From NCBI RefSeq assembly GCF_024362205.1, contig NZ_CP101462.1, forward strand, positions 648,501-712,500: a stretch of DNA of 64,000 bases, in the 5' to 3' direction. The notes beneath the pieces were generated by a model, which made no database searches, was not told where the DNA came from, and saw only the letters and a list, made by a program, of their open reading frames with translations. This DNA comes from Exiguobacterium aurantiacum (GTDB lineage Bacteria; Bacillota; Bacilli; Exiguobacteriales; Exiguobacteriaceae). Within the stretch, counting starts at the first letter, position 1. The number at the start of each line of letters is the position of its first letter. The translations under genes and the position numbers were made by a program. Below are positions 1 through 64,000 of this stretch, piece by piece.

Positions 1-2
1 CG

Positions 3-578
3 CTTGGGGCCACGTTACAAACGATTGTCGTCACCTCGGCTTCACCAGGCGAAGGGAAATCGACGACGGCTTCGAACTTGGCCATCGTCTATGCCCAGCT
101 TGGAAAACGAGTGTTACTTATGGACTGTGATATGCGCAAGCCGACGGTCCATTTCACATTTCAGCTTTCGGGTCAAACGGGAATGTCCACTGTCCTCGCC
201 AAACGGACAACGTTTGATCGTTCGGTTCAAATGACGAAAGTACCGAAGCTTCATTTGTTGGCAGCGGGTCCAATCCCACCTAACCCGTCGGAGTTGCTCG
301 CATCGCCGATGATGAAGCAACTGTTGGATGAGGTGAAGGAAAAGTACGACTTGATCATCTTGGATGCGCCGCCGCTCATGCACGTGGCGGACAGCCGACT
401 GCTTGCGAGTGAGACCGACGGGACAATCCTCGTCGTCGGTTGTGATAATTCAAACCGAGACCTCGTGTTAAAGGCGAAAGAACAGCTCGTCTTGTCTGGT
501 GCCCACATGCTAGGGATTGTCATGAACAAGCGGGAACGAGGCGGCAAGGACGCCTACTACGCCTATACGTATGAGTAA
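3..578 (+). CDS. CpsD/CapB-type tyrosine-protein kinase (BY-kinase), 5' truncated by window edge
   Basis: This is a cytoplasmic bacterial tyrosine kinase of the CpsD/CapB/YwqD family, which with a membrane modulator controls capsule or EPS chain assembly. The reading frame is open from the window edge, so the start lies upstream. A P-loop (SPGEGKST) lies about 13 residues in, followed by the Walker A' segment (LLMDCDMRKP) and Walker B (LIILDAPP). The extreme C terminus is a tyrosine cluster (YYAYTYE), the usual autophosphorylation tail. It ends 12 bp before a glycosyltransferase gene with a strong ribosome site, so it heads the EPS block. The membrane partner is presumably just outside the window. 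Confidence 0.93.
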   Translation, partial: LGATLQTIVVTSASPGEGKSTTASNLAIVYAQLGKRVLLMDCDMRKPTVHFTFQLSGQTGMSTVLAKRTTFDRSVQMTKVPKLHLLAAGPIPPNPSELLASPMMKQLLDEVKEKYDLIILDAPPLMHVADSRLLASETDGTILVVGCDNSNRDLVLKAKEQLVLSGAHMLGIVMNKRERGGKDAYYAYTYE

Positions 579-590
579 GGAGGAAGAACC

Positions 591-1862
591 ATGCGGATTT
601 TACACATCAATGCCATCCATGAAGAAAAAAGTACAGGACGAATCTGTAAAGAGATTTCGTCCGTAGCGCTTGCCCATGGCCATGAGAGTGTCGTCGCTTA
701 TGCGACAGGTCCAGATACGGGAAGCGGGTTCCGCATCGGTTCATCCCTTGATCAAAAACGACATGCCTTCTTGTCCCGCTTGAGCGGGAAACAAGGCTAT
801 TTTTCAAAAGGGGCGACGGTTGAACTCATCGATTTTATCGAATCGTACAAGCCTGACGTCGTACACTTGCATAATCTTCACTCCAATTACATCCATCTCG
901 ATACCTTGTTTAACTGGCTCAGTCACACCGACACGCCGACGGTATTGACGCTCCATGATTGTTGGTTTTACACCGGGAAGTGCACACATTATACACGGAC
1001 CGGTTGTGAACGTTGGCGTGATGGCTGCGGCAGCTGTCCAAGACTCAAATTAGATAATCCGAGTTGGGGTCTTGATCGGACTGCCGAGATGTGGCACGAC
1101 AAACAACGCTGGTTCGAAAATATCTCACGACTCGCCGTCATCGGCGTCTCCGATTGGATCACGATGGAGGCGCGATTCTCGCTCCTCGGTAATGCGAAAG
1201 TGATTCAGCGGATTCATAACTGGGTCGACCTCGATATTTTCTACCCTCGGGACACGTCGGAAATACGGGCGGCACTTGGGTTCGAAAACCGTTTCATTCT
1301 ATTAGGCGTCGCTAGTTCCTGGGACGATTCAAAAGGGTTGTCTGATTTCTTAAAAGTGGCACGAGCGTTGCCGGAAGCACGTTTGTTGCTCGTCGGAGAC
1401 ATTCCCGACATCAGGTTACCGGTGAATGTGATTCATATTCCTTCGACGAATCGTATCGAGGAGTTGGCTGACTATTATGCGCTCGCAGATGTGTTCCTCA
1501 ACTTATCGGTCGAAGAATCGTTCGGGAAAGTGACCGCGGAAGCGATGGCCTCGGGGACGCCGGTCGTTGTACTTGATGCGACAGCGAACCCAGAGCTGGT
1601 CCCCAGCACGTGTGGTGAAGTCGTAGCTCCCGATCGCATGGAGGACATATTGGGCGCAATCGAAAAAATTCGGCGACTCGGCAAGGAACACTATGCGGAT
1701 TCCTGCGTCGAACATGCACGTTCCTCCTTTTCAATGGAAGAGCGGGTCATGGATTATCTATACGTTTATGAAAGCCTTGTTCACGATAAAAGGAGGAATC
1801 TAGCATGGAACGTCCCCTCGTCTCAATCGTCATCCCCGTCTACAATGGAGTGGACTATCTAA
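591..1862 (+). CDS. Glycosyltransferase family 4
   Basis: The product is a 423-aa GT-B glycosyltransferase that probably adds one sugar of the EPS repeat unit on the cytoplasmic face. The N-terminal half has a Rossmann-like start (MRILHIN) and a HLHNLHS segment. A Cys/Trp-rich stretch around residues 125-155 (CWFYTGKC, CERWRDGCGSC) is typical of the WcaC/WcaI-like branch. The C-terminal half carries the E-x7-E donor motif (EESFGKVTAE, about residues 305-315). AAGGAGGAAG supports the start. The 3' end runs 58 bp into the next gene in another frame, adding a low-complexity Ser-rich tail unlikely to be functional. Donor and acceptor are unknown. Confidence 0.92.
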   Translation: MRILHINAIHEEKSTGRICKEISSVALAHGHESVVAYATGPDTGSGFRIGSSLDQKRHAFLSRLSGKQGYFSKGATVELIDFIESYKPDVVHLHNLHSNYIHLDTLFNWLSHTDTPTVLTLHDCWFYTGKCTHYTRTGCERWRDGCGSCPRLKLDNPSWGLDRTAEMWHDKQRWFENISRLAVIGVSDWITMEARFSLLGNAKVIQRIHNWVDLDIFYPRDTSEIRAALGFENRFILLGVASSWDDSKGLSDFLKVARALPEARLLLVGDIPDIRLPVNVIHIPSTNRIEELADYYALADVFLNLSVEESFGKVTAEAMASGTPVVVLDATANPELVPSTCGEVVAPDRMEDILGAIEKIRRLGKEHYADSCVEHARSSFSMEERVMDYLYVYESLVHDKRRNLAWNVPSSQSSSPSTMEWTI

Positions 1863-2740
1863 AAGAAACCATCGAGAGCGCCCTTGCTCAAACGTATGAG
1901 CGAATCGAGGTGCTGGTGATCAATGACGGGTCGACCGATGGCGGGGCGACCGCTGAGATTGCTCGTCGCTTTGGGAGTCAGATCAGATATTATGAAAAGC
2001 CAAACGGCGGAGTATCAACGGCGCTCAATCTAGGCATTGAGAAGATGCGAGGAGAGTGGTTCTCATGGCTGAGTCATGACGACCTTTATGAACCGGAAAA
2101 AGTGAATAATCAAGTCGAGGAACTCCGAAAACTAGGTGATCAGGCCCAGCGTTACATCTTATCCTGTGGGACGACGTTGATTGATGAAGCCGGTGCGCCT
2201 ATTTACCGTCCTAGAAGACAGTTGAAAGGTGTATACACAGATGAGGCGATGTTTGATTACCTGTTGCTGAAAGCGTGTTTGAGCGGCTGTGCACTACTCA
2301 TTCCGAAACGAGCGCTTGAACAAGTCGGTGGATTCCCGACGACGTATCGATACATTCAAGACTGGGTATGTTGGGTCGACTTGGCGCTGGCGGGATATCA
2401 GTTCAAAGTGACGACGGCACCGCATTCGAAGACGCGTATCCACGCGAAGCAACAAACCAAAAAAATCGCCGACCTCGCACCGATCGAGACGGCCCGCTTT
2501 TTTGAACGGCTGTTGATGCGACTCGAAGCCACGAGCAGTACAACCACGCCACAAATCAAAACGGTGTTCAAGGCGGTGTACCGCTCAACTGACCCGGAAG
2601 TGAGGGAGGAGCTGTTGCAGCGCTTTGATGGGCACCGTCATTTGAGTCGGATGGAACAGAAACGATTGAATCTGTCAGCCATCATTTATCATCGGATGTT
2701 GACGCTTTATCGCGGCATGATGAATCTTCGCTATCGATAA
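1805..2740 (+). CDS. Glycosyltransferase family 2
   Basis: This is a 311-aa GT-A fold glycosyltransferase, likely extending the lipid-linked EPS repeat. It opens with the GT2 signature (VSIVIPVYNG) and has the INDGSTDG donor-binding loop. A DxD-type metal site lies in SHDD at about residues 90-93. An AAAGGAGGAATC ribosome site lies 6 bp before the ATG, inside the end of the preceding GT4 gene, which fixes this start despite the 58-bp overlap. The C-terminal third is helical and basic, as expected for membrane-associated GT2 enzymes. It sits between the GT4 gene and the polymerase. Substrate cannot be read from sequence. Confidence 0.92.
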   Translation: MERPLVSIVIPVYNGVDYLKETIESALAQTYERIEVLVINDGSTDGGATAEIARRFGSQIRYYEKPNGGVSTALNLGIEKMRGEWFSWLSHDDLYEPEKVNNQVEELRKLGDQAQRYILSCGTTLIDEAGAPIYRPRRQLKGVYTDEAMFDYLLLKACLSGCALLIPKRALEQVGGFPTTYRYIQDWVCWVDLALAGYQFKVTTAPHSKTRIHAKQQTKKIADLAPIETARFFERLLMRLEATSSTTTPQIKTVFKAVYRSTDPEVREELLQRFDGHRHLSRMEQKRLNLSAIIYHRMLTLYRGMMNLRYR

Positions 2741-2761
2741 ACGTGAAAAGGAGGAGTTGAA

Positions 2762-3826
2762 ATGTGGATCTATCTGATCAATATGTTGCTTCTGATCGCA
2801 TGGGCGGCCCTCCTTTTGCGTGATGACGGAATCAAGAACGGGAAGTTGCTGTTTGTGACGATTGCGACATGCCAATGGATTTTATTGTCTGGATTTCGTC
2901 ACTTTAGCGTCGGTGCTGACACGATGCAATACAAATGGATGTTCGACGAGACAAAAGGCATCTCATGGGAACGGCTCGGTGACAATTTTGTTAACGTCTT
3001 GTTCGGCGGAGGGGACGGACGCGATCCAGGTTACTACTTACTACAAAAAACGATTCAACTCGTGACCGAGAACTACCAATGGTACCTCTTGGCGGTCGCG
3101 CTCTTGTTCCTGATTCCGTTCGGAGTTTGGATTTATCGCAACTCGACGGAGCCATTGCTCAGCTTCTTGATCTTTTCGACATTGTTTTACGCCTTCTTTG
3201 CCATCACGGGCATCCGCCAGACGATTGCGACGGCAATTGCCGTGTTGATTGGCTACTACTTTATACAGACGAGACGGTTTTGGCCTTTTCTCGGGATCGT
3301 ATTGCTTGCGGCGACGATTCATCAATCCGCTCTCGTCTTCCTTCCATTCTATTTCTTGGCCACAAAGACGATCACATCACGCTATCTGCTGTTTATGGGA
3401 GCGTTGATTCCATTCCTGTTCGTCTTTCGGGTTCAACTGTTCGAATTTTTCCGCACCATCAGCGGTTATGACGAATATGAGTACTACACGGGGGCAGGTA
3501 CCTTTAACTTCTCGATGATCTTGATTTTAATCACGGTCGTATCACTCTGGCGGCGTGAACAGATGATCGCGGTCAACCCGAATGTGACCCATTATTTGAA
3601 CGCCTTGTTGCTCGCCCTTTGCTTTCTGCCGCTTACGTTCATCAACCCCTCGATGATGCGAATCGTCCAGTATTTCTCAGTGTTTGTCATGCTATTGATC
3701 CCAGAACTGCTCCGTTCTTTCGAACGTCGGGAGCGCCTGCTCGTCTATTACGTGGCCATCACGATGCTATTGCTCTTGTTCGTCCGTAACGAACCGCTTT
3801 ATATGTTCTTTTGGCAACAGAAATAA
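2762..3826 (+). CDS. EpsG-family membrane protein, probable polysaccharide polymerase (Wzy-like)
   Basis: The 354-aa product is strongly hydrophobic, with about ten predicted membrane segments starting at residue 3. EpsG/Wzy-like features include the early loop FRHFSVGADTMQY and a long outside loop between the second and third segments. Proteins of this family polymerise repeat units outside the membrane from undecaprenyl-linked donors. AAAAGGAGGAG precedes the ATG. It lies directly upstream of the flippase gene, the usual pairing in Wzx/Wzy loci. Sequence conservation in this class is low, so the assignment leans on topology and context. Confidence 0.85.
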   Translation: MWIYLINMLLLIAWAALLLRDDGIKNGKLLFVTIATCQWILLSGFRHFSVGADTMQYKWMFDETKGISWERLGDNFVNVLFGGGDGRDPGYYLLQKTIQLVTENYQWYLLAVALLFLIPFGVWIYRNSTEPLLSFLIFSTLFYAFFAITGIRQTIATAIAVLIGYYFIQTRRFWPFLGIVLLAATIHQSALVFLPFYFLATKTITSRYLLFMGALIPFLFVFRVQLFEFFRTISGYDEYEYYTGAGTFNFSMILILITVVSLWRREQMIAVNPNVTHYLNALLLALCFLPLTFINPSMMRIVQYFSVFVMLLIPELLRSFERRERLLVYYVAITMLLLLFVRNEPLYMFFWQQK

Positions 3827-3841
3827 GGGGAGGGGAATCTG

Positions 3842-5383
3842 ATGACGACGAAAGTGGAGTTCGATGAACAAAAAAGCTCACGTCAAATCAAGATTGGCGT
3901 CCTCATGTCTTACGCCGCCATCGGATTCAATATTCTCGCCGGTCTGTTCTACACACCATGGATGATTGCAGAGATTGGGAAGGCGAACTACGGACTCTAT
4001 ATGCTTTCGCTATCACTCGTCAGCATCTTCGCCATGGACTTCGGCTTAGAGGCGGCGGTGTCGCGATTCCTATCAAAATACCACGCGCTCGGGGATTCAG
4101 AAGGGGCGTCTCGCTTTCTCGGTGTCGCCTTCAAACTGTTTATCGGGATTGCGGTGTTGATTGGCCTCGTTCTGATCGGGGTCTATCTGATGATCGACAC
4201 GATTTACGCAAGTTTATCGCCTGCTGAAGTGGAGACGCTCCAAGTGTTGTACATCATGGTCGGTTTTTACATCGTCGTCTTGTTCCCGACCAAACCATTC
4301 AACGGAATTTTTATCGCGAATGAACGGTTCGTCGTCCTCAACTGGTTCAACTTGATGGAAAAAGTGTCGACCGTCGTCTTGATGGTCGGGGCGCTCTTGT
4401 TCGGATTCGGCTTATATGCGCTCGTCTTCGTCAACGCCATCGTCGGTCTATCCATTATCATCGGGAAAGGGATTTACCTGCTTCGTAAAACCGAGACGGC
4501 GATTGACTTTTTGCATAACAGCCGGTCGATGTACCGAGACATCTTTACGTTCTCCTCTTGGACGACCGTCATCGCCATCGCCCAACGCTTCATCTTGAAC
4601 ATCACCCCGACCATTCTCGGGGCTTTGGCGAGCAGTGCCTCCATCGCCTTGTTCTCGATCGGGATGGTCATCGAAGGATACGTTTGGACTATCTCATCAG
4701 CGATTGGATCGCTGTTCCTGCCGAAAGTTACACGCATGACGACCTATAATCGCCAGTCGGAATTAAACCATCTGTTGATTCGTGTCGGCCGCATCCAGTT
4801 GTTCATCGTCGGCTTGATTATCATCAGTTTTGCGACGATGGGCCGAGAGTTTATCGGACTTTGGGTTGGTCCAGACTTCTTCCCATCCTATACGGTCGCC
4901 CTGTTGTTGATTCTCCCAGGAATCATCACGCTGACCCAAGAAATCGCCTATACGACGTTGATTGCGGTCAATCAAATCAAATACCGGGCGTTCGCGTCGC
5001 TCATCGTCGCAACGGTCAGTGTGATTTTGTCACTGCTCTTGTCGCCGCATTACGGGGCGATCGGTGCTGCGAGTGCCATATTGGTCGGTAACTTGATTGG
5101 CACTGTGATTTTCATGAACGTCGTGTATGTCCGCGTTTTAAAATTGAGTATGTGGAAATTTTTCTATGAATGTCATGTGAAGATTGCACCGGCTTTGATG
5201 TTTCTAGGAATTCTCGGCTTCTTGCTCCAAAGGTACTTGCCTGTCGAGTCGCTCGTCCATTTCCTGTTTAAAGCGATTGCACTAGGTGGCGCCTACTTTC
5301 TCTTCTTATGGATCTTCACGTTTCGGGATGATGAAAAAGAACTGTTGCGTGGGTTTGTCCGTCATGCATCAAAGACATCCTGA
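3842..5383 (+). CDS. Oligosaccharide flippase family protein (Wzx-like)
   Basis: This 513-aa integral membrane protein has about 12-14 membrane helices, and its N terminus (GVLMSYAAIGFNILAGLFYTPW) is typical of Wzx/MOP-superfamily exporters. It would flip the undecaprenyl-linked repeat unit to the outer face for polymerisation by the upstream EpsG-like protein. GGGGAGGGG lies just before the ATG. The stop codon falls inside the stem of a Rho-independent terminator, closing the first EPS block. Length and topology match the polysaccharide flippase branch better than drug-export MATE proteins. Confidence 0.92.
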   Translation: MTTKVEFDEQKSSRQIKIGVLMSYAAIGFNILAGLFYTPWMIAEIGKANYGLYMLSLSLVSIFAMDFGLEAAVSRFLSKYHALGDSEGASRFLGVAFKLFIGIAVLIGLVLIGVYLMIDTIYASLSPAEVETLQVLYIMVGFYIVVLFPTKPFNGIFIANERFVVLNWFNLMEKVSTVVLMVGALLFGFGLYALVFVNAIVGLSIIIGKGIYLLRKTETAIDFLHNSRSMYRDIFTFSSWTTVIAIAQRFILNITPTILGALASSASIALFSIGMVIEGYVWTISSAIGSLFLPKVTRMTTYNRQSELNHLLIRVGRIQLFIVGLIIISFATMGREFIGLWVGPDFFPSYTVALLLILPGIITLTQEIAYTTLIAVNQIKYRAFASLIVATVSVILSLLLSPHYGAIGAASAILVGNLIGTVIFMNVVYVRVLKLSMWKFFYECHVKIAPALMFLGILGFLLQRYLPVESLVHFLFKAIALGGAYFLFLWIFTFRDDEKELLRGFVRHASKTS

Positions 5384-5399
5384 ACGGGGTGTCTTTTTT
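5371..5399 (+). terminator. Rho-independent terminator after the flippase gene
   Basis: AAAGACATCC pairs with GGGTGTCTTT around a short loop and is followed by a T run. The flippase stop codon lies in the loop. It separates the two EPS blocks. Confidence 0.8.
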
Positions 5400-5437
5400 C
5401 GTGGAGCACAAACATTAGACATGTCATCTTTCAAAAA

Positions 5438-5450
5438 AATGTTAAACATT
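5438..5450. promoter_or_regulatory. Short palindrome upstream of the capE operon, possible operator
   Basis: A 13-bp perfect palindrome, AATGTT-A-AACATT, lies in the 190-bp gap before capE. A convincing promoter was not found, although the gap and the preceding terminator imply one between 5400 and 5565. Function is inferred only from position. Confidence 0.3.
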
Positions 5451-5574
5451 TCTTTCCTATTCTCACAATGAGACGGGTAACACGATAGTATCACCATCAT
5501 TGCAATTGTTTCCCACTCAATTTTCCTATCACCTTTAGAAGCCACTGACATCACGACAAAGGAGAGGATTCGCA

Positions 5575-6600
5575 ATGTTTAAAAATAAAACTTTATTGAT
5601 CACAGGGGGCACAGGCTCATTCGGAAACGCCGTCATGCAGCGCTTCCTGAAAACGGATATTAAAGAGATTCGAATCTTTTCACGAGATGAGAAGAAACAG
5701 GATGATATGCGCAAACTCTATCATGACGACAAACTCAAATTTTATATCGGGGATGTGCGGGATGTGAACAGTGTGCGCAACGCGATGTATGGGGTCGATT
5801 ATGTGTTCCACGCGGCGGCGTTGAAACAAGTCCCTTCCTGCGAGTTCTTTCCTTTAGAGGCAGTGAAGACGAACGTACTCGGGACGGATAACGTCTTGAA
5901 CGCGGCCATCGAGCAAAAAGTCCAAAAGGTCATCTGCCTGTCGACCGACAAGGCGGCCTATCCAATCAACGCGATGGGTATCTCCAAGGCGATGATGGAA
6001 AAAGTGTTCGTCGCCAAAGCAAAAGCGGTCGGGCCAAATCAAACGTTGATTTGCGGAACGCGCTATGGAAACGTGATGGCGTCAAGGGGTTCTGTCATCC
6101 CGCTATTCGTGGATCAAATCAAACGAGGCGAGCCGTTGACCGTGACGGACCCGTTCATGACACGTTTCTTGATGAGTCTCGAAGATGCGGTCGAACTCGT
6201 CGTCTTCGCCTTCAAGAACGCTCATGCGGGAGACATCATGGTTCAGAAATCTCCTGCGTCCACGATTGGGGTATTGGCCCAAGCGCTACTTGAACTGTTC
6301 CATGCCAACAACCCGATCAAAGTCATCGGCACACGGCATGGCGAGAAGTCGTACGAGACGTTATTGACACGTGAAGAGAATGTCGTCGCTGAGGACATGG
6401 GCGGTTTCTACCGGGTACCGGCTGACACACGCGACTTGAACTACGATAAATATTTCAACGAAGGCAGCAAGCGCTTGACGGTCGAGGGCGAATACAACTC
6501 GGCCAACACGGAACAGTTGAACGTCGAGCAAGTGAAGCAACTGTTGCTGACCCTCCCTTACATTCAACAAGAGCTCGCGAGCTGGGTGAAAGTATCATGA
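5575..6600 (+). CDS. capE: UDP-N-acetylglucosamine 4,6-dehydratase/5-epimerase (CapE)
   Basis: This 341-aa extended SDR enzyme performs the first step of UDP-N-acetyl-L-fucosamine synthesis, converting UDP-GlcNAc to a 4-keto-6-deoxy-L-sugar. The NAD(P)-binding TGGTGSFG is at residues 10-17. STDKAAYPINAMGISK has Met134 where most SDRs have the catalytic Tyr, with Lys138 retained; this M-x3-K variant is known for the CapE branch. A GGAGAGG ribosome site precedes the ATG. Its stop overlaps the capF start (ATGA), and capG follows, so the three-gene FucNAc pathway is complete. Length matches Staphylococcus CapE. Confidence 0.94.
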   Translation: MFKNKTLLITGGTGSFGNAVMQRFLKTDIKEIRIFSRDEKKQDDMRKLYHDDKLKFYIGDVRDVNSVRNAMYGVDYVFHAAALKQVPSCEFFPLEAVKTNVLGTDNVLNAAIEQKVQKVICLSTDKAAYPINAMGISKAMMEKVFVAKAKAVGPNQTLICGTRYGNVMASRGSVIPLFVDQIKRGEPLTVTDPFMTRFLMSLEDAVELVVFAFKNAHAGDIMVQKSPASTIGVLAQALLELFHANNPIKVIGTRHGEKSYETLLTREENVVAEDMGGFYRVPADTRDLNYDKYFNEGSKRLTVEGEYNSANTEQLNVEQVKQLLLTLPYIQQELASWVKVS

Positions 6601-7781
6601 AGATTCTCGTCACCGGGGCAGCTGGATTCATCGGCAAGAATCTAGTCGCCGAATTAACCGCGCGGGGCCATGAGGTATTCTCCTCCACGCGCGATACGTC
6701 GGAGGGCGAATTTCAACAATTTTGCCAACACGCTGAGTTCGTCTATCACTTGGCCGGGGTGAACCGCTCGGAAATTGAAACCGATTTTGTAGAAGGGAAC
6801 ACGGGATCCACCGAGCGATTGCTTGAGACGTTGGCATCTTGTGAGAATAATGCGCCAATCATGTTCGCCTCCTCGATTCAAGCGACTCGGGACAATCCGT
6901 ACGGACGCAGTAAACGCGCGGCGGAGAACGTCTTGAGGCACGCGCATGAGAAAACGGGACGCACCATCTATCTGTTCCGCTTCCCGAACCTGTTCGGAAA
7001 GTGGGGACGCCCGAACTATAACAGTGTCGTCGCGACGTTTTGTTATCGGGTCGCACGTGACTTGCCGTTAGAAATCCATGACCCGGCACGTACCGTACAA
7101 CTGGCGTACATCGATGACGTGCTCGATACGTTGGTCGGCTTGCTCGATGCGAGAGGACGAAAGCCGGCTGTGTATGAGGAAGAAGTGGCAATCCATCCGC
7201 CAATCGAACTCGGCCGAATCGCCGGTCTGTTACAGACGTTCAAAGACAGCCGGCGGAGCCTGGCCGTCCCGCAACTCGATGATGCGTTTACGAAGCAGTT
7301 GTATAGCACGTACCTCAGTTATTTGCCTGTCGACCGCTTCGCCTATGATTTGAAGCTGAATGAAGATGCGCGGGGTTCGTTCACTGAATTCATCCGGACG
7401 CCGGACCGGGGACAAGTATCGATCAACGTGGCCAAGCCCGGGATCACGAAAGGGAACCATTGGCACCACACGAAAAATGAGAAGTTCCTTGTAGTCAGCG
7501 GCGAGGCGTTGATTCGCTTCCGTCAGGTCGGAGAGAACGAGGTCCATACGTATCACGTCACGGGAGAGATGATGCGTGTGCTCGATATCCCGACCGGCTA
7601 TACACACAACATTGAAAACATCGGAACGACCGACTTGGTGACCGTCATATGGGTGAATGAGGCCTATGACCCGAACAACCCGGACACATACTTTATGGAG
7701 GTGCAAGATGAAACGACTCAAAGTGATGACCATCGTCGGGACGCGTCCCGAAATCATACGCCTGTCGGCCGTTATTCATAA
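6597..7781 (+). CDS. capF: CapF: bifunctional SDR reductase with C-terminal cupin, UDP-FucNAc pathway
   Basis: CapF carries out the middle step of UDP-L-FucNAc synthesis, epimerisation and NADPH reduction of the CapE product. The N-terminal SDR domain has TGAAGFIG at residues 6-13 and a Y102-x3-K106 catalytic pair. The C-terminal half (about 250-370) is a cupin with a His-rich metal site (GNHWHHTKNE). The start overlaps capE by 4 bp. The product is 394 aa, about 25 residues longer than expected. The extra tail after YFMEV lies in the 74-bp overlap with capG and looks like read-through after loss of an ancestral stop. Confidence 0.93.
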   Translation: MKILVTGAAGFIGKNLVAELTARGHEVFSSTRDTSEGEFQQFCQHAEFVYHLAGVNRSEIETDFVEGNTGSTERLLETLASCENNAPIMFASSIQATRDNPYGRSKRAAENVLRHAHEKTGRTIYLFRFPNLFGKWGRPNYNSVVATFCYRVARDLPLEIHDPARTVQLAYIDDVLDTLVGLLDARGRKPAVYEEEVAIHPPIELGRIAGLLQTFKDSRRSLAVPQLDDAFTKQLYSTYLSYLPVDRFAYDLKLNEDARGSFTEFIRTPDRGQVSINVAKPGITKGNHWHHTKNEKFLVVSGEALIRFRQVGENEVHTYHVTGEMMRVLDIPTGYTHNIENIGTTDLVTVIWVNEAYDPNNPDTYFMEVQDETTQSDDHRRDASRNHTPVGRYS

Positions 7782-8865
7782 GCTGGAACACTCTGAGGCG
7801 ATCGAGCACGTCCTCGTGCACACGGGGCAAAATTATGACTATGAATTGAATGAAGTGTTCTTCCAGGATTTCGCTTTACGAAAACCGGGCTACTTCCTCA
7901 ATTCAGCGACGGGAAGCCCGATTGAGACGATCGGCAACATCCTCATCCAAGTCGATCCCGTGCTCGAGCTCGAACGTCCGGACGCGGTGTTGATTCTCGG
8001 AGATACAAACTCTTGTCTCGCGGCGATTGCGGCCAAACGCCGGAAAATCCCAATTTTCCATATGGAGGCGGGAAACCGTTGCTTCGACCAACGCGTCCCG
8101 GAAGAAATTAATCGGAAGATTGTCGACCATACTGCGGATGTGAATTTGACGTATAGCGATATTGCCCGGGAATACCTTCTCCGCGAAGGGATTCCGGCGG
8201 AACGAATCATCAAGACGGGAAGCCCGATGTTCGAGGTTTTGATGTCGAAACGAGAGGCGATTGAACTGTCGGACGTACTGAGCCGACTCGATTTGACTCC
8301 GGACCACTACTTCATCGTCTCGGCGCATCGCGAAGAGAACGTCAACTCCGACACACACTTTTTGGCGCTCGTCGACAGTTTGAACGCGATTGCGGCGCAG
8401 TATGGACTACCGGTCATCGTCAGCACCCATCCGCGGACGATGAAGCGAATCCATGAATTGAACGTCTCGTTCCATCCGTTGGTCCGGCTCCTCAAGCCGC
8501 TCGGATTCGTCGACTACAACCACCTTCAACTGCACGCCAAAGCCGTGCTCAGTGACAGCGGAACGATCAGCGAAGAGTCCTCCATTCTCGGGTTAAGAGG
8601 GTTGAATATCCGAGAGACGCATGAGCGACCGGAGGCGATGGAAGAAGGGGCCGTCTTGATGGTCGGCCTTGAAAAAGAACGGATCTTACAAGGATTGTCG
8701 GTCGTCATGGAGCAGGAGCGGCCTCGCATCGTTAGTGACTACAGTATGCCGAACGTCTCGGACAAAGTGGTACGGATTTTGATCTCGTATACGGACTACG
8801 TCCGACGCGAAGTATGGAAAGGCACGACCGATCCCCGTCAAACCGTAAAGGAGGGTGAACGATGA
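7708..8865 (+). CDS. capG: CapG: UDP-N-acetylglucosamine 2-epimerase family, last step of UDP-FucNAc synthesis
   Basis: This 385-aa WecB-family GT-B-fold epimerase inverts C2 of the CapF product to give UDP-N-acetyl-L-fucosamine. Family motifs are present in order: VGTRPEIIRL, LGDTNSCLA, HMEAGNRCFDQRVPEE, SAHREENVN and SDSGTISEES. The ATG at 7708 is chosen because GGAGGTG lies 5 bp upstream and homology starts there; the frame is open farther upstream only because capF runs over it. It overlaps the following glycosyltransferase by ATGA, indicating translational coupling. Confidence 0.94.
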   Translation: MKRLKVMTIVGTRPEIIRLSAVIHKLEHSEAIEHVLVHTGQNYDYELNEVFFQDFALRKPGYFLNSATGSPIETIGNILIQVDPVLELERPDAVLILGDTNSCLAAIAAKRRKIPIFHMEAGNRCFDQRVPEEINRKIVDHTADVNLTYSDIAREYLLREGIPAERIIKTGSPMFEVLMSKREAIELSDVLSRLDLTPDHYFIVSAHREENVNSDTHFLALVDSLNAIAAQYGLPVIVSTHPRTMKRIHELNVSFHPLVRLLKPLGFVDYNHLQLHAKAVLSDSGTISEESSILGLRGLNIRETHERPEAMEEGAVLMVGLEKERILQGLSVVMEQERPRIVSDYSMPNVSDKVVRILISYTDYVRREVWKGTTDPRQTVKEGER

Positions 8866-9992
8866 AACAAAAACTCATCTTTATCGGGAACATCGCTTCC
8901 CCTTACCAAGTGAAGCTATGTTACGCACTAGAGGAATATTTCGACGCTGAATTTTGGTTTTATGAGCATCTCGATCAAAACCGACCGGATTGGTGGAAGA
9001 TTCCGCTCGGAGAAAAGTGTCAGGTGCTGAAGTACTCGAAATGGTTCCCAAAAATCGGCTATCTCTCGCTCGGATTAATTCCGGAGCTGATTCGGTTCAA
9101 ACCGGACGTCATCTTGCTCGGCGGATTCATGGCCGGCCATGCCGTTATCGTGAGAATGGCAAAACTGTTCGGAATCAAAACCGTCATCATGAGCGAACCG
9201 CTTCGTCCGTTGCAAAACGATGATGATCCTTCCGCTCGGCTGACAAATCCTCAGGATAATCCATACAAAACGAAACTGTTGCACTGGATGTTCAAGGACG
9301 CCGACTTATATTTCGGGATGGGGACGGTAGCGGTCGATCAATTCAAGGACCATCTCGGGTTTAATCCTGAAAAAGTTGTGCATGCGACGTATGCACAGGA
9401 CATCGATGCTTACTTCGATCATGGGTTGAGACGGAAACAGCCGGGCGATACGTTCAAACTTTTGTTTGCGAATCGACTCGTCGAACGCTATCAGCCGCTG
9501 CTCGTGTTAGAGGCGTATCGGAATTTATCAAAACGTTATTCCCTCGAACTCTATTTGAACAATTCAGGGCAACAGCTCGAGGCGTGTAAAGCATACATCG
9601 CAGAACATGATTTGAAGAACGTCCACTTCTTAGATGAGATTCGGGCGTGGGACGAGATGCCAAAAGTGTATGAACAAGCGGACATCTTGGTCCTACCGGC
9701 CACGTATTCGAACGGGAACGGGACCATCATCGAAGCAAGAGCCTCGGGGATGGGGGTCGTCATCAGCGATCAAATCAATAACGTCTCCCATCACTCCGTC
9801 GACGGAAAGAACTGCTACATGTGTGACGTCACGGTCGAATCGATTGAACGAGGAATCGAACAGTACCTCGAACATCCAGAGCGTCTCATCGAACATGGCA
9901 TGTTATCGCGGGAACTCGTCAAGTTCCATCGAAACGATGTCACTGCCAAAGGATACTATGACACGTTACGCGCGAAACAAATCATTTCGTAA
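8862..9992 (+). CDS. Glycosyltransferase family 4
   Basis: The 376-aa protein has GT-B architecture. The N-terminal half begins IFIGNIASPYQVKL and contains ILLGGFMAGHA. The C-terminal donor domain carries the E-x7-E-like region NGNGTIIEARASGMGVV. It is translationally coupled to capG (ATGA), which makes an L-FucNAc transferase role plausible, though nothing in the sequence proves donor specificity. GGAGGGTG precedes the start inside the capG end. The WbqC-family gene follows 12 bp later. Confidence 0.88.
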   Translation: MKQKLIFIGNIASPYQVKLCYALEEYFDAEFWFYEHLDQNRPDWWKIPLGEKCQVLKYSKWFPKIGYLSLGLIPELIRFKPDVILLGGFMAGHAVIVRMAKLFGIKTVIMSEPLRPLQNDDDPSARLTNPQDNPYKTKLLHWMFKDADLYFGMGTVAVDQFKDHLGFNPEKVVHATYAQDIDAYFDHGLRRKQPGDTFKLLFANRLVERYQPLLVLEAYRNLSKRYSLELYLNNSGQQLEACKAYIAEHDLKNVHFLDEIRAWDEMPKVYEQADILVLPATYSNGNGTIIEARASGMGVVISDQINNVSHHSVDGKNCYMCDVTVESIERGIEQYLEHPERLIEHGMLSRELVKFHRNDVTAKGYYDTLRAKQIIS

Positions 9993-10004
9993 AGGAGAGA
10001 CGTC

Positions 10005-10721
10005 ATGAACGTGGCCATCATGCAACCCTACTTCTTCCCTTATATCGGGTACTTCCAGTTGATCCATGCGGTCGATACATTCGTTGTGTATGACGACGTT
10101 CATTTCATCAAAAAAGGGTGGATTCATCGAAATCGTATCTTAATTGATGGACATCCTCATCCGTTCACGTTATCGATTCAAAAGATGAGTCAAAATCGTT
10201 TGATTTGCGACCATGAGCGGGCGCAACCAGATGAGATCGCCGAGCAACAGTTGAAGTTGTTGCGACACGCCTACCACAAAGCTCCTCAGTTCGAACACGT
10301 CTTCCCGTTGCTCGAACGTGTGATCCGTCACCCCGAACGAAACGTCGGGAAGTATTTGGCATACGGCATCGAGGAAGTCGCTAGGTACCTCGGCATCTCG
10401 ACGACGTTCATACTTTCGTCAGAGTTGAACGCTGGGGTTGGCTTGAAGGGCCAAGCGAGAATTCTCAAGATATGTGAACAGTTAAAGGCGACGCATTACA
10501 TGAATGCGATCAATGGGATGGCTTTGTACGATGCCGATGTCTTCGAACAGGCCGGGATTGATCTATCGTTTATTAAGACCGACTCAATGACGTACGATCA
10601 AGGCCCGCGTCCGTTTCAACCGAACTTGTCCATCATCGACGTGATGATGCATTGTTCCACACCTGAAATCCAATTCATGCTTGAACGGTACGCACTCGTC
10701 TCGAATCGCCAAGTGACCTAG
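10005..10721 (+). CDS. WbqC family protein
   Basis: This 238-aa soluble protein belongs to the WbqC family, recognisable from its start (MNVAIMQPYFFPYIGYFQLI) and the VVYDDVHFIKKGWIHRNRI segment. WbqC proteins are encoded in O-antigen and EPS loci carrying dTDP-4-amino-4,6-dideoxy sugars. They are suspected to take part in modifying or transferring those sugars, but the reaction is not settled. Here it lies directly before a VioA-like aminotransferase and rmlAB, the same company. AAAGGAGAG supports the start. No membrane segment or signal peptide is visible. Confidence 0.87.
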   Translation: MNVAIMQPYFFPYIGYFQLIHAVDTFVVYDDVHFIKKGWIHRNRILIDGHPHPFTLSIQKMSQNRLICDHERAQPDEIAEQQLKLLRHAYHKAPQFEHVFPLLERVIRHPERNVGKYLAYGIEEVARYLGISTTFILSSELNAGVGLKGQARILKICEQLKATHYMNAINGMALYDADVFEQAGIDLSFIKTDSMTYDQGPRPFQPNLSIIDVMMHCSTPEIQFMLERYALVSNRQVT

Positions 10722-10731
10722 GAGGTGCCTT

Positions 10732-11910
10732 ATGCTACACATCGTCGATATCCAATCCGCCGCATTCCCAGCTCATCCAGCATCCAATCAGCCTGACCGT
10801 CCGCAAAAAACTATTCCCGTCACCAAATCCGCACTTCCTTCATTTGAAGAGTATACGGATGAGATTCGTGAGTTGTGGGCGTCGGGATGGTTGACAAACA
10901 ACGGCGCCAAACATCAGCAACTCGAGCACGAGCTGATTGATTATTTAGGAGTCGAACACATCTCCCTGTTCACGAATGGGCACTTGGCACTCGAGACGGC
11001 AATCGAAGCACTCGGATTGACAGGAGAGGTCATCACGACGCCGTTCACCTTTGCTTCGACGAGTCATGCCTTGATTCGTAAAGGGCTGACGCCCGTTTAC
11101 GGAGATATCCGTCCAGACGACTTTACGCTCGATGCTTCCAAATTAGAGCGATTGATTACGACGAAAACCTCGGCCATCCTTCCCGTCCATGTGTACGGAA
11201 ATGTATGCGACGTCGAGGCGATCGAGGCGATTGCCAAGCGACACAATCTGAAAGTGATTTATGATGCGGCCCACACGTTCGGCGTCAACGTGAACGGACG
11301 AGGGATTGGTACGTTCGGGGATATCTCGATGTTCAGTTTCCACGCCACGAAAGTGTTCCATACGATTGAAGGAGGCGCCTTGACGTACAATGACCCCGCA
11401 TTGAAAGCCCGTTTCGACCAGTTGAAGAACTTTGGCATCACTGGCCCGGAAACGGTGGAAGTGCCGGGGGGGAACGCCAAGATGAATGAGTTTCAAGCTG
11501 CGATGGGGTTATGCAACTTGCGTCATATCGATGAGACGATCACGCGGCGGAAACGCGTGCGCGAGCAATATGACGCGTTGCTCAAAAATGTCAACGGGGT
11601 CCGAATCCTGACACCTCAACCGGGCGTCGAAACGAACCATTCCTATTATCCCATCATCTTGACAGCGGAACAGAATCGACGGGATGAGCTGCATGACGCT
11701 CTAGCGCAGGAAGGCATCTTCACCCGGAAATATTTCTATCCGCTCGTGACGGATTATGCGTGGAATCACAATCGGTTTGCGAGCCGCCGCACACCCGTCG
11801 CCCGCGAGATTGCCGAACGGGTGTTGACCCTTCCACTCTACCCGGACCTTGCCTTAGAAGACGTGACCCGGATTTGCACGATGATTCAAGAAAGGATGAT
11901 GAAGCGATGA
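10732..11910 (+). CDS. DegT/DnrJ/EryC1/StrS aminotransferase, VioA-like (dTDP-4-keto-6-deoxyglucose aminotransferase)
   Basis: A 392-aa PLP-dependent sugar aminotransferase. The PLP lysine is about Lys207 in [14 protein letters not shown]. The N-terminal [13 protein letters not shown] and the [13 protein letters not shown] region resemble E. coli VioA. With RmlA and RmlB but no RmlC or RmlD next to it, the likely product is dTDP-4-amino-4,6-dideoxyglucose (viosamine). A 3-amino sugar cannot be excluded, although no ketoisomerase is present. GGAGGTG precedes the start. The first about 27 residues extend beyond the usual family start. The stop overlaps rmlA by ATGA. Confidence 0.88.
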
Positions 11911-12878
11911 AAGGGATCATATTAGCAGGTGGGAACGGAACACGCCTCTACCCGATGACAAAGGCCGTCTCCAAACAATTGTTACCGATCTACGATAAGC
12001 CGTTGATTTACTATCCGATGTCCGTATTGATGCTAGCGGGGATTCGGGAAATCTTGCTCATTTCGACCCCGCAAGACATCGGTGGATATGAGCGTCTGTT
12101 CGGGGACGGCCATCAGCTCGGTATCGACATCTCGTATAAAGTGCAGACGAAGCCGGTCGGACTGGCCGATGCCTTTATTCTAGGGGCAGACTTTATCGGT
12201 GATGACTCGGTCTGTCTCATTTTAGGAGATAACGTCTTCTACGGACCGGATTTGACTCGTTTCTTGAAACACGCACAAGCCAAAAAACAAGGGGCGACCG
12301 TCTTCGGCTATCCGGTAAAAGATCCGCGCGCCTTTGGCGTCGTCGAATTCGATGCCCACAACCGAGTCGTCTCGATCGAAGAAAAACCGGCGGCCCCAAA
12401 ATCGAATTATGCGGTCCCGGGCCTATATTTCTACGACAATCAAGTCGTCGATTTCGCCAAACGTGTCGAACCTTCCGCAAGGGGCGAACTTGAAATCACG
12501 TCAATCAACAACATGTATCTCGAGCGCGGGGAGTTGAACGTCGTGCTGTTCGGACGAGGGATGGCATGGCTCGACACCGGAACGCCAGAAGGAATGATCA
12601 AAGCGTCCGTGTTCGTCCAAACGGTGCAAGAGCGACAAGGTTATTATATCGCTTGCCTCGAGGAGATTGCCTGGCGTCGCGGATTCATCACACGAGACGA
12701 GTTGAAGGATATCGGTTTGACGCTCAAGATGACCGATTATGGACAATATCTCTTATCACTCGTCGAGGAAGGGGAGAGAACGGATGCGAACAATCCTAGT
12801 GACTGGCGGAGCCGGGTTCATCGGTTCAAATTTCATAAAACACTTGCGGGCAAAACATCCAACGTACCGCATTCTTAA
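11907..12878 (+). CDS. rmlA: Glucose-1-phosphate thymidylyltransferase (RmlA)
   Basis: RmlA makes dTDP-glucose from dTTP and glucose-1-phosphate. It opens with the nucleotidyltransferase signature ([16 protein letters not shown]) and has the LILGDN metal loop, SIEEKP and [10 protein letters not shown]. The ATG overlaps the aminotransferase stop (ATGA), fixing the start. The protein is 323 aa, about 30 residues longer than usual. The extra tail after LLSLVEEGE lies entirely in the 95-bp overlap with rmlB and has the composition of an out-of-frame reading, so it is probably non-functional. Confidence 0.94.
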
Positions 12879-13842
12879 CGTCGATGCGCTCACGTATGCA
12901 GGGAATCTGGAGAACCTGCAGGAGTTCGAGGCGGATTCGCTCTACCAGTTCGCGAAGGCCGACATCCGTGACCGACAAACGATGGACCGATTGTTCACGA
13001 CGTATGAAGTCGATGAAGTCGTCCATTTCGCAGCAGAATCGCATGTGGATCGGAGCATCACCGAACCTGAACTGTTTTTGACGACAAACGTTCTCGGGAC
13101 GCAAGTGCTACTCGACACGTCGATGCGTCATTGGAAAGTCGCTCCTGACGATAAGTACAGCCGGGAGTATAAGGCAGGTGTCTGTTTTGTCCATGTGTCG
13201 ACGGACGAAGTATACGGATCACTCGGTGCGACCGGTTATTTCACCGAGGACTCGCCGATTGCCCCCAACAGTCCGTATTCGGCCTCGAAAGCGAGCTCTG
13301 ACCTGCTCGTTCGGGCCTATCACGAGACGTACGGGTTGCCGGTCAAGACGACGCGATGCAGCAACAACTACGGGCCGTATCAGTTCCCGGAGAAGCTCAT
13401 CCCACTCATGATTCATAACTGTCTGTCGAATTTGCCGCTACCGGTTTACGGAGACGGGCAACAGATTCGGGACTGGTTGCATGTGAGCGATCACTGTGAA
13501 GCCATCGATGTCGTTCGAGAGAACGGAAGGTTCGGCGATGTTTACAACATCGGGGGGCACAACGAAAAAACAAACTTGGAGCTCGTTCACATCATCCTTA
13601 AAGCGTTCGGACAGTCAGACGAGTTGATTCAATTCGTGAAAGACCGTCCGGGACACGATCGACGTTACGCGATCGACGCGACCAAGATGGCCGACGAACT
13701 CGGGTGGACTCCACGATATCGGTTTGAAGATGGAATCGCCGAGACGATTCAATGGTATGTGGAGCATCCCGAATGGATCGAACGGGTCGTGTCCGGTGCG
13801 TATCAATCTTACTACGACTCGATGTATTCTTCGTTCCGATAG
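12784..13842 (+). CDS. rmlB: dTDP-glucose 4,6-dehydratase (RmlB)
   Basis: RmlB converts dTDP-glucose to dTDP-4-keto-6-deoxyglucose, here the substrate of the VioA-like aminotransferase. Diagnostic motifs are [10 protein letters not shown] at the N terminus, [23 protein letters not shown], the Y-x3-K pair in [11 protein letters not shown], and [14 protein letters not shown]. The start at 12784 is supported by GGGGAGAG 6 bp upstream and by homology, despite the open frame farther 5'. At 352 aa it matches the family. No rmlC or rmlD follows, so the sugar is not L-rhamnose unless those genes lie elsewhere. Confidence 0.95.
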
Positions 13843-13854
13843 GAGGGAGTTCCC

Positions 13855-14463
13855 ATGTATTCACGTTTTTTGAAACGTCCGCAAGATATGATTCTTGCGA
13901 CGGTCTCACTGCTCGTTTTAAGTCCCGTCCTCGTCACGATTGCCGGTCTCATCAAGTGGAAGCTCGGGGGACCGGTACTGTTCAAACAAAAACGTCCGGG
14001 GAAGGACGGCGTCGTCTTCGAGATGGTGAAGTTTCGGACGATGACCGACGAGCGGGATGAGCATGGGGAGCTGTTACCGGACGAGGCCCGTCTGACCCCG
14101 TTCGGGAACAAGCTTCGTTCGCTCAGTCTCGATGAGCTGCCGAGCTTGTTCAATATCGTCAAAGGCGACATCGCCATCGTCGGACCGCGCCCGTTGCTTG
14201 TCGAGTATTTACCACGCTATAACGACGAACAGCGCCGACGACATGTCGTCCGTCCCGGACTGACGGGACTCGCCCAAGTCAATGGAAGGAACCGGCTGTC
14301 TTGGCCCAATCGTTTCGCTCTCGATGTGAAGTATGTCGACAACGTCACGTTCCTCAATGACTGGAAGATCATCTTGCAGACGGTCGGGAAAGTCGTGAAG
14401 AAGGACGGTATCTCGTCTGATACGGCGGCGACGATGGAGGCGTTTATGGGGGATGAACGATGA
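13855..14463 (+). CDS. Undecaprenyl-phosphate sugar-1-phosphate transferase (small PglC/EpsL-type)
   Basis: This 202-aa monotopic phosphoglycosyltransferase starts repeat-unit synthesis by moving a sugar-1-phosphate to undecaprenyl phosphate. A single N-terminal hydrophobic segment (residues 14-34) is followed by the catalytic core: FKQKRPGKDG, MVKFRTM, LDELPSLFNIVKGD and IVGPRPLL. The C-terminal KKDGISSDTAATMEAF tail is shared with the PglC group, which prefers deoxy-amino sugars. AGGAGGGAG precedes the ATG. It is the last gene before a strong terminator. The donor could be UDP-FucNAc or another amino sugar; this is not determined. Confidence 0.93.
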   Translation: MYSRFLKRPQDMILATVSLLVLSPVLVTIAGLIKWKLGGPVLFKQKRPGKDGVVFEMVKFRTMTDERDEHGELLPDEARLTPFGNKLRSLSLDELPSLFNIVKGDIAIVGPRPLLVEYLPRYNDEQRRRHVVRPGLTGLAQVNGRNRLSWPNRFALDVKYVDNVTFLNDWKIILQTVGKVVKKDGISSDTAATMEAFMGDER

Positions 14464-14480
14464 CACGTGTCGTCAAATGA

Positions 14481-14513
14481 AGCGAGCGGGCTCCATGGCC
14501 CGCTCGCTTTCTT
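14481..14513 (+). terminator. Rho-independent terminator ending the EPS locus
   Basis: An 11-bp perfect stem (AGCGAGCGGGC / GCCCGCTCGCT) with a 6-nt loop is followed by TTCTT, starting 18 bp after the sugar transferase stop. Confidence 0.88.
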
Positions 14514-14618
14514 ATGTGTCGTTTACTTTGGCAATTTTCATCAGAACGTCACTCGAGTCTTCCAGGAAAACGTGATATAACTAAATATGTGAATTATTGA
14601 ACAAATGGAGGTTTACAC

Positions 14619-15263
14619 ATGAAACGATTTCTATTCTTGCTCATAGGTTTGATTGTCATCCTCGCAGCCTGCAGCCAAAGCGAGGCCGTCGACACGACAA
14701 AACTGCACACATACACGAAGTACGAGCTCCCGCTCCAAGAAAAAGTTGTAATCGGGGAAGGAGAACACGAAATCGTGTTCGTCTTCGACTACAGCTGTCC
14801 GTGGTGCAAAAAATGGATGGAAGAGCTACTGCCGGAGATCGAGGAGCGCTGGCTCGAGACGGGCGAGGCGACGTTCAAAGGACAGCCGCTCGTCTTGTTG
14901 AACGAACAGTCGCAACTGCTCGCGAACGTGGACTATAATGTGGAACGACTCATCCCGGACCGCTACTATGAGGTACAGCGTGCCATCGGACTCGACTCCG
15001 GGTCTGACGGGTTCGGGACTGAAGCCTACGTCCGGGAACTCGCGTCCGAGTTCAACCTCAACGCGGACGAATTGCTTGAGAACCATGTCGATATCGGCAT
15101 CCAAAACTCACGGCTGTTTACACGGGACTTCGGCGTCGCCTATGTGCCGACGGTATACGTCGACGGGATCCAGCTCGTGGATGCTTTCAGCTTGGAGGAA
15201 ATGGAACAAGTCATGGATGGGACAATCAAAGCCGGTGATCAAGTCGAACTACCCGAGAATTAA
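14619..15263 (+). CDS. DsbA/BdbD-like thiol oxidoreductase, lipoprotein
   Basis: The 214-aa product is an exported thioredoxin-fold protein of the DsbA family. Residues 1-17 form a lipoprotein signal with the lipobox cysteine at 18 (LAAC). The redox motif is C60-P-W-C63, and a cis-Pro loop (VPTVYVDG) lies near residue 170. It would oxidise or isomerise disulfides at the outer membrane face. TGGAGGTTT lies before the ATG. It stands alone between two terminators, so it is probably monocistronic. DsbB-type reoxidation partners are not in the window. Confidence 0.88.
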   Translation: MKRFLFLLIGLIVILAACSQSEAVDTTKLHTYTKYELPLQEKVVIGEGEHEIVFVFDYSCPWCKKWMEELLPEIEERWLETGEATFKGQPLVLLNEQSQLLANVDYNVERLIPDRYYEVQRAIGLDSGSDGFGTEAYVRELASEFNLNADELLENHVDIGIQNSRLFTRDFGVAYVPTVYVDGIQLVDAFSLEEMEQVMDGTIKAGDQVELPEN

Positions 15264-15266
15264 AAC

Positions 15267-15293
15267 AACCCCTCGTCACGGCGACGAGGGGTT
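15267..15293 (-). terminator. Terminator of the small membrane protein gene on the minus strand
   Basis: AACCCCTCGTC pairs with GACGAGGGGTT. On the minus strand the stem is followed by GTTTTAA, while the plus strand has no T run. It therefore mainly serves the minus-strand gene. Confidence 0.7.
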
Positions 15294-15296
15294 GCA

Positions 15297-15405
15297 TCAT
15301 AGATTCTCGATATACGGTTTGACGAAGAAATCGAACAGCTCGGCGTCAAGCAAATACCGATTCATGTAGAACGGGTCGTTGTCCGGTATTATTGGTTTCA
15401 GAATT
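15297..15405 (-). pseudogene. Possible 3' remnant of a degraded gene
   Basis: Directly after the stop of the small membrane protein gene, the minus strand holds about 35 open codons. They end PYIENL and a stop 3 bp before the terminator. The text has an ordinary helical protein pattern (YLLDAELFDFF) but lacks a ribosome site or credible start. It may be the tail of a gene whose front was lost, or chance. I do not recognise it. Confidence 0.3.
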
Positions 15406-15646
15406 AAGAAATTTGCTTGTTTTGCTTCCTTTGTCTGTCCTTGCGCCACTTCCAAACGAACAGACCGATGAGCGCAAGAAGTGGAGCAGCGACCCATGGA
15501 CGGGCTTCGATGATGGCGACGAGCTCAAAAATTGACAACCAACCGCTAATCATGATGAGAATCAGCAGGAAAGTCTTAAGCCCACCTCGAATAGGAAACC
15601 AGTAGAAGACGAAAAGCGAAATTAAAAAGAAAGCGAGCAATCCCAT
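15404..15646 (-). CDS. Small hypothetical membrane protein
   Basis: This 80-aa protein has three predicted membrane segments (about residues 2-18, 24-43 and 49-65) and a basic C terminus (WKWRKDRQRKQNK). The ATG at 15646 is preferred over one eight codons upstream because AGAAAGGA lies 8 bp before it. An extended -10 sequence lies upstream. The family is not recognised. It converges with the DsbA-like gene and seems monocistronic. Confidence 0.6.
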   Translation of the reverse strand: MGLLAFFLISLFVFYWFPIRGGLKTFLLILIMISGWLSIFELVAIIEARPWVAAPLLALIGLFVWKWRKDRQRKQNKQIS

Positions 15647-15674
15647 GCGGTTATTCCTTTCTAGCCTCATTTTG

Positions 15675-15685
15675 ACTCATTATAG
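15675..15685 (-). promoter_or_regulatory. Extended -10 promoter of the small membrane protein gene
   Basis: The minus strand reads TGCTATAAT, a perfect -10 with the TGn extension, about 30 bp before the chosen start. No good -35 is visible, which is compatible with an extended -10 promoter. Confidence 0.5.
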
Positions 15686-15772
15686 CAGAGAATATTCGTA
15701 GAGTGTTAGAGCCTTCCCTTGCTCGGTGCTTTTCGGTACTGTTAATAGAAGACTATTGAAGGAGGAACTATC

Positions 15773-17014
15773 GTGAAATTTGGAATCATCGGCCTTGGCT
15801 ATGTCGGGCTGGCCACCCTGTGTGGACTAGCGAAAGCGGGGCATGAGGTCATCGGTGTCGAGAAAGATCAACCGAGACTGCTCCGTCTCATGAACGGGGA
15901 AGTCCCGTTCCACGAACCAGGAATGGCAGACGTATTGCGGGACTATCCCGGCTCGATCACGTTCACGGACTCGATCGCCGATGTGGAAACGGTCGATTAT
16001 CTCGTCCTCGCCGTCGGCACGCCGAGCAAGAGTGACGGCAGCTGTGACTTGACGTTCGTCGACGAAGCCTTGTCTGAGGTCAAGTCGAAACAAAAAATCA
16101 TCATCCGGAGCACGGTGCCACCGGGTACGACCGACTTGTTGTCGATCATGTACCCGGCCCACACGTTCGCCGTCGTCCCAGAGTTTCTCCAAGAAGGTCG
16201 CGCCCTTGCCGACGTGTTGAAACCGCACCGCGTCGTCATCGGCAGTGACAACCTTGAGATGTCCGAAGAGGTCGCGGGCATCTACGGGCGCCTCGGCGTA
16301 CCGCTCGTCTGCACGTCACCGATCGATGCGGAGTTCATCAAATACGCCTCGAACGCGTTTCTCGCCACGAAGATCAGTTTCATCAACGACTTGGCACGTC
16401 TCGCCGACAAGGCCGGGGCGGATATCACGACGATCGCCGACGGGATGGGGCTCGACCCGCGCATCGGGCGTTCGTTCTTGAACGCCGGTCTCGGTTACGG
16501 GGGTTCGTGTTTCCCAAAAGACATGCAAGCGCTCTTGAACGTCGCCCACGAGAACGAGCTTGACTTGCCGGTCATCAGCGCCGCTATGCACTCGAACGAC
16601 TCGCAAATGGCGTACGTCGCCTCGAAAGTCGAGCACAAGAGCGGCATCAAGGTCGCTTTCCTCGGCCTCGCCTTCAAACCGGAGACGGATGATATGCGTG
16701 ACGCGCCGTCCGTCACGCTCGCTCGCCACTTGGCGTTGCGTGAAATCGATATCGTCGGTTACGACCCGCTCGCCAAATGGGATTATCCACAGGCGATGAC
16801 GCCTGAAGCGGCGCTCAAAGGAGCGGACGTCGCCATCCTTGTCACGGAATGGGACGAGCTCGTCAACTTGAAACCGGAAGCGTTCGACGGGATGCGGACG
16901 AAACGATTGATCGACGCCCGGAACGCTTGGAAATATGCACGTGACCCGGGCACCGTCCAGTACGAAGGGGTCGGCCGGATGCAAAACAAGGCGAATACGC
17001 CGTCATCGATGTGA
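15773..17014 (+). CDS. ugd: UDP-glucose 6-dehydrogenase (UDP-glucose/GDP-mannose dehydrogenase family)
   Basis: A 413-aa NAD-dependent dehydrogenase that most likely oxidises UDP-glucose to UDP-glucuronate for surface polysaccharides. The N-terminal Rossmann motif is GLGYVGL. Others are STVPPGTT, the central EFIKYASNAFLATKISFINDLA helix, the catalytic Cys246 in GYGGSCFPKD, and the C-terminal LGLAFKPETDDMRDAPS. GGAGGAACTATC precedes the ATG. It lies 1.3 kb after the EPS locus but is transcribed alone. Substrate could be a related UDP-hexosamine, since motifs do not separate these. Confidence 0.9.
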   Translation: MKFGIIGLGYVGLATLCGLAKAGHEVIGVEKDQPRLLRLMNGEVPFHEPGMADVLRDYPGSITFTDSIADVETVDYLVLAVGTPSKSDGSCDLTFVDEALSEVKSKQKIIIRSTVPPGTTDLLSIMYPAHTFAVVPEFLQEGRALADVLKPHRVVIGSDNLEMSEEVAGIYGRLGVPLVCTSPIDAEFIKYASNAFLATKISFINDLARLADKAGADITTIADGMGLDPRIGRSFLNAGLGYGGSCFPKDMQALLNVAHENELDLPVISAAMHSNDSQMAYVASKVEHKSGIKVAFLGLAFKPETDDMRDAPSVTLARHLALREIDIVGYDPLAKWDYPQAMTPEAALKGADVAILVTEWDELVNLKPEAFDGMRTKRLIDARNAWKYARDPGTVQYEGVGRMQNKANTPSSM

Positions 17015-17015
17015 C

Positions 17016-17047
17016 AAAAGGTGAGACCCCGCGGGGCCTCACCTTTT
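17016..17047. terminator. Bidirectional terminator between ugd and the DinB-family gene
   Basis: AAAAGGTGAG-(A)-CCCC and GGGG-(C)-CTCACCTTTTT form a near-perfect stem with A and T runs on the two sides, suiting both convergent genes. Confidence 0.85.
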
Positions 17048-17521
17048 TCACGACTTCATCTGTTCTTTCGTCGGCCCCATGACGCCTGGCACCGTGAGTC
17101 CCGCCTGACGGAGGAGCACCGTCATCTGGCCGCGGTGGTGCGTCTGGTGATCGATCATCATGCGCAGGACGGCGCCACGCGGCTTTCTTTCACCGTGGAC
17201 GTCGACTTCTTCTAATAAATAATCGTCCGAGAACTGTTCGGCCGCCTGGCTAATCTCATCGGCGTAGCGCGCGTACTGGTCGGCGATGGCTGATGCGTCA
17301 GTGGGCTGCGTCAAACTTTTCAAGGCCGACAAGCGGAAGCCGAGTAAGTTCGTGAAATATCCGAGCGCGGTCGTCACGTGCCAACCGATCCATCCAAGCG
17401 AGTTATGGCCTGGGACGATTTCTTGCCCGAGCGCCTCGTCGGTGACGGCGCGGAGCACATTGAGCGTGCCGGTCGACGATTTGGTCCAATCTTGTAGAAA
17501 ATCTGCTTTCGTTCGATACAT
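17048..17521 (-). CDS. DinB-family four-helix protein
   Basis: The 157-aa product belongs to the DinB/YfiT-like family of metal-binding four-helix bundles, several of which are thiol (bacillithiol) transferases. The metal ligands are expected at His48 (GWHV) and in DHQTHHRGQ near residues 123-128. The ATG at 17521 follows AAGGAGGAATTCG, so codons upstream in the open frame are excluded. Enzymatic substrate is unknown. It stands alone and converges with ugd. Confidence 0.85.
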   Translation of the reverse strand: MYRTKADFLQDWTKSSTGTLNVLRAVTDEALGQEIVPGHNSLGWIGWHVTTALGYFTNLLGFRLSALKSLTQPTDASAIADQYARYADEISQAAEQFSDDYLLEEVDVHGERKPRGAVLRMMIDHQTHHRGQMTVLLRQAGLTVPGVMGPTKEQMKS

Positions 17522-17644
17522 CGAATTCCTCCTTAAGCGTTTTGACTCGAGTATAAGACATCCTTGTTCCCTAGGCACGTCTCATGATTTTGAAACGTTC
17601 GGTCTCATTTTCACGTAGACTATAGAAGAAAGGGGGATGCCTCT

Positions 17645-18379
17645 ATGTGGGGATTTATCATCGCAGCACTTATTTTGTATTTGCTCGGCTTCGCCGTCCA
17701 TCGGCTGGGCTGGCACTTTCTCATCTCTGGGTACAATACGATGAAGCGCGAGGACAAGGCGCGCGTCAACATCAAGGCGGTGGCGCGGCTGCTCGGGTTC
17801 ATGTGTTATGGTATAGCGACGATCTTCCTGCTGATCGCCGCCATCCACGGGCTCGGGTTCGGACTCGACATCCCGGTCGAGCCGTTCTTCATCTTGATGC
17901 TCGTCCTCGTCGTCGTCACGCTTTGGCGCGCCCAAAAATATGACGGCAACATCTATGACGAGGACGGGAACATTCGTCCCGGCGGCAAAAAACGGCTCAT
18001 CCCGCTCGTCGTCGTGTTGACGTTTCTCGTGACGTTCGTGCCGGGCCTTTGGTTCTGGTTTAGTCAACCGACCGAGGTGACGCTCACCGATTCGGCACTC
18101 GTCATCGAAGGCGTCTACGGCGAGACGGTGCCATACGATGAAATCGAAACCGTCACGTTGACGTATCGGCCGAGTCTCGACCGACGAACCAACGGTGCCG
18201 CCGTCGGCTCACGCTTGACCGGCCACTTCCGGACGACAGGCGGGGAAGATGTGCTCGTCTTCCTCGACCGGGATATCGAGGCTACCGTTCGCATCGACTG
18301 GAGCGGCAAGCCAATCTATGTGAACGTGGAGTCGAACGAAGCGACGGAAGCGTTGTATGAGGAGGTACGATTGAAATGA
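17645..18379 (+). CDS. Membrane protein with DUF3784-like N terminus and PH-like C-terminal domain
   Basis: This 244-aa protein has four predicted membrane segments (about 3-20, 55-75, 80-97 and 120-140). A C-terminal domain of about 95 residues resembles bacterial PH domains (TLTDSALVIEGVYGETVPYDEIETV). The N-terminal part with GWHFLISGYNTM resembles DUF3784 proteins. AGGGGGATG precedes the ATG. Its stop overlaps the next small membrane gene by ATGA, so the two form an operon. Function is unknown; a membrane-stress or envelope role is only an inference. Confidence 0.7.
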   Translation: MWGFIIAALILYLLGFAVHRLGWHFLISGYNTMKREDKARVNIKAVARLLGFMCYGIATIFLLIAAIHGLGFGLDIPVEPFFILMLVLVVVTLWRAQKYDGNIYDEDGNIRPGGKKRLIPLVVVLTFLVTFVPGLWFWFSQPTEVTLTDSALVIEGVYGETVPYDEIETVTLTYRPSLDRRTNGAAVGSRLTGHFRTTGGEDVLVFLDRDIEATVRIDWSGKPIYVNVESNEATEALYEEVRLK

Positions 18380-18642
18380 CCCAACCCTGGTATACACGGC
18401 ATATGCCGTTCTTTTTCCTGACGTTCTTGTTCGCGCCGCTGACGTTGCTCTTGCTCGTCTGGCGCTGGGAGATGTTCGAGGGACACGAGCGGGGCATCAA
18501 ACTGTTCTTCGCCATCGGGATGACCGTGTTCATCGTGTTCGGGCTGTTGCCGCGCGGTTCGCTCCCGATCATCTTGCCAATCATCGGACTGTTGATCGCG
18601 CTGAAACTCGTCTTCAATCTGATCAAACGAAAAACCGGCTGA
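18376..18642 (+). CDS. Small hypothetical membrane protein
   Basis: The 88-aa product has three hydrophobic segments (about 10-30, 40-56 and 60-80) and a short basic tail (LIKRKTG). It is coupled to the PH-domain protein by ATGA and followed by a terminator. I do not recognise a family. It is likely a partner of, or accessory to, the upstream membrane protein. Confidence 0.65.
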   Translation: MTQPWYTRHMPFFFLTFLFAPLTLLLLVWRWEMFEGHERGIKLFFAIGMTVFIVFGLLPRGSLPIILPIIGLLIALKLVFNLIKRKTG

Positions 18643-18664
18643 CATCTGTCAACCGGTCGAACGG

Positions 18665-18697
18665 GGCCGTCTCACTTAAGTGAGACGGCCTCTTTTT
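18665..18697 (+). terminator. Terminator overlapping the 3' end of the convergent EAL gene
   Basis: A 26-nt perfect palindrome (13-bp arms, GGCCGTCTCACTT) is followed by TCTTTTTT on the plus strand. The minus-strand EAL gene terminates its coding inside this palindrome, so the last EAL codons are read through the T run. A loop-less 13-bp stem would open to a 4-nt loop. Confidence 0.85.
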
Positions 18698-21384
18698 TCA
18701 TTCACCCACGTCTCGAACGCGGTCGCGTCGAGGGCCGGGGCGTAGTAATAACCTTGACCGAGCTCGACGCCTTCGGCGATGATGCGGTCCAAGTCTTGTT
18801 TCGTCTCGATTCCTTCGGCAAGCGACGTCAGTTCTTGTTCACTGGCGAAGCGCGAGACGGCGCGGAGGAACGACGTGCTGTCCTTCGCTTTTCCGCTGAC
18901 GTACATGCGGTCGATCTTCACTTCTTGAATCGGCAAATGCCAGATCGCCTCGAACGAGGCATAGCCGGTGCCGAAATCATCGATTGAGAGGCAATAGCCG
19001 AGGTCGGCGATGTCTTCGAGCCGATCGAGTTCGTTCGTATGCGACATGATGTCGGCCGATTCAGTCAGTTCGATCTTTAAACGTTCCGGAAGCCATGGGT
19101 GCATCTCAACCATGTCACGCAATTTGGTGACGATTGACGGGTCGACCGAGTGGGCCGATAGGTTGTACGATAGCGAGATGTCGGCGAACGGTGTATCGCG
19201 CCAGGCGATGAGCTGTTGGATGACCAAATCGAGAATCGAATGCGACAGCCACAGGATCTGGTCCGAGCGTTCGGCGATGCGAACGAACTCGTTCGGCGGC
19301 ACATAGCCGATGTCGGGGTGTTGCCAGCGCGCGAGCGCCTCGGCCCCGACGATTCGGCCCGTCTTCAACTCGACTTGCGGCTGATAGGCGACGGTGATAT
19401 GGCCTTGTTCGATCGCCTCTGGGAGCGCCTGTTCAATCAAGGCGGCCCATTGGAGCTGGGCGAGGATGCTTGAGTCGTACCAGATGAACGGTGCCCGCGT
19501 CTCTTTAGCGTGTTGTAGCGCCTTCGTCGCCTCGAACAGGCAGTCGTTATAATTCGGCGTCGTATGCGTCGCCCCGATTTGGAGATGGACGGTCTGACGC
19601 TTTTGGTTGATTAACAGCTCGGTCGGAAACAGCTCTAGCAACTCGTTCTCGTCGACGTTACGGAGCCCTTTTACATACAGCATGAGCGTGTCGTCACGGT
19701 AGCGTCCGAACAAGTGGTGCGCGTACTTCTCGAGCCGATCCTCGACGTGTCGGGCGAACTCGGTCATGAGCAGGTCGGCGTACGTCGGGTCGTACCAGTC
19801 GACGAGGTGATGGAAGTCGTTCAGTTTGATCAGCAGGAATGTGCCGTCGATGTCTTGTTTTTCCCAGGCGCGGAGGAAACCGTACTCGTTGTAGAGCTCG
19901 GTGGCGAGGTCGAAGCGGACGAGCCGATCGACTTTGCGTTCACGCTCGACGCGCTCAGTCTCATCTTCAAGGATGAGGTAGTACGTGAGCGTCTCGCCGC
20001 GCTTGAGCGGGATGATCTTGACGTTCAAGAAACGGACGTGCTCGCCTTTCAAATGCAAGATGAACTGGGCGCTCGTCCCGTTCTCCGTCACCCCGGCGAG
20101 CGCCTCGCGCAACAGGCGGCGTCCCGTGTCGGTGAAGAGCTGGTTGATCTCATACAAGTTCCGTTCCCCGAAAAACTGAAGGAATACATCGTTTCGTTCG
20201 ATGAAGTTGTATGTGTCATCGATCAAGGCGATGGCGAGACCTGTCTCGGAAAAGAGCGATGACCAACGCTCATGATACCGGAGCAAGTCGTCCGACTGTG
20301 TCTCGAGCGTGTGTACCGTCGAGTGGACGCTCGTGGCGATCTCCCGGAGCTCGTCCTCGATCCCGCGGAAGTCATGGCTCGGCGGGAACGATTCCGCGAC
20401 CGGCTCCATGCTCGGGTCGATGGCGAGCGCACGCGCCTTCAAATGCGCCAAATCGTGGGCGTACATCTTGCGCGTGTAGCATAGGGCGAGCAGGAGGCCG
20501 GCCGACAACAGGAGCGTGAGGAGAAGGGCGGCGATGGCGAACGCGCCGTAACGGTCACGTTCGGTCATGAGTGTGTCGTTTGCCGTCGAACGCACGGTTT
20601 GGAGCGCGGCGTGGGAATCCTCATAGAAGCTCGTCCCGTTGACGTAACGGGCCTCGAGCGTCGAATTGGCGGCCGTTACCCGACCGAGGGCGAGTGCGCT
20701 CTCGATCAAATCGTCGACCGATTTGGTTTTAAGTGATGGATTGGTCGCGACGATTTCTTCGATCAGCCGGGCCTCGTTCGCGATCGTCGTCACCTCGAAG
20801 TCGAGCCGGTTTTGGTTCGGCGTCTCGGCGAGCAGGTTCGTGACGCCTTCGACGAACGCCATCTGCATCCGCATGACGGCATCGGTCAATTCATAGGCCG
20901 TGTTCTCTTGGGCGGTCCGTTCGAGCCCTTGATAGAGCCAGCGTCGGTTGATCGACTCGATGACGTCGAACGGCACGGCCTCGAATCGGCTCGACCCGTC
21001 CTCGTTCAACGTGTCCTCGAGCTGTTCAGAGAAACGGAGCAACGCCTCGCGTTCGCGTTCGTCGACCCCGGTCTCGAAGTCGTCGAGCAGTTGGATATTA
21101 TATTGGAGCGCCCGTTCACGATACGGGGCCGACAAGAGCGCCGTCGGTTGCTCGGAATTCGTCTCGTACAGTTTGGCCGCGTGATGCAAGACGAGATAGG
21201 ACTCGACCCCGGCCAAATCGGAGGCGTGGTTCAAGTCGCGCACCGTCTCGTCGACGGCGACGTGTTTTTCTTTCCAGTAATAGCTCAGGCCGAGCCCGAA
21301 TAACAATACGCCGATGAGACAAGCGACGGCGAGGGCCATCGTATAAATCCGGTACGGAATTTTAGCGAATCGATTGTTTCCCAT
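18676..21384 (-). CDS. Membrane-anchored PAS-GGDEF(degenerate)-EAL protein, probable c-di-GMP phosphodiesterase
   Basis: The product is 902 aa. A membrane helix (about 16-37), an outside sensor region of about 230 residues, a second helix near 275-298, a PAS-like segment, a GGDEF-fold domain and an EAL domain occur in order. The GGDEF site reads GRYRDDT near residue 560, so cyclase activity is unlikely. The EAL domain keeps E682 in EALARW, the Asn in YNLS, ELTES, DDFGTGYAS, EVKIDR, AEGIE and the Gln of GQGYYY, so hydrolysis of c-di-GMP is expected. The start at 21384 follows AAGGAGGTG. It probably affects motility or EPS. Confidence 0.9.
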   Translation of the reverse strand: MGNNRFAKIPYRIYTMALAVACLIGVLLFGLGLSYYWKEKHVAVDETVRDLNHASDLAGVESYLVLHHAAKLYETNSEQPTALLSAPYRERALQYNIQLLDDFETGVDEREREALLRFSEQLEDTLNEDGSSRFEAVPFDVIESINRRWLYQGLERTAQENTAYELTDAVMRMQMAFVEGVTNLLAETPNQNRLDFEVTTIANEARLIEEIVATNPSLKTKSVDDLIESALALGRVTAANSTLEARYVNGTSFYEDSHAALQTVRSTANDTLMTERDRYGAFAIAALLLTLLLSAGLLLALCYTRKMYAHDLAHLKARALAIDPSMEPVAESFPPSHDFRGIEDELREIATSVHSTVHTLETQSDDLLRYHERWSSLFSETGLAIALIDDTYNFIERNDVFLQFFGERNLYEINQLFTDTGRRLLREALAGVTENGTSAQFILHLKGEHVRFLNVKIIPLKRGETLTYYLILEDETERVERERKVDRLVRFDLATELYNEYGFLRAWEKQDIDGTFLLIKLNDFHHLVDWYDPTYADLLMTEFARHVEDRLEKYAHHLFGRYRDDTLMLYVKGLRNVDENELLELFPTELLINQKRQTVHLQIGATHTTPNYNDCLFEATKALQHAKETRAPFIWYDSSILAQLQWAALIEQALPEAIEQGHITVAYQPQVELKTGRIVGAEALARWQHPDIGYVPPNEFVRIAERSDQILWLSHSILDLVIQQLIAWRDTPFADISLSYNLSAHSVDPSIVTKLRDMVEMHPWLPERLKIELTESADIMSHTNELDRLEDIADLGYCLSIDDFGTGYASFEAIWHLPIQEVKIDRMYVSGKAKDSTSFLRAVSRFASEQELTSLAEGIETKQDLDRIIAEGVELGQGYYYAPALDATAFETWVNEKRGRLT

Positions 21385-21456
21385 CGGACACCTCCTTCTT
21401 TCTCTTCCCATTCTATCTTTCGTGTTCGAGTCTTTCGAGGGAAATCCTGCCCCACG

Positions 21457-21481
21457 AAAAAAAACCCGACAAAGGTCGGGT
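21457..21481 (-). terminator. Terminator of the LysM-SH3-NlpC/P60 gene
   Basis: ACCCGAC and GTCGGGT form the stem, with a run of eight T on the minus strand. Confidence 0.88.
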
Positions 21482-21499
21482 CAACGCATGCGTCGAAGG

Positions 21500-23110
21500 T
21501 CACGGTCGTTTGTAACCGATGACGCGTGATTTCCAATATGGTTCTTTACTGATCGTGTTATACCCAAGTCCGTACGTGCCGGCGTGGATGAACGTATCCG
21601 CGTCAATCATGATGCCCATGTGTGACGGACCGGCCGTGTACGTGTTCTCGAAGAAGACGAGGTCGCCCGCTTTCGGGACGAACGTCTTGCTGAGCTGTGT
21701 TCCGAAATAAGACCCGGCCCAGTACGTGGCGACGTTCGTACGTGGGATGCTATAACCTGCCTGATTGAAGGCGTAATGGATGAGTCCAGAGCAGTCGAAT
21801 CCGCCGTTGGCAGGGTTCGAGGACGCCCAAATATATGGGGTGCCGACATATTTCTTGGCGACCGCGATGGCGGCAAGACTCTTCGCTAGTCCATCAGACG
21901 AGCCTGACGGTGCCGTCACAGAACCTTTCGGCACTGCTTTGACGTATGACGCCGCGACGAAACCGGTCGTATTGCCGATATAAATTTGATGCCAGCCGTT
22001 CGACGTTTGAACGACCCGGAGCGTCTGTCCGGCCGTAACGCTGCCGATGACGGCAGAGCTTGTCGAGGCCGAGGCACGGACGTTGAGTGACGGAGTATTG
22101 ACGACATAATCGAACGATTCGTTGCCTGCACCGCCGTCTCCGGCGTTCGGTGTGACCGGCGCGCTCGGTGCCGTCGTCGTCTGTTTCAAGTAGCCGGTAC
22201 TGACGTAACCGCTCTTGCCGTTATACGTGACATGCACCCATGTGCCGCTCTGTTTGGTCGCTTTGACGCTTGTGCCGTTCGGGATGTTCGTGACGAGGGC
22301 GTAGCCGATCCCTGGGCCTTGACGGACGTTCAAGTTCGCCGTCGTGACGTAAGATTGGTTGATGCTCTGTTCTTTAATCACTGGCTTCGACGGCGCGACC
22401 GGCTGGCTCGGCGTCGGTGTTGGTGTCGAGGCCGCTTTCGTTAAATATGTATTGGCGACAAATCCGGTCTTCGTGCCGTATTTGATGTGGGACCAACTGC
22501 CCTCAATGCTCAACACGGTGACCGACTTGCCTTTCGGGATTGTGACGAGCACGCTTGAATTCGTCGACTTCGAGGCACGAAGGTTCAAGTTGGCGGTCGT
22601 CTTTGACGTCGTCGCTGTCGTCGGTGCCACTGTGCTCGGTGTGGCCGGTTTGACGGATACGGTCGTCAAGTAACCGTTATGTACCCAGCCGGTCTTTCCG
22701 CCATAGCTAACTTTCGTCCAAGCGCCGCTTGTTTGGATTGGATTGAGCGTCTTGCCTTTTGGAATCGTGACGAGCACTTTATGTGATGTACCTGCGGCGA
22801 GGCGCATATTTAAATTGGCCGTTGTAACGGTACCCGGTCCTGGCGTGGCCGTCGTAGCGGCGGGTTTTACTGTGCTTGGGGCGCTCCCGCTCAATTTGAG
22901 CGTCTGGCCGATGGCGAGACGGTCAGAGCTTAAGTTATTGCTGGCTTTCAACTGGGCGACCGACACTTTATGTGTTTGGCTGATCGACCAAAGTGTGTCA
23001 CCGGCACGGACGACGTGTGTGCTGGCTGCTGCGACTTCATCGGCCTGGGCGATGATGCTTACGGCGGCGATGGCTGCGAATGAGTACATGAGGCCGGACT
23101 TAGGGGACAT
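21500..23110 (-). CDS. Secreted LysM - four SH3b - NlpC/P60 endopeptidase
   Basis: This 536-aa peptidoglycan hydrolase has a signal peptide (cleavage likely after AAA near residue 29) and one LysM (HVVRAGDTLWSIS). Four bacterial SH3 units follow, each with a (T/S)LN(M/L/V)R core, separated by Thr/Pro/Ala linkers. The C-terminal NlpC/P60 domain has catalytic Cys440 in GFDCSGL, and His in GPSHMGIM and HAGTY. It should cut stem-peptide bonds during wall growth or separation, as LytE/LytF-type enzymes do. The start at 23110 follows GAAGGAAGTG. It lies between two c-di-GMP phosphodiesterase genes. Confidence 0.92.
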   Translation of the reverse strand: MSPKSGLMYSFAAIAAVSIIAQADEVAAASTHVVRAGDTLWSISQTHKVSVAQLKASNNLSSDRLAIGQTLKLSGSAPSTVKPAATTATPGPGTVTTANLNMRLAAGTSHKVLVTIPKGKTLNPIQTSGAWTKVSYGGKTGWVHNGYLTTVSVKPATPSTVAPTTATTSKTTANLNLRASKSTNSSVLVTIPKGKSVTVLSIEGSWSHIKYGTKTGFVANTYLTKAASTPTPTPSQPVAPSKPVIKEQSINQSYVTTANLNVRQGPGIGYALVTNIPNGTSVKATKQSGTWVHVTYNGKSGYVSTGYLKQTTTAPSAPVTPNAGDGGAGNESFDYVVNTPSLNVRASASTSSAVIGSVTAGQTLRVVQTSNGWHQIYIGNTTGFVAASYVKAVPKGSVTAPSGSSDGLAKSLAAIAVAKKYVGTPYIWASSNPANGGFDCSGLIHYAFNQAGYSIPRTNVATYWAGSYFGTQLSKTFVPKAGDLVFFENTYTAGPSHMGIMIDADTFIHAGTYGLGYNTISKEPYWKSRVIGYKRP

Positions 23111-23341
23111 GGGGTCACTTCCTTCTCTGGATTTCAATTGACAATTATCGACAGGTGAAACGATACAATTTTATTGTAGGGGTTACACATACGGCAAGCA
23201 ATGGTTGAAATGGCTCAATCAGGGGATTTCATTGAAAATGAGGTCAATAATTTTGGGTGTGGGTGAGGCAGGAGTACTAAAGAAACAGGGGAATTGAAAA
23301 TTGACTTTCTGTTGAATTTTGGAAACCTATTTATATATCTT

Positions 23342-23357
23342 TTCATGCTATCATGAA
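23342..23357. promoter_or_regulatory. Palindrome upstream of the GAF-EAL gene, possible operator
   Basis: TTCATG-ctat-CATGAA is a perfect 16-bp inverted repeat, 33 bp before the ATG. An AT-rich stretch with TTGACT lies 40-80 bp upstream of the ATG, but no well-spaced promoter could be fixed. Confidence 0.35.
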
Positions 23358-23389
23358 TGCAAAACGCTTGAACGAGAGTAGGGGACAAC

Positions 23390-25243
23390 ATGCACGAGGG
23401 GAACACTTCATCACAAATCTATCGACAACATCAAGAGAAACTGTTCGAACTCGTCCGGATGCCCGACGTGACGGAGGAAGCGGTGCGACAGACGCTTCAT
23501 TACATGTGCGAAGTTGTGTCCGACATGCTCAACGTCGATACGGTCTCGATTTGGCACTTCGATGAGACGTATGCGTCAATCAGTTGCCAAGTTGCTTATT
23601 CAAAAGAGAGCGGGCCGAGCGAACCGACGTTGACGGTCATGCGAGGGGACGCACCTGTCTATTTCGACGCGCTACGGACGAACCGGGTGTTGCCGTTTGA
23701 GAACGTCCGGACCCATGAATGGGTGAGGGACTTGTACCAGCAGCATTTCGTGGAAGGCCAGCGGGTGAATTCGATGCTCGACGCGCCGATCTATGCAAAC
23801 AATCAGGCCAAAGGGGTCATCTGTTGCGAGACGTATGAGCCGCGGCAATGGACGTTCATCGAGGAATTGATCGTCAGCACGCTGTCTGACTTTATCGCCA
23901 TCCTCTATCTCCGGCTCGACCGCCAAGAGATTGATGAACATATCGCCAAGCTCGCCTATACGGATGAACAGACCGGTCTTATGAATTTGAACGGCTTCAT
24001 CGAACGGGTGGACGCGCTCCGCGAACAGACACCGCATCAGCTCGGCTCGTTGATTTATATGCGGGCGGACGAGTTCCGTTCCGTCGAGACAGCGATCGGT
24101 ATCCAGCGCGCGGACGACATCGTCATCGAGTTGTCGGAACGGCTCCAACAAGTCGTCGACGTCTCGCTCATGGCACGCGTCTCCCAGTCCGGTTTCTTGC
24201 TATGGACGCCTTACGGGGACCGAATCAAAGTCAAAGGATACGCCGATTTGATTTGCGAGACGGTGACGAACGAGCCGTTCGCGGTCGGGGAGCTCGACGT
24301 CGTCTTGACGATGAGCGCCTTCATCTCGATCGAGGACAAAGGCCGCTCGACGCTCGAAATGATGGATACGACTCGCATCGCGGCCAATGAGCGTCACGTG
24401 CAACGCGGGGGCATCGCTTTTTATGAAGAAGAGATGAGCGAGAAAGCGACGGCCCGACTGACGCTCGAGATGAACCTGCGCAAAGGGCTCACCTTGAACG
24501 AGTTTACGATCTATTACCAGCCAAAGATTGAAGCGGCGACGGGCAAGCTGAACGGCTTTGAAGGGTTGATGCGTTGGGTTCATCCGAAACATGGGTTGAT
24601 CCCCCCGCTCGACTTCATCCCGATCGCCGAGTCGACGGGCGTCATCATCGCGCTCGAGGAGTGGGCGCTCGCTGAGGCATGCCGTCAGTTGAAGACGTGG
24701 CATGCCTCAGGACGGATGTATCAACTCGCGCTGAACTTGTCGGCCCGTCACTTCTTGTCGGACGGGGTCGTCGACAAGCTGGCCCAAATCGTCCGAGAGA
24801 TGGGCGTCTGTCCGAACTACTTGACGTTCGAGATCACCGAGAGTGTCGGGATGGAGAACCAACAACACGTCATCGAGCGCTTCATCGCCTTCCGGGAACA
24901 AGGATTCTCGATCTCGATTGACGACTTCGGCACCGGTTTCTCGGCGTTCGTCTATTTGAAGCATTATCCGATCCATGAGATCAAAATCGACCGCCAGTTC
25001 ATCCAAGTGACGGACAACGACCCGACCGGAAACGTCATCGTGCAGTCGATCATCGAGCTCGCCCGCGGCCTCGAGCTAAAGACGGTGTGCGAGGGCATCG
25101 AGACGCCGGAACAGCTGGACACGCTCCGCTCGCTCGGTTGTGACGAAATGCAAGGGTATTACTTCTCGCGACCGCTCCCGATCGACGAGCTCGAGATGTG
25201 GATCGAAGATTATGAAACGACAAAAAAGGATTCGCTCCATTGA
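23390..25243 (+). CDS. Cytoplasmic GAF-GGDEF(degenerate)-EAL protein, probable c-di-GMP phosphodiesterase
   Basis: The 617-aa product lacks membrane segments. An N-terminal GAF domain (about 15-175) is followed by a GGDEF-fold region in which the signature is replaced by SQSGF, so it should not make c-di-GMP. The C-terminal EAL domain begins near 355. The signature is EGL (E391 in GFEGLMRW), with ALNLSAR, EITES, DDFGTGFSAF, EIKIDR, CEGIE and QGYYFSRPL retained, consistent with phosphodiesterase activity. The ribosome site (TAGGGG) is modest. GAF suggests control by a small ligand or redox signal. Confidence 0.88.
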   Translation: MHEGNTSSQIYRQHQEKLFELVRMPDVTEEAVRQTLHYMCEVVSDMLNVDTVSIWHFDETYASISCQVAYSKESGPSEPTLTVMRGDAPVYFDALRTNRVLPFENVRTHEWVRDLYQQHFVEGQRVNSMLDAPIYANNQAKGVICCETYEPRQWTFIEELIVSTLSDFIAILYLRLDRQEIDEHIAKLAYTDEQTGLMNLNGFIERVDALREQTPHQLGSLIYMRADEFRSVETAIGIQRADDIVIELSERLQQVVDVSLMARVSQSGFLLWTPYGDRIKVKGYADLICETVTNEPFAVGELDVVLTMSAFISIEDKGRSTLEMMDTTRIAANERHVQRGGIAFYEEEMSEKATARLTLEMNLRKGLTLNEFTIYYQPKIEAATGKLNGFEGLMRWVHPKHGLIPPLDFIPIAESTGVIIALEEWALAEACRQLKTWHASGRMYQLALNLSARHFLSDGVVDKLAQIVREMGVCPNYLTFEITESVGMENQQHVIERFIAFREQGFSISIDDFGTGFSAFVYLKHYPIHEIKIDRQFIQVTDNDPTGNVIVQSIIELARGLELKTVCEGIETPEQLDTLRSLGCDEMQGYYFSRPLPIDELEMWIEDYETTKKDSLH

Positions 25244-25255
25244 GCGGATCCTTTT
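25226..25255 (+). terminator. First terminator after the GAF-EAL gene
   Basis: AAAGGATtCGCTC pairs with GAGCGgATCCTTTT around CATT; the coding stop lies in the stem-loop. Confidence 0.75.
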
Positions 25256-25261
25256 GAATGG

Positions 25262-25293
25262 ACCGTAGACATATCAAATGTCTGCGGTTTTTG
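25262..25293 (+). terminator. Second, tandem terminator
   Basis: An 11-bp stem with one G-T pair (ACCGTAGACAT / ATGTCTGCGGT) around ATCAA is followed by TTTTTG. It lies 7 bp after the first terminator. Confidence 0.7.
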
Positions 25294-25320
25294 TTTGCCT
25301 CCCCAGACACGACTCGCTTT

Positions 25321-25392
25321 TCTGGGGGCAAGCAGGGAGCCGCATCGCGACTTTGTCGCTGCTGGGTCTCCCTTTGCTTGTAATCCCCTAGA
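25321..25392. repeat. 72-nt imperfect hairpin element of unknown nature
   Basis: Nested complementary blocks TCT/AGA, GGGG/CCCC, CAAGCA/TGCTTG, GGGAG/CTCCC, GCA/TGC and GCGAC/GTCGC fold around a TTT loop, about 26 pairs in all. It lies in the 196-bp gap between convergent genes, after two terminators. It could be a REP/MITE-like repeat or a small structured RNA. No coding potential is seen in the gap. Confidence 0.5.
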
Positions 25393-25439
25393 AGTCGATC
25401 CGTGTCCATGGTCGGGCTAACTGTCTGTAATTGATTGTG

Positions 25440-26813
25440 TCATGCCGGCAATTCGATGAGAATCGTCGTCCCGGACCCGCGCGCGCTCGTCACCGTCACG
25501 GTGCCGCCGTGCGCTTTGATGATGTCCCGGGAAATGGCCATGCCGAGCCCGCTCCCGAGCGCATCGGTCGTGTTCGTGCCCCGATAGTAGCGCTCGAAGA
25601 TGTAGGGGAGGTCTTTCGCGTCGATGCCGGTGCCGTCGTCTTGAATCGTGATCGTGTCGTGCGCGACGGTGACACGGACCGCTACCGTCTCATCGTTATG
25701 GAGCAGGGCGTTATACAAGAAGTTAAGGAGCGCCCGTTTCATGAAGTGCCGGTCGATGGCACGCGTCTCTGCGTCCGTACTCGCGAATGAGATGTCACGC
25801 TCGGAGAACCGCGCGTCGTTCAACACGTCGATGACGAGTTCGCGGACGAACGCCTCGAGCCCGGTCTCGACCGTTTCGAGCGGGAAGTCGCCGTGCTGGA
25901 GCCGCATCGTCAAATTGAAGTCGTCGATCAGTTCTTTCATATATAACGCCTGTCGCTCGATGACCTCGGCGTATTGGCGCCGATCGGAATCATTCAAGTC
26001 CTGGTCGTCGAGCAACTCGGCGTAACCTTGGATCGAGGCGAGCGGCGTCTTCAAGTCGTGCGAGACGTTACTCATCCATTCTTTCCGGCGTTTCTCGAGC
26101 TCTTCCCGTTCCGACTCATACGTCGTCAACGTCTCGGACACGTCGTTCAAGTTGGCGAAGACGGGCCGATACATACCGGGCCGTTTCGGTTCGACGGTCG
26201 AGAAATCGCGCGCCTTCAACTGGGCGATGCGTTCGGTCAACCGATAGACCGGTTTCGTCAAAATCGAGGTGAAGGCGAGGCCGATCAGCGCCGCGACGGC
26301 GAGGTCGACGATGAGTAGGATGAGCCCGGCTCTCGACAAGTAGGCGAGCACGGATTGTGGATCGATCATCGTGACGATGCGGCCCTCGGTCGCCTCGGGG
26401 AAGCCGACGAGATAGCTGTAGTCTTCGAACTCCCCGATGAAGTAGAGGACGAGGTCGTCGTCCTTATATTTATAGATATGAATCAATTCGATCGGCGAGT
26501 ACGCGTCCGGTGCCGTCGCGGGTGCGTCGATGTCGCTGACGACACGGCCCGACGCATCGAGCACTTGCAGGAACGCGTTGTTCGCCTCGAGCGCACGGAC
26601 CCCGTCCGGGCTGACGACCGGTGCGCCGTCCTCGAGCGTCATATATTGATTGAACGTGCGCGTGAACGTCTCGCCGGAGTTGCTCTCGACGTCATCGATG
26701 CCGGTCCGTTGATTAACGAGCAGCGTCACGAGAATGACGACGTTCAAGATGACGACGATGGCGACGATGGCGAGAACCGACACCAAATAGCTGCCGGTCA
26801 GTTTCCATTTCAT
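25440..26813 (-). CDS. Sensor histidine kinase with extracellular sensor domain
   Basis: The 457-aa kinase has a membrane helix (about 10-33), an outside domain of about 120 residues, a second helix (about 160-182), HAMP, the H-box (MSNVSHDLKTPLASIQGY), and an ATPase domain (N-box NFLYNALLHN, QDDGTGI, GLGMAI). It should phosphorylate the adjacent OmpR-type regulator. The ATG at 26813 follows AGGGGCGG, 13 bp after the regulator stop, so the pair is co-transcribed. Bce-type kinases usually lack a sizeable outside domain, so this one may sense a ligand directly. Confidence 0.92.
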   Translation of the reverse strand: MKWKLTGSYLVSVLAIVAIVVILNVVILVTLLVNQRTGIDDVESNSGETFTRTFNQYMTLEDGAPVVSPDGVRALEANNAFLQVLDASGRVVSDIDAPATAPDAYSPIELIHIYKYKDDDLVLYFIGEFEDYSYLVGFPEATEGRIVTMIDPQSVLAYLSRAGLILLIVDLAVAALIGLAFTSILTKPVYRLTERIAQLKARDFSTVEPKRPGMYRPVFANLNDVSETLTTYESEREELEKRRKEWMSNVSHDLKTPLASIQGYAELLDDQDLNDSDRRQYAEVIERQALYMKELIDDFNLTMRLQHGDFPLETVETGLEAFVRELVIDVLNDARFSERDISFASTDAETRAIDRHFMKRALLNFLYNALLHNDETVAVRVTVAHDTITIQDDGTGIDAKDLPYIFERYYRGTNTTDALGSGLGMAISRDIIKAHGGTVTVTSARGSGTTILIELPA

Positions 26814-26826
26814 CAATGACCGCCCC

Positions 26827-27519
26827 CTATGCCTCGAACTTGTAACCGAGCCCTTTGACCGTCTTGATGTAGGTCGGTTGGGACGGATTCGGTTCGATTT
26901 TTTCGCGGAGCCGGCGCATGTGCACCATGACGGTGTTGTCGGCACCATAGAACTCTTCGCCCCACACTTGCGTGAACAGCGTCTCTTTGCTGAGAATCCG
27001 CTTCGGGTTGCGCAAGAAGCAGGCGAGCAGGCCGACTTCTTTTGCCGTCAGCTCGAGCCGGACGCCATCGCGATACACCTCGGTGCCGTCCGCGTTCAAC
27101 CGGAACGGGCCGACGATCGTGTCGGCCGGAAGTTCAGGCGCGTCGTAGAGCGAGACGCGGCGGAGTTGCGCCTTGACGCGGAAGGCGACTTCTTTCGGGC
27201 TGAACGGCTTCGTGATATAGTCGTCGCCGCCGATGGCGAGGCCGAGAATCTTGTCGACCTCGTCCGACTTGGCGGACAGAAACAAGATCGGTATGTTCGA
27301 CGTGTTCCGAATTCGCCGACACAGTTCATAGCCCTCACCGTCTGGCAACATGACGTCGAGGATGGCGAGATGGGGTGCGAACCCGGTGAACGCCGCGAAC
27401 CCATCTCGAATCGTATGGGCCGTCCGAATCTCGCGGAAGCCCTCTTTCTCTAACGCTTTTTGGATGAGCGTACACAAATCTTTCTCGTCGTCGACGATCA
27501 AGATGCGTGGTTGTTCCAT
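26827..27519 (-). CDS. OmpR/PhoB-family response regulator
   Basis: A 230-aa regulator with a receiver domain (DD at 10-11, phospho-acceptor D55 in ILDVMLPDG, switch Lys in ITKPF) and a C-terminal winged helix (LTAKEVGLLACFLRNP ... VMVHMRRLREKI). The start at 27519 follows GAGAGGTG. It is transcribed with the downstream kinase and divergently from the ABC exporter. Paired direct repeats in the shared gap are the likely binding sites. It resembles YxdJ/BceR by context. Confidence 0.93.
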   Translation of the reverse strand: MEQPRILIVDDEKDLCTLIQKALEKEGFREIRTAHTIRDGFAAFTGFAPHLAILDVMLPDGEGYELCRRIRNTSNIPILFLSAKSDEVDKILGLAIGGDDYITKPFSPKEVAFRVKAQLRRVSLYDAPELPADTIVGPFRLNADGTEVYRDGVRLELTAKEVGLLACFLRNPKRILSKETLFTQVWGEEFYGADNTVMVHMRRLREKIEPNPSQPTYIKTVKGLGYKFEA

Positions 27520-27560
27520 AGTCATCACCTCTCGCTCAAGCATAACACTTAAGCTTTTTG

Positions 27561-27591
27561 TAAGGTACGCGTGATTTTAAGTTAAGGTACG
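27561..27591. promoter_or_regulatory. Direct-repeat operator, likely response-regulator binding site
   Basis: TAAGGTACG occurs twice (27561-27569 and 27583-27591), 22 bp apart, which is two helical turns. The repeats lie in the 107-bp gap between the divergent regulator and ABC genes. OmpR-family regulators bind tandem direct repeats of this kind. Assignment is by position and spacing. Confidence 0.6.
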
Positions 27592-27626
27592 GCCTGTATC
27601 GTAATGGATAGAAAGAGGTGCTAATG

Positions 27627-28385
27627 ATGAATCCATTACTACAAGTTGATGCTATCCAAAAGACATATGTGACCGGGGGCAATGCCTTCCACGCACTCGA
27701 TGGCGTGTCGTTCACAATCGACCACGGCGAGTTCGTCGGGATCATGGGGCCGTCGGGGGCCGGGAAGTCGACGCTGTTGAACGTGCTCGCGACGATTGAC
27801 ACACCGACAAACGGTGACATCCTCGTCGACGGGGAGAATATTGCCAAACTCGAGGAAGAGGCGCTCTCGGACTTCCGACGCGACCATCTCGGCTTCATTT
27901 TCCAAGACTATAACTTGCTCGACTCGCTCACGGTCCGGGAGAACATCTTGCTCCCGCTCGCCGTCACGAAGACGCCGGTCGATGAGACACGGTCACGCGT
28001 CGATGCGCTCGCCAAACGGTTCGGAATCACAGCGATCCTCGACCAATATCCGTACCAAATCTCGGGCGGTCAGAAACAGCGGACGGCGGTGTGCCGAGCG
28101 CTCATCTCCAATCCGAAGTTGATCTTTGCCGACGAGCCGACGGGGGCGCTCGACTCGAAGTCGGCGACGGACCTGCTCCAGACGCTCGCTGGACTGAACG
28201 AGGCCGAGACGACGATCATGATGGTGACGCACGATGCCTACGCCGCAAGCTTTTGCCGCCGGGTGCTCTACATCCAGGATGGACGGTTGTCGAAAGAACT
28301 GATTCGCGGCACGACGTCGCGCGACGCCTTCTATCAGACGATCCTCGACGAGCTGAAGGGCGGTGCGTCCGATGACGCTGTTTGA
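27627..28385 (+). CDS. BceA/YxdL-like ABC transporter ATP-binding protein
   Basis: This 252-aa ABC ATPase of the peptide-antibiotic-resistance class has Walker A GPSGAGKST, Q-loop FQDYNLLD, signature ISGGQKQR, Walker B LIFADEPTGAL and the MVTHD His loop. AGAGGTG lies 6 bp before the ATG at 27627; a GTG and an ATG just upstream are too close to it. It overlaps the permease gene and powers that FtsX-like protein. With YxeA downstream and a divergent two-component system it matches the yxdJK-yxdLM-yxeA layout of Bacillus. Confidence 0.93.
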   Translation: MNPLLQVDAIQKTYVTGGNAFHALDGVSFTIDHGEFVGIMGPSGAGKSTLLNVLATIDTPTNGDILVDGENIAKLEEEALSDFRRDHLGFIFQDYNLLDSLTVRENILLPLAVTKTPVDETRSRVDALAKRFGITAILDQYPYQISGGQKQRTAVCRALISNPKLIFADEPTGALDSKSATDLLQTLAGLNEAETTIMMVTHDAYAASFCRRVLYIQDGRLSKELIRGTTSRDAFYQTILDELKGGASDDAV

Positions 28386-30201
28386 TCTCGCGAAGAAGAA
28401 CGTCGTCCGCAACTTGTCGCGCTATGCGCTCTACGTCGGGACGACCATCTTCTCGATCATCATCTATTTCACGTTCGCGACGCTCAAACATAGCGATGAG
28501 ATCAGCGGCATGGCCGAGACGTCGGGGCAGATTCGAAGTTTAATGAACGCCTCGACGTTCATCTTGCTCGTCTTCGTGGCTTTGTTCATCGCCTACTCAA
28601 ACGCTTTCTTTTTAAAAGGGAGAAAACGCGAGGTCGGGCTCTATTCGCTCCTCGGGGTGCGCAAGAAACAGATCGGGACTCTTCTTTTGTTCGAGAACCT
28701 CGTCATCGGGGCGGTGTCGCTCCTCGTCGGGATCGGACTCGGTCTGCTCGGGTCGAACGCGCTGTTACAGCTGTTGCTCCGCTTGATGAACAGCGACTTG
28801 TCGATCGGCTTCACGGTCGCGACGTCGGCCCTCATCGAGACGACGCTCGTGTTCGTGGCCATCTTCTTGTTCACATCGTTCCAAGGCTATCGGGTCATCT
28901 ACCGCTTCAAATTGATCGAGCTGTTCCATGCCGACAAGAAAGGCGAGGACGTCCCTCAGGCGAGCCCGTTCATGGCACTCCTCGGGGTGCTCGTCCTCGG
29001 TGCGGCCTATTGGATCGCGCTGCAAGACTTGGCGACGTCACCGCTCTGGGGGTATCTCACGGCGGCGATGCCACTCCTTATCATCGGCCTCACAATCGTC
29101 GGGTCGGGCCTGTTGTTCCATAGCGTGCTCATCTTCATCCTCGCCCGCTTGAAAGCGAAAGAGCGCTTTGCGTGGCGCCGGCTCAACTTGTTGACGACGT
29201 CACAGCTCCTGTACCGGATTCGCGGCAACGCCAAGACGCTCACGCTCATCAGCATCATCAGTGCGACGGCGATCACGGCCGGCGGGGCCATCTTCAGCGT
29301 CTATTATTATGCTGAGCAACAAGTCACGTCGTACGCCCCGTACACGTTCGCCTGGCAAGGCGAGACGCGTGTCATCGACGCCGACGTGCTCCATCAGACG
29401 ACGGTCCTCGAGAAGACGGTCCGTGTCGCTGGGGAGATGGGGGAACGGGAATACGGCGTCATCGACGAGTCGACGTTCCGAGACGTCGCGTCCGATATGG
29501 GCTGGGAAACACCTGAAACACTAGCGGCCAATCAAGTCTATTTGATCGACCCGTTCTATGACGAGCGGTTCTCGATTGACGTGACCGAGGTCGAACTTGA
29601 CGGTGTGAAGCATGAAGTCGCCTCCCGCTATGAGGAGACACCACTCAACGTCATGACGTTCGGCGGCTTGCTCCTCGTGACGCCGGATGACGTGTTCACG
29701 GCACTGCCGGAACCGGCGGTGACGTACCAGGCCGTCTCGGTCGCCGATTATAAAGAACAGACCGCCTTGTCGGAGTCGTTATCGGACGAGGCGAACTTCT
29801 CGAGCGCGACGGCGTTGTATAGCGAGGCGATGGCCGTGCATGGTGCACTGTTGTTCGTCGGCAGTTTCCTCGGACTCGTCTTCCTCGTCGCCACCGGCAG
29901 CATCATCTACTTCAAGACGATGACCGAGGCGGAAGAGGACCGGCCCAAATACGCGGTGCTCCGGAAAGTCGGCATCTCGAAACGGGACGTGAAACGAACG
30001 ATCCGTCAACAGGTCGCCGTTGTGTTCCTGGCGCCGTTCTCACTCGGGATCGTGCATGCCTCGGTCGCCCTCGTCGCATTCTCGCGGTTGCTTGGGATGG
30101 ATTTCACGGTGCCGGTGCTCGTCTGGATGGGTGTGTATAGCGCCATCTATACGCTCTACTACGTGTTGACCGTACGCCGATTCACGAAACAAGTGATATA
30201 A
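28372..30201 (+). CDS. BceB/YxdM-like FtsX-family ABC permease
   Basis: The 609-aa permease has about ten membrane segments, with FtsX-type helices at the N terminus (LFDLAKKNVVRNLSRYALYVG). A large outside loop of about 190 residues lies between roughly 310 and 500, as in BceB proteins that bind cell-wall-active peptides. AAGGGCGGTG precedes ATG 28372, which overlaps the ATPase gene by 14 bp. Substrates in this family are antimicrobial peptides and lantibiotics; the actual ligand is not readable. Confidence 0.9.
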   Translation: MTLFDLAKKNVVRNLSRYALYVGTTIFSIIIYFTFATLKHSDEISGMAETSGQIRSLMNASTFILLVFVALFIAYSNAFFLKGRKREVGLYSLLGVRKKQIGTLLLFENLVIGAVSLLVGIGLGLLGSNALLQLLLRLMNSDLSIGFTVATSALIETTLVFVAIFLFTSFQGYRVIYRFKLIELFHADKKGEDVPQASPFMALLGVLVLGAAYWIALQDLATSPLWGYLTAAMPLLIIGLTIVGSGLLFHSVLIFILARLKAKERFAWRRLNLLTTSQLLYRIRGNAKTLTLISIISATAITAGGAIFSVYYYAEQQVTSYAPYTFAWQGETRVIDADVLHQTTVLEKTVRVAGEMGEREYGVIDESTFRDVASDMGWETPETLAANQVYLIDPFYDERFSIDVTEVELDGVKHEVASRYEETPLNVMTFGGLLLVTPDDVFTALPEPAVTYQAVSVADYKEQTALSESLSDEANFSSATALYSEAMAVHGALLFVGSFLGLVFLVATGSIIYFKTMTEAEEDRPKYAVLRKVGISKRDVKRTIRQQVAVVFLAPFSLGIVHASVALVAFSRLLGMDFTVPVLVWMGVYSAIYTLYYVLTVRRFTKQVI

Positions 30202-30214
30202 AGGAGAGATCATC

Positions 30215-30559
30215 ATGAAAAAAGGAATCATCGCGAGCCTCGCGCTCATCATCGTCATCATTGGGCTCGTCAATATCGATTGGCAACGGCTTGGGAAGGA
30301 TCATGTCTACGTGCAAGTCGGGGAGGCGACGGAAGTGGAAGAGACGACGCTCGATTCGGGCGACGTCGTCCGTCGCTACGTCTATTCAACGGATGCGCTG
30401 ACAAAGGACGGGGATGCGCAAGCGGTTACGTTCACGGCGGCGAAAGAGCTTCGGAGCGGGGCGTACTTGAAGCTGTACGTCAAAAATGGAGATGAGGTCA
30501 CGTCGTACGATGAAGTGTCGGTCGCGGACATTCCCGAGGCGGCTCGTGAGAAATTATAA
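30215..30559 (+). CDS. yxeA: YxeA family small exported protein
   Basis: A 114-aa protein with an uncleaved or cleaved N-terminal hydrophobic segment (residues 4-20) and a beta-rich domain (VYVQV ... YVYSTDALTKDGDAQAVTFTAAKELRSGAYLKLYVK) typical of the YxeA/DUF1093 family. AAAGGAGAG precedes the start, 13 bp after the permease. Family members are linked to Yxd-type antimicrobial-peptide ABC modules, and role is unproven. A terminator follows directly. Confidence 0.87.
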   Translation: MKKGIIASLALIIVIIGLVNIDWQRLGKDHVYVQVGEATEVEETTLDSGDVVRRYVYSTDALTKDGDAQAVTFTAAKELRSGAYLKLYVKNGDEVTSYDEVSVADIPEAAREKL

Positions 30560-30568
30560 GCCATCCAA

Positions 30569-30603
30569 AAACAGCCCTTCCTGAATCTCAGGAAGGGCTG
30601 TTT
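30569..30603 (+). terminator. Bidirectional-type terminator between yxeA and the MerR-like gene
   Basis: AAACAGCCCTTCCTGA and TCAGGAAGGGCTGTTT form a 16-bp perfect stem with a 4-nt loop. A and T flanks on both sides suit both convergent genes. Confidence 0.88.
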
Positions 30604-30612
30604 CATGCCCGC

Positions 30613-31053
30613 TCATTCATGCGGGAGTTCAGTTTTCAATTCTAGTTGAAGTATGTAAGTTAATTCTTTATGGGCCACCTCGGAAAAACGTGTTTTTTTC
30701 ACATGTGTCCGAGGACGCAGTCCGCATTCCAATGCGATGTCGACGATGGTCCGAATCTGATTTTCCGTATAAAAGCGCTTACGTCCCATCGTGAACGGGG
30801 TCGGTGGCAAGACGCCGTCGGTTTCCCATTTGATCAGCTGTTGCTGGCTGCGGGGAATCCCGGCGACATGAAACGCACGGCTCAGTTCTTTTAGTGGATA
30901 GACGGTCAATGGGCGTTCGTTGTACAGGAGCGGCTTCGCGTTTTCAGGGCGATAATCATCCCAGTCGGTCGCGTAAAACGTCAGGTCGGTATGGTCGAAG
31001 TCGAGTTGAGCGGAAGGAATAGAAGTGTTGAGTGCGAAGTCTAAGCTGTTCAT
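30613..31053 (-). CDS. MerR-like winged-helix transcriptional regulator
   Basis: The 146-aa protein has a non-conserved N-terminal 45 residues, then a MerR-type DNA-binding region (about 50-110). It contains VYPLKELSRAFHVAGIPRSQ, a wing-like GVLPPTP, and RKRFYTENQIRTIVDIA. It lacks the usual long dimerisation coiled coil and effector domain. A GGAGATACTC-like ribosome site precedes the ATG. It is divergent from a cluster of tiny genes and is their most likely regulator, which is inference from position. The family match is partial. Confidence 0.65.
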   Translation of the reverse strand: MNSLDFALNTSIPSAQLDFDHTDLTFYATDWDDYRPENAKPLLYNERPLTVYPLKELSRAFHVAGIPRSQQQLIKWETDGVLPPTPFTMGRKRFYTENQIRTIVDIALECGLRPRTHVKKTRFSEVAHKELTYILQLELKTELPHE

Positions 31054-31372
31054 CTAGAGTATCTCCTTCTTCAAGTCAAACTGGTCATTTCGAAAATGCC
31101 CTCCTCAGTATAGTACCCCATTTTCAAGTAATTAACTGTCAGTTTTTTCAAAGTGGGGAAATGAATTCGTGGGACTTTAGGCGTGTTTTCGAAATTCGGT
31201 TGACGACTATTAAGATACCCTAATTGGTATGTAAATTCAAGGAATAAAGCCGATTTGTAACGATGAATGCGAATTCATTCAGGATGGGTCTATAGTCGTT
31301 ACGAAAAGGTTACAAGAAAAATGAGCAAACATTCACCAACTTCGGTTAATAGGGGCGAAGGAGGTGAGACAT
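31054..31372. other. Divergent 319-bp intergenic region
   Basis: No gene is seen. It is AT-rich compared with its flanks and must hold the promoters of the MerR-like gene and of the small-protein cluster. A perfect ATGAAT-gcga-ATTCAT dyad lies at 31263-31278, and TTGACG near 31200 is a possible -35. No complete promoter could be fixed with confidence. Confidence 0.5.
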
Positions 31373-31585
31373 ATGGCAGTGTATCGAGAATACGCAAGCG
31401 TCTTTTATCTTGACACGAAGCGGCTCGTTGACGGCAAGGAAAAACGTCAGCTCGTCCGGTTCGGTCCACTCGGTGCGCGGATGGAGACCGAGGAAATCAA
31501 GCAGTTCGGTGATCTGTTGATCCCGCTTCTCGAGGTCGAATCCGCCGCATACGTCGTGTCGCGTGAATTCCACGTGACGTTCTAA
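31373..31585 (+). CDS. Small conserved protein, DUF1659-like, paralogue 1
   Basis: This 70-aa acidic soluble protein starts at 31373 after AAGGAGGTGAGAC. It shares a pattern with the gene at 31821: a short N-terminal strand, RFGP(L/I) near residues 31-35, FG(D/H)L, then VV(S)RE(F/Y) near the end. This resembles DUF1659-type small proteins that sit next to YvrJ and DUF2922 genes in Bacillales. It heads a cluster of tiny genes. Function of these families is unknown. Confidence 0.65.
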   Translation: MAVYREYASVFYLDTKRLVDGKEKRQLVRFGPLGARMETEEIKQFGDLLIPLLEVESAAYVVSREFHVTF

Positions 31586-31600
31586 TTGGAGGAACCCTTG

Positions 31601-31657
31601 ATGCGTGTATCGAACCGTTCCACCGGAGCCTGTTCCGATGAGCGGGTGGCCGCATGA
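31601..31657 (+). CDS. 18-codon ORF translationally coupled to the YvrJ-type gene
   Basis: MRVSNRSTGACSDERVAA follows a strong ribosome site (TTGGAGGA, 7-8 bp spacing). Its TGA overlaps the ATG of the next gene (ATGA). The YvrJ-type gene lacks a good ribosome site of its own, so this reading frame may exist to deliver ribosomes to it. It could also be a genuine micro-peptide or a decayed start region. No homologue is recognised. Confidence 0.4.
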   Translation: MRVSNRSTGACSDERVAA

Positions 31658-31794
31658 GCTGGCCCGAACTCATCTCGAATCTCGGCTTCCCGATCGTCGT
31701 CTCGCTCTATCTGCTTCACCGGATCGAGACGCGCCTTGAGCGCATGATTCAACTGCTCGAACGTCTCGACTCGACCTATCCATCTGAATTGTAA
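31654..31794 (+). CDS. YvrJ-family membrane micro-protein
   Basis: The 46-aa product (too short for routine ORF calling) starts MSWPELISNLGFPIVVSLYL. It has one membrane helix (about 8-22), then an amphipathic basic/acidic helix (HRIETRLERMIQLLERL). The xxxNLGFPIVVxLYLLxRIE pattern is that of the YvrJ family. Its start lies in the ATGA overlap with an 18-codon ORF. It lies between two paralogous 70-aa genes. Family function is unknown; its shape resembles a holin-like or membrane-anchoring peptide, but this is speculation. Confidence 0.7.
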   Translation: MSWPELISNLGFPIVVSLYLLHRIETRLERMIQLLERLDSTYPSEL

Positions 31795-31820
31795 TCCATC
31801 CCCGAAAGGAGCCATCCCCT

Positions 31821-32033
31821 ATGGCCGTATTGACTGAAAAGAAAGCCACGCTTGTCTTGACGACGCACCATGATTTGAACAGCTTGAAACCTACGAAGAG
31901 AACGCAACGTTTCGGTCCGATCCGGGCAGAGCTCACGGCGGACAACGCCGAGGCGTTCGGTCACCTTATGCTCGACTTGACCGAGCAAGAAGATTTCACC
32001 GTGTCGGTCGTTCGCGAATACGATCTCGTCTAA
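31821..32033 (+). CDS. Small conserved protein, DUF1659-like, paralogue 2
   Basis: A 70-aa protein with the same length and pattern as the product of 31373 (RFGPI near 30-34, AFGHLML, VSVVREYDLV at the end). The two arose by duplication around the YvrJ-type gene. AAAGGAG lies before the ATG. The protein looks soluble and beta/alpha mixed. In other Bacillales a DUF1659 protein is encoded beside DUF2922, as here. No function is known. Confidence 0.65.
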   Translation: MAVLTEKKATLVLTTHHDLNSLKPTKRTQRFGPIRAELTADNAEAFGHLMLDLTEQEDFTVSVVREYDLV

Positions 32034-32062
32034 TCATACCCACATCCAAGGAGGACTAACCC

Positions 32063-32275
32063 ATGACTGAAACTAAAGTAGAAATCGCATTTTTGGACAT
32101 GTTCAATAAAGTATCCCGCTTCCGTTTGAACAACGTGAAACAACCGGTCGATCCGTTGAAAGTTCAAGCGCTCGCCGACTTCATGGTCGCCAACGACCCG
32201 CTCGGTAAGAGCGTCGTCAAATGGACGGAGATCAAGATGATCGAAGGCACGCAGACCGTGTTGAACGTTCAATAA
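32063..32275 (+). CDS. DUF2922-like small protein
   Basis: The 70-aa product fits the DUF2922 pattern: KVEIAFLD near the start, FRLNNVKQPVDPLKVQALADFMVAND, then a C-terminal strand. AAGGAGGAC precedes the ATG. It is the last gene of the small-protein cluster and is followed by a strong terminator. Function is unknown. The cluster of DUF1659-type, YvrJ-type and DUF2922-type genes is conserved as a unit in Bacillales, which suggests the products act together. Confidence 0.72.
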   Translation: MTETKVEIAFLDMFNKVSRFRLNNVKQPVDPLKVQALADFMVANDPLGKSVVKWTEIKMIEGTQTVLNVQ

Positions 32276-32284
32276 CGTGTCAAG

Positions 32285-32315
32285 AGATGACTGAGTTTTC
32301 AGTCATCTTTTTTTA
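32285..32315 (+). terminator. Terminator of the small-protein cluster
   Basis: AGATGACTGA-gttt-TCAGTCATCT forms a 10-bp perfect stem followed by seven T. Confidence 0.92.
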
Positions 32316-32332
32316 TTTTGGTCAATCCGCTT

Positions 32333-32358
32333 TAGATTCCTCGACGTCAAGACGATAT
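32333..32358 (+). promoter_or_regulatory. Candidate SigD-type promoter of the first chemoreceptor gene
   Basis: TAGA-N14-GACGATAT matches the SigD consensus (TAAA-N15-GCCGATAT) at 3 of 4 and 7 of 8 positions. It lies 38 bp before a methyl-accepting chemotaxis gene, a usual SigD target. Confidence 0.45.
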
Positions 32359-32395
32359 AGGAAGAAACGTTGCATGCGAGAGGGGAATAATACAT

Positions 32396-34219
32396 ATGTC
32401 AGTGAAACAGAAGTGGACAGCCTTACGGAACCGGTTAAACGTCCGGCGCTTTCAATGGAAACCGAAACGACGAAAATCGAGCACACGTCCAAAACAGCGA
32501 GTGACCATAAAGAACCTGACAATCCGTCAAAAGCTGTGGGGACTCGTCATCCTCGCGCTCCTCATGGTCGCAAGCGTCGGCGGTTACTCGCTCTTGTCGC
32601 TCGCCGATGCGAACCGGCAAGGCGATGATATCGTCAACAACTGGAACAAAGGGCTCGATTATGCCCACGAACTGAACACGCTCGCGGCGAACTATCGCGC
32701 GCTCGAACTCGAACATATCGTGACGGACGACGCAGCCGCGAAAGAAGCATTGATGGCAGAGATGAAAGATATTCGGACGCGCATCAATGAGATCGCCCCG
32801 AAATATGAACAGACGGCGACGGGCGAGACGGACAAAGAGTTGTTCGCCAACTTCAGCCGCCAGTGGGAGATGTATCAACGCGTGTCGGACAACATGCTCA
32901 TCTTCAGTACGTCTGGCAACAACGGGATGGCCCGTTCGTATTATGATGCCCAGTCCCAATCGACTTATGATAACTTCACGCAGCGCTTGACCGAGCTCGT
33001 CGATTACAACTCGGAAGGCTCGCAGCGTGTCGGCGCCGACATGGAACGCGAGTTCGGGCAGTCGCTCATCGCGTTGCTTGCGGTGACGATTGGTGCGGTC
33101 GTTCTCCTATTGTTCCTTGGACTGAGCTTATTGCGCTCGATCATCAAACCGATGCGGGTGCTCCAAGAGAAGTTTGATGAGTTGGCCTCACAGGGCGGCG
33201 ATTTGACGATGGCCATCCCGGTCACATCGAACGATGAGATCGCGCAAGTGAGCCGCTCGTTCAACACGTTCCTCGCCACGTTGCGCGACATCATGATTGA
33301 TGTCGACAAGACCGCGAAAGTCGTCCTCGTCTCGTCAAAAGAAGTAGCAACGGAAGTGACACAACTGAGCCGTTATATGGAAGAGACGTCAGGCACAGTC
33401 GAGGAACTGACGGCGGGTATGGAAGAGACGGCCGCATCCTCGCAAGAGATGAGCGCGTCGACGACCGAGATGGGCAGTTCCATCGATTCCATCGTCGACT
33501 TGTCGAACGACAGCGCGACGACAGCGGGTGATGTCGAACGTCGCGCCCACGCCATGCGTGAACAAGCCGTCGCCTCGAAGACGGAAGCGAACGCCATCAT
33601 CGAGCAGAAACGCATCGAGCTCGACGAGGCGATTAAAGGGGCGCAGTCGGTCGAACAGATCCGTGTCTTGACGAGCGCCATCCTCACCATCGCCGACCAG
33701 ACGAACTTGCTTGCCTTGAACGCATCGATCGAGGCGGCCCGGGCCGGGGATGCTGGCCGCGGCTTCGCCGTCGTCGCCTCGGAGATTCGTAAGCTGGCCG
33801 AGAACTCACGCCAGACCGTGAACGAGATTCAAGCGGTATCGCATACGGTCATCGACTCGGTCGCCCGGCTCAACACCAGTTCGGCCGATATGCTGACGTT
33901 CCTCGATACGAAAGTGCTCGCGGATTACGACCGGCTCGAGGAGTCGGCCACACAATATGAGTCGGACGCGAACGTGTTCGGACAGACGGCTGAGACGTTC
34001 GAGGCGAACGCGCTCCAACTCCGCCATATGACCGACAGCATCCTTCACGTCATCCAAGAAGTCGCGACGACCGTGACCGAAGGGGCGGACGGGACGCAGT
34101 CCATCTCGGAGAAAGTCCAGCTGTCCGTCGAACGGTTCAACGACGTGCAGACACGGATGCAGGAGACCGAACAGCGTGCGATCGAACTCTCGAACCGGGT
34201 ATCACAATTCAAGTTATGA
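32396..34219 (+). CDS. Methyl-accepting chemotaxis protein with 4HB sensor
   Basis: The 607-aa chemoreceptor has an unusually long basic cytoplasmic lead (about 45 residues), a membrane helix (about 48-68), a four-helix-bundle outside domain (about 70-220), a second helix (about 225-245) and HAMP. The signalling domain has the hairpin tip [21 protein letters not shown]. It should control CheA at the pole. GAGAGGGG precedes the ATG. Ligand is unknown. It is monocistronic, with its own terminator. Confidence 0.93.
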
Positions 34220-34225
34220 AGCTAG

Positions 34226-34252
34226 ACCGCAGCCCAATGCTGCGGTTTTTTT
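34226..34252 (+). terminator. Terminator of the first chemoreceptor gene
   Basis: ACCGCAGC-ccaat-GCTGCGGT is followed by TTTTTT. Confidence 0.9.
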
Positions 34253-34326
34253 GTGACAAAAAATGGAACATAAAACTCGTAAATAAGGTAAATCGATAAA
34301 AGAATTGGAAACAAATATGGAAAACC

Positions 34327-34338
34327 GTTTGCGCAAAC
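34327..34338. promoter_or_regulatory. 12-bp palindrome in the leader of the second chemoreceptor gene
   Basis: GTTTGCGCAAAC is a perfect palindrome 70 bp before the ATG, beside ACCGATAG, which is partly SigD -10-like. It may be a repressor site; no regulator is assigned. Confidence 0.3.
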
Positions 34339-34385
34339 CGATAGAAATCATGTGATTCCAAAATAAGATAGAAATAGAGGTGTAA

Positions 34386-34400
34386 GAGGACGAGTTCCTC
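34386..34400 (+). promoter_or_regulatory. Hairpin covering the ribosome site of the second chemoreceptor gene
   Basis: GAGGA-cgagt-TCCTC can pair, with the only Shine-Dalgarno-like sequence (AGAGGA) in its 5' arm. The ATG at 34407 is 16 nt beyond that arm, too far unless the hairpin shortens the distance or opening is regulated. An in-frame stop at 34383 excludes an upstream start. Confidence 0.4.
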
Positions 34401-34406
34401 GAGAAG

Positions 34407-36113
34407 ATGAAAAAAAGGCTAAATCAACTCACATTGACGCAGAAATTATTTGGCGGGATTGGAATGATTCTTTTACTCGTCGTAGTCGGGATGGGTTACA
34501 ATCTGATGGCGCTGAACGATGCGACGAGCCGATATGAAGAAATGATTTCATCAGATGTCATGCGAATGAAGGCGGCCGACGAACTGTCATTAGGGATGGT
34601 CCGTCAGGCGTATGGCCTTCGTGGTTATATTCTAGAACAAGAGCCGGCCCGGCTTGAAGCCGAGCAACAAGGGTCAGAAGAGAAAAAAGAAGCAATCAAC
34701 GCCCTGTTAGAACTCTCGCCTTCGACAGAAGAGACGAAAGAACTAGAGAACCTGATGTCATACGCATTAGGTTACGATGATTTGGCGCAACAGTTGATCC
34801 AAGCAATCGATGCGGATGATCAAGAAACGGTCGACCGTCTCGCGCTTCGGCTGATGCCGGATGTGACGGCATCGATTATCGAGTCGGGCGAGACGATGCA
34901 AGCGGAATCGGAAGCTGCGATGTTAGAAAAGCAGGCGCAACTTGAGAGCCGCGGTCAAAGTGCCTTTATATACTCCGCAGTAATCGCTGTCATCATTTTC
35001 GTACTTACTCTAGGAGCCGGATACTTCCTTCAGCGCATGGTCACGGTACCGCTCCGTCAACTATCGGACGAGGTCGGCATCGTCGCCGACGGCGATTTGA
35101 CACGCGCCGACCTTCAAGCGCTCACGCGTGATGAAATCGGCGAGTTGATGCTTGGCTTCAATCAGATGAAAGGCAACCTCCGCGAACTCATCGACGAAGT
35201 GAGCCGGAACGCCCAAGAGATCACAGCTCAGTCGGAAGAACTGTATGCCAGTACAGAAGAGATGTCCTCGCAAACAGAAGAGACGACGCGGATGATTGAA
35301 CAAGTCGTCGCTGAGACGGTCAACCAGGCAGCGGCTGCCTCGAAGAGCGGACAAGCGGTCGCGGCGGCTGATGAGGGCGTCGAACGAATCGCCACATCGA
35401 TCGGGACGATCAGCCAAGACGTCCAGACGAGTCTGAAGCTCGCCGAACGCGGCGAACAGACGATTCAACAGGCGAAGCAAGAAGTGCTTGCCCTCGAATC
35501 GGAGACGGTCGTGACCGGCCAGTCGATCACGGCGTTGAAACAACAATCAGACGAGATTGCCCTCATCACCGAGGTCATCCAGTCGATCACAGACCAGACG
35601 AACCTGCTCGCCTTGAACGCGGCCATCGAAGCGGCCCGGGCCGGGGAACAAGGGAAAGGCTTCGCCGTCGTCGCTGAAGAAGTCCGCAAGCTCGCGGAAC
35701 AGTCGAAACAATCGGCGTCCCAAATCGCCGGCTTGATCGAGTCGATTCAAGTCCAGTCGAACGCGGTGCTCGAGCGTCACGCCATCAGTGCCCGTCGCGT
35801 CGAGACGAACACGGCGCTGCTTGAAGAAGCGACGGCGTCGTTCCAACAAATCGTCGGGCAATTGCACGCCTCGGTCGAGAACACGGAACAGATCCGGGTC
35901 GCCTCGAGTGAGATCGCGACGACGACGAAACAAGTCGCGACAGCGGCAATCCATATGGCGAGTGACAGTGAAGTCACGGCCGAGACGATGCGTAGCGTCG
36001 GCGAGACGGCCGACGCCCAACTCGCGATGATTCAAGAGTTGAACGGTGTCGCCGAGTCGCTCGGCAATATGACCGGTGACTTGCAGACGCTCATCGGGCG
36101 CTTCCAAACATAA
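34407..36113 (+). CDS. Methyl-accepting chemotaxis protein
   Basis: A 568-aa transmembrane chemoreceptor: first helix about 12-32, four-helix-type outside domain to about 190, second helix about 192-212, HAMP, and signalling domain with [41 protein letters not shown] (a hallmark split around residues 395-435). It works with CheW/CheA. It lies next to another receptor but is transcribed separately. Its translation start is odd: the ribosome site lies in a small hairpin. Ligand is unknown. Confidence 0.93.
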
Positions 36114-36117
36114 GACG

Positions 36118-36152
36118 AACCGTCCTTTCCTGTTCAGGGGAGGATGGTTTTT
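36118..36152 (+). terminator. Terminator after the second chemoreceptor gene
   Basis: AACCGTCCTTTCC pairs with GGGGAGGATGGTT (one G-T pair, small bulge), followed by TTT. Confidence 0.75.
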
Positions 36153-36237
36153 GCGTGTTGTCAGGATTGACGGGATAGTGTTTCGGGAATTGCGGGAGAG
36201 AGACAAAATCTCGATTCCATCGAAAAGGAGACAGATC

Positions 36238-36987
36238 ATGAAATATACTGTCATCACCGGAGCAAGTTCAGGCATTGGCTATGAAGCGGCGAAAGCGCTC
36301 GCCAAGCAAGGGAAGTCGCTCGTGCTCGTGGCGCGTCGTCACGACGAGCTCGAGAAGTTGCGAAGTGAGATCAAATCGATTTCACCGAAGAGCGACGTCA
36401 TCATCAAGGCGAAAGACTTGTCGTACAGCGAGAACGTGTACGGATTGTATGAGTCGCTCGCAGACCTCGACATCGAGACGTGGGTCAATAACGCCGGGTT
36501 CGGAGACTCGAATCTCGTGAAAGACGTCGAGGTCGGGAAGATGGAGAATATGATCCGCTTGAACGTCGAGGCGTTGACGGTGCTGTCGAGCCTGTACGTC
36601 CGGGATTATCATGATGTGGAAGGGGCGACACTCGTGAACGTCGCTTCCGTCGTCGGGTATCACATCGCCAAAAAAGGCGTCACGTACAGCGCGTCGAAAT
36701 TCTTCGTCAGTGCGTACACGGAAGGGCTTGCCCGTGAGCTCATGAACGACGGGGACAAACTGCGTGCGAAAGTGCTCGCACCGGCCGCGACGGAGACCGG
36801 TTTTGCGAACCGTGCCCGTGAAGAAGAGGACTTTGACTATAGCCAAAACGTCGAGAAATATCATACGGCCGAAGAGATGGCCGAGTTTTTGATGCAGTTG
36901 CTCGAGAGCGATCAAGTCGTCGGGATCGTCAACCACGAGGATTACTCGTTCGAGTTGCGCGGTCCGATTCATCCGTATATGGGGTAA
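36238..36987 (+). CDS. SDR family NAD(P)-dependent oxidoreductase
   Basis: This 249-aa classical short-chain dehydrogenase has the cofactor motif TGASSGIG (residues 6-13), NNAGFG near 85, the catalytic Ser in NVASVVGY and Y-x3-K in YSASK. VARRHDE after the second strand favours NADP. AAAGGAGACAG lies before ATG 36238; the frame is open farther upstream without coding character. It resembles DltE/YqjQ-type SDRs. Substrate is unknown, and it is not in an operon. Confidence 0.9.
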   Translation: MKYTVITGASSGIGYEAAKALAKQGKSLVLVARRHDELEKLRSEIKSISPKSDVIIKAKDLSYSENVYGLYESLADLDIETWVNNAGFGDSNLVKDVEVGKMENMIRLNVEALTVLSSLYVRDYHDVEGATLVNVASVVGYHIAKKGVTYSASKFFVSAYTEGLARELMNDGDKLRAKVLAPAATETGFANRAREEEDFDYSQNVEKYHTAEEMAEFLMQLLESDQVVGIVNHEDYSFELRGPIHPYMG

Positions 36988-37080
36988 GTAAGTAAATAAA
37001 GTGATTGTGCTCTGAAGAGTCATGTGAGATATATTAGGCACATACATTGTGTATTAGACGTATTCATTAAGAGTGATAGT

Positions 37081-37338
37081 ATGGGAAAGCAAAATCAATA
37101 TGAGAGAAAATTGATTAAGCATGGCGATTCTGTTTGCGTTTCTATTCCAATGACTGTGTTGCGAAAATTGAAGTTAGATGTGGGTGACGAGGTCTCGATA
37201 TTGACGATAGACAAGGGCATCTTGATTCGACCGCTTGAGGATACAGTACAAACGGATATCGATTCAAAATTTTCTGATGACATGGAAAAAATAATCGAGC
37301 AGCACAACGATACGTTCAAAGGATTAGTGGAACGTTAA
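37081..37338 (+). CDS. AbrB/MazE-type antitoxin-like protein without a toxin partner
   Basis: The 85-aa product has an N-terminal swapped-hairpin DNA-binding domain (KLIKHGDSVCVSIPMTVLRKL, LDVGDEVSILTIDKGILIRPL split here) and an acidic C-terminal helix (EKIIEQHNDTFKGLVER). That helix resembles toxin-binding tails of antitoxins paired with Doc-type toxins. TAATG at the stop would be the expected start of a coupled toxin gene, but that frame closes after 19 codons. GC is lower than the neighbours. It is probably an acquired remnant of a toxin-antitoxin pair. Confidence 0.7.
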   Translation: MGKQNQYERKLIKHGDSVCVSIPMTVLRKLKLDVGDEVSILTIDKGILIRPLEDTVQTDIDSKFSDDMEKIIEQHNDTFKGLVER

Positions 37339-37419
37339 TGCTTTTGAAGAATATAAGGATCAAAGCTGATTCGAATCAGAACATGTGTTCAAAATAAACA
37401 TTCTGACAGGTAGTACACC

Positions 37420-37456
37420 AAACAGCCCGAACCCTTTCAAAGAGTTCGGGCTGTTT
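37420..37456. terminator. Bidirectional terminator
   Basis: AAACAGCCCGAAC and GTTCGGGCTGTTT form a 13-bp stem with an 11-nt loop between convergent genes. Confidence 0.85.
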
Positions 37457-37464
37457 GTTTACAT

Positions 37465-38349
37465 TTACGACGAACGCATCGAATCCCCATACCCTCCGGT
37501 CAAGCGGTGCGTGAGCCGGTGATACCAGTAGCGGAGACGTAAGCGGTATACATATAGTCTTGACGTGTTTGGCAAGACGACGTTGTCGATATAATCGGCG
37601 AACATGGCGCGGAACATATGGTCCTCGCTATCGTCATACGTCGCGCTCCACATGCCGTGCTCTTCGACCTCGAGCAACATCGCAATCGTCTCGTCATCGA
37701 GCTGATGATTATCTTCCGGTAATCGTTTGACGAGCATCTCGACCCGATGGCTACAGATGGACGCATAGAGCGAATGGGCGCGCGGGTTGCGCGGGTTCGC
37801 GTTCAAGTACCCGATGGCCACCTTGAGGAGCTCATCGTTCATCTCGAGCGGAATCTCATCGAACGCTTGGAAGAATTCGAGCAGCATCGGCACGGTCTCT
37901 TCGTTGAACCCGGCGAGCCGGACGTAATGCATCAAGTGGAGTCCGGCCTCCCCGTAAAACTTGCGGTTGAAGTAATGGACGGCAATGGCGCGTTGGACCA
38001 TCGGCACGTCCGGATAGCGTTCGACGGCACGAAGGAAATGCTGCTCGGCCTCGAACGTGAAATTCGTGTCGTCGCTCAAGAGGCCATGAAGGCAGTGAAT
38101 CATATAATGGTCGCCTTTTTCGCCCGCTGCTTCGAGCACGGCGCGGGCCCGGCCGAACTCGCCTTCGCGGATGAGCGGATACGCCCGCATCGCCGGGAAG
38201 AACGGGTCCTCGGGAAAATTCGTCTCGCCGCGGACGATGAGCGACTCGATGGACTCAGCGTTATAATCGTCAATCAGTTCTTCAAGGAGCATCATCTCAA
38301 GGAAGGTGCGTTGAAAATCTGGATGGTGTAAATCGATGGTGTGTTTCAT
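37465..38349 (-). CDS. Uncharacterised helical (TPR-like) protein
   Basis: The 294-aa soluble protein is almost wholly alpha-helical and resembles TPR-type solenoids (AEQHFLRAVERYPDVPMVQRAIAVHYF, split as repeat-like units near 100-135). The ending is basic and aromatic (YRLRLRYWYHRLTHRL). The ATG at 38349 follows GGGAGGGA. I do not recognise a named family. It is monocistronic and divergent from a small DUF3221-like gene. A scaffold or protein-binding role is suggested by fold only. Confidence 0.6.
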   Translation of the reverse strand: MKHTIDLHHPDFQRTFLEMMLLEELIDDYNAESIESLIVRGETNFPEDPFFPAMRAYPLIREGEFGRARAVLEAAGEKGDHYMIHCLHGLLSDDTNFTFEAEQHFLRAVERYPDVPMVQRAIAVHYFNRKFYGEAGLHLMHYVRLAGFNEETVPMLLEFFQAFDEIPLEMNDELLKVAIGYLNANPRNPRAHSLYASICSHRVEMLVKRLPEDNHQLDDETIAMLLEVEEHGMWSATYDDSEDHMFRAMFADYIDNVVLPNTSRLYVYRLRLRYWYHRLTHRLTGGYGDSMRSS

Positions 38350-38473
38350 GAGGGTCCCTCCCAAGTTCATGAGTGTGGCTTCATTATACCGAGCAATCGG
38401 ACGGACGAGTAGATTAATTTCAAAAAATGGGAAAAGAAAAGGGAAGGATTTCCGAGGAAATGGAGGAATGGAG

Positions 38474-38701
38474 ATGGTCACGTTCACAGGATATATCGTC
38501 GAGCTCGAGCCAACGCGAATCCGGGTCGCACCGAACTTGGATGCCGAGCCGTTCGATGGGATCGTATTTCACTGGGAGGAGCCGCTGCGAGAGGACGAGA
38601 CACCGCTCGCCGTCGGTCAACAGGTGCGCGTCGAGCATGATGAGAAGATGACACGTTCGCTACCGCCCCAGGCGACGGCGCATCGAATCGATGTGCTATG
38701 A
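38474..38701 (+). CDS. Small DUF3221-like protein
   Basis: A 75-aa beta-rich protein (VTFTGYIVELEPTRIRVAP ... VGQQVRVEH). Its ending SLPPQATAHRI resembles the S-Y-P-x-Q-A element of DUF3221/YobA proteins. Unlike exported members it has no signal peptide. The ATG at 38474 is 8 bp after GGAGG. A micro-membrane-protein gene follows 19 bp later. Function is unknown. Confidence 0.6.
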   Translation: MVTFTGYIVELEPTRIRVAPNLDAEPFDGIVFHWEEPLREDETPLAVGQQVRVEHDEKMTRSLPPQATAHRIDVL

Positions 38702-38720
38702 TATTGTCGAGGTGAATTGA

Positions 38721-38885
38721 ATGGGACAGTCGAATTTCTTATGGATGGGCGTCGTCATCGCCATCAGTGCGCTGATCGTCTGGTTGTTGCAGGATGTGAT
38801 GCCGTTTTGGATGTTGTCGATCATCCTGCTGTTGTTCGGGGCCACGGTCGGCAACGTGCAGCGGCGCACTCGAAAAGACACATGA
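38721..38885 (+). CDS. 54-aa membrane protein
   Basis: This gene is short and easily missed. The product starts MGQSNFLWMGVVIAISALIV. It has two hydrophobic segments (about 6-23 and 28-43) and a basic tail (VQRRTRKDT). CGAGGTGAATTGA precedes the ATG. It follows the DUF3221-like gene closely and precedes a terminator, so the two are probably an operon. Family is not recognised. Confidence 0.6.
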   Translation: MGQSNFLWMGVVIAISALIVWLLQDVMPFWMLSIILLLFGATVGNVQRRTRKDT

Positions 38886-38886
38886 A

Positions 38887-38917
38887 AAAGCACGTCATCA
38901 TTCAGATGGCGTGCTTT
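38887..38917. terminator. Terminator shared by convergent genes
   Basis: AAAGCACGtCATC and GATGgCGTGCTTT form a 13-bp stem with one mismatch around ATTCA, ending TTCTT. It overlaps the end of the minus-strand gene. Confidence 0.75.
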
Positions 38918-40160
38918 CTTCGTCTTCCACCGGCTCGTCCGGGACATCCTCGATCGCGTCAGTTGCGTCCGGCTTCTCCTCGGTGACGGGCGGTGGCGCC
39001 GGTTTGTCGTTCTTGTCTTGTTTCGGTTTAGTGTCGGGCTGATCTGCCTTTGGTTTTGTGTCCGGTTTGTCTTGCTTCTTTACCGGGGCCGGTGCTTCCG
39101 CTTCTTTCTCCTGAGCGGCTGGCTTCTCCGGCTCGACGGGTTCTGCCGGTTCGGTCACAGGGACGTCAGGCTCGGTCGGTTGCTCCGTGACGGGAGGCGC
39201 CTCGGGTTCTTCAGCAGGTTGTTCCGGTTCGGCTGGAGTCTCTTCCTCGACCGGTGCCGGTTCTTCCGCTGGAGGCTCATTTGGTTCAGGTGTTTCTGGC
39301 GCCGCCTCGGTTTCCGGTTCTGGTTCCGGTGTCGGTTCCGGTTCCGGAGCAGGAGCAGGTTCTGCCGGGTCCTCTCGTTTTGGGACCGGTGTGATCGGTG
39401 CGACCGGTGCGAGTTCAGCGGCCGGCGCACTGCGTTTCGTCGTCGGAGGTGGAGCCGGCGTGTCCGACTTAAGGAACGACAGCACGTCTTGTTCGAACAA
39501 GGCGACCGGGAGCGTCTTCGTCACCAAGTGGATGCCGAGCACCCGTCCATTGGCCGTGACGATTGGGCTGCCGACGGCGCGGTTCGGTAAATCGAATTCG
39601 CGGCGATAGCTGTCTTCTTCGAACGTGAGCGTTCCTTCGATCTGCTCATCCGGTGCGAGCGTCAACACCGATTCGTCCGGTCCGACAATCGCGTGGCTGA
39701 ACGAGAACGGGGACGTCTTCACTTTCTCGATGCGGATGACGGCGATGGCGTCGGTCCGCCCGACGACGGTGCCGTTCATCGTCTCATCGCCTTGTTTCAA
39801 GGTGACGCGAGTGATGCCGGCGACGTTATGGGCCGCCGTTAACACGTCTTGCGGGCTAATCAAAAAACCGGAGCCCGTTCCGATGGTATATAAGCTGTCT
39901 TGCAACGTCTCGAGGTCAACGGTGGTGGCACCGTCGGCCGAGACCGTGTCTTCGGTGATATTCAAGTCGACTTTGTTGGCGAGCGATTTACTCGAGCGCG
40001 GAGTGTCGGTGAGATAGGCGTTCGTCAAAAAAGAGACGAACGCGATGAGTGCGATGACGATGGGGACAGCAATCCATTTTAAGCGACGTGGGCGATGGCC
40101 ACACGTCGGACAAACAGTGGTTTTCGAGCGGGTCTTCGCTCCGCAGCGTGGACAAGTCAC
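38898..40160 (-). CDS. Zinc-ribbon, membrane-anchored trypsin-fold protein with Pro/Glu-rich tail; catalytic Ser missing
   Basis: The 420-aa product starts at a GTG after GAAGGTG. An N-terminal zinc ribbon (C3-x2-C6, C17-x2-C20) precedes a membrane helix (about 28-48). A trypsin-like domain (about 85-230) keeps His111 (TAAHNV) and Asp137 (GRTDAIAV). The serine motif normally GxSGGP or GxSGSP reads RAVGSP, with Val196 at the nucleophile position. Residues about 235-400 are Pro/Glu repeats, then Lys/Asp-rich, suited to crossing the wall. It is probably a non-proteolytic binding or sensing protein. Confidence 0.8.
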   Translation of the reverse strand: MTCPRCGAKTRSKTTVCPTCGHRPRRLKWIAVPIVIALIAFVSFLTNAYLTDTPRSSKSLANKVDLNITEDTVSADGATTVDLETLQDSLYTIGTGSGFLISPQDVLTAAHNVAGITRVTLKQGDETMNGTVVGRTDAIAVIRIEKVKTSPFSFSHAIVGPDESVLTLAPDEQIEGTLTFEEDSYRREFDLPNRAVGSPIVTANGRVLGIHLVTKTLPVALFEQDVLSFLKSDTPAPPPTTKRSAPAAELAPVAPITPVPKREDPAEPAPAPEPEPTPEPEPETEAAPETPEPNEPPAEEPAPVEEETPAEPEQPAEEPEAPPVTEQPTEPDVPVTEPAEPVEPEKPAAQEKEAEAPAPVKKQDKPDTKPKADQPDTKPKQDKNDKPAPPPVTEEKPDATDAIEDVPDEPVEDEESTPSE

Positions 40161-40323
40161 GGGATGACACCTTCCTTCATAAACATAGATGATATGCCTA
40201 TTCCTCATATGAAGCAGGGGTAAACAAATATTTGTCGGGGGCATATACGAAAACAGGTAGGTGGACTGAACTTCTTCAAAACGGGAAAGAACTAATGTAA
40301 CGTTTCAGAAAGGGGAAACCGAC

Positions 40324-41451
40324 ATGCAGCCCTTTTGGACGACCCGTGCGTTTCGTAATGGGATTTGGGTGTTGCTCATCTTGACGATCGTGTTCATGGC
40401 CAAACAAGTCGAGTTCTTGTTTTATCCGATCGGCATCTTTTTCGCCACTGTCCTGACCCCGTTTTTGTTCGCTGGAATCTTGTTTTATTTGACGGTCGGT
40501 CTCGTCGATTGGTTGGAACTGAAGTTCAAGCGTCGGTCGCTCGCGATTTTGGCGATTTTGTTGCTGTTGCTCGTATTGAGCGTCCTGTTCGTCCTGACGC
40601 TCGGTCCGCTCATCACGCGGCAACTGCTCGCCTTGCTCGACACGTTCCCGCGCTTTGCCGAAGAGAGTTACCGTCAATTCCTGTCGCTGTATGCTCGCCT
40701 TGAAGAGTATAGTTGGTTCCGTGAGTACGCCGAACAGAACGCGACGTCAGTCGAGACATGGGTCCGCCAATTGGCCGATGCGCTCGGGGTCGTCATCGGC
40801 TCGGTCGCCGGATCGCTCGGCCGTCTGCTTGCTCTCATCATTTCCGGGCTGTTCACGTTGTTCATCGCCTTGTTCTTATACGTCTTCATGCTGATTGACG
40901 GTGGCAAGCTCGCGAGTGCAATCGTCCGCTGGATTCCGCCGACGTATGAACAGGACTCCCGTCACATCCTGCACGATATGCACGAGACGATTAAGCGCTA
41001 CGTCCGCGCCCAGCTCATCGTCTGTACGTTCGTCGGTTTCTTCGCCACCATCGCGCTTTGGCTGCTCGACGTCCCTTTCTTCTTGCCGCTCGGTCTGTTC
41101 ATCTTCGCAACGAACATCATCCCGTATTTCGGCCCGTTCCTCGGGGCCGCACCCGCCGTCCTGATCGCGTTCATCGATGAACCGGTCAAAGCCATTTACG
41201 TCATCATCGCCATCACCATCGTCCAACAGCTTGACGCCAACGTCATCTCACCGCTCGTCCAAGGCAAGTCACTTCGTGTCCATCCGATCACCATCACGCT
41301 CGTCCTGCTCGTGGCGGGACGTCTCGCCGGTATCGTCGGTATGTTGCTCGCCGTTCCGCTCTACGCTGTCCTCAAAGTCACATTTCTCAACGTTCAAAAA
41401 CTATATGCACTCCGCAAACAGTCGAAGTTCTCCGGTGATTCAACTCGTTGA
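40324..41451 (+). CDS. AI-2E family transporter
   Basis: The 375-aa membrane protein has about seven to eight helices and the AI-2E (PerM/TqsA) pattern: a long central soluble stretch (about 115-165), then LIVCTFVGFFATIALWLL, ATNIIPYFGPFLGAAPAVLIAF, and ISPLVQGKSLRVHPITITLVLLVAG near the end. Members export autoinducer-2 or act as Na+/H+ antiporters; the substrate cannot be told apart here. AAAGGGGAAACC precedes the ATG. The next permease gene starts 32 bp downstream. Confidence 0.88.
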   Translation: MQPFWTTRAFRNGIWVLLILTIVFMAKQVEFLFYPIGIFFATVLTPFLFAGILFYLTVGLVDWLELKFKRRSLAILAILLLLLVLSVLFVLTLGPLITRQLLALLDTFPRFAEESYRQFLSLYARLEEYSWFREYAEQNATSVETWVRQLADALGVVIGSVAGSLGRLLALIISGLFTLFIALFLYVFMLIDGGKLASAIVRWIPPTYEQDSRHILHDMHETIKRYVRAQLIVCTFVGFFATIALWLLDVPFFLPLGLFIFATNIIPYFGPFLGAAPAVLIAFIDEPVKAIYVIIAITIVQQLDANVISPLVQGKSLRVHPITITLVLLVAGRLAGIVGMLLAVPLYAVLKVTFLNVQKLYALRKQSKFSGDSTR

Positions 41452-41483
41452 TGTAGGACTCAATCCTGAAAGGGGATTCCGGC

Positions 41484-42653
41484 ATGAACTCCTTGCTCGC
41501 CTTCACAATCGTCATGCTCATCTGGACGATTAGCGACTACGTCTCGAAGAAGACGAAAGCACTCCTGTCGTCTCTGTTCGTCGCCTCGGTCATCTTTCTT
41601 ATCGGCTTCAAGTCGGGCTTGTTCCCGGAAGATTTGTTGCCTTCATCATCGTTACTCACCCTCGGCCAGACGGTCGTCGGTCTCGTCATCGTCCACCTCG
41701 GGACACTCATCAGTCTCGATGAGTTCAAACGACAATGGAAGACGTTCGTCATCGGGGTGTCCGCTGTCCTCGGGATTGCTGCTTTCCTATATGGCATCGG
41801 ACAGTTTTTCCTCAACACGAACTACGTGCTCAGTGCGATTGCGGCCATCAGCGGTGGGACGATTTCCATCATCCTCGTCCAAGACGCGGCGGTAAACGCT
41901 GGCCTCGTCTCAGTCGCCGTCTTCCCGGTGTTGATTGCGGCGACGCAAGGGTTGATCGGGTTTCCGCTCACCTCCATCATCCTACGGAAAGAAGCGCGTC
42001 GCATCCGGACGGCACATCGCGACGGCACGCTCGTCACACCGAAAGAGCATGCGGTCGTTCATGACGAGACGGACGATTCAATTTTACCGGCCGCATTTCA
42101 TACGACGGCGGGGACGCTGTTCGTCATGGGGGTCGTCGTCCTGATTTCGACCGTCTTGAGCGGCTGGACGAACGGCTATTTGAACACGTTCGTCATCGCC
42201 TTGATTCTGGGAATCGTGTTGCGCCGCTTCAAGATTTTGAAAGCGAACGCGTTGAACGGGATTGACGCTTATGGTCTCATCATGATTGCGATTCTTCTCA
42301 TCATCTTCGGTCCGCTCGCGACGCTGTCACCGAGTGCCTTGTTCGATTTGATCGTACCGATTACTATCTCATTTGTCCTCGGGGTATCTGGATTGCTGTT
42401 GTTCGCGCTTATCGTCGGACGCTTCCTCGGCTACTCGAAAGAGATGTCGATGGCAATCGGGTTGACGGCGCTGTACGGATTCCCGGGCACGCTCATCTTG
42501 AGCGAGGAGGCGGCGAAGAGTATCGGGGAGACGGAAGAGGAGGTGCATCTTATCGAGGATGAGATATTACCGAAAATGATTGTCGCCGGGTTCTCGACGG
42601 TGACGATCACATCCGTGTTTATCACGGGGATACTTGCTGCTTTCATTTATTAA
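41484..42653 (+). CDS. Multi-spanning permease of unknown substrate, symporter-like
   Basis: A 389-aa integral membrane protein with about eleven hydrophobic segments in two halves. Glycine-rich stretches (AISGGTISIILVQDAAVNAG; GLTALYGFPGTLILSEEAAKS) resemble the re-entrant loops of GltS/2HCT-type sodium-carboxylate symporters. A cytoplasmic basic loop (RKEARRIRTAHRDG) lies near residue 170. AAAGGGGATTCC precedes the ATG. No specific family is recognised. It may be co-transcribed with the VLRF1 gene 15 bp downstream. Confidence 0.65.
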   Translation: MNSLLAFTIVMLIWTISDYVSKKTKALLSSLFVASVIFLIGFKSGLFPEDLLPSSSLLTLGQTVVGLVIVHLGTLISLDEFKRQWKTFVIGVSAVLGIAAFLYGIGQFFLNTNYVLSAIAAISGGTISIILVQDAAVNAGLVSVAVFPVLIAATQGLIGFPLTSIILRKEARRIRTAHRDGTLVTPKEHAVVHDETDDSILPAAFHTTAGTLFVMGVVVLISTVLSGWTNGYLNTFVIALILGIVLRRFKILKANALNGIDAYGLIMIAILLIIFGPLATLSPSALFDLIVPITISFVLGVSGLLLFALIVGRFLGYSKEMSMAIGLTALYGFPGTLILSEEAAKSIGETEEEVHLIEDEILPKMIVAGFSTVTITSVFITGILAAFIY

Positions 42654-42668
42654 GAAGGAGGAGACAAC

Positions 42669-43448
42669 ATGGCATTATCAACTGAACTAGGTAAAATCAA
42701 GCAACTCCACAATGCGGAGGCAGGAGTACTTAGTCTCTATTTGAGCACGAAACCGAGCGAACGCAACAAATGGGAGATCCACTTAAAAAACGAGTTGCGC
42801 CGGCTCGAGCAAGAAGTCGAAGCGAATGGGGACGAATCGAAACTGAAAGCGTTCAAACAGCTCCGGGAACGGGCCGAACACGAGATATTAAGCAATGAGC
42901 ATAAACTGTTGCGCAGCATCGTCTTGTTCGCGGAAGGGAACGATGGACTGTTCGAATTGCATTTCCTTCAACTCGATGTCGACAACGAGTTTCATTATGG
43001 GGACAAACCGAATTTGGACCAGATTGAGAGACTTGACGCCGAGTTCCCGAACACCGGGATCTTGCTCGCTCAACTCGACAGCATCACGGCGTATGACACC
43101 CGACTTGGTGAAATCGAGGACGTCGTTGTATTCGACCTTGATTTAGACACCGACCAGTGGAGACGCTATCAAGGGCGAGGTGCGGGTGGTAAGGCTTCAT
43201 CGAGCAGCCAAGTGGATCAATTCGACAGCCGGAAAGAAAACCAAATCCGTCAATTTTATCGGGACATTGCGGGAGAGATTCGCACGCTCCATAAACATCA
43301 CAAGTGGAGTGAGGTCGTCATCATCGGGCAAGATCGGAGTGCGAACTTGTTAAAAGATGAACTCGGTCTCGACGTCGAGCGGGTCGTGAACCGGAACTTG
43401 GGACACGCCGAGGAAGAAGAAGTATTGCGGCGGGCGTTTGAAGCATGA
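42669..43448 (+). CDS. VLRF1-family aeRF1-type release factor homologue
   Basis: The 259-aa soluble protein resembles bacterial VLRF1 proteins, relatives of archaeal/eukaryal release factor 1: GVLSLYLSTKPSERN near the start, a charged helical middle, and a C-terminal alpha/beta part (EVVIIGQDRSANLLKDEL). The family is proposed to act at stalled ribosomes; activity is not established here. AAGGAGGAG precedes the ATG. It follows a permease gene by 15 bp and is closed by a terminator. Confidence 0.82.
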   Translation: MALSTELGKIKQLHNAEAGVLSLYLSTKPSERNKWEIHLKNELRRLEQEVEANGDESKLKAFKQLRERAEHEILSNEHKLLRSIVLFAEGNDGLFELHFLQLDVDNEFHYGDKPNLDQIERLDAEFPNTGILLAQLDSITAYDTRLGEIEDVVVFDLDLDTDQWRRYQGRGAGGKASSSSQVDQFDSRKENQIRQFYRDIAGEIRTLHKHHKWSEVVIIGQDRSANLLKDELGLDVERVVNRNLGHAEEEEVLRRAFEA

Positions 43449-43456
43449 ACGAAGCG

Positions 43457-43481
43457 AGCGACTGCGGGTCGCTCGTTTTTC
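43457..43481 (+). terminator. Terminator after the VLRF1 gene
   Basis: GAGCGAC-tgcgg-GTCGCTC is followed by GTTTTT. It overlaps the end of the convergent CDF gene. Confidence 0.85.
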
Positions 43482-44391
43482 ATTCGGCCCAGCGATTGTC
43501 TTGCGTGAACGAGATTGTCAGCCACTTCTCATACGGCAAGAACGCGAGCGCGTCCTCGATCTTCTGACGAATGCGGTCCTGTTCGGCAATCTTGTCATAT
43601 CGATAGTCTTTCGGGACGACGAGGTCGATCTCGATGAACAGCATGTTGCCGGACTTGGTCGTCCGGACATACGTTTTCAACACGTCGTAGTGATGGGCGA
43701 CTTGAAGGATGGTGAGCGTGATTTGTTTGCTGTATGGCGTCTCCGTGTTCATCCCAATCAACTCTTTGATGGCGGTCCACATCTCGATGAGTGGCGTCTT
43801 GACGAGCCAAAGCGTGATGATGATCAGCATGACCGGATCGACGTAAGGAGAGATGGCGTCGAACGACAGCCAGACGAGCACTTGGGCAATCAAATAGCCG
43901 ACGAGTGCGCCGCCGGTCAAGATGAAGCTGAGTCGCCATTGGACGATCTCGGCACTGACGAGACCCGAGCTCGCCTTCATCTGGAACGTGCGCAAGTAGC
44001 GGAAGATGCCGTACGTCAACGCGGCGCTGATGGTCAAATAGATGAGAGCCCCGCCGAGGACGATTTCATTGCCGCCGCCACGGACGTCGTCGATGGCCCC
44101 GAGGAAGGCGTCGACGATGACGTACAAGAGGACGCCATACTGGAATAGGATGATGAGCGGTTCAATCAAACTTTTGCCGAACGGGAAGCGCTTGTCGGTC
44201 GTCAACATATAGACGCCGGCCCGAAGTGAAATCCAGCTCATAATGACACTTAGAAACGAATAAATCCCATCGAAGAGAATGAAGGCGGAAGACAGCCAAT
44301 AACCGACGACGATTCCGGCGACGGCGAAAAAGAACGAGCAGACGACGGAGACGCGCAGGACGTAGCGCTCGAGTTGAGGGTCTTTCGGCAT
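43480..44391 (-). CDS. Cation diffusion facilitator (CDF) family transporter
   Basis: The 303-aa protein has six membrane segments. CDF traits include ILFDGIYSFLSVIMSW in helix 2 (Asp kept, the usual HS partly replaced), YVDPVMLIIITLWLVKTPL in helix 5-6, and a C-terminal cytoplasmic domain of about 90 residues. It probably exports divalent metal (Zn, Co, Fe or Mn) against protons. GGGAGG lies 8 bp before ATG 44391; the long open frame upstream is non-coding. Metal specificity is uncertain because the site residues differ from the classic HxxxD pattern. Confidence 0.82.
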   Translation of the reverse strand: MPKDPQLERYVLRVSVVCSFFFAVAGIVVGYWLSSAFILFDGIYSFLSVIMSWISLRAGVYMLTTDKRFPFGKSLIEPLIILFQYGVLLYVIVDAFLGAIDDVRGGGNEIVLGGALIYLTISAALTYGIFRYLRTFQMKASSGLVSAEIVQWRLSFILTGGALVGYLIAQVLVWLSFDAISPYVDPVMLIIITLWLVKTPLIEMWTAIKELIGMNTETPYSKQITLTILQVAHHYDVLKTYVRTTKSGNMLFIEIDLVVPKDYRYDKIAEQDRIRQKIEDALAFLPYEKWLTISFTQDNRWAE

Positions 44392-44483
44392 ATGGTGGGC
44401 CTCCCTTGAATCAGATGAATGATGGCATATACTCCTATTTCCCACTTGTGGACAATCATATGTTTCGAACATACGGTGTCGCC

Positions 44484-44522
44484 AAAAAACACGCCTGACC
44501 TCATGAGAGGACAGGCGTGTTT
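44484..44522 (-). terminator. Terminator of the multi-SH3 NlpC/P60 gene
   Basis: AAACACGCCTG and CAGGCGTGTTT form an 11-bp stem around a partly paired loop, with six T on the minus strand. Confidence 0.88.
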
Positions 44523-44525
44523 GCA

Positions 44526-46577
44526 TTATAGTGATTTGTAGCCGAGGAAATGAGGCCGCCACTGCGGGTCGTGGATCGAGTTGATTTGGAGCATCTCGCC
44601 ACCCGCATGAATGAACGTCTCCTTGTCGAGCATGATGCCGATATGAGACGGTCCGTTGCGATACGTCCCGTGGAAGAAGATGATGTCGCCTCGTTTTCCG
44701 CTCGAAATATTCGTACGGCGGTTCTTGAAATGGTTGCTTTGCCAATAGCCGCTCACATTCGTCCGTCCGCCAATTTTGCCAGCTTGGTTGGTCGCGTAAT
44801 GAATGAGTCCGGAACAGTCAAATCCTCCATTGAGTGGAGACTGGGAGCCCCATGTGTACGGCGTCCCAAGATGTTTGGCGGCGGCGGCAATCATGCGTTC
44901 GGCCTGCGTGTTGCCGCGTGACGCGAGTAACGGATCCGATTTCACGCGGATGTCCTGCTTCTTCACGTAAACCGGTCGCCAACTGTCTTGAATCAAATAC
45001 GAATCACCATGAAGAGAGCGTGGATAGAGGCGACGATTTGTATCGAGGTAGCCGATTGGTTTCGTATCAAACGGGTTGGCATAAAATGGTGTCTGTTTGA
45101 ACGTATAATAATGAGCTTTTACAGACACGGCTGATTTTTCAATGGCTTTTGGCTTCGTCGTCGCAATATAAGGATTCAAGACGTATACTTTTTTCCCGGA
45201 TGCGAGCCGGACTTGCCAAAAGTCGGCGTCAATCGAACGAATTCCGACGAGCTTGGCGCCGCGCGCTAATTGGCCGGCTGGGCGCGTATAGGCGATATCG
45301 CTCGAAAAGTACGGTGTCCCGCTAAGTTGTGTGTAGAAGACGGTGCCAACTTTCGGTTTTGGGAGCGGCTTGTTTAGACTCAAGTACGCAGTGGCGACGA
45401 AGCGATAGCTCGTCCCGATTTTGACGCGTGTATAATAACCGCTCGTTCCATACGTCTCAATCAAGCGTCCACGGTTGAAATGAGCCACCTTTTTCGAGAA
45501 TGTGGACGTGGTCTGATATACTTCGACGTCATCGAACTTGACGTAGCGTTTACCTGTCGCGTCATAGAGTGGCGGCTTCTTCGTGCTCGTTAGGCTAGTT
45601 GCGACAAAGCGATACTGTCCGCCCGTGAAGACGCGCGTGTACTTCCCGTATGTCCCATAAATGTTCACGAGTGATCCGCGCTTCAACGTCCCGATTTGTT
45701 TGAACGACTCGCTGTAAAGAGTGGCGTTTTTTGTGATGTAGCGTTGACCGGTCTTCAATGGGGCAGGTTTGGTCGTGCTCGTATGACTCGTTTGAACGAA
45801 TCGATACTGTCCGCCTGTGAAGACGCGCGACCGACTCCCGACTTGTCCGTAAATACTGATGCGTTGACCTCGCTTGACCGTCCCGACACGAGTGGATTGG
45901 GTCGCATCGGCGTACAAGGACGTATCTTTTGAGATGTACCGTTCCGTCGTTTTGACGGGGCGACTTGAAAGCGCACGCGCCGGTACATAGCGATAGCGAT
46001 CACCAGATTGAATCCGGAAATAGCCGTTCGTTTGTCCGAACACGGTAACGGTTTGTCCGAGTGGCAATTGACCCACGACGGGACCCGTACGCGGCGATGC
46101 ATACAAGTCAGCCTTCGATTTCACATAACGTGTCTCCTTAAGAAGCGGAGGCGCCGTATCGGCAAGCGCAGCACGTTGGACGAATCGAGCCGTCTCGCCG
46201 ACGACGCGCACGAGTGTGGCCTCGTCCCCTAAATCGTAGACGCTCACGGTCGCACCGTATGATAAAGACTCGACCGCATTCCCTGCTTCATCCAGTAGGT
46301 CCGTTTCAGCGATGACGGTTTTCGTGACCGGTTCGACGAGGACTTCGTTCGGGACGTACCCGGTTTGTTCACCTACTGATACGTGGGCGTGAGTATCGGA
46401 CCGATCGAGAACGGTGACGGCTGTGCCTTTCAGTAACGTGACCAAGCTGTCGCTGTCTTCAATCGACACGAGGAGTGGGGTGTCGGCCTTGATCAAGCGT
46501 GTGGTCGCCTCTGCAGAGACGGAAGCCACCAATAAAAAACTGAATAAGAGAAGTAAACTGAATAAGCGTTTGTACAT
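44526..46577 (-). CDS. Secreted multi-SH3 NlpC/P60 endopeptidase
   Basis: This 683-aa exported wall hydrolase has a signal peptide (MYKRLFSLLLLFSFLLVASV, cleavage after SAEA). About eight SH3-like units of 65-70 residues follow. Several carry the pattern RY(I/V)-x3-(T/A)-x-LY ... G-x2-YR(F/Y)V. The C-terminal NlpC/P60 domain (about 565-683) has catalytic Cys588 in GFDCSGLIHY, and His in GPSHIGIM and HAGGE. The SH3 units probably bind wall polymer. GAGGTG precedes the start. The catalytic domain is close to that of the gene at 21500. Confidence 0.92.
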   Translation of the reverse strand: MYKRLFSLLLLFSFLLVASVSAEATTRLIKADTPLLVSIEDSDSLVTLLKGTAVTVLDRSDTHAHVSVGEQTGYVPNEVLVEPVTKTVIAETDLLDEAGNAVESLSYGATVSVYDLGDEATLVRVVGETARFVQRAALADTAPPLLKETRYVKSKADLYASPRTGPVVGQLPLGQTVTVFGQTNGYFRIQSGDRYRYVPARALSSRPVKTTERYISKDTSLYADATQSTRVGTVKRGQRISIYGQVGSRSRVFTGGQYRFVQTSHTSTTKPAPLKTGQRYITKNATLYSESFKQIGTLKRGSLVNIYGTYGKYTRVFTGGQYRFVATSLTSTKKPPLYDATGKRYVKFDDVEVYQTTSTFSKKVAHFNRGRLIETYGTSGYYTRVKIGTSYRFVATAYLSLNKPLPKPKVGTVFYTQLSGTPYFSSDIAYTRPAGQLARGAKLVGIRSIDADFWQVRLASGKKVYVLNPYIATTKPKAIEKSAVSVKAHYYTFKQTPFYANPFDTKPIGYLDTNRRLYPRSLHGDSYLIQDSWRPVYVKKQDIRVKSDPLLASRGNTQAERMIAAAAKHLGTPYTWGSQSPLNGGFDCSGLIHYATNQAGKIGGRTNVSGYWQSNHFKNRRTNISSGKRGDIIFFHGTYRNGPSHIGIMLDKETFIHAGGEMLQINSIHDPQWRPHFLGYKSL

Positions 46578-46722
46578 TATGTAGCACCTCAGGTCTATAG
46601 TTTCATCTGTTATTATATCGACTTGGAAAAGGGAAATGTTAGAAAATGAGGTGGGACATCGTATCTTCTCTCCGATTTGGCATGCTAGAATAACAAAAAG
46701 TAGGTAGAAAGCAGGGGGAACC

Positions 46723-47283
46723 ATGAAATTTGTAGTCTTATTCGGTCCACAAGCCGTCGGCAAGATGACGGTCGGGCAAGAGCTCGCACGAATCACCGGC
46801 TTGAAGTTGTTCCATAACCATATGACGATCGACCTCGTCAGTCCGTTCTTCAGTTACGGCACGGACGAAGGCCGCCGCCTCGTCCAACTGTTTCGCCAGG
46901 AGTTGTTCGAAGCGGTCGCGACAAGTGACTTGGATGGGATGATTTTCACGTTCGTCTGGGCGTTCGATTTAGAAGAGGACTGGGCGTATATCAAACAAGT
47001 GACTGACCTGTTCGAATCGAACGGGGCAGACATCTACTACGTCGAGCTCGAGGCGGACATCGAGGAGCGCCTCATTCGCAACCAAACCGAGAACCGGCTA
47101 AGGCATAAGCCGACGAAGCGTGACATCGCCTGGTCGGAAGGTGAGTTGAAGCAGACGGCGACGTTATACCGATTGAACTCACGGGACGGGGAACTCGACG
47201 TCGACAACTACTTGCGCATCAACAACACACATCTCGATGCGGCGACGGTCGCCGAACGAATCAAACAACATTTCCAGCTATGA
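46723..47283 (+). CDS. P-loop kinase-like protein (shikimate kinase-like AAA/NMP kinase fold)
   Basis: The 186-aa protein has a P-loop (FGPQAVGKMTVG, residues 7-18), HNHMTIDL, and a C-terminal lid region (RLIRNQTENRLRHKPTKRDI). This is the pattern of the shikimate-kinase-like AAA group in Bacillales. It would phosphorylate a small molecule; the substrate is unknown. GCAGGGGG precedes the ATG. It is monocistronic and converges with chbG. Confidence 0.78.
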   Translation: MKFVVLFGPQAVGKMTVGQELARITGLKLFHNHMTIDLVSPFFSYGTDEGRRLVQLFRQELFEAVATSDLDGMIFTFVWAFDLEEDWAYIKQVTDLFESNGADIYYVELEADIEERLIRNQTENRLRHKPTKRDIAWSEGELKQTATLYRLNSRDGELDVDNYLRINNTHLDAATVAERIKQHFQL

Positions 47284-47285
47284 CG

Positions 47286-47317
47286 AAAACGAGCCCCGTG
47301 AAGGAGCTCGTTTTTGT
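47286..47317. terminator. Terminator between convergent genes
   Basis: AAAACGAGCcCC and GGaGCTCGTTTT pair, with A/T runs on both sides. Confidence 0.75.
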
Positions 47318-48012
47318 TATGCCCACCAGTCGGGACGTGGATAAGATTTGAGTAATTCTTTCTCGACGAGCCGTTCGGCGAGGTATGAGGTGACGCTTCG
47401 TAATGTATTATCCAAGTCTGCCGGATGGACCATGACTTCAATCGAGCCGCCCGATTGAATCGCGTCGAGTGTGTCAACAGAGACACCGGCGCCGTAGAAT
47501 GCGTCACTGAACCGTTCGGTCACCCACAAATCCCGGCGTGCATCGAGTGTCGTTAAGGCCCGAAACGTTGTGCCATATTCTTCGGCGAGACGGATGATGA
47601 CGTCTTGAATCGCCGGCCAGCCGTGGACGTGATGATGACTGTCGAGGTGATGGAGCGGTAGCCCCGTCGAGCGAAACGCCTCGATTTGCGCTTTCCATTC
47701 GAGATAGACGAGCTCCGGGTCTGGCGCCGTCTCGGTCAGAAAACGGTTCGTGTAGCGGAACGTCCCGTCTTCTTTCGTGAGCGGTGTGCTCGTCTCGGCG
47801 AGCGGGCGTCCCCAGGTCAAGGCAAGATGCACCCCGACGTGGAGGGTCGGATGCTGCTTTGCGAGCACTACAGCCTCTTCAACGGCGTGACCGTTCATGA
47901 TCATCGTCGCCGAGTTGACGATTCCGTGGACGTGACTGTCGATGATGCCGCTGTTCACCCCGGTCGTCAGTCCGAAATCGTCGGCGTTGATCAAGACAAA
48001 CGTTTTATGCAT
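47317..48012 (-). CDS. chbG: ChbG/YdjC-family carbohydrate deacetylase
   Basis: The 231-aa metal-dependent deacetylase removes the N-acetyl group from chitobiose-type sugars. Motifs are NADDFG (residues 8-13, metal Asp), HVGVHLALTWG with a metal His, and HHLDSHHHVHGWP. It is the last gene of the PTS operon; its ATG overlaps the IIB stop by 8 bp and lacks a good ribosome site, implying coupling. In the E. coli chb operon ChbG must act before the GH4 enzyme can cut chitobiose-6-P, and the same GH4 type is present here. Confidence 0.92.
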   Translation of the reverse strand: MHKTFVLINADDFGLTTGVNSGIIDSHVHGIVNSATMIMNGHAVEEAVVLAKQHPTLHVGVHLALTWGRPLAETSTPLTKEDGTFRYTNRFLTETAPDPELVYLEWKAQIEAFRSTGLPLHHLDSHHHVHGWPAIQDVIIRLAEEYGTTFRALTTLDARRDLWVTERFSDAFYGAGVSVDTLDAIQSGGSIEVMVHPADLDNTLRSVTSYLAERLVEKELLKSYPRPDWWA

Positions 48013-48301
48013 TTTGGACGAGACCGAGCGCTTGGTCGAGCACTTGGTCACCTTTCATGAGACCGTACGCCATGTTGTCGATGACGGCGACCGGTACCGA
48101 TACCGACGACTTGATTTTGCCTTCGAGATAGCGGACTTGCGGTCCAATCAAGATGACGTCGACGTTCGTTTGTTCTTTGAGACGTGACTCTGGGATGGCG
48201 TCAATCGTGGCGTCTAAGCCGCGGTTTGCGGCCTCGGTACGCATTTTTTCAACAAGGATCGATGTCGACATGCCTGCCGAACAGACGAGTAAGATGTTCA
48301 T
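48005..48301 (-). CDS. celA: PTS lactose/cellobiose-type IIB component
   Basis: The 98-aa IIB domain protein carries the phosphocysteine Cys7 (LLVCSAGMSTS) and the Rossmann-like DVILIGPQVRYLEGKI. It passes phosphate from IIA to sugar entering through IIC. It overlaps the IIA gene by 4 bp (ATGA) and chbG by 8 bp, so all are translated together. Confidence 0.95.
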   Translation of the reverse strand: MNILLVCSAGMSTSILVEKMRTEAANRGLDATIDAIPESRLKEQTNVDVILIGPQVRYLEGKIKSSVSVPVAVIDNMAYGLMKGDQVLDQALGLVQNA

Positions 48302-48630
48302 TTCGTTTCCTCCAATCGATTGAGTCGAGTGATCATGTCGATCATCTCGATGGCGAGTTCTTTGACGGTCATCGCCGTCATAAGGTGGTCTTGGGCGTGG
48401 ACGAGCAGAACGCTCATCTCACTTGACGTGCCGCGAGCTTCTTCTTGCAGGAGCTCCGTCTGCATTTTGTGTGCTTCGAGAAAGGCCGCATCGGCTTCCT
48501 TCATTTTCGCTTCGGCGATTTCCACTTCACCGCGTTTGGCGGCGGCGATCGCCTCGAACGCCGACGAGCGGGCGTTGCCGGCGTGCAAGATGATCATGAA
48601 TGACAGTTGTTGCATCGTTTCAGTTTTCAC
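48298..48630 (-). CDS. celC: PTS lactose/cellobiose-type IIA component
   Basis: A 110-aa three-helix protein. The phosphorylated residue is expected at His78 in LLVHAQDHLMTAM. It begins with the family pattern SFMIILHAGNARSSAFEAI and forms a trimer in relatives. It overlaps IIC by ATGA on one side and IIB on the other. Confidence 0.95.
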   Translation of the reverse strand: MKTETMQQLSFMIILHAGNARSSAFEAIAAAKRGEVEIAEAKMKEADAAFLEAHKMQTELLQEEARGTSSEMSVLLVHAQDHLMTAMTVKELAIEMIDMITRLNRLEETK

Positions 48631-49946
48631 GAAATTTTCTCTCCTTCTTTGGCAGCAGATTGGTTCTTATTGATTTCGGCCGTCATCGCCTTCGCTCCTG
48701 CCATGACGAACGGGATGTACATCGCTGTCGCAATCGTCAAGTTGACGAGTTGGAGCAAGACGCCGCGGACGCTACCGCCGGTGACGAGGTAACCGCTGAT
48801 GATCGGTGGTGTCGTCCATGGCACGATGGCAACCGTTTTCGGTACCATACCGGTCGTCAAGGCGACGTACGATACGATGGTGAGCGTGACCGGGACCAAG
48901 ATGAACGGGATCAACATGACCGGGTTCAACACGATTGGAAGACCGAAGATGACCGGTTCGTTAATGTTGAACAGTCCAGCCGGTGCCGACAGTTTCGCGA
49001 CTTGATGGTACGGGTGATTGCGCTGCTTGCGGACGACGATGAAGATGGCGAGCAGAAGTGCGAACGTCGTACCCGATCCGCCCATGAAGACGAACGTATC
49101 GAGGAACGGCTTCGTGACCGTGAACGGGACGTCATACGCCGACGCACCCGCTTGGAACGCGGCCAAGTTTTGTTCGATGAGCGGCAGATAGATTGGCTCG
49201 ATGACCGAACCGATGATGTTTGTGCCATGCAACCCGAAGAACCAAAGGATGTGGTTCAAGAAGGCGATGACGAGACCCGCCGCGAGCGAGTCGCCGAACC
49301 CTTGGAGCGGTTGTTGAATGACTTTGAAGATGACCTCAAAGATACTGAGCTCAATTTGGAGCGTCATGAACAACTGTACCGCAGCGACGAGCGTCAAGAT
49401 GAGCATTGATGGGATGAGCGCCTGGAACGAACGCGTGACCCCGCCCGGAACTCCGTCCGGCATTTTGATCGTCAATTTCGTGTTGATGAGATAACGGAAC
49501 AGCTCGGTGACGACGATGGAGACGATGATGGCGACGAACAACCCTTGCGCGCCGAGCCAGGCGAAGTTCAGTCCCCAGTCTTCGGTGACCGGGACGAGCA
49601 TGATATACGACGCGACCGAGAGAATACCGGCAGCGAGCCCGTCGACCCCGTACGACCGGGCCAAGTTATAGCCGATCGAGAAGGCGACGAGCAGTCCTAA
49701 TATGGCGAACGAGGCGGTCCAAATGTTGCCGCCGAGCCCTTGCCAGTTGCCTTCGCCGAAGGCGTTGTTCATCATGCCGACGAAGTCGAGCGAGAGGCCA
49801 CCTAAGTTGATGGCAGGGAAGTTGTTGATGAGGACAGCGAGCGAGCCGACGATGATGAGCGGCATGACCGATACGAATCCGTCGCGGATGGCGACCAAGT
49901 GACGCTGGGAGCCGATGCGCCCAGCGATTTCGATAAATTTGTTCAC
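48627..49946 (-). CDS. celB: PTS cellobiose/chitobiose-type IIC permease
   Basis: The 439-aa membrane component has about ten helices and family motifs: GSQRHLVAIRDGFVSVMPLI, NEPVIFGLPIVLNPVMLIPF and FFGLHGTNI. It starts at GTG 49946 after AAGGAGG; this GTG overlaps the GH4 stop. It imports and, with IIA and IIB, phosphorylates a beta-disaccharide. Together with ChbG downstream the substrate is probably N,N'-diacetylchitobiose, though cellobiose is possible. Confidence 0.95.
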   Translation of the reverse strand: MNKFIEIAGRIGSQRHLVAIRDGFVSVMPLIIVGSLAVLINNFPAINLGGLSLDFVGMMNNAFGEGNWQGLGGNIWTASFAILGLLVAFSIGYNLARSYGVDGLAAGILSVASYIMLVPVTEDWGLNFAWLGAQGLFVAIIVSIVVTELFRYLINTKLTIKMPDGVPGGVTRSFQALIPSMLILTLVAAVQLFMTLQIELSIFEVIFKVIQQPLQGFGDSLAAGLVIAFLNHILWFFGLHGTNIIGSVIEPIYLPLIEQNLAAFQAGASAYDVPFTVTKPFLDTFVFMGGSGTTFALLLAIFIVVRKQRNHPYHQVAKLSAPAGLFNINEPVIFGLPIVLNPVMLIPFILVPVTLTIVSYVALTTGMVPKTVAIVPWTTPPIISGYLVTGGSVRGVLLQLVNLTIATAMYIPFVMAGAKAMTAEINKNQSAAKEGEKIS

Positions 49947-51262
49947 GAGTAAACCTCCTTCTTGAATTGGGGTAAGTACGCTTCATGCGCATCGAACAGC
50001 TCACGGAGGAGCGGATCGATTTTTTTCTCATCTTGGATGAGCGGGTTCATCAAGCAGGCGAGATAGGCATCGTGGTACGAACCTGAAATGGCCGCTTGGA
50101 TGGCGAGTTGTTCAAACGTCTTTAAATTGGTGATGAGTCCTTTGATCGGGAGCGGGAGTGAACCGATTGCGATCGGACGCGGTCCCGACTTCGTGATGAC
50201 GGCGTTCACTTCGATGACGGCATCGTCCGGCAAGTCGCGAATCGTGCCGCGGTTCAACGTATTCACCGTCTGGATATCGCCGCGGTCGTTGTAAATCGAG
50301 TCCATCAAGTTGCAGGCGGCGTCCGAGTAATAGGCGCCTCCGCGTTGTTCGAGCTCTTCGGGCTTCACGTCGAGCTCGATGTCCTTGTACTTCTCGAACA
50401 GTTGTGTCTCGACTTGTTGCACGACCTCGGCTCGCGTTCCATTCTGTTCATAGGCGGCGAGGTCTTTCTCGAGCACGTCTTTCGTCTGGAAATAATACTG
50501 GTGGTACGGGTTCGGCAACATGCGGAGCGACTTCAAGAACGACTCGCTCCAACCGAGCCCGACGATGTTCGCCGGCGAATAATCGTTGCCGTCGTTCAAA
50601 GCTGCGAGCACGTCGTCCGTGCGGTCAATCCCGTCGACCCAGACGTGACGGCCGAAAACGAAATGGTTGAGTCCGATGAATTCGATGCCGACGCGTTCGA
50701 CCGGCGTGTCTAAAATCTCGGCGACCGAGTTGCGCATGTTGAATGGGATGTTACAGACGCCGATGACCTTTTTATGGGCCGAATGCTTCAACACGGCCTC
50801 GGTGACGATGCCGGCCGGGTTCGTGAAGTTGACGAGCCAAGCGTCCGGGCAAATCTCGGCCATTTCGTTGGCGAGCTCGATCAAGACGGGAATCGTGCGG
50901 AACGCCTTGAACAAGCCGCCGGCACCGTTCGTCTCTTGGCCGATAAAGCCGTGTTTGAGCGGGATGCGTTCGTCGAGCGCACGTGCCGCGAGGCCACCGA
51001 CACGAATCTGTGTTGAGACGAAGTCCGCCCCGTGCAGTGCCTCTTTTCGATCGAGTGTCCAACTGAGCGAGATATCCGCTCCTGCCTTTTGAATCATCCG
51101 TTCGGCGAGACGGCCGACGATGTCTAATTTGTCTCTCCCTTCCTCGATGTCGACGAGGACGATCTCCCGGACCGGGAACGTCGCTTGTCGCTGAATAAAT
51201 CCTTCAATGATTTCGGGGGTATAACTCGAACCTCCACCGATGATGACAACCTTGACTGCCAT
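49943..51262 (-). CDS. celF: GH4-family 6-phospho-beta-glucosidase (CelF/ChbF-like)
   Basis: The 439-aa enzyme is an NAD- and metal-dependent GH4 glycosidase splitting imported disaccharide-6-phosphates. The NAD motif is IIGGGSSYTPE near residue 6. NFTNPAGI, GVCNIPFNM (metal Cys) and GLNHFVFG (metal His) follow. The ATG at 51262 follows AAGGAGGAG. It is the first gene of the operon, behind a good SigA promoter and a cre site. The GntR gene is divergent. Confidence 0.94.
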   Translation of the reverse strand: MAVKVVIIGGGSSYTPEIIEGFIQRQATFPVREIVLVDIEEGRDKLDIVGRLAERMIQKAGADISLSWTLDRKEALHGADFVSTQIRVGGLAARALDERIPLKHGFIGQETNGAGGLFKAFRTIPVLIELANEMAEICPDAWLVNFTNPAGIVTEAVLKHSAHKKVIGVCNIPFNMRNSVAEILDTPVERVGIEFIGLNHFVFGRHVWVDGIDRTDDVLAALNDGNDYSPANIVGLGWSESFLKSLRMLPNPYHQYYFQTKDVLEKDLAAYEQNGTRAEVVQQVETQLFEKYKDIELDVKPEELEQRGGAYYSDAACNLMDSIYNDRGDIQTVNTLNRGTIRDLPDDAVIEVNAVITKSGPRPIAIGSLPLPIKGLITNLKTFEQLAIQAAISGSYHDAYLACLMNPLIQDEKKIDPLLRELFDAHEAYLPQFKKEVYS

Positions 51263-51282
51263 AGTGCCAACTCCTCCTTTTG

Positions 51283-51296
51283 TGAAAGCGATTTCT
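51283..51296. promoter_or_regulatory. cre site (CcpA operator)
   Basis: TGAAAGCGATTTCT matches the cre consensus TGWAANCGNTNWCA at all but the last base. It lies between the promoter and ribosome site of the GH4 gene, where bound CcpA would block elongation. Confidence 0.8.
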
Positions 51297-51309
51297 TTTT
51301 GTTGTAACA

Positions 51310-51338
51310 AATATAACAAATGATACAACTTGTCGCAA
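51310..51338 (-). promoter_or_regulatory. SigA promoter of the celF operon
   Basis: On the minus strand TTGCGA-N17-TATATT lies 48 bp before the celF ATG and just upstream of the cre site. Spacing is ideal, and both hexamers match at 4-5 of 6 positions. Confidence 0.65.
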
Positions 51339-51354
51339 TATAAAAAGTACAAAT

Positions 51355-51376
51355 AATACAAATTATTTTTTGTATT
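51355..51376. promoter_or_regulatory. Operator-like dyad, probable GntR regulator site
   Basis: AATACAAA-ttattt-TTTGTATT is a perfect 8-bp inverted repeat between the divergent promoters. More TACAAAT/TTTGTA half-sites flank it. Binding by the adjacent GntR/UTRA regulator is inferred. Confidence 0.6.
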
Positions 51377-51404
51377 TGCATTTGTATGTTTCCTGTATCA
51401 CAAT
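51376..51404 (+). promoter_or_regulatory. Candidate promoter of the GntR gene
   Basis: TTGCAT-N17-CACAAT, with ideal spacing, starts at the edge of the dyad, which suggests autoregulation. Confidence 0.5.
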
Positions 51405-51437
51405 AAAGGAAAGAAGGACGACAGAAGGGGTGACAGC

Positions 51438-52154
51438 ATGTCGCAATCGACGCTTCAAACCGCAATCAAAGAAGAATTACTAGCCCGCATCAAGAGCGGC
51501 CATTATACAGAGGGAGAGAAATTCCCGACCGAATATGCCTTGTGCGAGGAGTTCGACGTCAGCCGGACGACCGTACGCGGTGCGCTCAACCAATTGACGA
51601 CGGAAGGGTATCTCGTCCGCCAGCAAGGGCGCGGCACGTTCGTCGCCGGTAAAAAAGTACGACAGACGTTATCGCACACGCCAAACAACTACGCCGCCCA
51701 ACTCGCCGTCCAAGGGAAGCGGGGGCAAGTATCGCTCATCGACTTGTCCGTCGTCTCAGCGACGAAACAACTTGCGGACGTGTTCACGGTCGAAGAGCAG
51801 GCACCGATTCAAAAGATCGAGCGAATTCGTCACGCCGACGGGGAGCCGACGCAGTACGAGGTATCGTTCATCCCGTGGCAGATTGCACCGGGCATCACGA
51901 AAGACCAGGCCGAGCACTCGCTCTTTCAGACGTTGTCGCAAGTGCACGACGTCCACGTCGCCAAGACGACGGAGGCGCTCGAGATCGCGCTCGCCGATGA
52001 GAAAGTGAGTGGGCTGCTCGACTGTCCGCTCGGCACACCGTGTTTCTATATCGAGACGGTGACCGAGGATGAGGTGGGACGAACAATCGAATATTCACGG
52101 TCCTACTTTAGAGGGGATAAGACGAGCTTCGTCATCGAGCGGAGCTACTCATGA
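51438..52154 (+). CDS. GntR-family regulator (HutC/UTRA type)
   Basis: The 238-aa regulator has an N-terminal winged helix (EGEKFPTEYALCEEFDVSRTTVRGAL, here residues about 27-52 in part) and a C-terminal UTRA ligand domain. UTRA domains of PTS operon repressors bind sugar phosphates. It is divergent from the celF-celB-celC-celA-chbG operon and likely represses it until chitobiose- or cellobiose-6-P appears. GAAGGGGTG precedes the ATG. A terminator follows the stop. Confidence 0.92.
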   Translation: MSQSTLQTAIKEELLARIKSGHYTEGEKFPTEYALCEEFDVSRTTVRGALNQLTTEGYLVRQQGRGTFVAGKKVRQTLSHTPNNYAAQLAVQGKRGQVSLIDLSVVSATKQLADVFTVEEQAPIQKIERIRHADGEPTQYEVSFIPWQIAPGITKDQAEHSLFQTLSQVHDVHVAKTTEALEIALADEKVSGLLDCPLGTPCFYIETVTEDEVGRTIEYSRSYFRGDKTSFVIERSYS

Positions 52155-52184
52155 AAAAACACGCCGAGATGGGCGTGTTTTTTT
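52154..52184 (+). terminator. Terminator of the GntR gene
   Basis: AAAAACACGCC and GGCGTGTTTTT form the stem around GAGATG, followed by T. Confidence 0.88.
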
Positions 52185-52312
52185 GTTGAAAGAATCCTAT
52201 TCACGTTGCATACATATGAATATGTTTAGCCTGTGATATTGACGGATATATCTCATTCATTGAAACCAAGGGATATGTTGCGTAAAGTTGAAAATAGAGA
52301 GGTGGGGGTACG

Positions 52313-52531
52313 ATGTTATTCAAAAAGAAAACAGCAGAAGAAGTGGCAGGATCGAAACGGTTTCACGTCAAGTTGACGGAACAACTGCCGGAACTCGGTC
52401 AAATCACCATCCTTGTCGACACGGCAACCGGCGTGAACTATATCCAGACGTGGGTTGGAACAGGTGGTGGCATCACACCGCTGCTTGATGCGAACGGTGA
52501 TGTTGTCGTTGAGGAAGGGTACCGATCGTGA
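52313..52531 (+). CDS. DUF6440-like small protein
   Basis: A 72-aa beta-rich protein with the family core ILVDTATGVNYIQTWVG, then GGGITPLLDANGDVV. GAGGTGGGGG lies before the ATG. Its stop overlaps the start region of the acetyltransferase gene (GTGATG). Function is unknown. Confidence 0.75.
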   Translation: MLFKKKTAEEVAGSKRFHVKLTEQLPELGQITILVDTATGVNYIQTWVGTGGGITPLLDANGDVVVEEGYRS

Positions 52532-53064
52532 TGTCACTCAGCACCAATCGGCTGACGTTACGGCGGGTGATAGCGGACGATGCGCCGCACCTGTTGGCGT
52601 ATTTATCAAAACCCGAGGTCGTCCGCCATATGGGACTCGACCCATTCACGTCGTTAGAGGATGCGTTAGAAGAGATTGCCTGGTACGACTCAATTCTCGA
52701 GGGAGGGACAGGTGTCCGCTGGGGCATCACGTTGACCGGGCAAGATGAGGTCATCGGCAGTTGTGGATTTTTGAACGTCTCAGCGAAACACCGACGAGCC
52801 GAAATTGGGTTTGAGCTCAGCTCGGATCATTGGGGAAGAGGTATTGCTGGTGAGGCGCTCCGAGCGGTCGTTTATCATGGGTTCGCAAAACTCGGGTTCC
52901 ATCGTATCGAGGCGCTCGTTGAACCGGCGAATACCGCGTCACAACAGCTCCTCGAGCGGGTCGGATTTACGCGAGAAGGGTTGCTGCGGGGGTATGAGTT
53001 CACACGTGGTAAGTACGACGATTTATATATGTATTCATTGCTTGAGACAGACAGCATGACATGA
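52531..53064 (+). CDS. GNAT-family N-acetyltransferase (RimJ/RimL-like)
   Basis: The 177-aa acetyltransferase has the GNAT order: TNRLTLRRVIADDAP start, EIGFELSSDHWGRGIAGEAL with the acetyl-CoA pyrophosphate loop (Gx-GxA-like WGRGIAG), and FHRIEALVEPANTASQQLLERVGF. It resembles ribosomal-protein Ser/Ala acetyltransferases but the acceptor is unknown. The start is ATG 52531 or the GTG 3 bp upstream; both lie after GAGGAAGGG. The ABC gene follows 15 bp later. Confidence 0.9.
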   Translation: MSLSTNRLTLRRVIADDAPHLLAYLSKPEVVRHMGLDPFTSLEDALEEIAWYDSILEGGTGVRWGITLTGQDEVIGSCGFLNVSAKHRRAEIGFELSSDHWGRGIAGEALRAVVYHGFAKLGFHRIEALVEPANTASQQLLERVGFTREGLLRGYEFTRGKYDDLYMYSLLETDSMT

Positions 53065-53079
53065 TGGGAGGCGACGCCG

Positions 53080-53784
53080 ATGCAGATTATCGAATTCAAG
53101 AACGTGAGTCATGGAGACATCTTACATAACGTGACGGGATATTTCCGGGCAGGACGGATCACGACGTTCGTCGGTCCGAGCGGGGCCGGCAAGACGACGT
53201 GTCTGAAACACATCAACGGCCTGTTATCACCGGACTCCGGCGCGATTTACTTCAAAGGGGAGAACATCGATTCGATCGATGTCATCGAGTTGCGTCAAAA
53301 AATCGGCATGGCGTTCCAAAGCGCACCGATGATCGATGGGACGGTGTATGACAACATGAACCTGCCGAAAGCCATCTTCGGCGAGACGCTCGAACGCGAG
53401 CGCGCAGCGGACCTATTGCAGAAAGTCGACTTGGGCAACATTTCGCTCGACCAACCGATCAAGACGTTGTCGGGTGGGGAACGCAGTCGCGTCGCGATCG
53501 CCCGGACGCTCGTCAACAAGCCGGACGTGCTGTTGTTGGACGAGATTACGGCGAGCCTCGACTATCGGACCGTAAAAGAGATTGAGCGGTTGATCGTGAG
53601 ACTGCAAAAAGACTTCGGTGTCACCGTCGTTTGGATCACGCATGATTTGGACCAGGCCCGCCGTGTCAGCGATGACATGTGGTTCTTGCGGAACGGGGAA
53701 CTGATCGAATTCGGCGACGCGACGTTCATCGACGAGTCGGACAATCCGATGATCGGTCGTTTCGTGAGGGGGGAAGAGCTATGA
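53080..53784 (+). CDS. fetA: FetA-like ABC transporter ATP-binding protein
   Basis: The 234-aa ABC ATPase has Walker A GPSGAGKTT, signature LSGGERSR, Walker B VLLLDEITASLD (Ile instead of Pro after the catalytic Glu) and the ITHDLDQ loop. The DEITASLD form and the UPF0014 permease immediately downstream identify the FetA/YbbL group, linked to iron export and peroxide resistance in E. coli. GGGAGGCG precedes the ATG. It overlaps the permease gene by ATGA. Confidence 0.87.
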   Translation: MQIIEFKNVSHGDILHNVTGYFRAGRITTFVGPSGAGKTTCLKHINGLLSPDSGAIYFKGENIDSIDVIELRQKIGMAFQSAPMIDGTVYDNMNLPKAIFGETLERERAADLLQKVDLGNISLDQPIKTLSGGERSRVAIARTLVNKPDVLLLDEITASLDYRTVKEIERLIVRLQKDFGVTVVWITHDLDQARRVSDDMWFLRNGELIEFGDATFIDESDNPMIGRFVRGEEL

Positions 53785-54554
53785 CGTTCATCGAACTGAT
53801 GACCTCATTGATTTTCGTCGCCATCCCGCTCGGTTTGGCGCTATTTTTGAAGCTCGGACTCGAACGCGACATCTTGATCGCGACGGTGCGGTCGATTGTT
53901 CAGTTGCTTATCATCGGTTATATTTTGACGTTCGTCTTCGAGAGCGACAGTCCGGTGTTCATGTTGCTCATGATTCTCTTGATGATCGGGGCGGCGACAC
54001 AGAACATTATTAAAAAAGGGGACGGCATCCCCGGCATCACATGGATGATTCTTTTGACCCTCGTCACGGTCGAGACGCTGACGATGGGTCTCATGCTCGG
54101 GTTCGGCATCATCCCGTTTGAGCCGGAGAAAGTCATCCCAATCAGCGGTATGGTCATCGGGAACTGTATGGTATTGTCGCTTTTGTTCTTGAACAAGTTC
54201 AAAGACGAGGTCGAGCGGAGCGATGAAGTGATTGAGCTCATCCTATCGTTCGGCGGCACACCGAAAGCGGCAATCGAGCGCAGTTTGAAGAGCGCCATCC
54301 GCACGAGCATGATCCCGACCGTCGAGGCGCAGAAGACGATGGGGCTCGTCCAACTTCCGGGTATGATGAGCGGACTCATCATCGGCGGGGCCGATCCGAT
54401 GGAAGCGGTGCTGTATCAATTGCTCATCTTGTTCCTCATTTTGACGACCGCGTCCATTTCGGCGGTCATGGTCGGCTATCTCGCGTATCCGCGCCTGTTC
54501 AACCAAAAACTTCAGTTCGTCGGGTTGACGGATCGAAAGGGGAAAACGACATGA
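53781..54554 (+). CDS. fetB: FetB-like ABC permease (UPF0014 family)
   Basis: This 257-aa membrane protein has seven predicted helices. Its family motifs are VRSIVQLLIIGYILTFVF, PISGMVIGNCM and the coupling-region LVQLPGMMSGLIIGGADPMEAVLYQLLI (positions about 195-225, shown in part). Such proteins pair with FetA-type ATPases. The ATG lies in an ATGA overlap with the ATPase gene; GGGGGGAAG precedes it. A VOC-family gene is coupled downstream. Confidence 0.88.
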   Translation: MTFIELMTSLIFVAIPLGLALFLKLGLERDILIATVRSIVQLLIIGYILTFVFESDSPVFMLLMILLMIGAATQNIIKKGDGIPGITWMILLTLVTVETLTMGLMLGFGIIPFEPEKVIPISGMVIGNCMVLSLLFLNKFKDEVERSDEVIELILSFGGTPKAAIERSLKSAIRTSMIPTVEAQKTMGLVQLPGMMSGLIIGGADPMEAVLYQLLILFLILTTASISAVMVGYLAYPRLFNQKLQFVGLTDRKGKTT

Positions 54555-54913
54555 TTCAAGGCATTCATCACGTGCAAGTTACGATCCCGAAAGGGGAGGA
54601 GGAACGGGGGCGCGCGTTTTACTGCGGCGTGCTCGGTCTTCCAGAAATCGAGAAACCGGCGTCGCTTCAAGGACGGGGCGGGTTTTGGCTCGAGGTCGGC
54701 GACCAGAGCGTCCACGTCGGTACCGAGGACGGGTTTGACCGGCTGTCGACGAAAGGACACGTCGCTTATGCCGTGTCCGACTTGGCGGAGTGGGGACAGA
54801 AGCTTGAGGCGGAAGGGATCGAGCGGCTCACGGGTATCCCGATTCCCGGATTTGACCGGTTCGAGTTCCGTGACCCGTTTGGTAATCGGGTCGAGATGAT
54901 TCAAGCGATTTAG
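54551..54913 (+). CDS. VOC-family (glyoxalase-like) protein
   Basis: A 120-aa protein with two beta-alpha-beta-beta-beta modules. IHHVQVTIPKGEEERGRAFY lies at the start (metal-site His), HVAYAVSDL in the middle, and FEFRDPFGNRVEMIQ near the end (Glu ligand). It may be a lyase, dioxygenase or fosfomycin-type resistance protein; the fold alone does not decide. It overlaps fetB by ATGA and ends the operon. Confidence 0.87.
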   Translation: MIQGIHHVQVTIPKGEEERGRAFYCGVLGLPEIEKPASLQGRGGFWLEVGDQSVHVGTEDGFDRLSTKGHVAYAVSDLAEWGQKLEAEGIERLTGIPIPGFDRFEFRDPFGNRVEMIQAI

Positions 54914-54916
54914 ACG

Positions 54917-54948
54917 AAAGGAGCGTCCATTTGATTGGACGCTCCTTT
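54917..54948 (+). terminator. Terminator after the VOC gene
   Basis: AAAGGAGCGTCCA and TGGACGCTCCTTT form a 13-bp perfect stem with a 6-nt loop; the T tract is short. Confidence 0.8.
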
Positions 54949-54956
54949 GCCATATG

Positions 54957-55301
54957 TTATGCCGGGACAATCGTGCCTTGATGGAACTTCATCTTCCATG
55001 TCCCGTCAATGTTGACCCAAATCGAACTGCGAAGCGCGGATTGCCCCGTCGTATGATTCTCGGTCCGATATGTGGCGAGGACGACGTCGTCCCGGATGAC
55101 ATCGAGCTTGAAATTGGTGAGCGTGATGTCAATCTCCCCGAGGTCCATCGTGTTCGTATCCTCTTCTCTGTAGAGAATCCGCCCCGAACTGCCGATTTCA
55201 AAAAAGTCTTCCGTCACCAAATCACGCAATCGTTCCGGCGACGTTCTTACCGTCGACGTCAACAACAGTCGTTCTTTTTCTTCAATCAACGGTGCAAGCA
55301 T
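54957..55301 (-). CDS. DUF4440/SnoaL-like (NTF2-fold) protein
   Basis: The 114-aa protein fits the NTF2-like DUF4440 pattern: N-terminal helices (LLLTSTVRTSPERLRDLVTEDFFEIGSSG, in part), then strands (LATYRTENH, RSSIWVNIDGTWKMKFHQGT). It starts at ATG 55301 after AGGAAGGAG, rather than at the GTG 9 bp upstream. It is the last gene of the minus-strand run after the SMR pair. Function is unknown. Confidence 0.8.
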   Translation of the reverse strand: MLAPLIEEKERLLLTSTVRTSPERLRDLVTEDFFEIGSSGRILYREEDTNTMDLGEIDITLTNFKLDVIRDDVVLATYRTENHTTGQSALRSSIWVNIDGTWKMKFHQGTIVPA

Positions 55302-55327
55302 ATGCGCCACTCCTTCCTGGATGACCG

Positions 55328-55663
55328 CTATCCGTGTACCGTATTCGTTTTCCCGAAATTCATGACGATGACACCAACGACGATGATGATCAGGCCGATG
55401 CTGTTCAACGTCGACAGCACTTCCCCGTACAAGAACACACCAATCAGCCCGGTTGCGACCGTGCCAAGCCCGGCCCAGACGCTATAGGCGATGCTGAGCG
55501 GAATGGTTTTCAAGACGATGCCCATCAACGTGAACGAGATGGCAAAACTCACAAGTAACACCAGGCTCGGAAGCAAGTTCGAAAAGCCGTCCGACAGCTT
55601 CAACATCGACGTCCCGAGTACTTCGAACGCGATCGATAATAGTAAGATTCCATAGGATTTCAT
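55328..55663 (-). CDS. Small multidrug resistance (SMR) protein, second of a pair
   Basis: The 111-aa product has four helices and the SMR core: LLSIAFEVLGTSMLKLSDGF with the essential Glu13, PLSIAYSVWAGLGTV, and a C-terminal GVIVMNF. AAGGAGGC precedes ATG 55663. It lies 11 bp after another SMR gene; such pairs (YkkCD, EbrAB, YvdRS) act as heterodimers exporting cationic compounds or guanidinium. Confidence 0.92.
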   Translation of the reverse strand: MKSYGILLLSIAFEVLGTSMLKLSDGFSNLLPSLVLLVSFAISFTLMGIVLKTIPLSIAYSVWAGLGTVATGLIGVFLYGEVLSTLNSIGLIIIVVGVIVMNFGKTNTVHG

Positions 55664-55674
55664 AGCTTGCCTCC

Positions 55675-55983
55675 TTATAGTTTCATCAATACAAGTCCGA
55701 CGATGACGAGCCCGATGCCGATGACAGTCTGAATCCGGACTTGTTCCTTGAAGACGAGGAAGCCAATCAACGCCGTCGCAGCCGTGCCGACCCCGCTCCA
55801 AAATGCATAGGCGAAACTGAGTGGGATGGATAATAGGGCGAGCGACAACAAGTAAAAAGCCGTCACGTAACCGAAGGCGACACCGAGAACGGGCAGGCGA
55901 CTTGTTGTCATCGCGTTCAGCTTCAACATGCTCGAACCGAACAGTTCAGAGACGATGGCACCGACGAGATACACGAAGCCCAT
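55675..55983 (-). CDS. Small multidrug resistance (SMR) protein, first of a pair
   Basis: A 102-aa, four-helix SMR protein with Glu13 in GAIVSELFGSSMLKL and PLSFAYAFWSGVGTAATALIG. AAGGAGAATC precedes ATG 55983, within the end of the TetR gene (1-bp gap to its stop). It shares an operon with the TetR repressor and second SMR gene. The order TetR-SMR-SMR matches yvdT-yvdS-yvdR of Bacillus. Confidence 0.92.
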   Translation of the reverse strand: MGFVYLVGAIVSELFGSSMLKLNAMTTSRLPVLGVAFGYVTAFYLLSLALLSIPLSFAYAFWSGVGTAATALIGFLVFKEQVRIQTVIGIGLVIVGLVLMKL

Positions 55984-55984
55984 G

Positions 55985-56512
55985 TTACGATTCTCCTTTT
56001 GACAGCACGTCGCACTTTTGTCGGATGATGCGGGGGGCACGGTCTTTGAACGCAGCGCTATAGCCGTATGTCAACGCGAACCAAAACCCGTCGCAGAGTA
56101 GTCGAAGCTCGAGCACGCAATCAGCATCTGGACCATCCGCGGCGAACTGTTCATCCCATCGTTTGGCGGCGTCATTCCAAAGCTTTCCGCTCGTATCTTC
56201 TTGGGATGAGATGAAGACGGCAATCAAGTCGGCATCACCATCGCTATAATCGAGCGTCGCGAGGGCGTAGGCGCGTGTGAACGGATAAGGACCATCCAAC
56301 CCGGTTTGATGATGGACGATCCGATTTTCAAATTCATCGAGTGCCATTCTATTCATCTGCTGCAACAGGTTGGCCTTGCTTTCAAAGTGGTATAAGACGC
56401 CACCTTTCGTGATACCGGCGCGTTTGGCTAAGTGGTCCATCGACAGTTGTTGAATGCCCTCGGTTTGAATGATCTGTGCGGCGGTCCGCAGTAACAATTG
56501 TTTTTTACTCAT
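55985..56512 (-). CDS. TetR-family repressor of the SMR operon
   Basis: The 175-aa regulator has an N-terminal helix-turn-helix (IQQLSMDHLAKRAGITKGGVLYHF, about residues 19-42, in part) and a C-terminal ligand domain with a YfiR-like end. AGGAGGGCAC lies before the ATG. It heads the operon and a perfect dyad lies just upstream, so autorepression is likely. The inducer would be a substrate of the SMR pair. Confidence 0.9.
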   Translation of the reverse strand: MSKKQLLLRTAAQIIQTEGIQQLSMDHLAKRAGITKGGVLYHFESKANLLQQMNRMALDEFENRIVHHQTGLDGPYPFTRAYALATLDYSDGDADLIAVFISSQEDTSGKLWNDAAKRWDEQFAADGPDADCVLELRLLCDGFWFALTYGYSAAFKDRAPRIIRQKCDVLSKGES

Positions 56513-56529
56513 GTGTGCCCTCCTTACTG

Positions 56530-56545
56530 TACTGAACGGTCAGTA
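56530..56545. promoter_or_regulatory. TetR-type operator
   Basis: TACTGA-acgg-TCAGTA is a perfect 16-bp inverted repeat, 18 bp upstream of the TetR ATG. It overlaps a minus-strand -10-like TATACT. This is the usual autoregulatory layout. Confidence 0.75.
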
Positions 56546-56620
56546 TAGTGAGCGTATCAGACTAGAGTTGGGTTGTCGAGATGAATACATGAATGGGATA
56601 ATTAGGAAAAGGGGGGAGAG

Positions 56621-57196
56621 ATGATGGGTTCACATTTGATGCATCTCGTCATCGCGAATGAGGTGTTGGCGCATTTGACAGATGTCGATCGCACGGCTTT
56701 TTTGTTGGGAAATCTTGCGCCCGATGCGACGACTTCTAAACAAAACACCCACTATTACGCGGGACGGCATGAGGATATGACAAGACGGCTCGATCTTGAT
56801 CAATATTGGGTGGACAGTGCGGACGAGAATCAATCGTTCCGCCTCGGCTATTATTGCCATCTCGTCGCGGACGAGATTTGGTTGCAGGGGTTTTATAAAG
56901 CCTGGCTCAAACAGGTCATCACGCAACACCCAGAAACAAAGGTGATGTATTACGCTGATTTTGATGCATACAACGCTCGTTTAGGGCAACGATTGGACGG
57001 TTTCGATTTCGACGTGTTAACCGATGCCGCACAAGGCGAGCTGCTGGCACTGATCCTCAAAATCAAACAAGATGCGAAGGCGAAAGAGGAAGGGACGTAC
57101 ACGATGTTTTTGCCACACCAGTTCGATGGCTACGTCGAGACGTGCATCCTTCGTTGTCGACAGATGGTCCAACAGAAGAGTGGGGTGATTACATGA
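56621..57196 (+). CDS. Zinc-dependent phospholipase C family protein
   Basis: The 191-aa protein begins MGSHLMHLVIANEVL and has FLLGNLAPDA, HYYAGRHEDM and YYCHLVADEIW. This gives the scattered His/Asp ligands of the zinc-dependent phospholipase C/S1-P1 nuclease-like fold. No signal peptide is seen, so it is probably cytoplasmic and not a classic toxin. Two ATG codons (56621, 56624) follow GGGGGGAG. It overlaps the next small membrane gene by ATGA. Confidence 0.8.
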   Translation: MMGSHLMHLVIANEVLAHLTDVDRTAFLLGNLAPDATTSKQNTHYYAGRHEDMTRRLDLDQYWVDSADENQSFRLGYYCHLVADEIWLQGFYKAWLKQVITQHPETKVMYYADFDAYNARLGQRLDGFDFDVLTDAAQGELLALILKIKQDAKAKEEGTYTMFLPHQFDGYVETCILRCRQMVQQKSGVIT

Positions 57197-57483
57197 TTCG
57201 ACGTCACTATGCGCCGCTCTACGTGACGTTTGGACTTTCAATCCTGACAATCGTGGCGCTGTTCACTGTGAACGCTCGCTTTTTTCCCGATTTGGATTTG
57301 ATGACGGCTATTTGGGTCTACATTGCCTTAGATGTCGCCCTGATTGCCACATTGATTTGGGGCCTATTCTCAAAAGACAAGACGGTACGCGTGTTCAGCC
57401 TCGTTGGGAATCTTGGATTGATCGTGCCGCTATCGATTTGGATTTTTTTGTTGTTGCTCGCTAACGGGATTTCGGAAGCGTGA
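57193..57483 (+). CDS. Small hypothetical membrane protein
   Basis: A 96-aa protein with three hydrophobic segments (about 9-27, 38-57 and 68-90) and a basic N terminus (MIRRHY). It is coupled to the phospholipase-like gene by ATGA. Family is not recognised. Confidence 0.65.
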   Translation: MIRRHYAPLYVTFGLSILTIVALFTVNARFFPDLDLMTAIWVYIALDVALIATLIWGLFSKDKTVRVFSLVGNLGLIVPLSIWIFLLLLANGISEA

Positions 57484-57512
57484 TCGGACAAATGAGAATG
57501 TATATTTACTTA

Positions 57513-57546
57513 GAAAGTGGACAGGCGTTCCGCTTTCTTTTTTTGT
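57513..57546 (+). terminator. Terminator upstream of the siderophore operon
   Basis: GAAAGTGG and CCGCTTTC (one G-T pair) enclose a 9-nt loop, followed by nine T. Confidence 0.75.
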
Positions 57547-57598
57547 TGGCATTAGATAGAAAGAATAATATTTCCATTCCCAATTTGAAAATTTGGCA

Positions 57599-57627
57599 TT
57601 GCACAACCTTTTTTTGTTTGTTATGCT
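57599..57627 (+). promoter_or_regulatory. Promoter of the siderophore uptake operon
   Basis: TTGCAC-N17-TATGCT, with ideal spacing, lies 19 bp upstream of a perfect Fur box. Confidence 0.55.
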
Positions 57628-57645
57628 TCTCAATGAAAACGACAA

Positions 57646-57660
57646 TGATAATCATTATCA
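57646..57660. promoter_or_regulatory. Fur box
   Basis: TGATAATCATTATCA is a perfect 7-1-7 Fur box. It lies over the expected transcription start of the iron uptake operon, so Fe-Fur should repress it. Confidence 0.92.
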
Positions 57661-57690
57661 CTGAGAAGGTGTCGCTGTTCCATACATAAA

Positions 57691-57705
57691 CGATAATCAT
57701 GAACA
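57691..57705. promoter_or_regulatory. Second, weaker Fur-like box
   Basis: CGATAATCATGAACA matches the 7-1-7 Fur box at 12 of 15 positions, 30 bp downstream of the perfect box. Confidence 0.5.
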
Positions 57706-57765
57706 CGATGCGATTCGACTGAGAAGGTTGTCATTCAAAAACAGATATACAGGGAGATGGAAAGA

Positions 57766-58767
57766 ATGGGGAAATGGAAAGCAGCAGTCATGCTCACATC
57801 ACTCGTCTTCACGCTAGCCGCATGCGGCAGCACGGACGAGACGAAAGACACAGGAAGTGCGGAAGCGGAAACGGCACCCAAGACGGTTGAAATCACGGAT
57901 GCACATGGCACGATTGAAGTGCCGATCAACCCGGAGAAGGTCGTCGCTCTCGACAACCGAACATTCGAGACGCTCTCAGATTGGGGCATCGACTTGGTGG
58001 CGGCACCAATCGGATTGATTCCAGCGGACTTGCCTTATAAAAACGATAAAGACATCGTAGACGTTGGGATGCACAATGAGCCGAACCTCGAAGCGATCGC
58101 CGGTGTAGATCCGGATGTCGTCATCGTCGGACAACGATTCGCCGACTACTACGAAGACATTAAAAAATTGGTCCCGGAAGCGGCCGTCATCAACTTGGAC
58201 ATCGAGCTCCCCGAAGATGCGGGTACGCCAGGTGAGATTTTGGTGGAGGGTTTTGAGACGACGACGCGTTCACTCGGTCAAATCTTTGAAAAAGAAACGG
58301 AAGCAGATGAGCTCATCGCTAGTTTTGAAGCATCAATCGATAGTGTGAAAGAGGCATACGATAGTGAAGACAAGGTGATGTCAGTCATCGTTTCAGGCGG
58401 CGATATCGGATTCTCGGCGCCGAACACAGGTCGTGTCTTCGGACCGATGTATGACATCTTTGACTGGACACCTGCCCTCGAAGTAGCGAAAACGACAGGG
58501 GACCACCAAGGGGATGAGGTATCGGTTGAAGCGATTGCGGAGAGTGATCCAGATTGGTTGCTCGTTCTCGACCGTGATGCGGCGATTACAAGTATGGAAG
58601 ACGCTGTACCTGCAGCGGACGTGATCGACAACGCACCGGCACTCCAAAAAACGAAAGCCGTGACAGACGAAAAAATCGTGTATGCGCCGAACGATACGTA
58701 CATCAACGAGTCGATTCAAACTTATTCTGAACTATTTAACGACATCGCAGCCGCGCTTTCGAAGTAA
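57766..58767 (+). CDS. yclQ: Siderophore-binding lipoprotein, YclQ-like
   Basis: The 333-aa substrate-binding protein has a lipoprotein signal with the lipobox LAAC near residue 20. The helical-backbone (class III) binding-protein layout follows: PEKVVALDNRTFETLSDWGID, PNLEAIAGVDPDVVIVGQR. It binds ferric siderophore outside the cell; YclQ of Bacillus binds petrobactin-type catecholates. The ATG at 57766 is 9 bp after AGGGAG; the ATG three codons earlier is too close. It is the first gene after the Fur box. Confidence 0.9.
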   Translation: MGKWKAAVMLTSLVFTLAACGSTDETKDTGSAEAETAPKTVEITDAHGTIEVPINPEKVVALDNRTFETLSDWGIDLVAAPIGLIPADLPYKNDKDIVDVGMHNEPNLEAIAGVDPDVVIVGQRFADYYEDIKKLVPEAAVINLDIELPEDAGTPGEILVEGFETTTRSLGQIFEKETEADELIASFEASIDSVKEAYDSEDKVMSVIVSGGDIGFSAPNTGRVFGPMYDIFDWTPALEVAKTTGDHQGDEVSVEAIAESDPDWLLVLDRDAAITSMEDAVPAADVIDNAPALQKTKAVTDEKIVYAPNDTYINESIQTYSELFNDIAAALSK

Positions 58768-58779
58768 GGGAGTCACGTT

Positions 58780-59784
58780 GTGCAAAAACCAATGACAGCA
58801 AGGGTTGAGACATTGTCTCAGCCCTCCTTTTCTAACATATGGACGAAGTCCTTTATCGGAGCGGTGCTCGTTGTGCTCATGTTGGCGGGCCTTTCGCTCG
58901 TGACCGGCGTCTATGACATTCGTCAAGAAGGCGGGTCGGACATGTTTTGGATCACCCGCGTTCCGCGCACGGTCGCCATCATGTTGACCGGTGCCGCCAT
59001 GGCGATGTCAGGGCTCGTTATGCAACTAATCACGCAAAACCGTCTCGTCGAACCGACGACGACCGGGACACTCGAATGGGCGGGGCTCGGTCTGCTCGCG
59101 GTGTATCTGCTCGTCCCGGCACCGACGCTCATGATGCGGATGACGGGGGCGATTGTCTTCTCATTCATCGGGACGATGGTCTTCTTCTGGTTCCTGCGTT
59201 CGGTCAAACTCCGCTCGTCGTTGATTGTCCCAATTATCGGACTCATGCTCGGGGCGGTCGTCTCGGCCGTGTCGACGTTTCTCGGTTTATTTTTTCAAGC
59301 GAGTCAGACAATCGAAGGTTGGTTCGTCGGATCGTTCGCATCGGTGCAGATTGGACGATACGAATACTTGTGGCTCATTATTCTCGTCACATTCTTCATC
59401 TTCATCCTCGCGAACCGCTTGACGCTTGCTGGACTCGGAGAAGACATCGCGACGAGCCTCGGCGTCAACTATAGCCGTTTGATTTTGATGGCGACGGGAC
59501 TGATCGCACTCGCGGTCGGGGTCGTGGCGACGGTCATCGGCAACCTGCCGTTTCTCGGACTGATCGTCCCGAACATCGTCTCGATGTTTCGCGGGGACGA
59601 CCTCCGTAGCAACTTGCCGTGGGTATGCGTCATCGGGATGGGAACGGTCCTCGTCAGCGACTTGATTTCTCGGACGATTATCATGCCGTTCGAATTGCCG
59701 GTATCGCTCATTCTCGGAACAATGGGGTCAATCGTATTTATCGTGATTCTCTTGAGACAACGTAAGACGGGAGGGGTACGATGA
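58780..59784 (+). CDS. yclN: Iron-siderophore ABC permease, YclN-like
   Basis: A 334-aa FecCD-family permease with about nine to ten helices: RVPRTVAIMLTGAAMAMSGLVMQ near residue 60, and the coupling segment GNLPFLGLIVPNIVS. It starts at GTG 58780, 7 bp after AAGGGAG, 12 bp after the binding-protein stop. It pairs with the second permease, which it overlaps by ATGA. Confidence 0.92.
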   Translation: MQKPMTARVETLSQPSFSNIWTKSFIGAVLVVLMLAGLSLVTGVYDIRQEGGSDMFWITRVPRTVAIMLTGAAMAMSGLVMQLITQNRLVEPTTTGTLEWAGLGLLAVYLLVPAPTLMMRMTGAIVFSFIGTMVFFWFLRSVKLRSSLIVPIIGLMLGAVVSAVSTFLGLFFQASQTIEGWFVGSFASVQIGRYEYLWLIILVTFFIFILANRLTLAGLGEDIATSLGVNYSRLILMATGLIALAVGVVATVIGNLPFLGLIVPNIVSMFRGDDLRSNLPWVCVIGMGTVLVSDLISRTIIMPFELPVSLILGTMGSIVFIVILLRQRKTGGVR

Positions 59785-60857
59785 GCACACTTATTGAAAA
59801 TAAGACGAAGCAACGAGAAGCGTATGACGTGGATGGTCGATCCGTGCATACGGAAGAACGGTGCGCGACGGCGTTTCGTTCCAAACGAGAACAGCGCCGT
59901 TATTGGCTGTTCCTTGCCTTCTTCATTGTCGGGGGATTGCTTTGTGCGTTCGGATTACTCGTCTATAACAACCCGGTCCCGTTCGACTCGCCGTCGTTCG
60001 TCCCGGTCGTCGAGCGTCGGGTCGTCGCCGTCATCACGATGGCGATTGCCGCGCTCTGTCAAAGCTTGGCGACGGTCGCGTTCCATTCAGTGACGAACAA
60101 TCGCATCATCACGCCATCATTGCTCGGATTCGACGCGCTCTACTCGACGATTCAGACGAGTATGATCTTCTTCTTCGGCGCGGGTGCGCTGATCGGTTTT
60201 TCGGGGACGGGTGCGTTTTTGACCCAGGTCGGCCTCATGGTGCTCATGAGTTTGCTCTTGTACGGCTGGCTCTTGTCAGGAAAATACGGCAACCTGCAAC
60301 TGATGCTTCTCGTCGGAATTATCATCGGGACGGGATTGAATTCGGTGTCCTCGTTCATGCGACGCATGCTTGCTCCATCCGAGTTCGACGTCCTGCAGGC
60401 CCGTCTGTTCGGATCGGTGATGCATGCCGATGCCGCCTACTTCCCAATCGTCATTCCGATTGTGATTGTCGTCGGGACGTTGTTGTATAGTTTCTCCAAT
60501 CGCTTGAACGTCGTCGCACTCGGGAAAGACGTGGCGACATCGTTCGGGGTGAACCATCGCCGTAGTGTCATCTTTACGCTCGTCTTAATCTCGCTTCTCA
60601 TGTCGGTATCGACGGCGCTGATTGGACCGTTGACGTTCTTCGGATTCTTGGTGGCGACGCTCAGTTATCAAGTGGCAGCGACGTACGACCATAAGTATGT
60701 ATTTCCGATGGCATTCGCACTTGGTTTCTTCGTTCTGACGAGCGCGTATTTCTTTATGTATCACATTCTCAATACACCGAGTGTCGTGTCCGTCATCATC
60801 GAACTGTTCGGCGGCGTGATTTTCTTAGCGGTGATTTTAAGGAAGAGGTCGCTATGA
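59781..60857 (+). CDS. yclO: Iron-siderophore ABC permease, YclO-like
   Basis: The 358-aa FecCD-family permease partners the upstream one. It has a 40-residue charged N-terminal extension before the first helix, longer than usual. Nevertheless the ATG has a good ribosome site (GGGAGGGG) and an ATGA overlap. VVERRVVAVITMAIAALCQSLA and GPLTFFGFLVATLSY mark the family. It overlaps the ATPase gene by ATGA. Confidence 0.92.
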   Translation: MSTLIENKTKQREAYDVDGRSVHTEERCATAFRSKREQRRYWLFLAFFIVGGLLCAFGLLVYNNPVPFDSPSFVPVVERRVVAVITMAIAALCQSLATVAFHSVTNNRIITPSLLGFDALYSTIQTSMIFFFGAGALIGFSGTGAFLTQVGLMVLMSLLLYGWLLSGKYGNLQLMLLVGIIIGTGLNSVSSFMRRMLAPSEFDVLQARLFGSVMHADAAYFPIVIPIVIVVGTLLYSFSNRLNVVALGKDVATSFGVNHRRSVIFTLVLISLLMSVSTALIGPLTFFGFLVATLSYQVAATYDHKYVFPMAFALGFFVLTSAYFFMYHILNTPSVVSVIIELFGGVIFLAVILRKRSL

Positions 60858-61606
60858 TTCAACTTGAACAAGTACAAAAATCATATTCCGATGATGTTCA
60901 AATCGGACCAATCAATCTCGACATCCCGAAGGCGGGATTCACCTCGTTGATCGGACCAAACGGGGCTGGGAAATCAACGACGCTCATGATGATTGGCCGT
61001 TTGCTCGATTTAGACGCGGGTCAAATCCAGGTCGCCGGGATGGACGTGTCGAGCGCAAAATCAAAAGACTTGGCGAAAATCGTCACGATTTTACGGCAAG
61101 AGAACCATTTCGTGACGCGTCTCACCGTCCGTCAGCTCGCCGGCTTTGGACGCTTTCCATACTCGAGAGGGCGGTTGACGCAAGAGGACGAACGGATCAT
61201 CTCGAAATATATCGACTTCCTCGACTTGACGGAGCTCGAGCATCGCTATCTCGATGAACTATCAGGCGGTCAACGCCAACGAGCGTATGTCGCGATGGTG
61301 CTCTGTCAGGAGACGGAATACGTGCTCCTCGATGAGCCGCTCAACAACCTCGATATCGCTCGCTCGGTCCAGATGATGGAATACTTGCGTCACGTCGCCG
61401 ACGAGTTCGGACGGACGATTGTCACGGTGCTCCATGACATCAACTTCGCAGCGAAATATTCGGACCGCATCTGTGCGATGAAAGACGGGAACATCGCCGC
61501 CTTCGGTACGGTCGAGGAGATCATGGATGCAGACATCCTATCTGACATTTTTGAGACGAAACTGGAGATTATTCAAGGACCGTATGGACCGATCGCGGTC
61601 TATTAA
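60854..61606 (+). CDS. yclP: Iron-siderophore ABC ATPase, YclP-like
   Basis: The 250-aa ATPase has Walker A GPNGAGKST, Q-loop LRQENHF, signature LSGGQRQRAYVAM, Walker B YVLLDEPLNNLD and VLHDINFA. It belongs to the FepC/BtuD-type group that drives FecCD permeases. It is coupled to the permease gene by ATGA, and the reductase gene follows 18 bp later. Confidence 0.94.
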   Translation: MIQLEQVQKSYSDDVQIGPINLDIPKAGFTSLIGPNGAGKSTTLMMIGRLLDLDAGQIQVAGMDVSSAKSKDLAKIVTILRQENHFVTRLTVRQLAGFGRFPYSRGRLTQEDERIISKYIDFLDLTELEHRYLDELSGGQRQRAYVAMVLCQETEYVLLDEPLNNLDIARSVQMMEYLRHVADEFGRTIVTVLHDINFAAKYSDRICAMKDGNIAAFGTVEEIMDADILSDIFETKLEIIQGPYGPIAVY

Positions 61607-61624
61607 TAGAAGGAGGGGATCAGC

Positions 61625-62323
61625 ATGCAGATTTATTGGACGCCCATTCAACAAGTCGTGGAGGAAGCGCAAGATACATATACGTTCAAACTGGAACTGC
61701 CGGCAGACTTCACGTGGGAAGAAGGGGCGCACACGCACTTCGCGCTCGAGGGCTTCAACAAGGAAGATAGACCGAACCGGACGTTGATTCGGCACATGTC
61801 GATCTCGACGTTGCCGCATGAAGGCGCGATCGGCATTACGACGCGGGTCAAACCGGAATGCTCGACGTTCAAATCGATTTTGCGCGATATGAATATCGGG
61901 GACAAGGTCGCCATCTTCAAGACGCATTCGAACGTACCGCTGAAGCGGGAAGGGAAGAACGTCTATCTGCTGTCGTCGGGTGTCGGCATTGCGACGTTCC
62001 GCCCGCTCGTACTCGCGTATTTGGTGAACGGGGAAGGTGTAACGCACCTCCACTCGTTGAACGTCGACTCGTCGAAAGAATATCTGTTTAACGATGTGTT
62101 CGCGTCAACGAATGGATTCACGGCCGAGTTCGTCGACAATCGTCCGGACTATTACCAGCGGGTTGAGACGCTCGCCGCAGACAAAGACGGACTGTTTTAC
62201 CTTGTCGGCAGCGATGACTTCTTGCATGAGACGATTGCCAAGCTGCGTCAAAATGGCGTGACACCGGACCAAATTATGCTCGACAAACATGACTTCCAAA
62301 TGGAAGACTTCTTGAAGGCCTGA
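61625..62323 (+). CDS. FAD/NAD(P)-binding oxidoreductase, probable ferric-siderophore reductase
   Basis: The 232-aa protein has a ferredoxin-reductase fold. The FAD-binding RxxS-type motif is in RHMSIST (about residue 59), and a NAD(P)-binding LLSSGVGIATFRPLV lies near 120. The C terminus ends in a DFLKA aromatic-poor tail. No iron-sulfur domain is present. As last gene of the Fur-controlled uptake operon, after AGAAGGAGGGG, it probably reduces Fe(III)-siderophore to release iron. This is inferred from context. Confidence 0.82.
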   Translation: MQIYWTPIQQVVEEAQDTYTFKLELPADFTWEEGAHTHFALEGFNKEDRPNRTLIRHMSISTLPHEGAIGITTRVKPECSTFKSILRDMNIGDKVAIFKTHSNVPLKREGKNVYLLSSGVGIATFRPLVLAYLVNGEGVTHLHSLNVDSSKEYLFNDVFASTNGFTAEFVDNRPDYYQRVETLAADKDGLFYLVGSDDFLHETIAKLRQNGVTPDQIMLDKHDFQMEDFLKA

Positions 62324-62341
62324 CGCTTTGGAAATGTGTAT

Positions 62342-62389
62342 ACAAAAACCGCTCATTCGAAAATAATATCGAATGAGCGGTTTTTGTAT
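62342..62389. terminator. Bidirectional terminator
   Basis: ACAAAAACCGCTCATTCGA and its complement form a long perfect stem around a 9-nt AT-rich loop, with A/T runs on both sides. It serves the siderophore operon and the acyltransferase. Confidence 0.92.
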
Positions 62390-62393
62390 TGTT

Positions 62394-64000
62394 TTATTTT
62401 ACTAGTTGGTTCAGGAGCTCTATCATGTCTTCCTGTACAAATGATCCAAGTGATTCGCTGAATGATTTGGTCATATGGTTACTATCGCTGAAACCGACAA
62501 TATTACCTACTACAGGTCGGCAGACGTCATCTTCACAGATGTAATCTGAATAGTCGTAATAGTATACATTGGACGGTTTATTTTCTAGACGTTCCCAATC
62601 GCTCACTGCTGGAAGTGTTTTTTCACGTTCCACACTACATTCTTCAGCATCACGCCCAAATTCGGCTAGGCACTCCGGAACTTTTCTGTCAAAGAAAGGC
62701 GTATCTCTTATAGCGAACACAGGAATATCTTGTGACTCTAAAGCACGGAACTGTTCGACGTAACCTACTGGCACTTCTTTGCTATTCTTTTGACCGATGT
62801 CTGCCGTTGTGACGACTAAATCGACTTCTGCTTCAACAATCGCATCAATAATTTTCTTGTTCCATTCATTGCATTCTGGATAATCGCTGCGACTCTCTGT
62901 ACTGAGTCGGCAAGCGCTTTTCGTCATGTTAACAAGAAGTATGTTCTCTTCTTCAATAAATGTGTCAAGTGCAGGGTGCCAGTGACTTGAGTGTGAGCCA
63001 CCGACAAGTGCCACCTTATATTTAGGATTTTCAGTATCTCCATACTCACATGTGACGACGTCCGTTTCAGGGACGCCAACATGACAACCGTCAAAAAATG
63101 GAATTGGACGGTCTTTCGTAATCTCAGAGTCAAACGGAATATACGGACGCTCAGGCGTATCCTTATAGGCATCGGTGAACACAAGCGCCCCTGGATAATC
63201 TGGAGACGAGGCAAGTGCAAGTTGTTCTTGTTGTTCTGCCTCGATTTTCAATTGCCAAGCAAAATTGAGAGCAAGGACAGGGAGCATAAAGGCGAGCAAT
63301 GCCCCGATGACCTTTGGATGATAGTTCGTTTTCGTCTTGATTTTGCGAATCGGTCGCTCGACAATCGAAGTTGTCACATAAGAGAGCGCGAGTGACAACA
63401 AGATGATGAGAATCCCATCCACGATCGACACACGTTCTACTCTAAAGATGGCGTAATAGAACATGAGCAACGGCCAATGCCATAAATAAAAACCGTAAGA
63501 CAAACCACCTAGTTTAGCGAGTGGCTTCGAACCAAGAAAACGTTGGACGCCATAAGTGCCACCGTTCTCACCGGAAACTAGAATCATAACAGCTGCCATC
63601 GTCGGCCATAATGCGACATAGCCAGGGAATACGCCGCCAACGTCTAACACGACTCCGACAGACACAAGTGCAAGGAAACCGAACCAACCCACAACTGTCG
63701 AGACCAGAGGGGATAAGCGGATTTTTGTAATGGTTAAGAAAAGAATTCCACCTAGTGAGAACTCCCATACACGTGCGAACGTGTCAAAATAGGCCCAAGG
63801 CTGGTTGTATTGGGTCATCCAAATTGAGTAAGCAAGTGAAGGGATGAACACGGCCACAAAAATTTTCAATAGCGTAGGCTTAATATCTGTCGTTTGCGTG
63901 CGCTTTACCCAAAAAATAGCGAGCGTGATGAGGAAGAACCAAATCACATAAAATTGCGCTTGAATGGACATGGCCCAAAAGTGTTGGACAGGGCTCTTAT
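62394..64000 (-). CDS. OatA-like acyltransferase with SGNH domain, 5' truncated by window edge
   Basis: The frame is open to the window edge and continues past it: PVQHFWAMSIQAQFYVIW is the typical interior of acyltransferase-3 proteins, so the Met at 63971 is not the start. About seven membrane helices remain, followed by an outside SGNH-type domain with GGSHSSHWH (nucleophile Ser) and DSNHMT (catalytic Asp/His). Such two-domain proteins O-acetylate peptidoglycan or surface polysaccharides. GC is lower than in the rest of the window, suggesting transfer. The target is not known. Confidence 0.88.
   Translation of the reverse strand, partial: KSPVQHFWAMSIQAQFYVIWFFLITLAIFWVKRTQTTDIKPTLLKIFVAVFIPSLAYSIWMTQYNQPWAYFDTFARVWEFSLGGILFLTITKIRLSPLVSTVVGWFGFLALVSVGVVLDVGGVFPGYVALWPTMAAVMILVSGENGGTYGVQRFLGSKPLAKLGGLSYGFYLWHWPLLMFYYAIFRVERVSIVDGILIILLSLALSYVTTSIVERPIRKIKTKTNYHPKVIGALLAFMLPVLALNFAWQLKIEAEQQEQLALASSPDYPGALVFTDAYKDTPERPYIPFDSEITKDRPIPFFDGCHVGVPETDVVTCEYGDTENPKYKVALVGGSHSSHWHPALDTFIEEENILLVNMTKSACRLSTESRSDYPECNEWNKKIIDAIVEAEVDLVVTTADIGQKNSKEVPVGYVEQFRALESQDIPVFAIRDTPFFDRKVPECLAEFGRDAEECSVEREKTLPAVSDWERLENKPSNVYYYDYSDYICEDDVCRPVVGNIVGFSDSNHMTKSFSESLGSFVQEDMIELLNQLVK

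What the first reader, a model, noticed from the sequence alone, without database searches (positions are those of the whole stretch)
38898..40160. Trypsin-fold membrane protein with Val in place of the catalytic Ser
Seen: His111 and Asp137 fit the catalytic triad but the serine loop reads RAVGSP, so the nucleophile is lost. A cytoplasmic zinc ribbon, one membrane helix and about 165 residues of Pro/Glu/Lys-rich tail complete the protein. Inference: a pseudoprotease sensing or binding wall or peptide material and signalling through the zinc ribbon.
Basis: partly seen in the sequence, partly recalled or inferred. Interest (0 to 1): 0.5.

Follow-up and report, generated by a model that had tools for sequence, protein, structure and literature searches.

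The report
Dead-protease membrane protein of Exiguobacterium
A stress-type promoter appears to drive a membrane protein whose outer domain has the fold of a protein-cutting enzyme but has lost its cutting residues, and its sequence is kept under selection, so it probably binds or senses something at the cell wall instead of cutting.

Summary
The gene is real: minus strand, 40160..38898, 420 aa, from an Exiguobacterium-like genome. It encodes a zinc ribbon, one membrane helix, a trypsin/HtrA-fold domain and a 187-residue Pro/Glu tail. The loss goes further: His111 is His in 7 of 19, and Asp137 is out of register with the catalytic Asp. Two segments of active relatives are deleted. The fold is retained (model pLDDT 84.5; best match MarP, Z 21.3) and dN/dS is 0.05-0.11 in the barrels: a maintained pseudoprotease, not a decaying gene. 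Its layout is shared with uncharacterised triad-bearing zinc-ribbon/TM/trypsin proteins of other Bacilli; 4 of 8 relatives scanned carry the TcaA NTF2-like domain. A SigB-like promoter (GTTTAY-N14-AGGWAT) lies at the same place in 19 of 19, but the pattern is not enriched genome-wide. The best reading is a TcaA-like envelope protein with a binding pseudoprotease domain, as in RsgI9. The ligand and signalling through the zinc ribbon are inference. New variant of a known kind.

The parts
38898..40160 (-). whole gene, 420 aa, GTG start at 40160, stop 38898-38900
   Evidence: GTG kept in 19 of 19 genomes, with a conserved ribosome-binding site block ahead of it
40200..40225 (-). SigB-like promoter GTTTAC-N14-AGGAAT (-35 at 40220-40225, -10 at 40200-40205)
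   Evidence: only match in the 64 kb window (expected 0.12; 11 of 100 shuffles had at least one); same site at -64 to -68 in 19 of 19 genomes, spacer always 14; not enriched genome-wide
40168..40178 (-). ribosome-binding site GAAGGAAGGTG
   Evidence: read; conserved block
40092..40160 (-). zinc ribbon, residues 1-23, C3 C6 C17 C20
   Evidence: Zn_ribbon_3 E 8e-4, below Pfam's cut-off; four Cys invariant in 19 of 19
40005..40085 (-). single membrane helix, residues about 26-52
   Evidence: hydropathy maximum 2.41, only stretch with windows over 1.6; helix 26-51 in the first, low-confidence model
39462..39887 (-). trypsin/HtrA-fold pseudoprotease domain, residues 92-233
   Evidence: Pfam Trypsin_2; AlphaFold2 model and fold search
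39828..39830 (-). His111, former catalytic His column (H 7, Y 1, S 11 of 19)
39747..39752 (-). Asp137-Ala138, just before IAV; the catalytic Asp column of active relatives is a gap here
39573..39575 (-). Val196, former nucleophile column (V 3, I 10, Y 6, S 0 of 19)
39567..39569 (-). Ser198, invariant, two residues past the nucleophile column
38901..39461 (-). Pro/Glu-rich tail, residues 234-420, ending in a conserved STPSE-like end
   Evidence: 147-215 residues long in the 19 genomes

Best explanation
A TcaA-like envelope protein in which an HtrA/S1C-type protease domain has become a binding domain. Shown by sequence and model: zinc ribbon on the N-terminal side of one membrane helix; an HtrA-fold domain without a usable triad, with two segments of the active relatives deleted; a long Pro/Glu tail; purifying selection; one conserved SigB-like promoter in front of the gene. 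Inferred: under general stress SigB raises its amount; the pseudoprotease domain, lying between membrane and wall, holds a ligand (wall polymer, peptide or partner protein) through a remodelled cleft with new invariant polar residues (N112, R135, R187, S198, H211); the tail, which if extended could cross the wall, anchors or positions it; occupancy changes a partner at the membrane, with the cytoplasmic zinc ribbon as its inner contact. The ligand and the signalling step are not shown.
For: 19 of 19 genomes of the genus have it and none has Ser in the nucleophile column. 30 of 30 loci fetched for related Bacilli proteins keep the His motif and GxSGG, and 17 of the 30 have the same zinc-ribbon start; 36 of 36 active rows in A4 have His, Asp and Ser. 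Model with pLDDT 84.5, best match MarP 3k6y Z 21.3, 2.5 A over 161 residues; RsgI9 S1C-NTF2 (7sjy) Z 19.8. dN/dS 0.05-0.11 in both barrels in three clades covering 17 of the 19 genomes. SigB-like site in 19 of 19, one and only one per locus in 19 flanking loci, 256 kb; SigB present (413.6 bits); GTTTAG-N13-GGGAAT ahead of the frame that I read as rsbV in the sigB operon. TcaA NTF2-like domain in 4 of 8 active relatives scanned. TcaA has an inside zinc finger and one membrane span and affects wall teichoic acid (PMC10328498, passages). The RsgI9 S1C domain is protease-like and binds cellulose (PMC12203970, passages).
Against: No ligand, partner or expression data. The SigB pattern is not enriched genome-wide (7 matches against 10 for the reversed control), and the -10 is AGGWAT, not the recalled GGGWAT. 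The good model needed active relatives in the alignment; with the 19 orthologues alone (residues 1-233) pLDDT was 40.4. The genus sits on a long branch (3.7 changes per column) apart from the relatives, so direct descent from the zinc-ribbon proteases rather than a parallel build is likely but not proven. The protein has no TcaA or NTF2 domain.
Confidence: 0.6

Rival explanations
1. A still active protease that uses another residue (Ser198 or another) as nucleophile.
For: Ser198 is invariant in 19 of 19; His111 is kept in 7 of 19, the window included.
Against: Ser198 lies two residues past the nucleophile column; His111 is Ser or Tyr in 12 of 19, and an Asp directly before IAV is present in 1 of 19, so no orthologue has a full triad; 8 residues between L212 and P218 that most active relatives have are deleted.
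Confidence: 0.04
2. A passive structural tether: the pseudoprotease is only a folded spacer or dimer module between membrane and wall-spanning tail, with no ligand and no signal.
For: A long Pro/Glu tail with a conserved end is kept in 19 of 19 genomes; the tail also shows constraint, dN/dS 0.10-0.15.
Against: Both barrels have a lower dN/dS than the tail in all three clades, though in the second clade barrel 1 only barely (0.105 against 0.108); the domain carries new invariant polar residues; a spacer would not need a zinc ribbon inside the cell.
Confidence: 0.2
3. A chaperone-like or pseudo-inhibitor role: it captures misfolded exported proteins or holds the true HtrA proteases of the same cell.
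For: The genome has two other Trypsin_2 proteins, HtrA-type with the full triad; gram-positive HtrA is described as both protease and chaperone (PMC12826053, title and start of abstract in the listing, passages).
Against: No PDZ domain; the region before P218 is shortened; the gene is not near either htrA.
Confidence: 0.13
4. A gene in decay: a former protease losing its function.
For: Triad residues differ between clades, as in stepwise loss.
Against: No stop inside the match in 19 of 19 genomes, dN/dS 0.05-0.11 in the barrels, conserved promoter block and gene order.
Confidence: 0.03

Closest known systems
Zinc-ribbon/TM/trypsin-like proteins of other Bacilli (unnamed; L061-L067, L091-L107)
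   Same: Same order of parts; 17 of 30 loci fetched have the zinc ribbon before the Trypsin_2 domain; some have acidic tails (L097, L103, L105), in place of this protein's Pro/Glu tail.
   Different: They keep His, Asp and GxSGG, have two segments that are deleted here, and 3 of the 6 zinc-ribbon ones scanned end in a TcaA NTF2-like domain.
Clostridium thermocellum RsgI9 (S1C-NTF2 ectodomain, PDB 7sjy)
   Same: Membrane protein with a protease-like S1C domain outside that binds a polysaccharide (PMC12203970, passages); fold match Z 19.8.
   Different: RsgI9 belongs to the RsgI anti-sigma factors; here there is a zinc ribbon and no RsgI domain. Whether the RsgI9 triad is lost was not seen in the sources held.
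TcaA of Staphylococcus aureus
   Same: Zinc finger inside, one membrane span, most of the protein outside (PMC10328498, passages).
   Different: No TcaA domain found here; TcaA is not known to carry a trypsin fold (recalled).
MarP (Rv3671c) of Mycobacterium tuberculosis, PDB 3k6y/3k6z/3lt3
   Same: Best sequence and fold match of the domain (E 4.6e-9 to 7.3e-9; Z 21.3).
   Different: MarP is a protease (3k6y is titled its active form); the NCBIfam score is 36.9 bits against a cut-off of 250.

Membership tests
Peptidase S1C / HtrA | two-barrel trypsin fold | tested here: met
   model pLDDT 84.5, Z 19.0-21.3 in the 50 rows shown; the alignment held active S1C rows
Peptidase S1C / HtrA | His-Asp-Ser triad | tested here: not met
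   Ser 0 of 19, His 7 of 19, Asp before IAV 1 of 19; Asp column a gap in 18 of 18 rows
Peptidase S1C / HtrA | C-terminal PDZ domain | tested here: not met
   no PDZ match at E up to 10
MarP family (NF033740) | score over the curated cut-off | tested here: not met
   36.9 of 250 bits
TcaA | N-terminal zinc ribbon and one membrane helix | tested here: met
   the zinc ribbon is below Pfam's cut-off but its four Cys are invariant
TcaA | TcaA extracellular domains | tested here: not met
   no TcaA domain at E up to 10
RsgI anti-sigma factors | RsgI N-terminal domain | tested here: not met
   no such Pfam match among the 16 listed; that Pfam holds an RsgI model is recalled
Zinc-ribbon/TM/trypsin proteins of Bacilli | zinc ribbon + TM + trypsin fold in this order | tested here: met
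Zinc-ribbon/TM/trypsin proteins of Bacilli | intact triad | tested here: not met
SigB regulon | SigB-type promoter | tested here: inconclusive
   conserved in 19 of 19, but the pattern is not enriched genome-wide and there are no expression data

The most novel reading that the evidence does not exclude
A stress-induced wall sensor built from a dead protease: the genus converted a membrane-anchored trypsin-like protease into a ligand-binding receptor. The nucleophile was lost before the 19 genomes parted; His drifted later in separate clades, while a new set of polar residues (N112, R135, R187, S198, H211) became invariant around the old cleft. The ligand signal passes through one helix to a cytoplasmic zinc ribbon.
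Probability: 0.25. Interest if true: 0.55.

Novelty: new variant of a known kind. Interest (0 to 1): 0.42.

Why it matters
Trypsin-fold pseudoproteases of bacteria look little described: the search held 3 papers, none about one by its listing, 10 of 216 papers were listed and one review was read in passages only, so this is not a claim of absence. The family gives a natural series of triad states in one genus and a set of triad-bearing relatives of the same layout in other Bacilli. It also links the trypsin fold to the TcaA type of envelope protein, which bears on wall teichoic acid and glycopeptide response. The ligand question is directly testable.

Tried and rejected
Rejected: an intact protease with Ser198 as nucleophile; pseudogene; artefact of frame or start. 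The 448-aa frame from ATG 40244 would run through the conserved promoter block; GTG 40160 is kept in 19 of 19, with a conserved ribosome-binding site block ahead of it. Also rejected: plasmid-borne relatives (no match in 72,556 plasmid records) and a copy in the sister genus (0 of 19 genomes at E up to 0.001).

Led nowhere: first AlphaFold2 job with the 19 orthologues alone (pLDDT 40.4). An ECF-type promoter TGAAAC-N-CGT ahead of the gene was matched in 4 of 19 (L001, L003-L005), with looser chance-like matches in L008 and L009. The genome-wide SigB pattern scan gave 7 matches against 10 for the reversed control, which does not support a regulon by itself; the promoter of the sigB operon has G at the sixth position and was excluded by that pattern. 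Catalytic geometry could not be measured, because model coordinates were not among the files of the Python box. The 2022 RsgI9 structure paper is not held. Searches on TcaA plus zinc ribbon (0 papers) and TcaA/NTF2-like/trypsin-like/zinc-ribbon (10 of 52 papers listed) showed no relevant paper.

Rows dropped: alignment A4 (54 rows) leaves out L011 (near copy of L010) and L112 (missed by my trimming script), so it holds 18 of 19 orthologues and 29 of the 30 loci; L068 and L113 in it are the same gene. One search compared 18 pseudo rows with 31 active rows (5 HtrA-type rows left out: L027, L028, L069, L071, L072). The dN/dS clades leave out L008 and L018. In one search my regular expressions missed the two HtrA rows and, in some rows, the Asp; one search counted the triad on A4 instead (36 of 36 active rows).

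Full report
WHAT IS THERE. The gene lies on the minus strand, GTG at 40160 to stop at 38898, 420 aa. The genome is Exiguobacterium-like: the 7 loci found in genome contigs are all titled Exiguobacterium, with 64-93% identity. The protein has a zinc ribbon (C3, C6, C17, C20, no other Cys), one hydrophobic helix at about 26-52 with a strongly positive N-terminal side (8 K/R, 0 D/E), a linker, a Trypsin_2 domain (E 2.3e-6, 28.8 bits over the cut-off of 27.6) and a 187-residue tail with 28% Pro and 21% Glu.

IS THE CATALYTIC SITE LOST? Orthologues were found in 19 of 19 genomes of the genus, one each, no stop inside, and in 0 of 19 genomes of the sister genus (none at E up to 0.1 either). In the 19, column 196 (nucleophile) is V 3, I 10, Y 6; column 111 is H 7, Y 1, S 11; column 138, the residue before IAV, is A 10, L 6, D 1, S 1, F 1; column 137 is D 11, N 4, and V, K, S, P once each. 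No genome has a triad. In alignment A4, 36 of 36 active rows have His, Asp and Ser in these columns, and the Asp column is a gap in 18 of 18 pseudo rows, so Asp137 is not in register. Gap placement there is the aligner's choice, but Asp137 cannot stand directly before IAV without treating Ala138 as an insertion. Against the active rows two segments are short: residues 179-184 are 6 here and 21-23 in 34 of 36 active rows (28 in the other 2), and residues 212-217 are 6 here and 14 in 29 of 36 (13-17 in the rest). The second is next to the strand that in trypsin-fold enzymes lines the substrate cleft (recalled).

WHERE IT COMES FROM. A profile of the 19 found weak matches in other Bacilli. Of 12 such loci read, 7 (L061-L067) have the same zinc ribbon/TM/trypsin layout with an intact serine motif and 5 lack the zinc ribbon. 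A second profile search over 398 genomes gave 30 loci. In 30 of 30 the His motif and GxSGG are present, and 17 of 30 have CxxC-N-CxxC at the N-terminus. These are the best-scoring loci, not all matches; the profile rings in 397 of 398 genomes, and most listed matches cover only its trypsin part. Of 8 scanned, 4 carry the TcaA NTF2-like domain PF22819 (L091, L094, L098, L115; the last has no zinc ribbon) and 3 (L097, L103, L105) have acidic tails instead. A tree of 54 rows sets the 18 pseudo rows apart on one long branch (100/100, length 3.7; its bootstrap had not quite settled). Since all 19 lack Ser while His is still present in 7, loss of Ser before loss of His is the simplest order (inference).

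FOLD. With 54 rows, 36 of them triad-bearing, residues 56-240 gave pLDDT 84.5 and pTM 0.82, with 117 of 185 residues at 90 or more. Foldseek and VIA-align rank MarP and HtrA-type structures first (MarP 3k6y Z 21.3, rmsd 2.5, 161 aligned). The RsgI9 S1C-NTF2 structure 7sjy is among them (Z 19.8, rmsd 2.6, 160 aligned).

SELECTION. Nei-Gojobori dN/dS, three clades (7, 4 and 6 genomes; L008 and L018 not used): barrel 1 0.093, 0.105, 0.053; barrel 2 0.088, 0.075, 0.062; linker 0.153, 0.078, 0.082; zinc ribbon plus helix 0.141, 0.116, 0.173; tail 0.150, 0.108, 0.103. The dead domain is the most constrained part or close to it. Several polar residues are invariant in 18 of 18 pseudo rows and rare or absent in 31 active rows: N112 (active V/A), R135 (I/Y/F), T167 (A), R187 (mostly I/M), S198 (G), H211 (N), D225 (mostly Q/L) and others. 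This fits a new function more than decay. That they lie around the old cleft is judged from sequence position, not from measured distances.

REGULATION. The region ahead of the gene differs between genomes, but one block is kept: GTTTA[CT]-N14-AGG[AT]AT at -64 to -68 in 19 of 19, with the spacer length constant and its letters varying. Upstream regions resampled by a first-order model match at a rate of 0.0008 each. The site is the only match in the window (expected 0.12, 11 of 100 shuffles with at least one) and the only one in each of 19 flanking loci totalling 256,062 bases (L026 and L074 are the same contig region, so these are 18 genomes besides the window's own). The genomes are related, so the 19 are not independent. 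The genome has SigB (413.6 bits over the cut-off of 315), and GTTTAG-N13-GGGAAT lies ahead of the frame two genes before sigB, which I read as rsbV (name by reading, not by a family search). Against: the strict pattern is not enriched over its reversed control in the genome (7 against 10). The SigB consensus GTTTAA-N12-14-GGGWAT is recalled. The promoter call is therefore probable, not proven.

NEIGHBOURS. SDR, the 340-aa minus-strand protein, DUF3221 and this gene keep their order in 18 of 18 other genomes; the AI-2E-type transporter is next door in only 6 of 18. In the window both neighbours are on the other strand, so the gene is probably its own transcription unit and gene order gives no partner.

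HOW IT PROBABLY WORKS. By layout it is a TcaA-like envelope protein: for TcaA a zinc finger inside, a single membrane span and most of the protein outside were predicted, and wall teichoic acid is released in the tcaA mutant (PMC10328498, passages). By domain it resembles RsgI9, whose protease-like S1C domain binds cellulose (PMC12203970, passages). I therefore favour a stress-induced envelope protein whose pseudoprotease binds a wall polymer, peptide or partner. Catalytic death is near certain (about 0.93); binding at the envelope is likely (about 0.6); signalling through the zinc ribbon is open (about 0.3). These odds are my judgement.

Noticed in passing
L061-L067, L091-L107: A set of Bacilli membrane proteins with zinc ribbon, TM, triad-bearing trypsin domain and, in some, a TcaA NTF2-like C-terminus; a TcaA/HtrA hybrid layout that no paper listed in my searches was seen to describe.
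   Followed up: partly
window 37081-37338: An orphan AbrB/MazE-like gene between the SDR gene and the 340-aa gene; matched in only 4 of 18 orthologous loci (L023, L024, L075, L078).
   Followed up: no
window 37465-38487 (-) and 38468-38701 (+): A 340-aa protein without a Pfam match and a DUF3221 protein lie beside the pseudoprotease gene in 18 of 18 other genomes; function unknown.
   Followed up: partly
L129, L134 (window's own genome): Two other matches to the SigB-type pattern lie 11 and 49 bases ahead of a frame that reads like an ABC-transporter ATPase and one that reads like a small membrane protein (names by reading only).
   Followed up: no
window 42669-43448: A bacterial archaeo-eukaryotic release factor-like protein (baeRF family 5, E 3.8e-32).
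   Followed up: no
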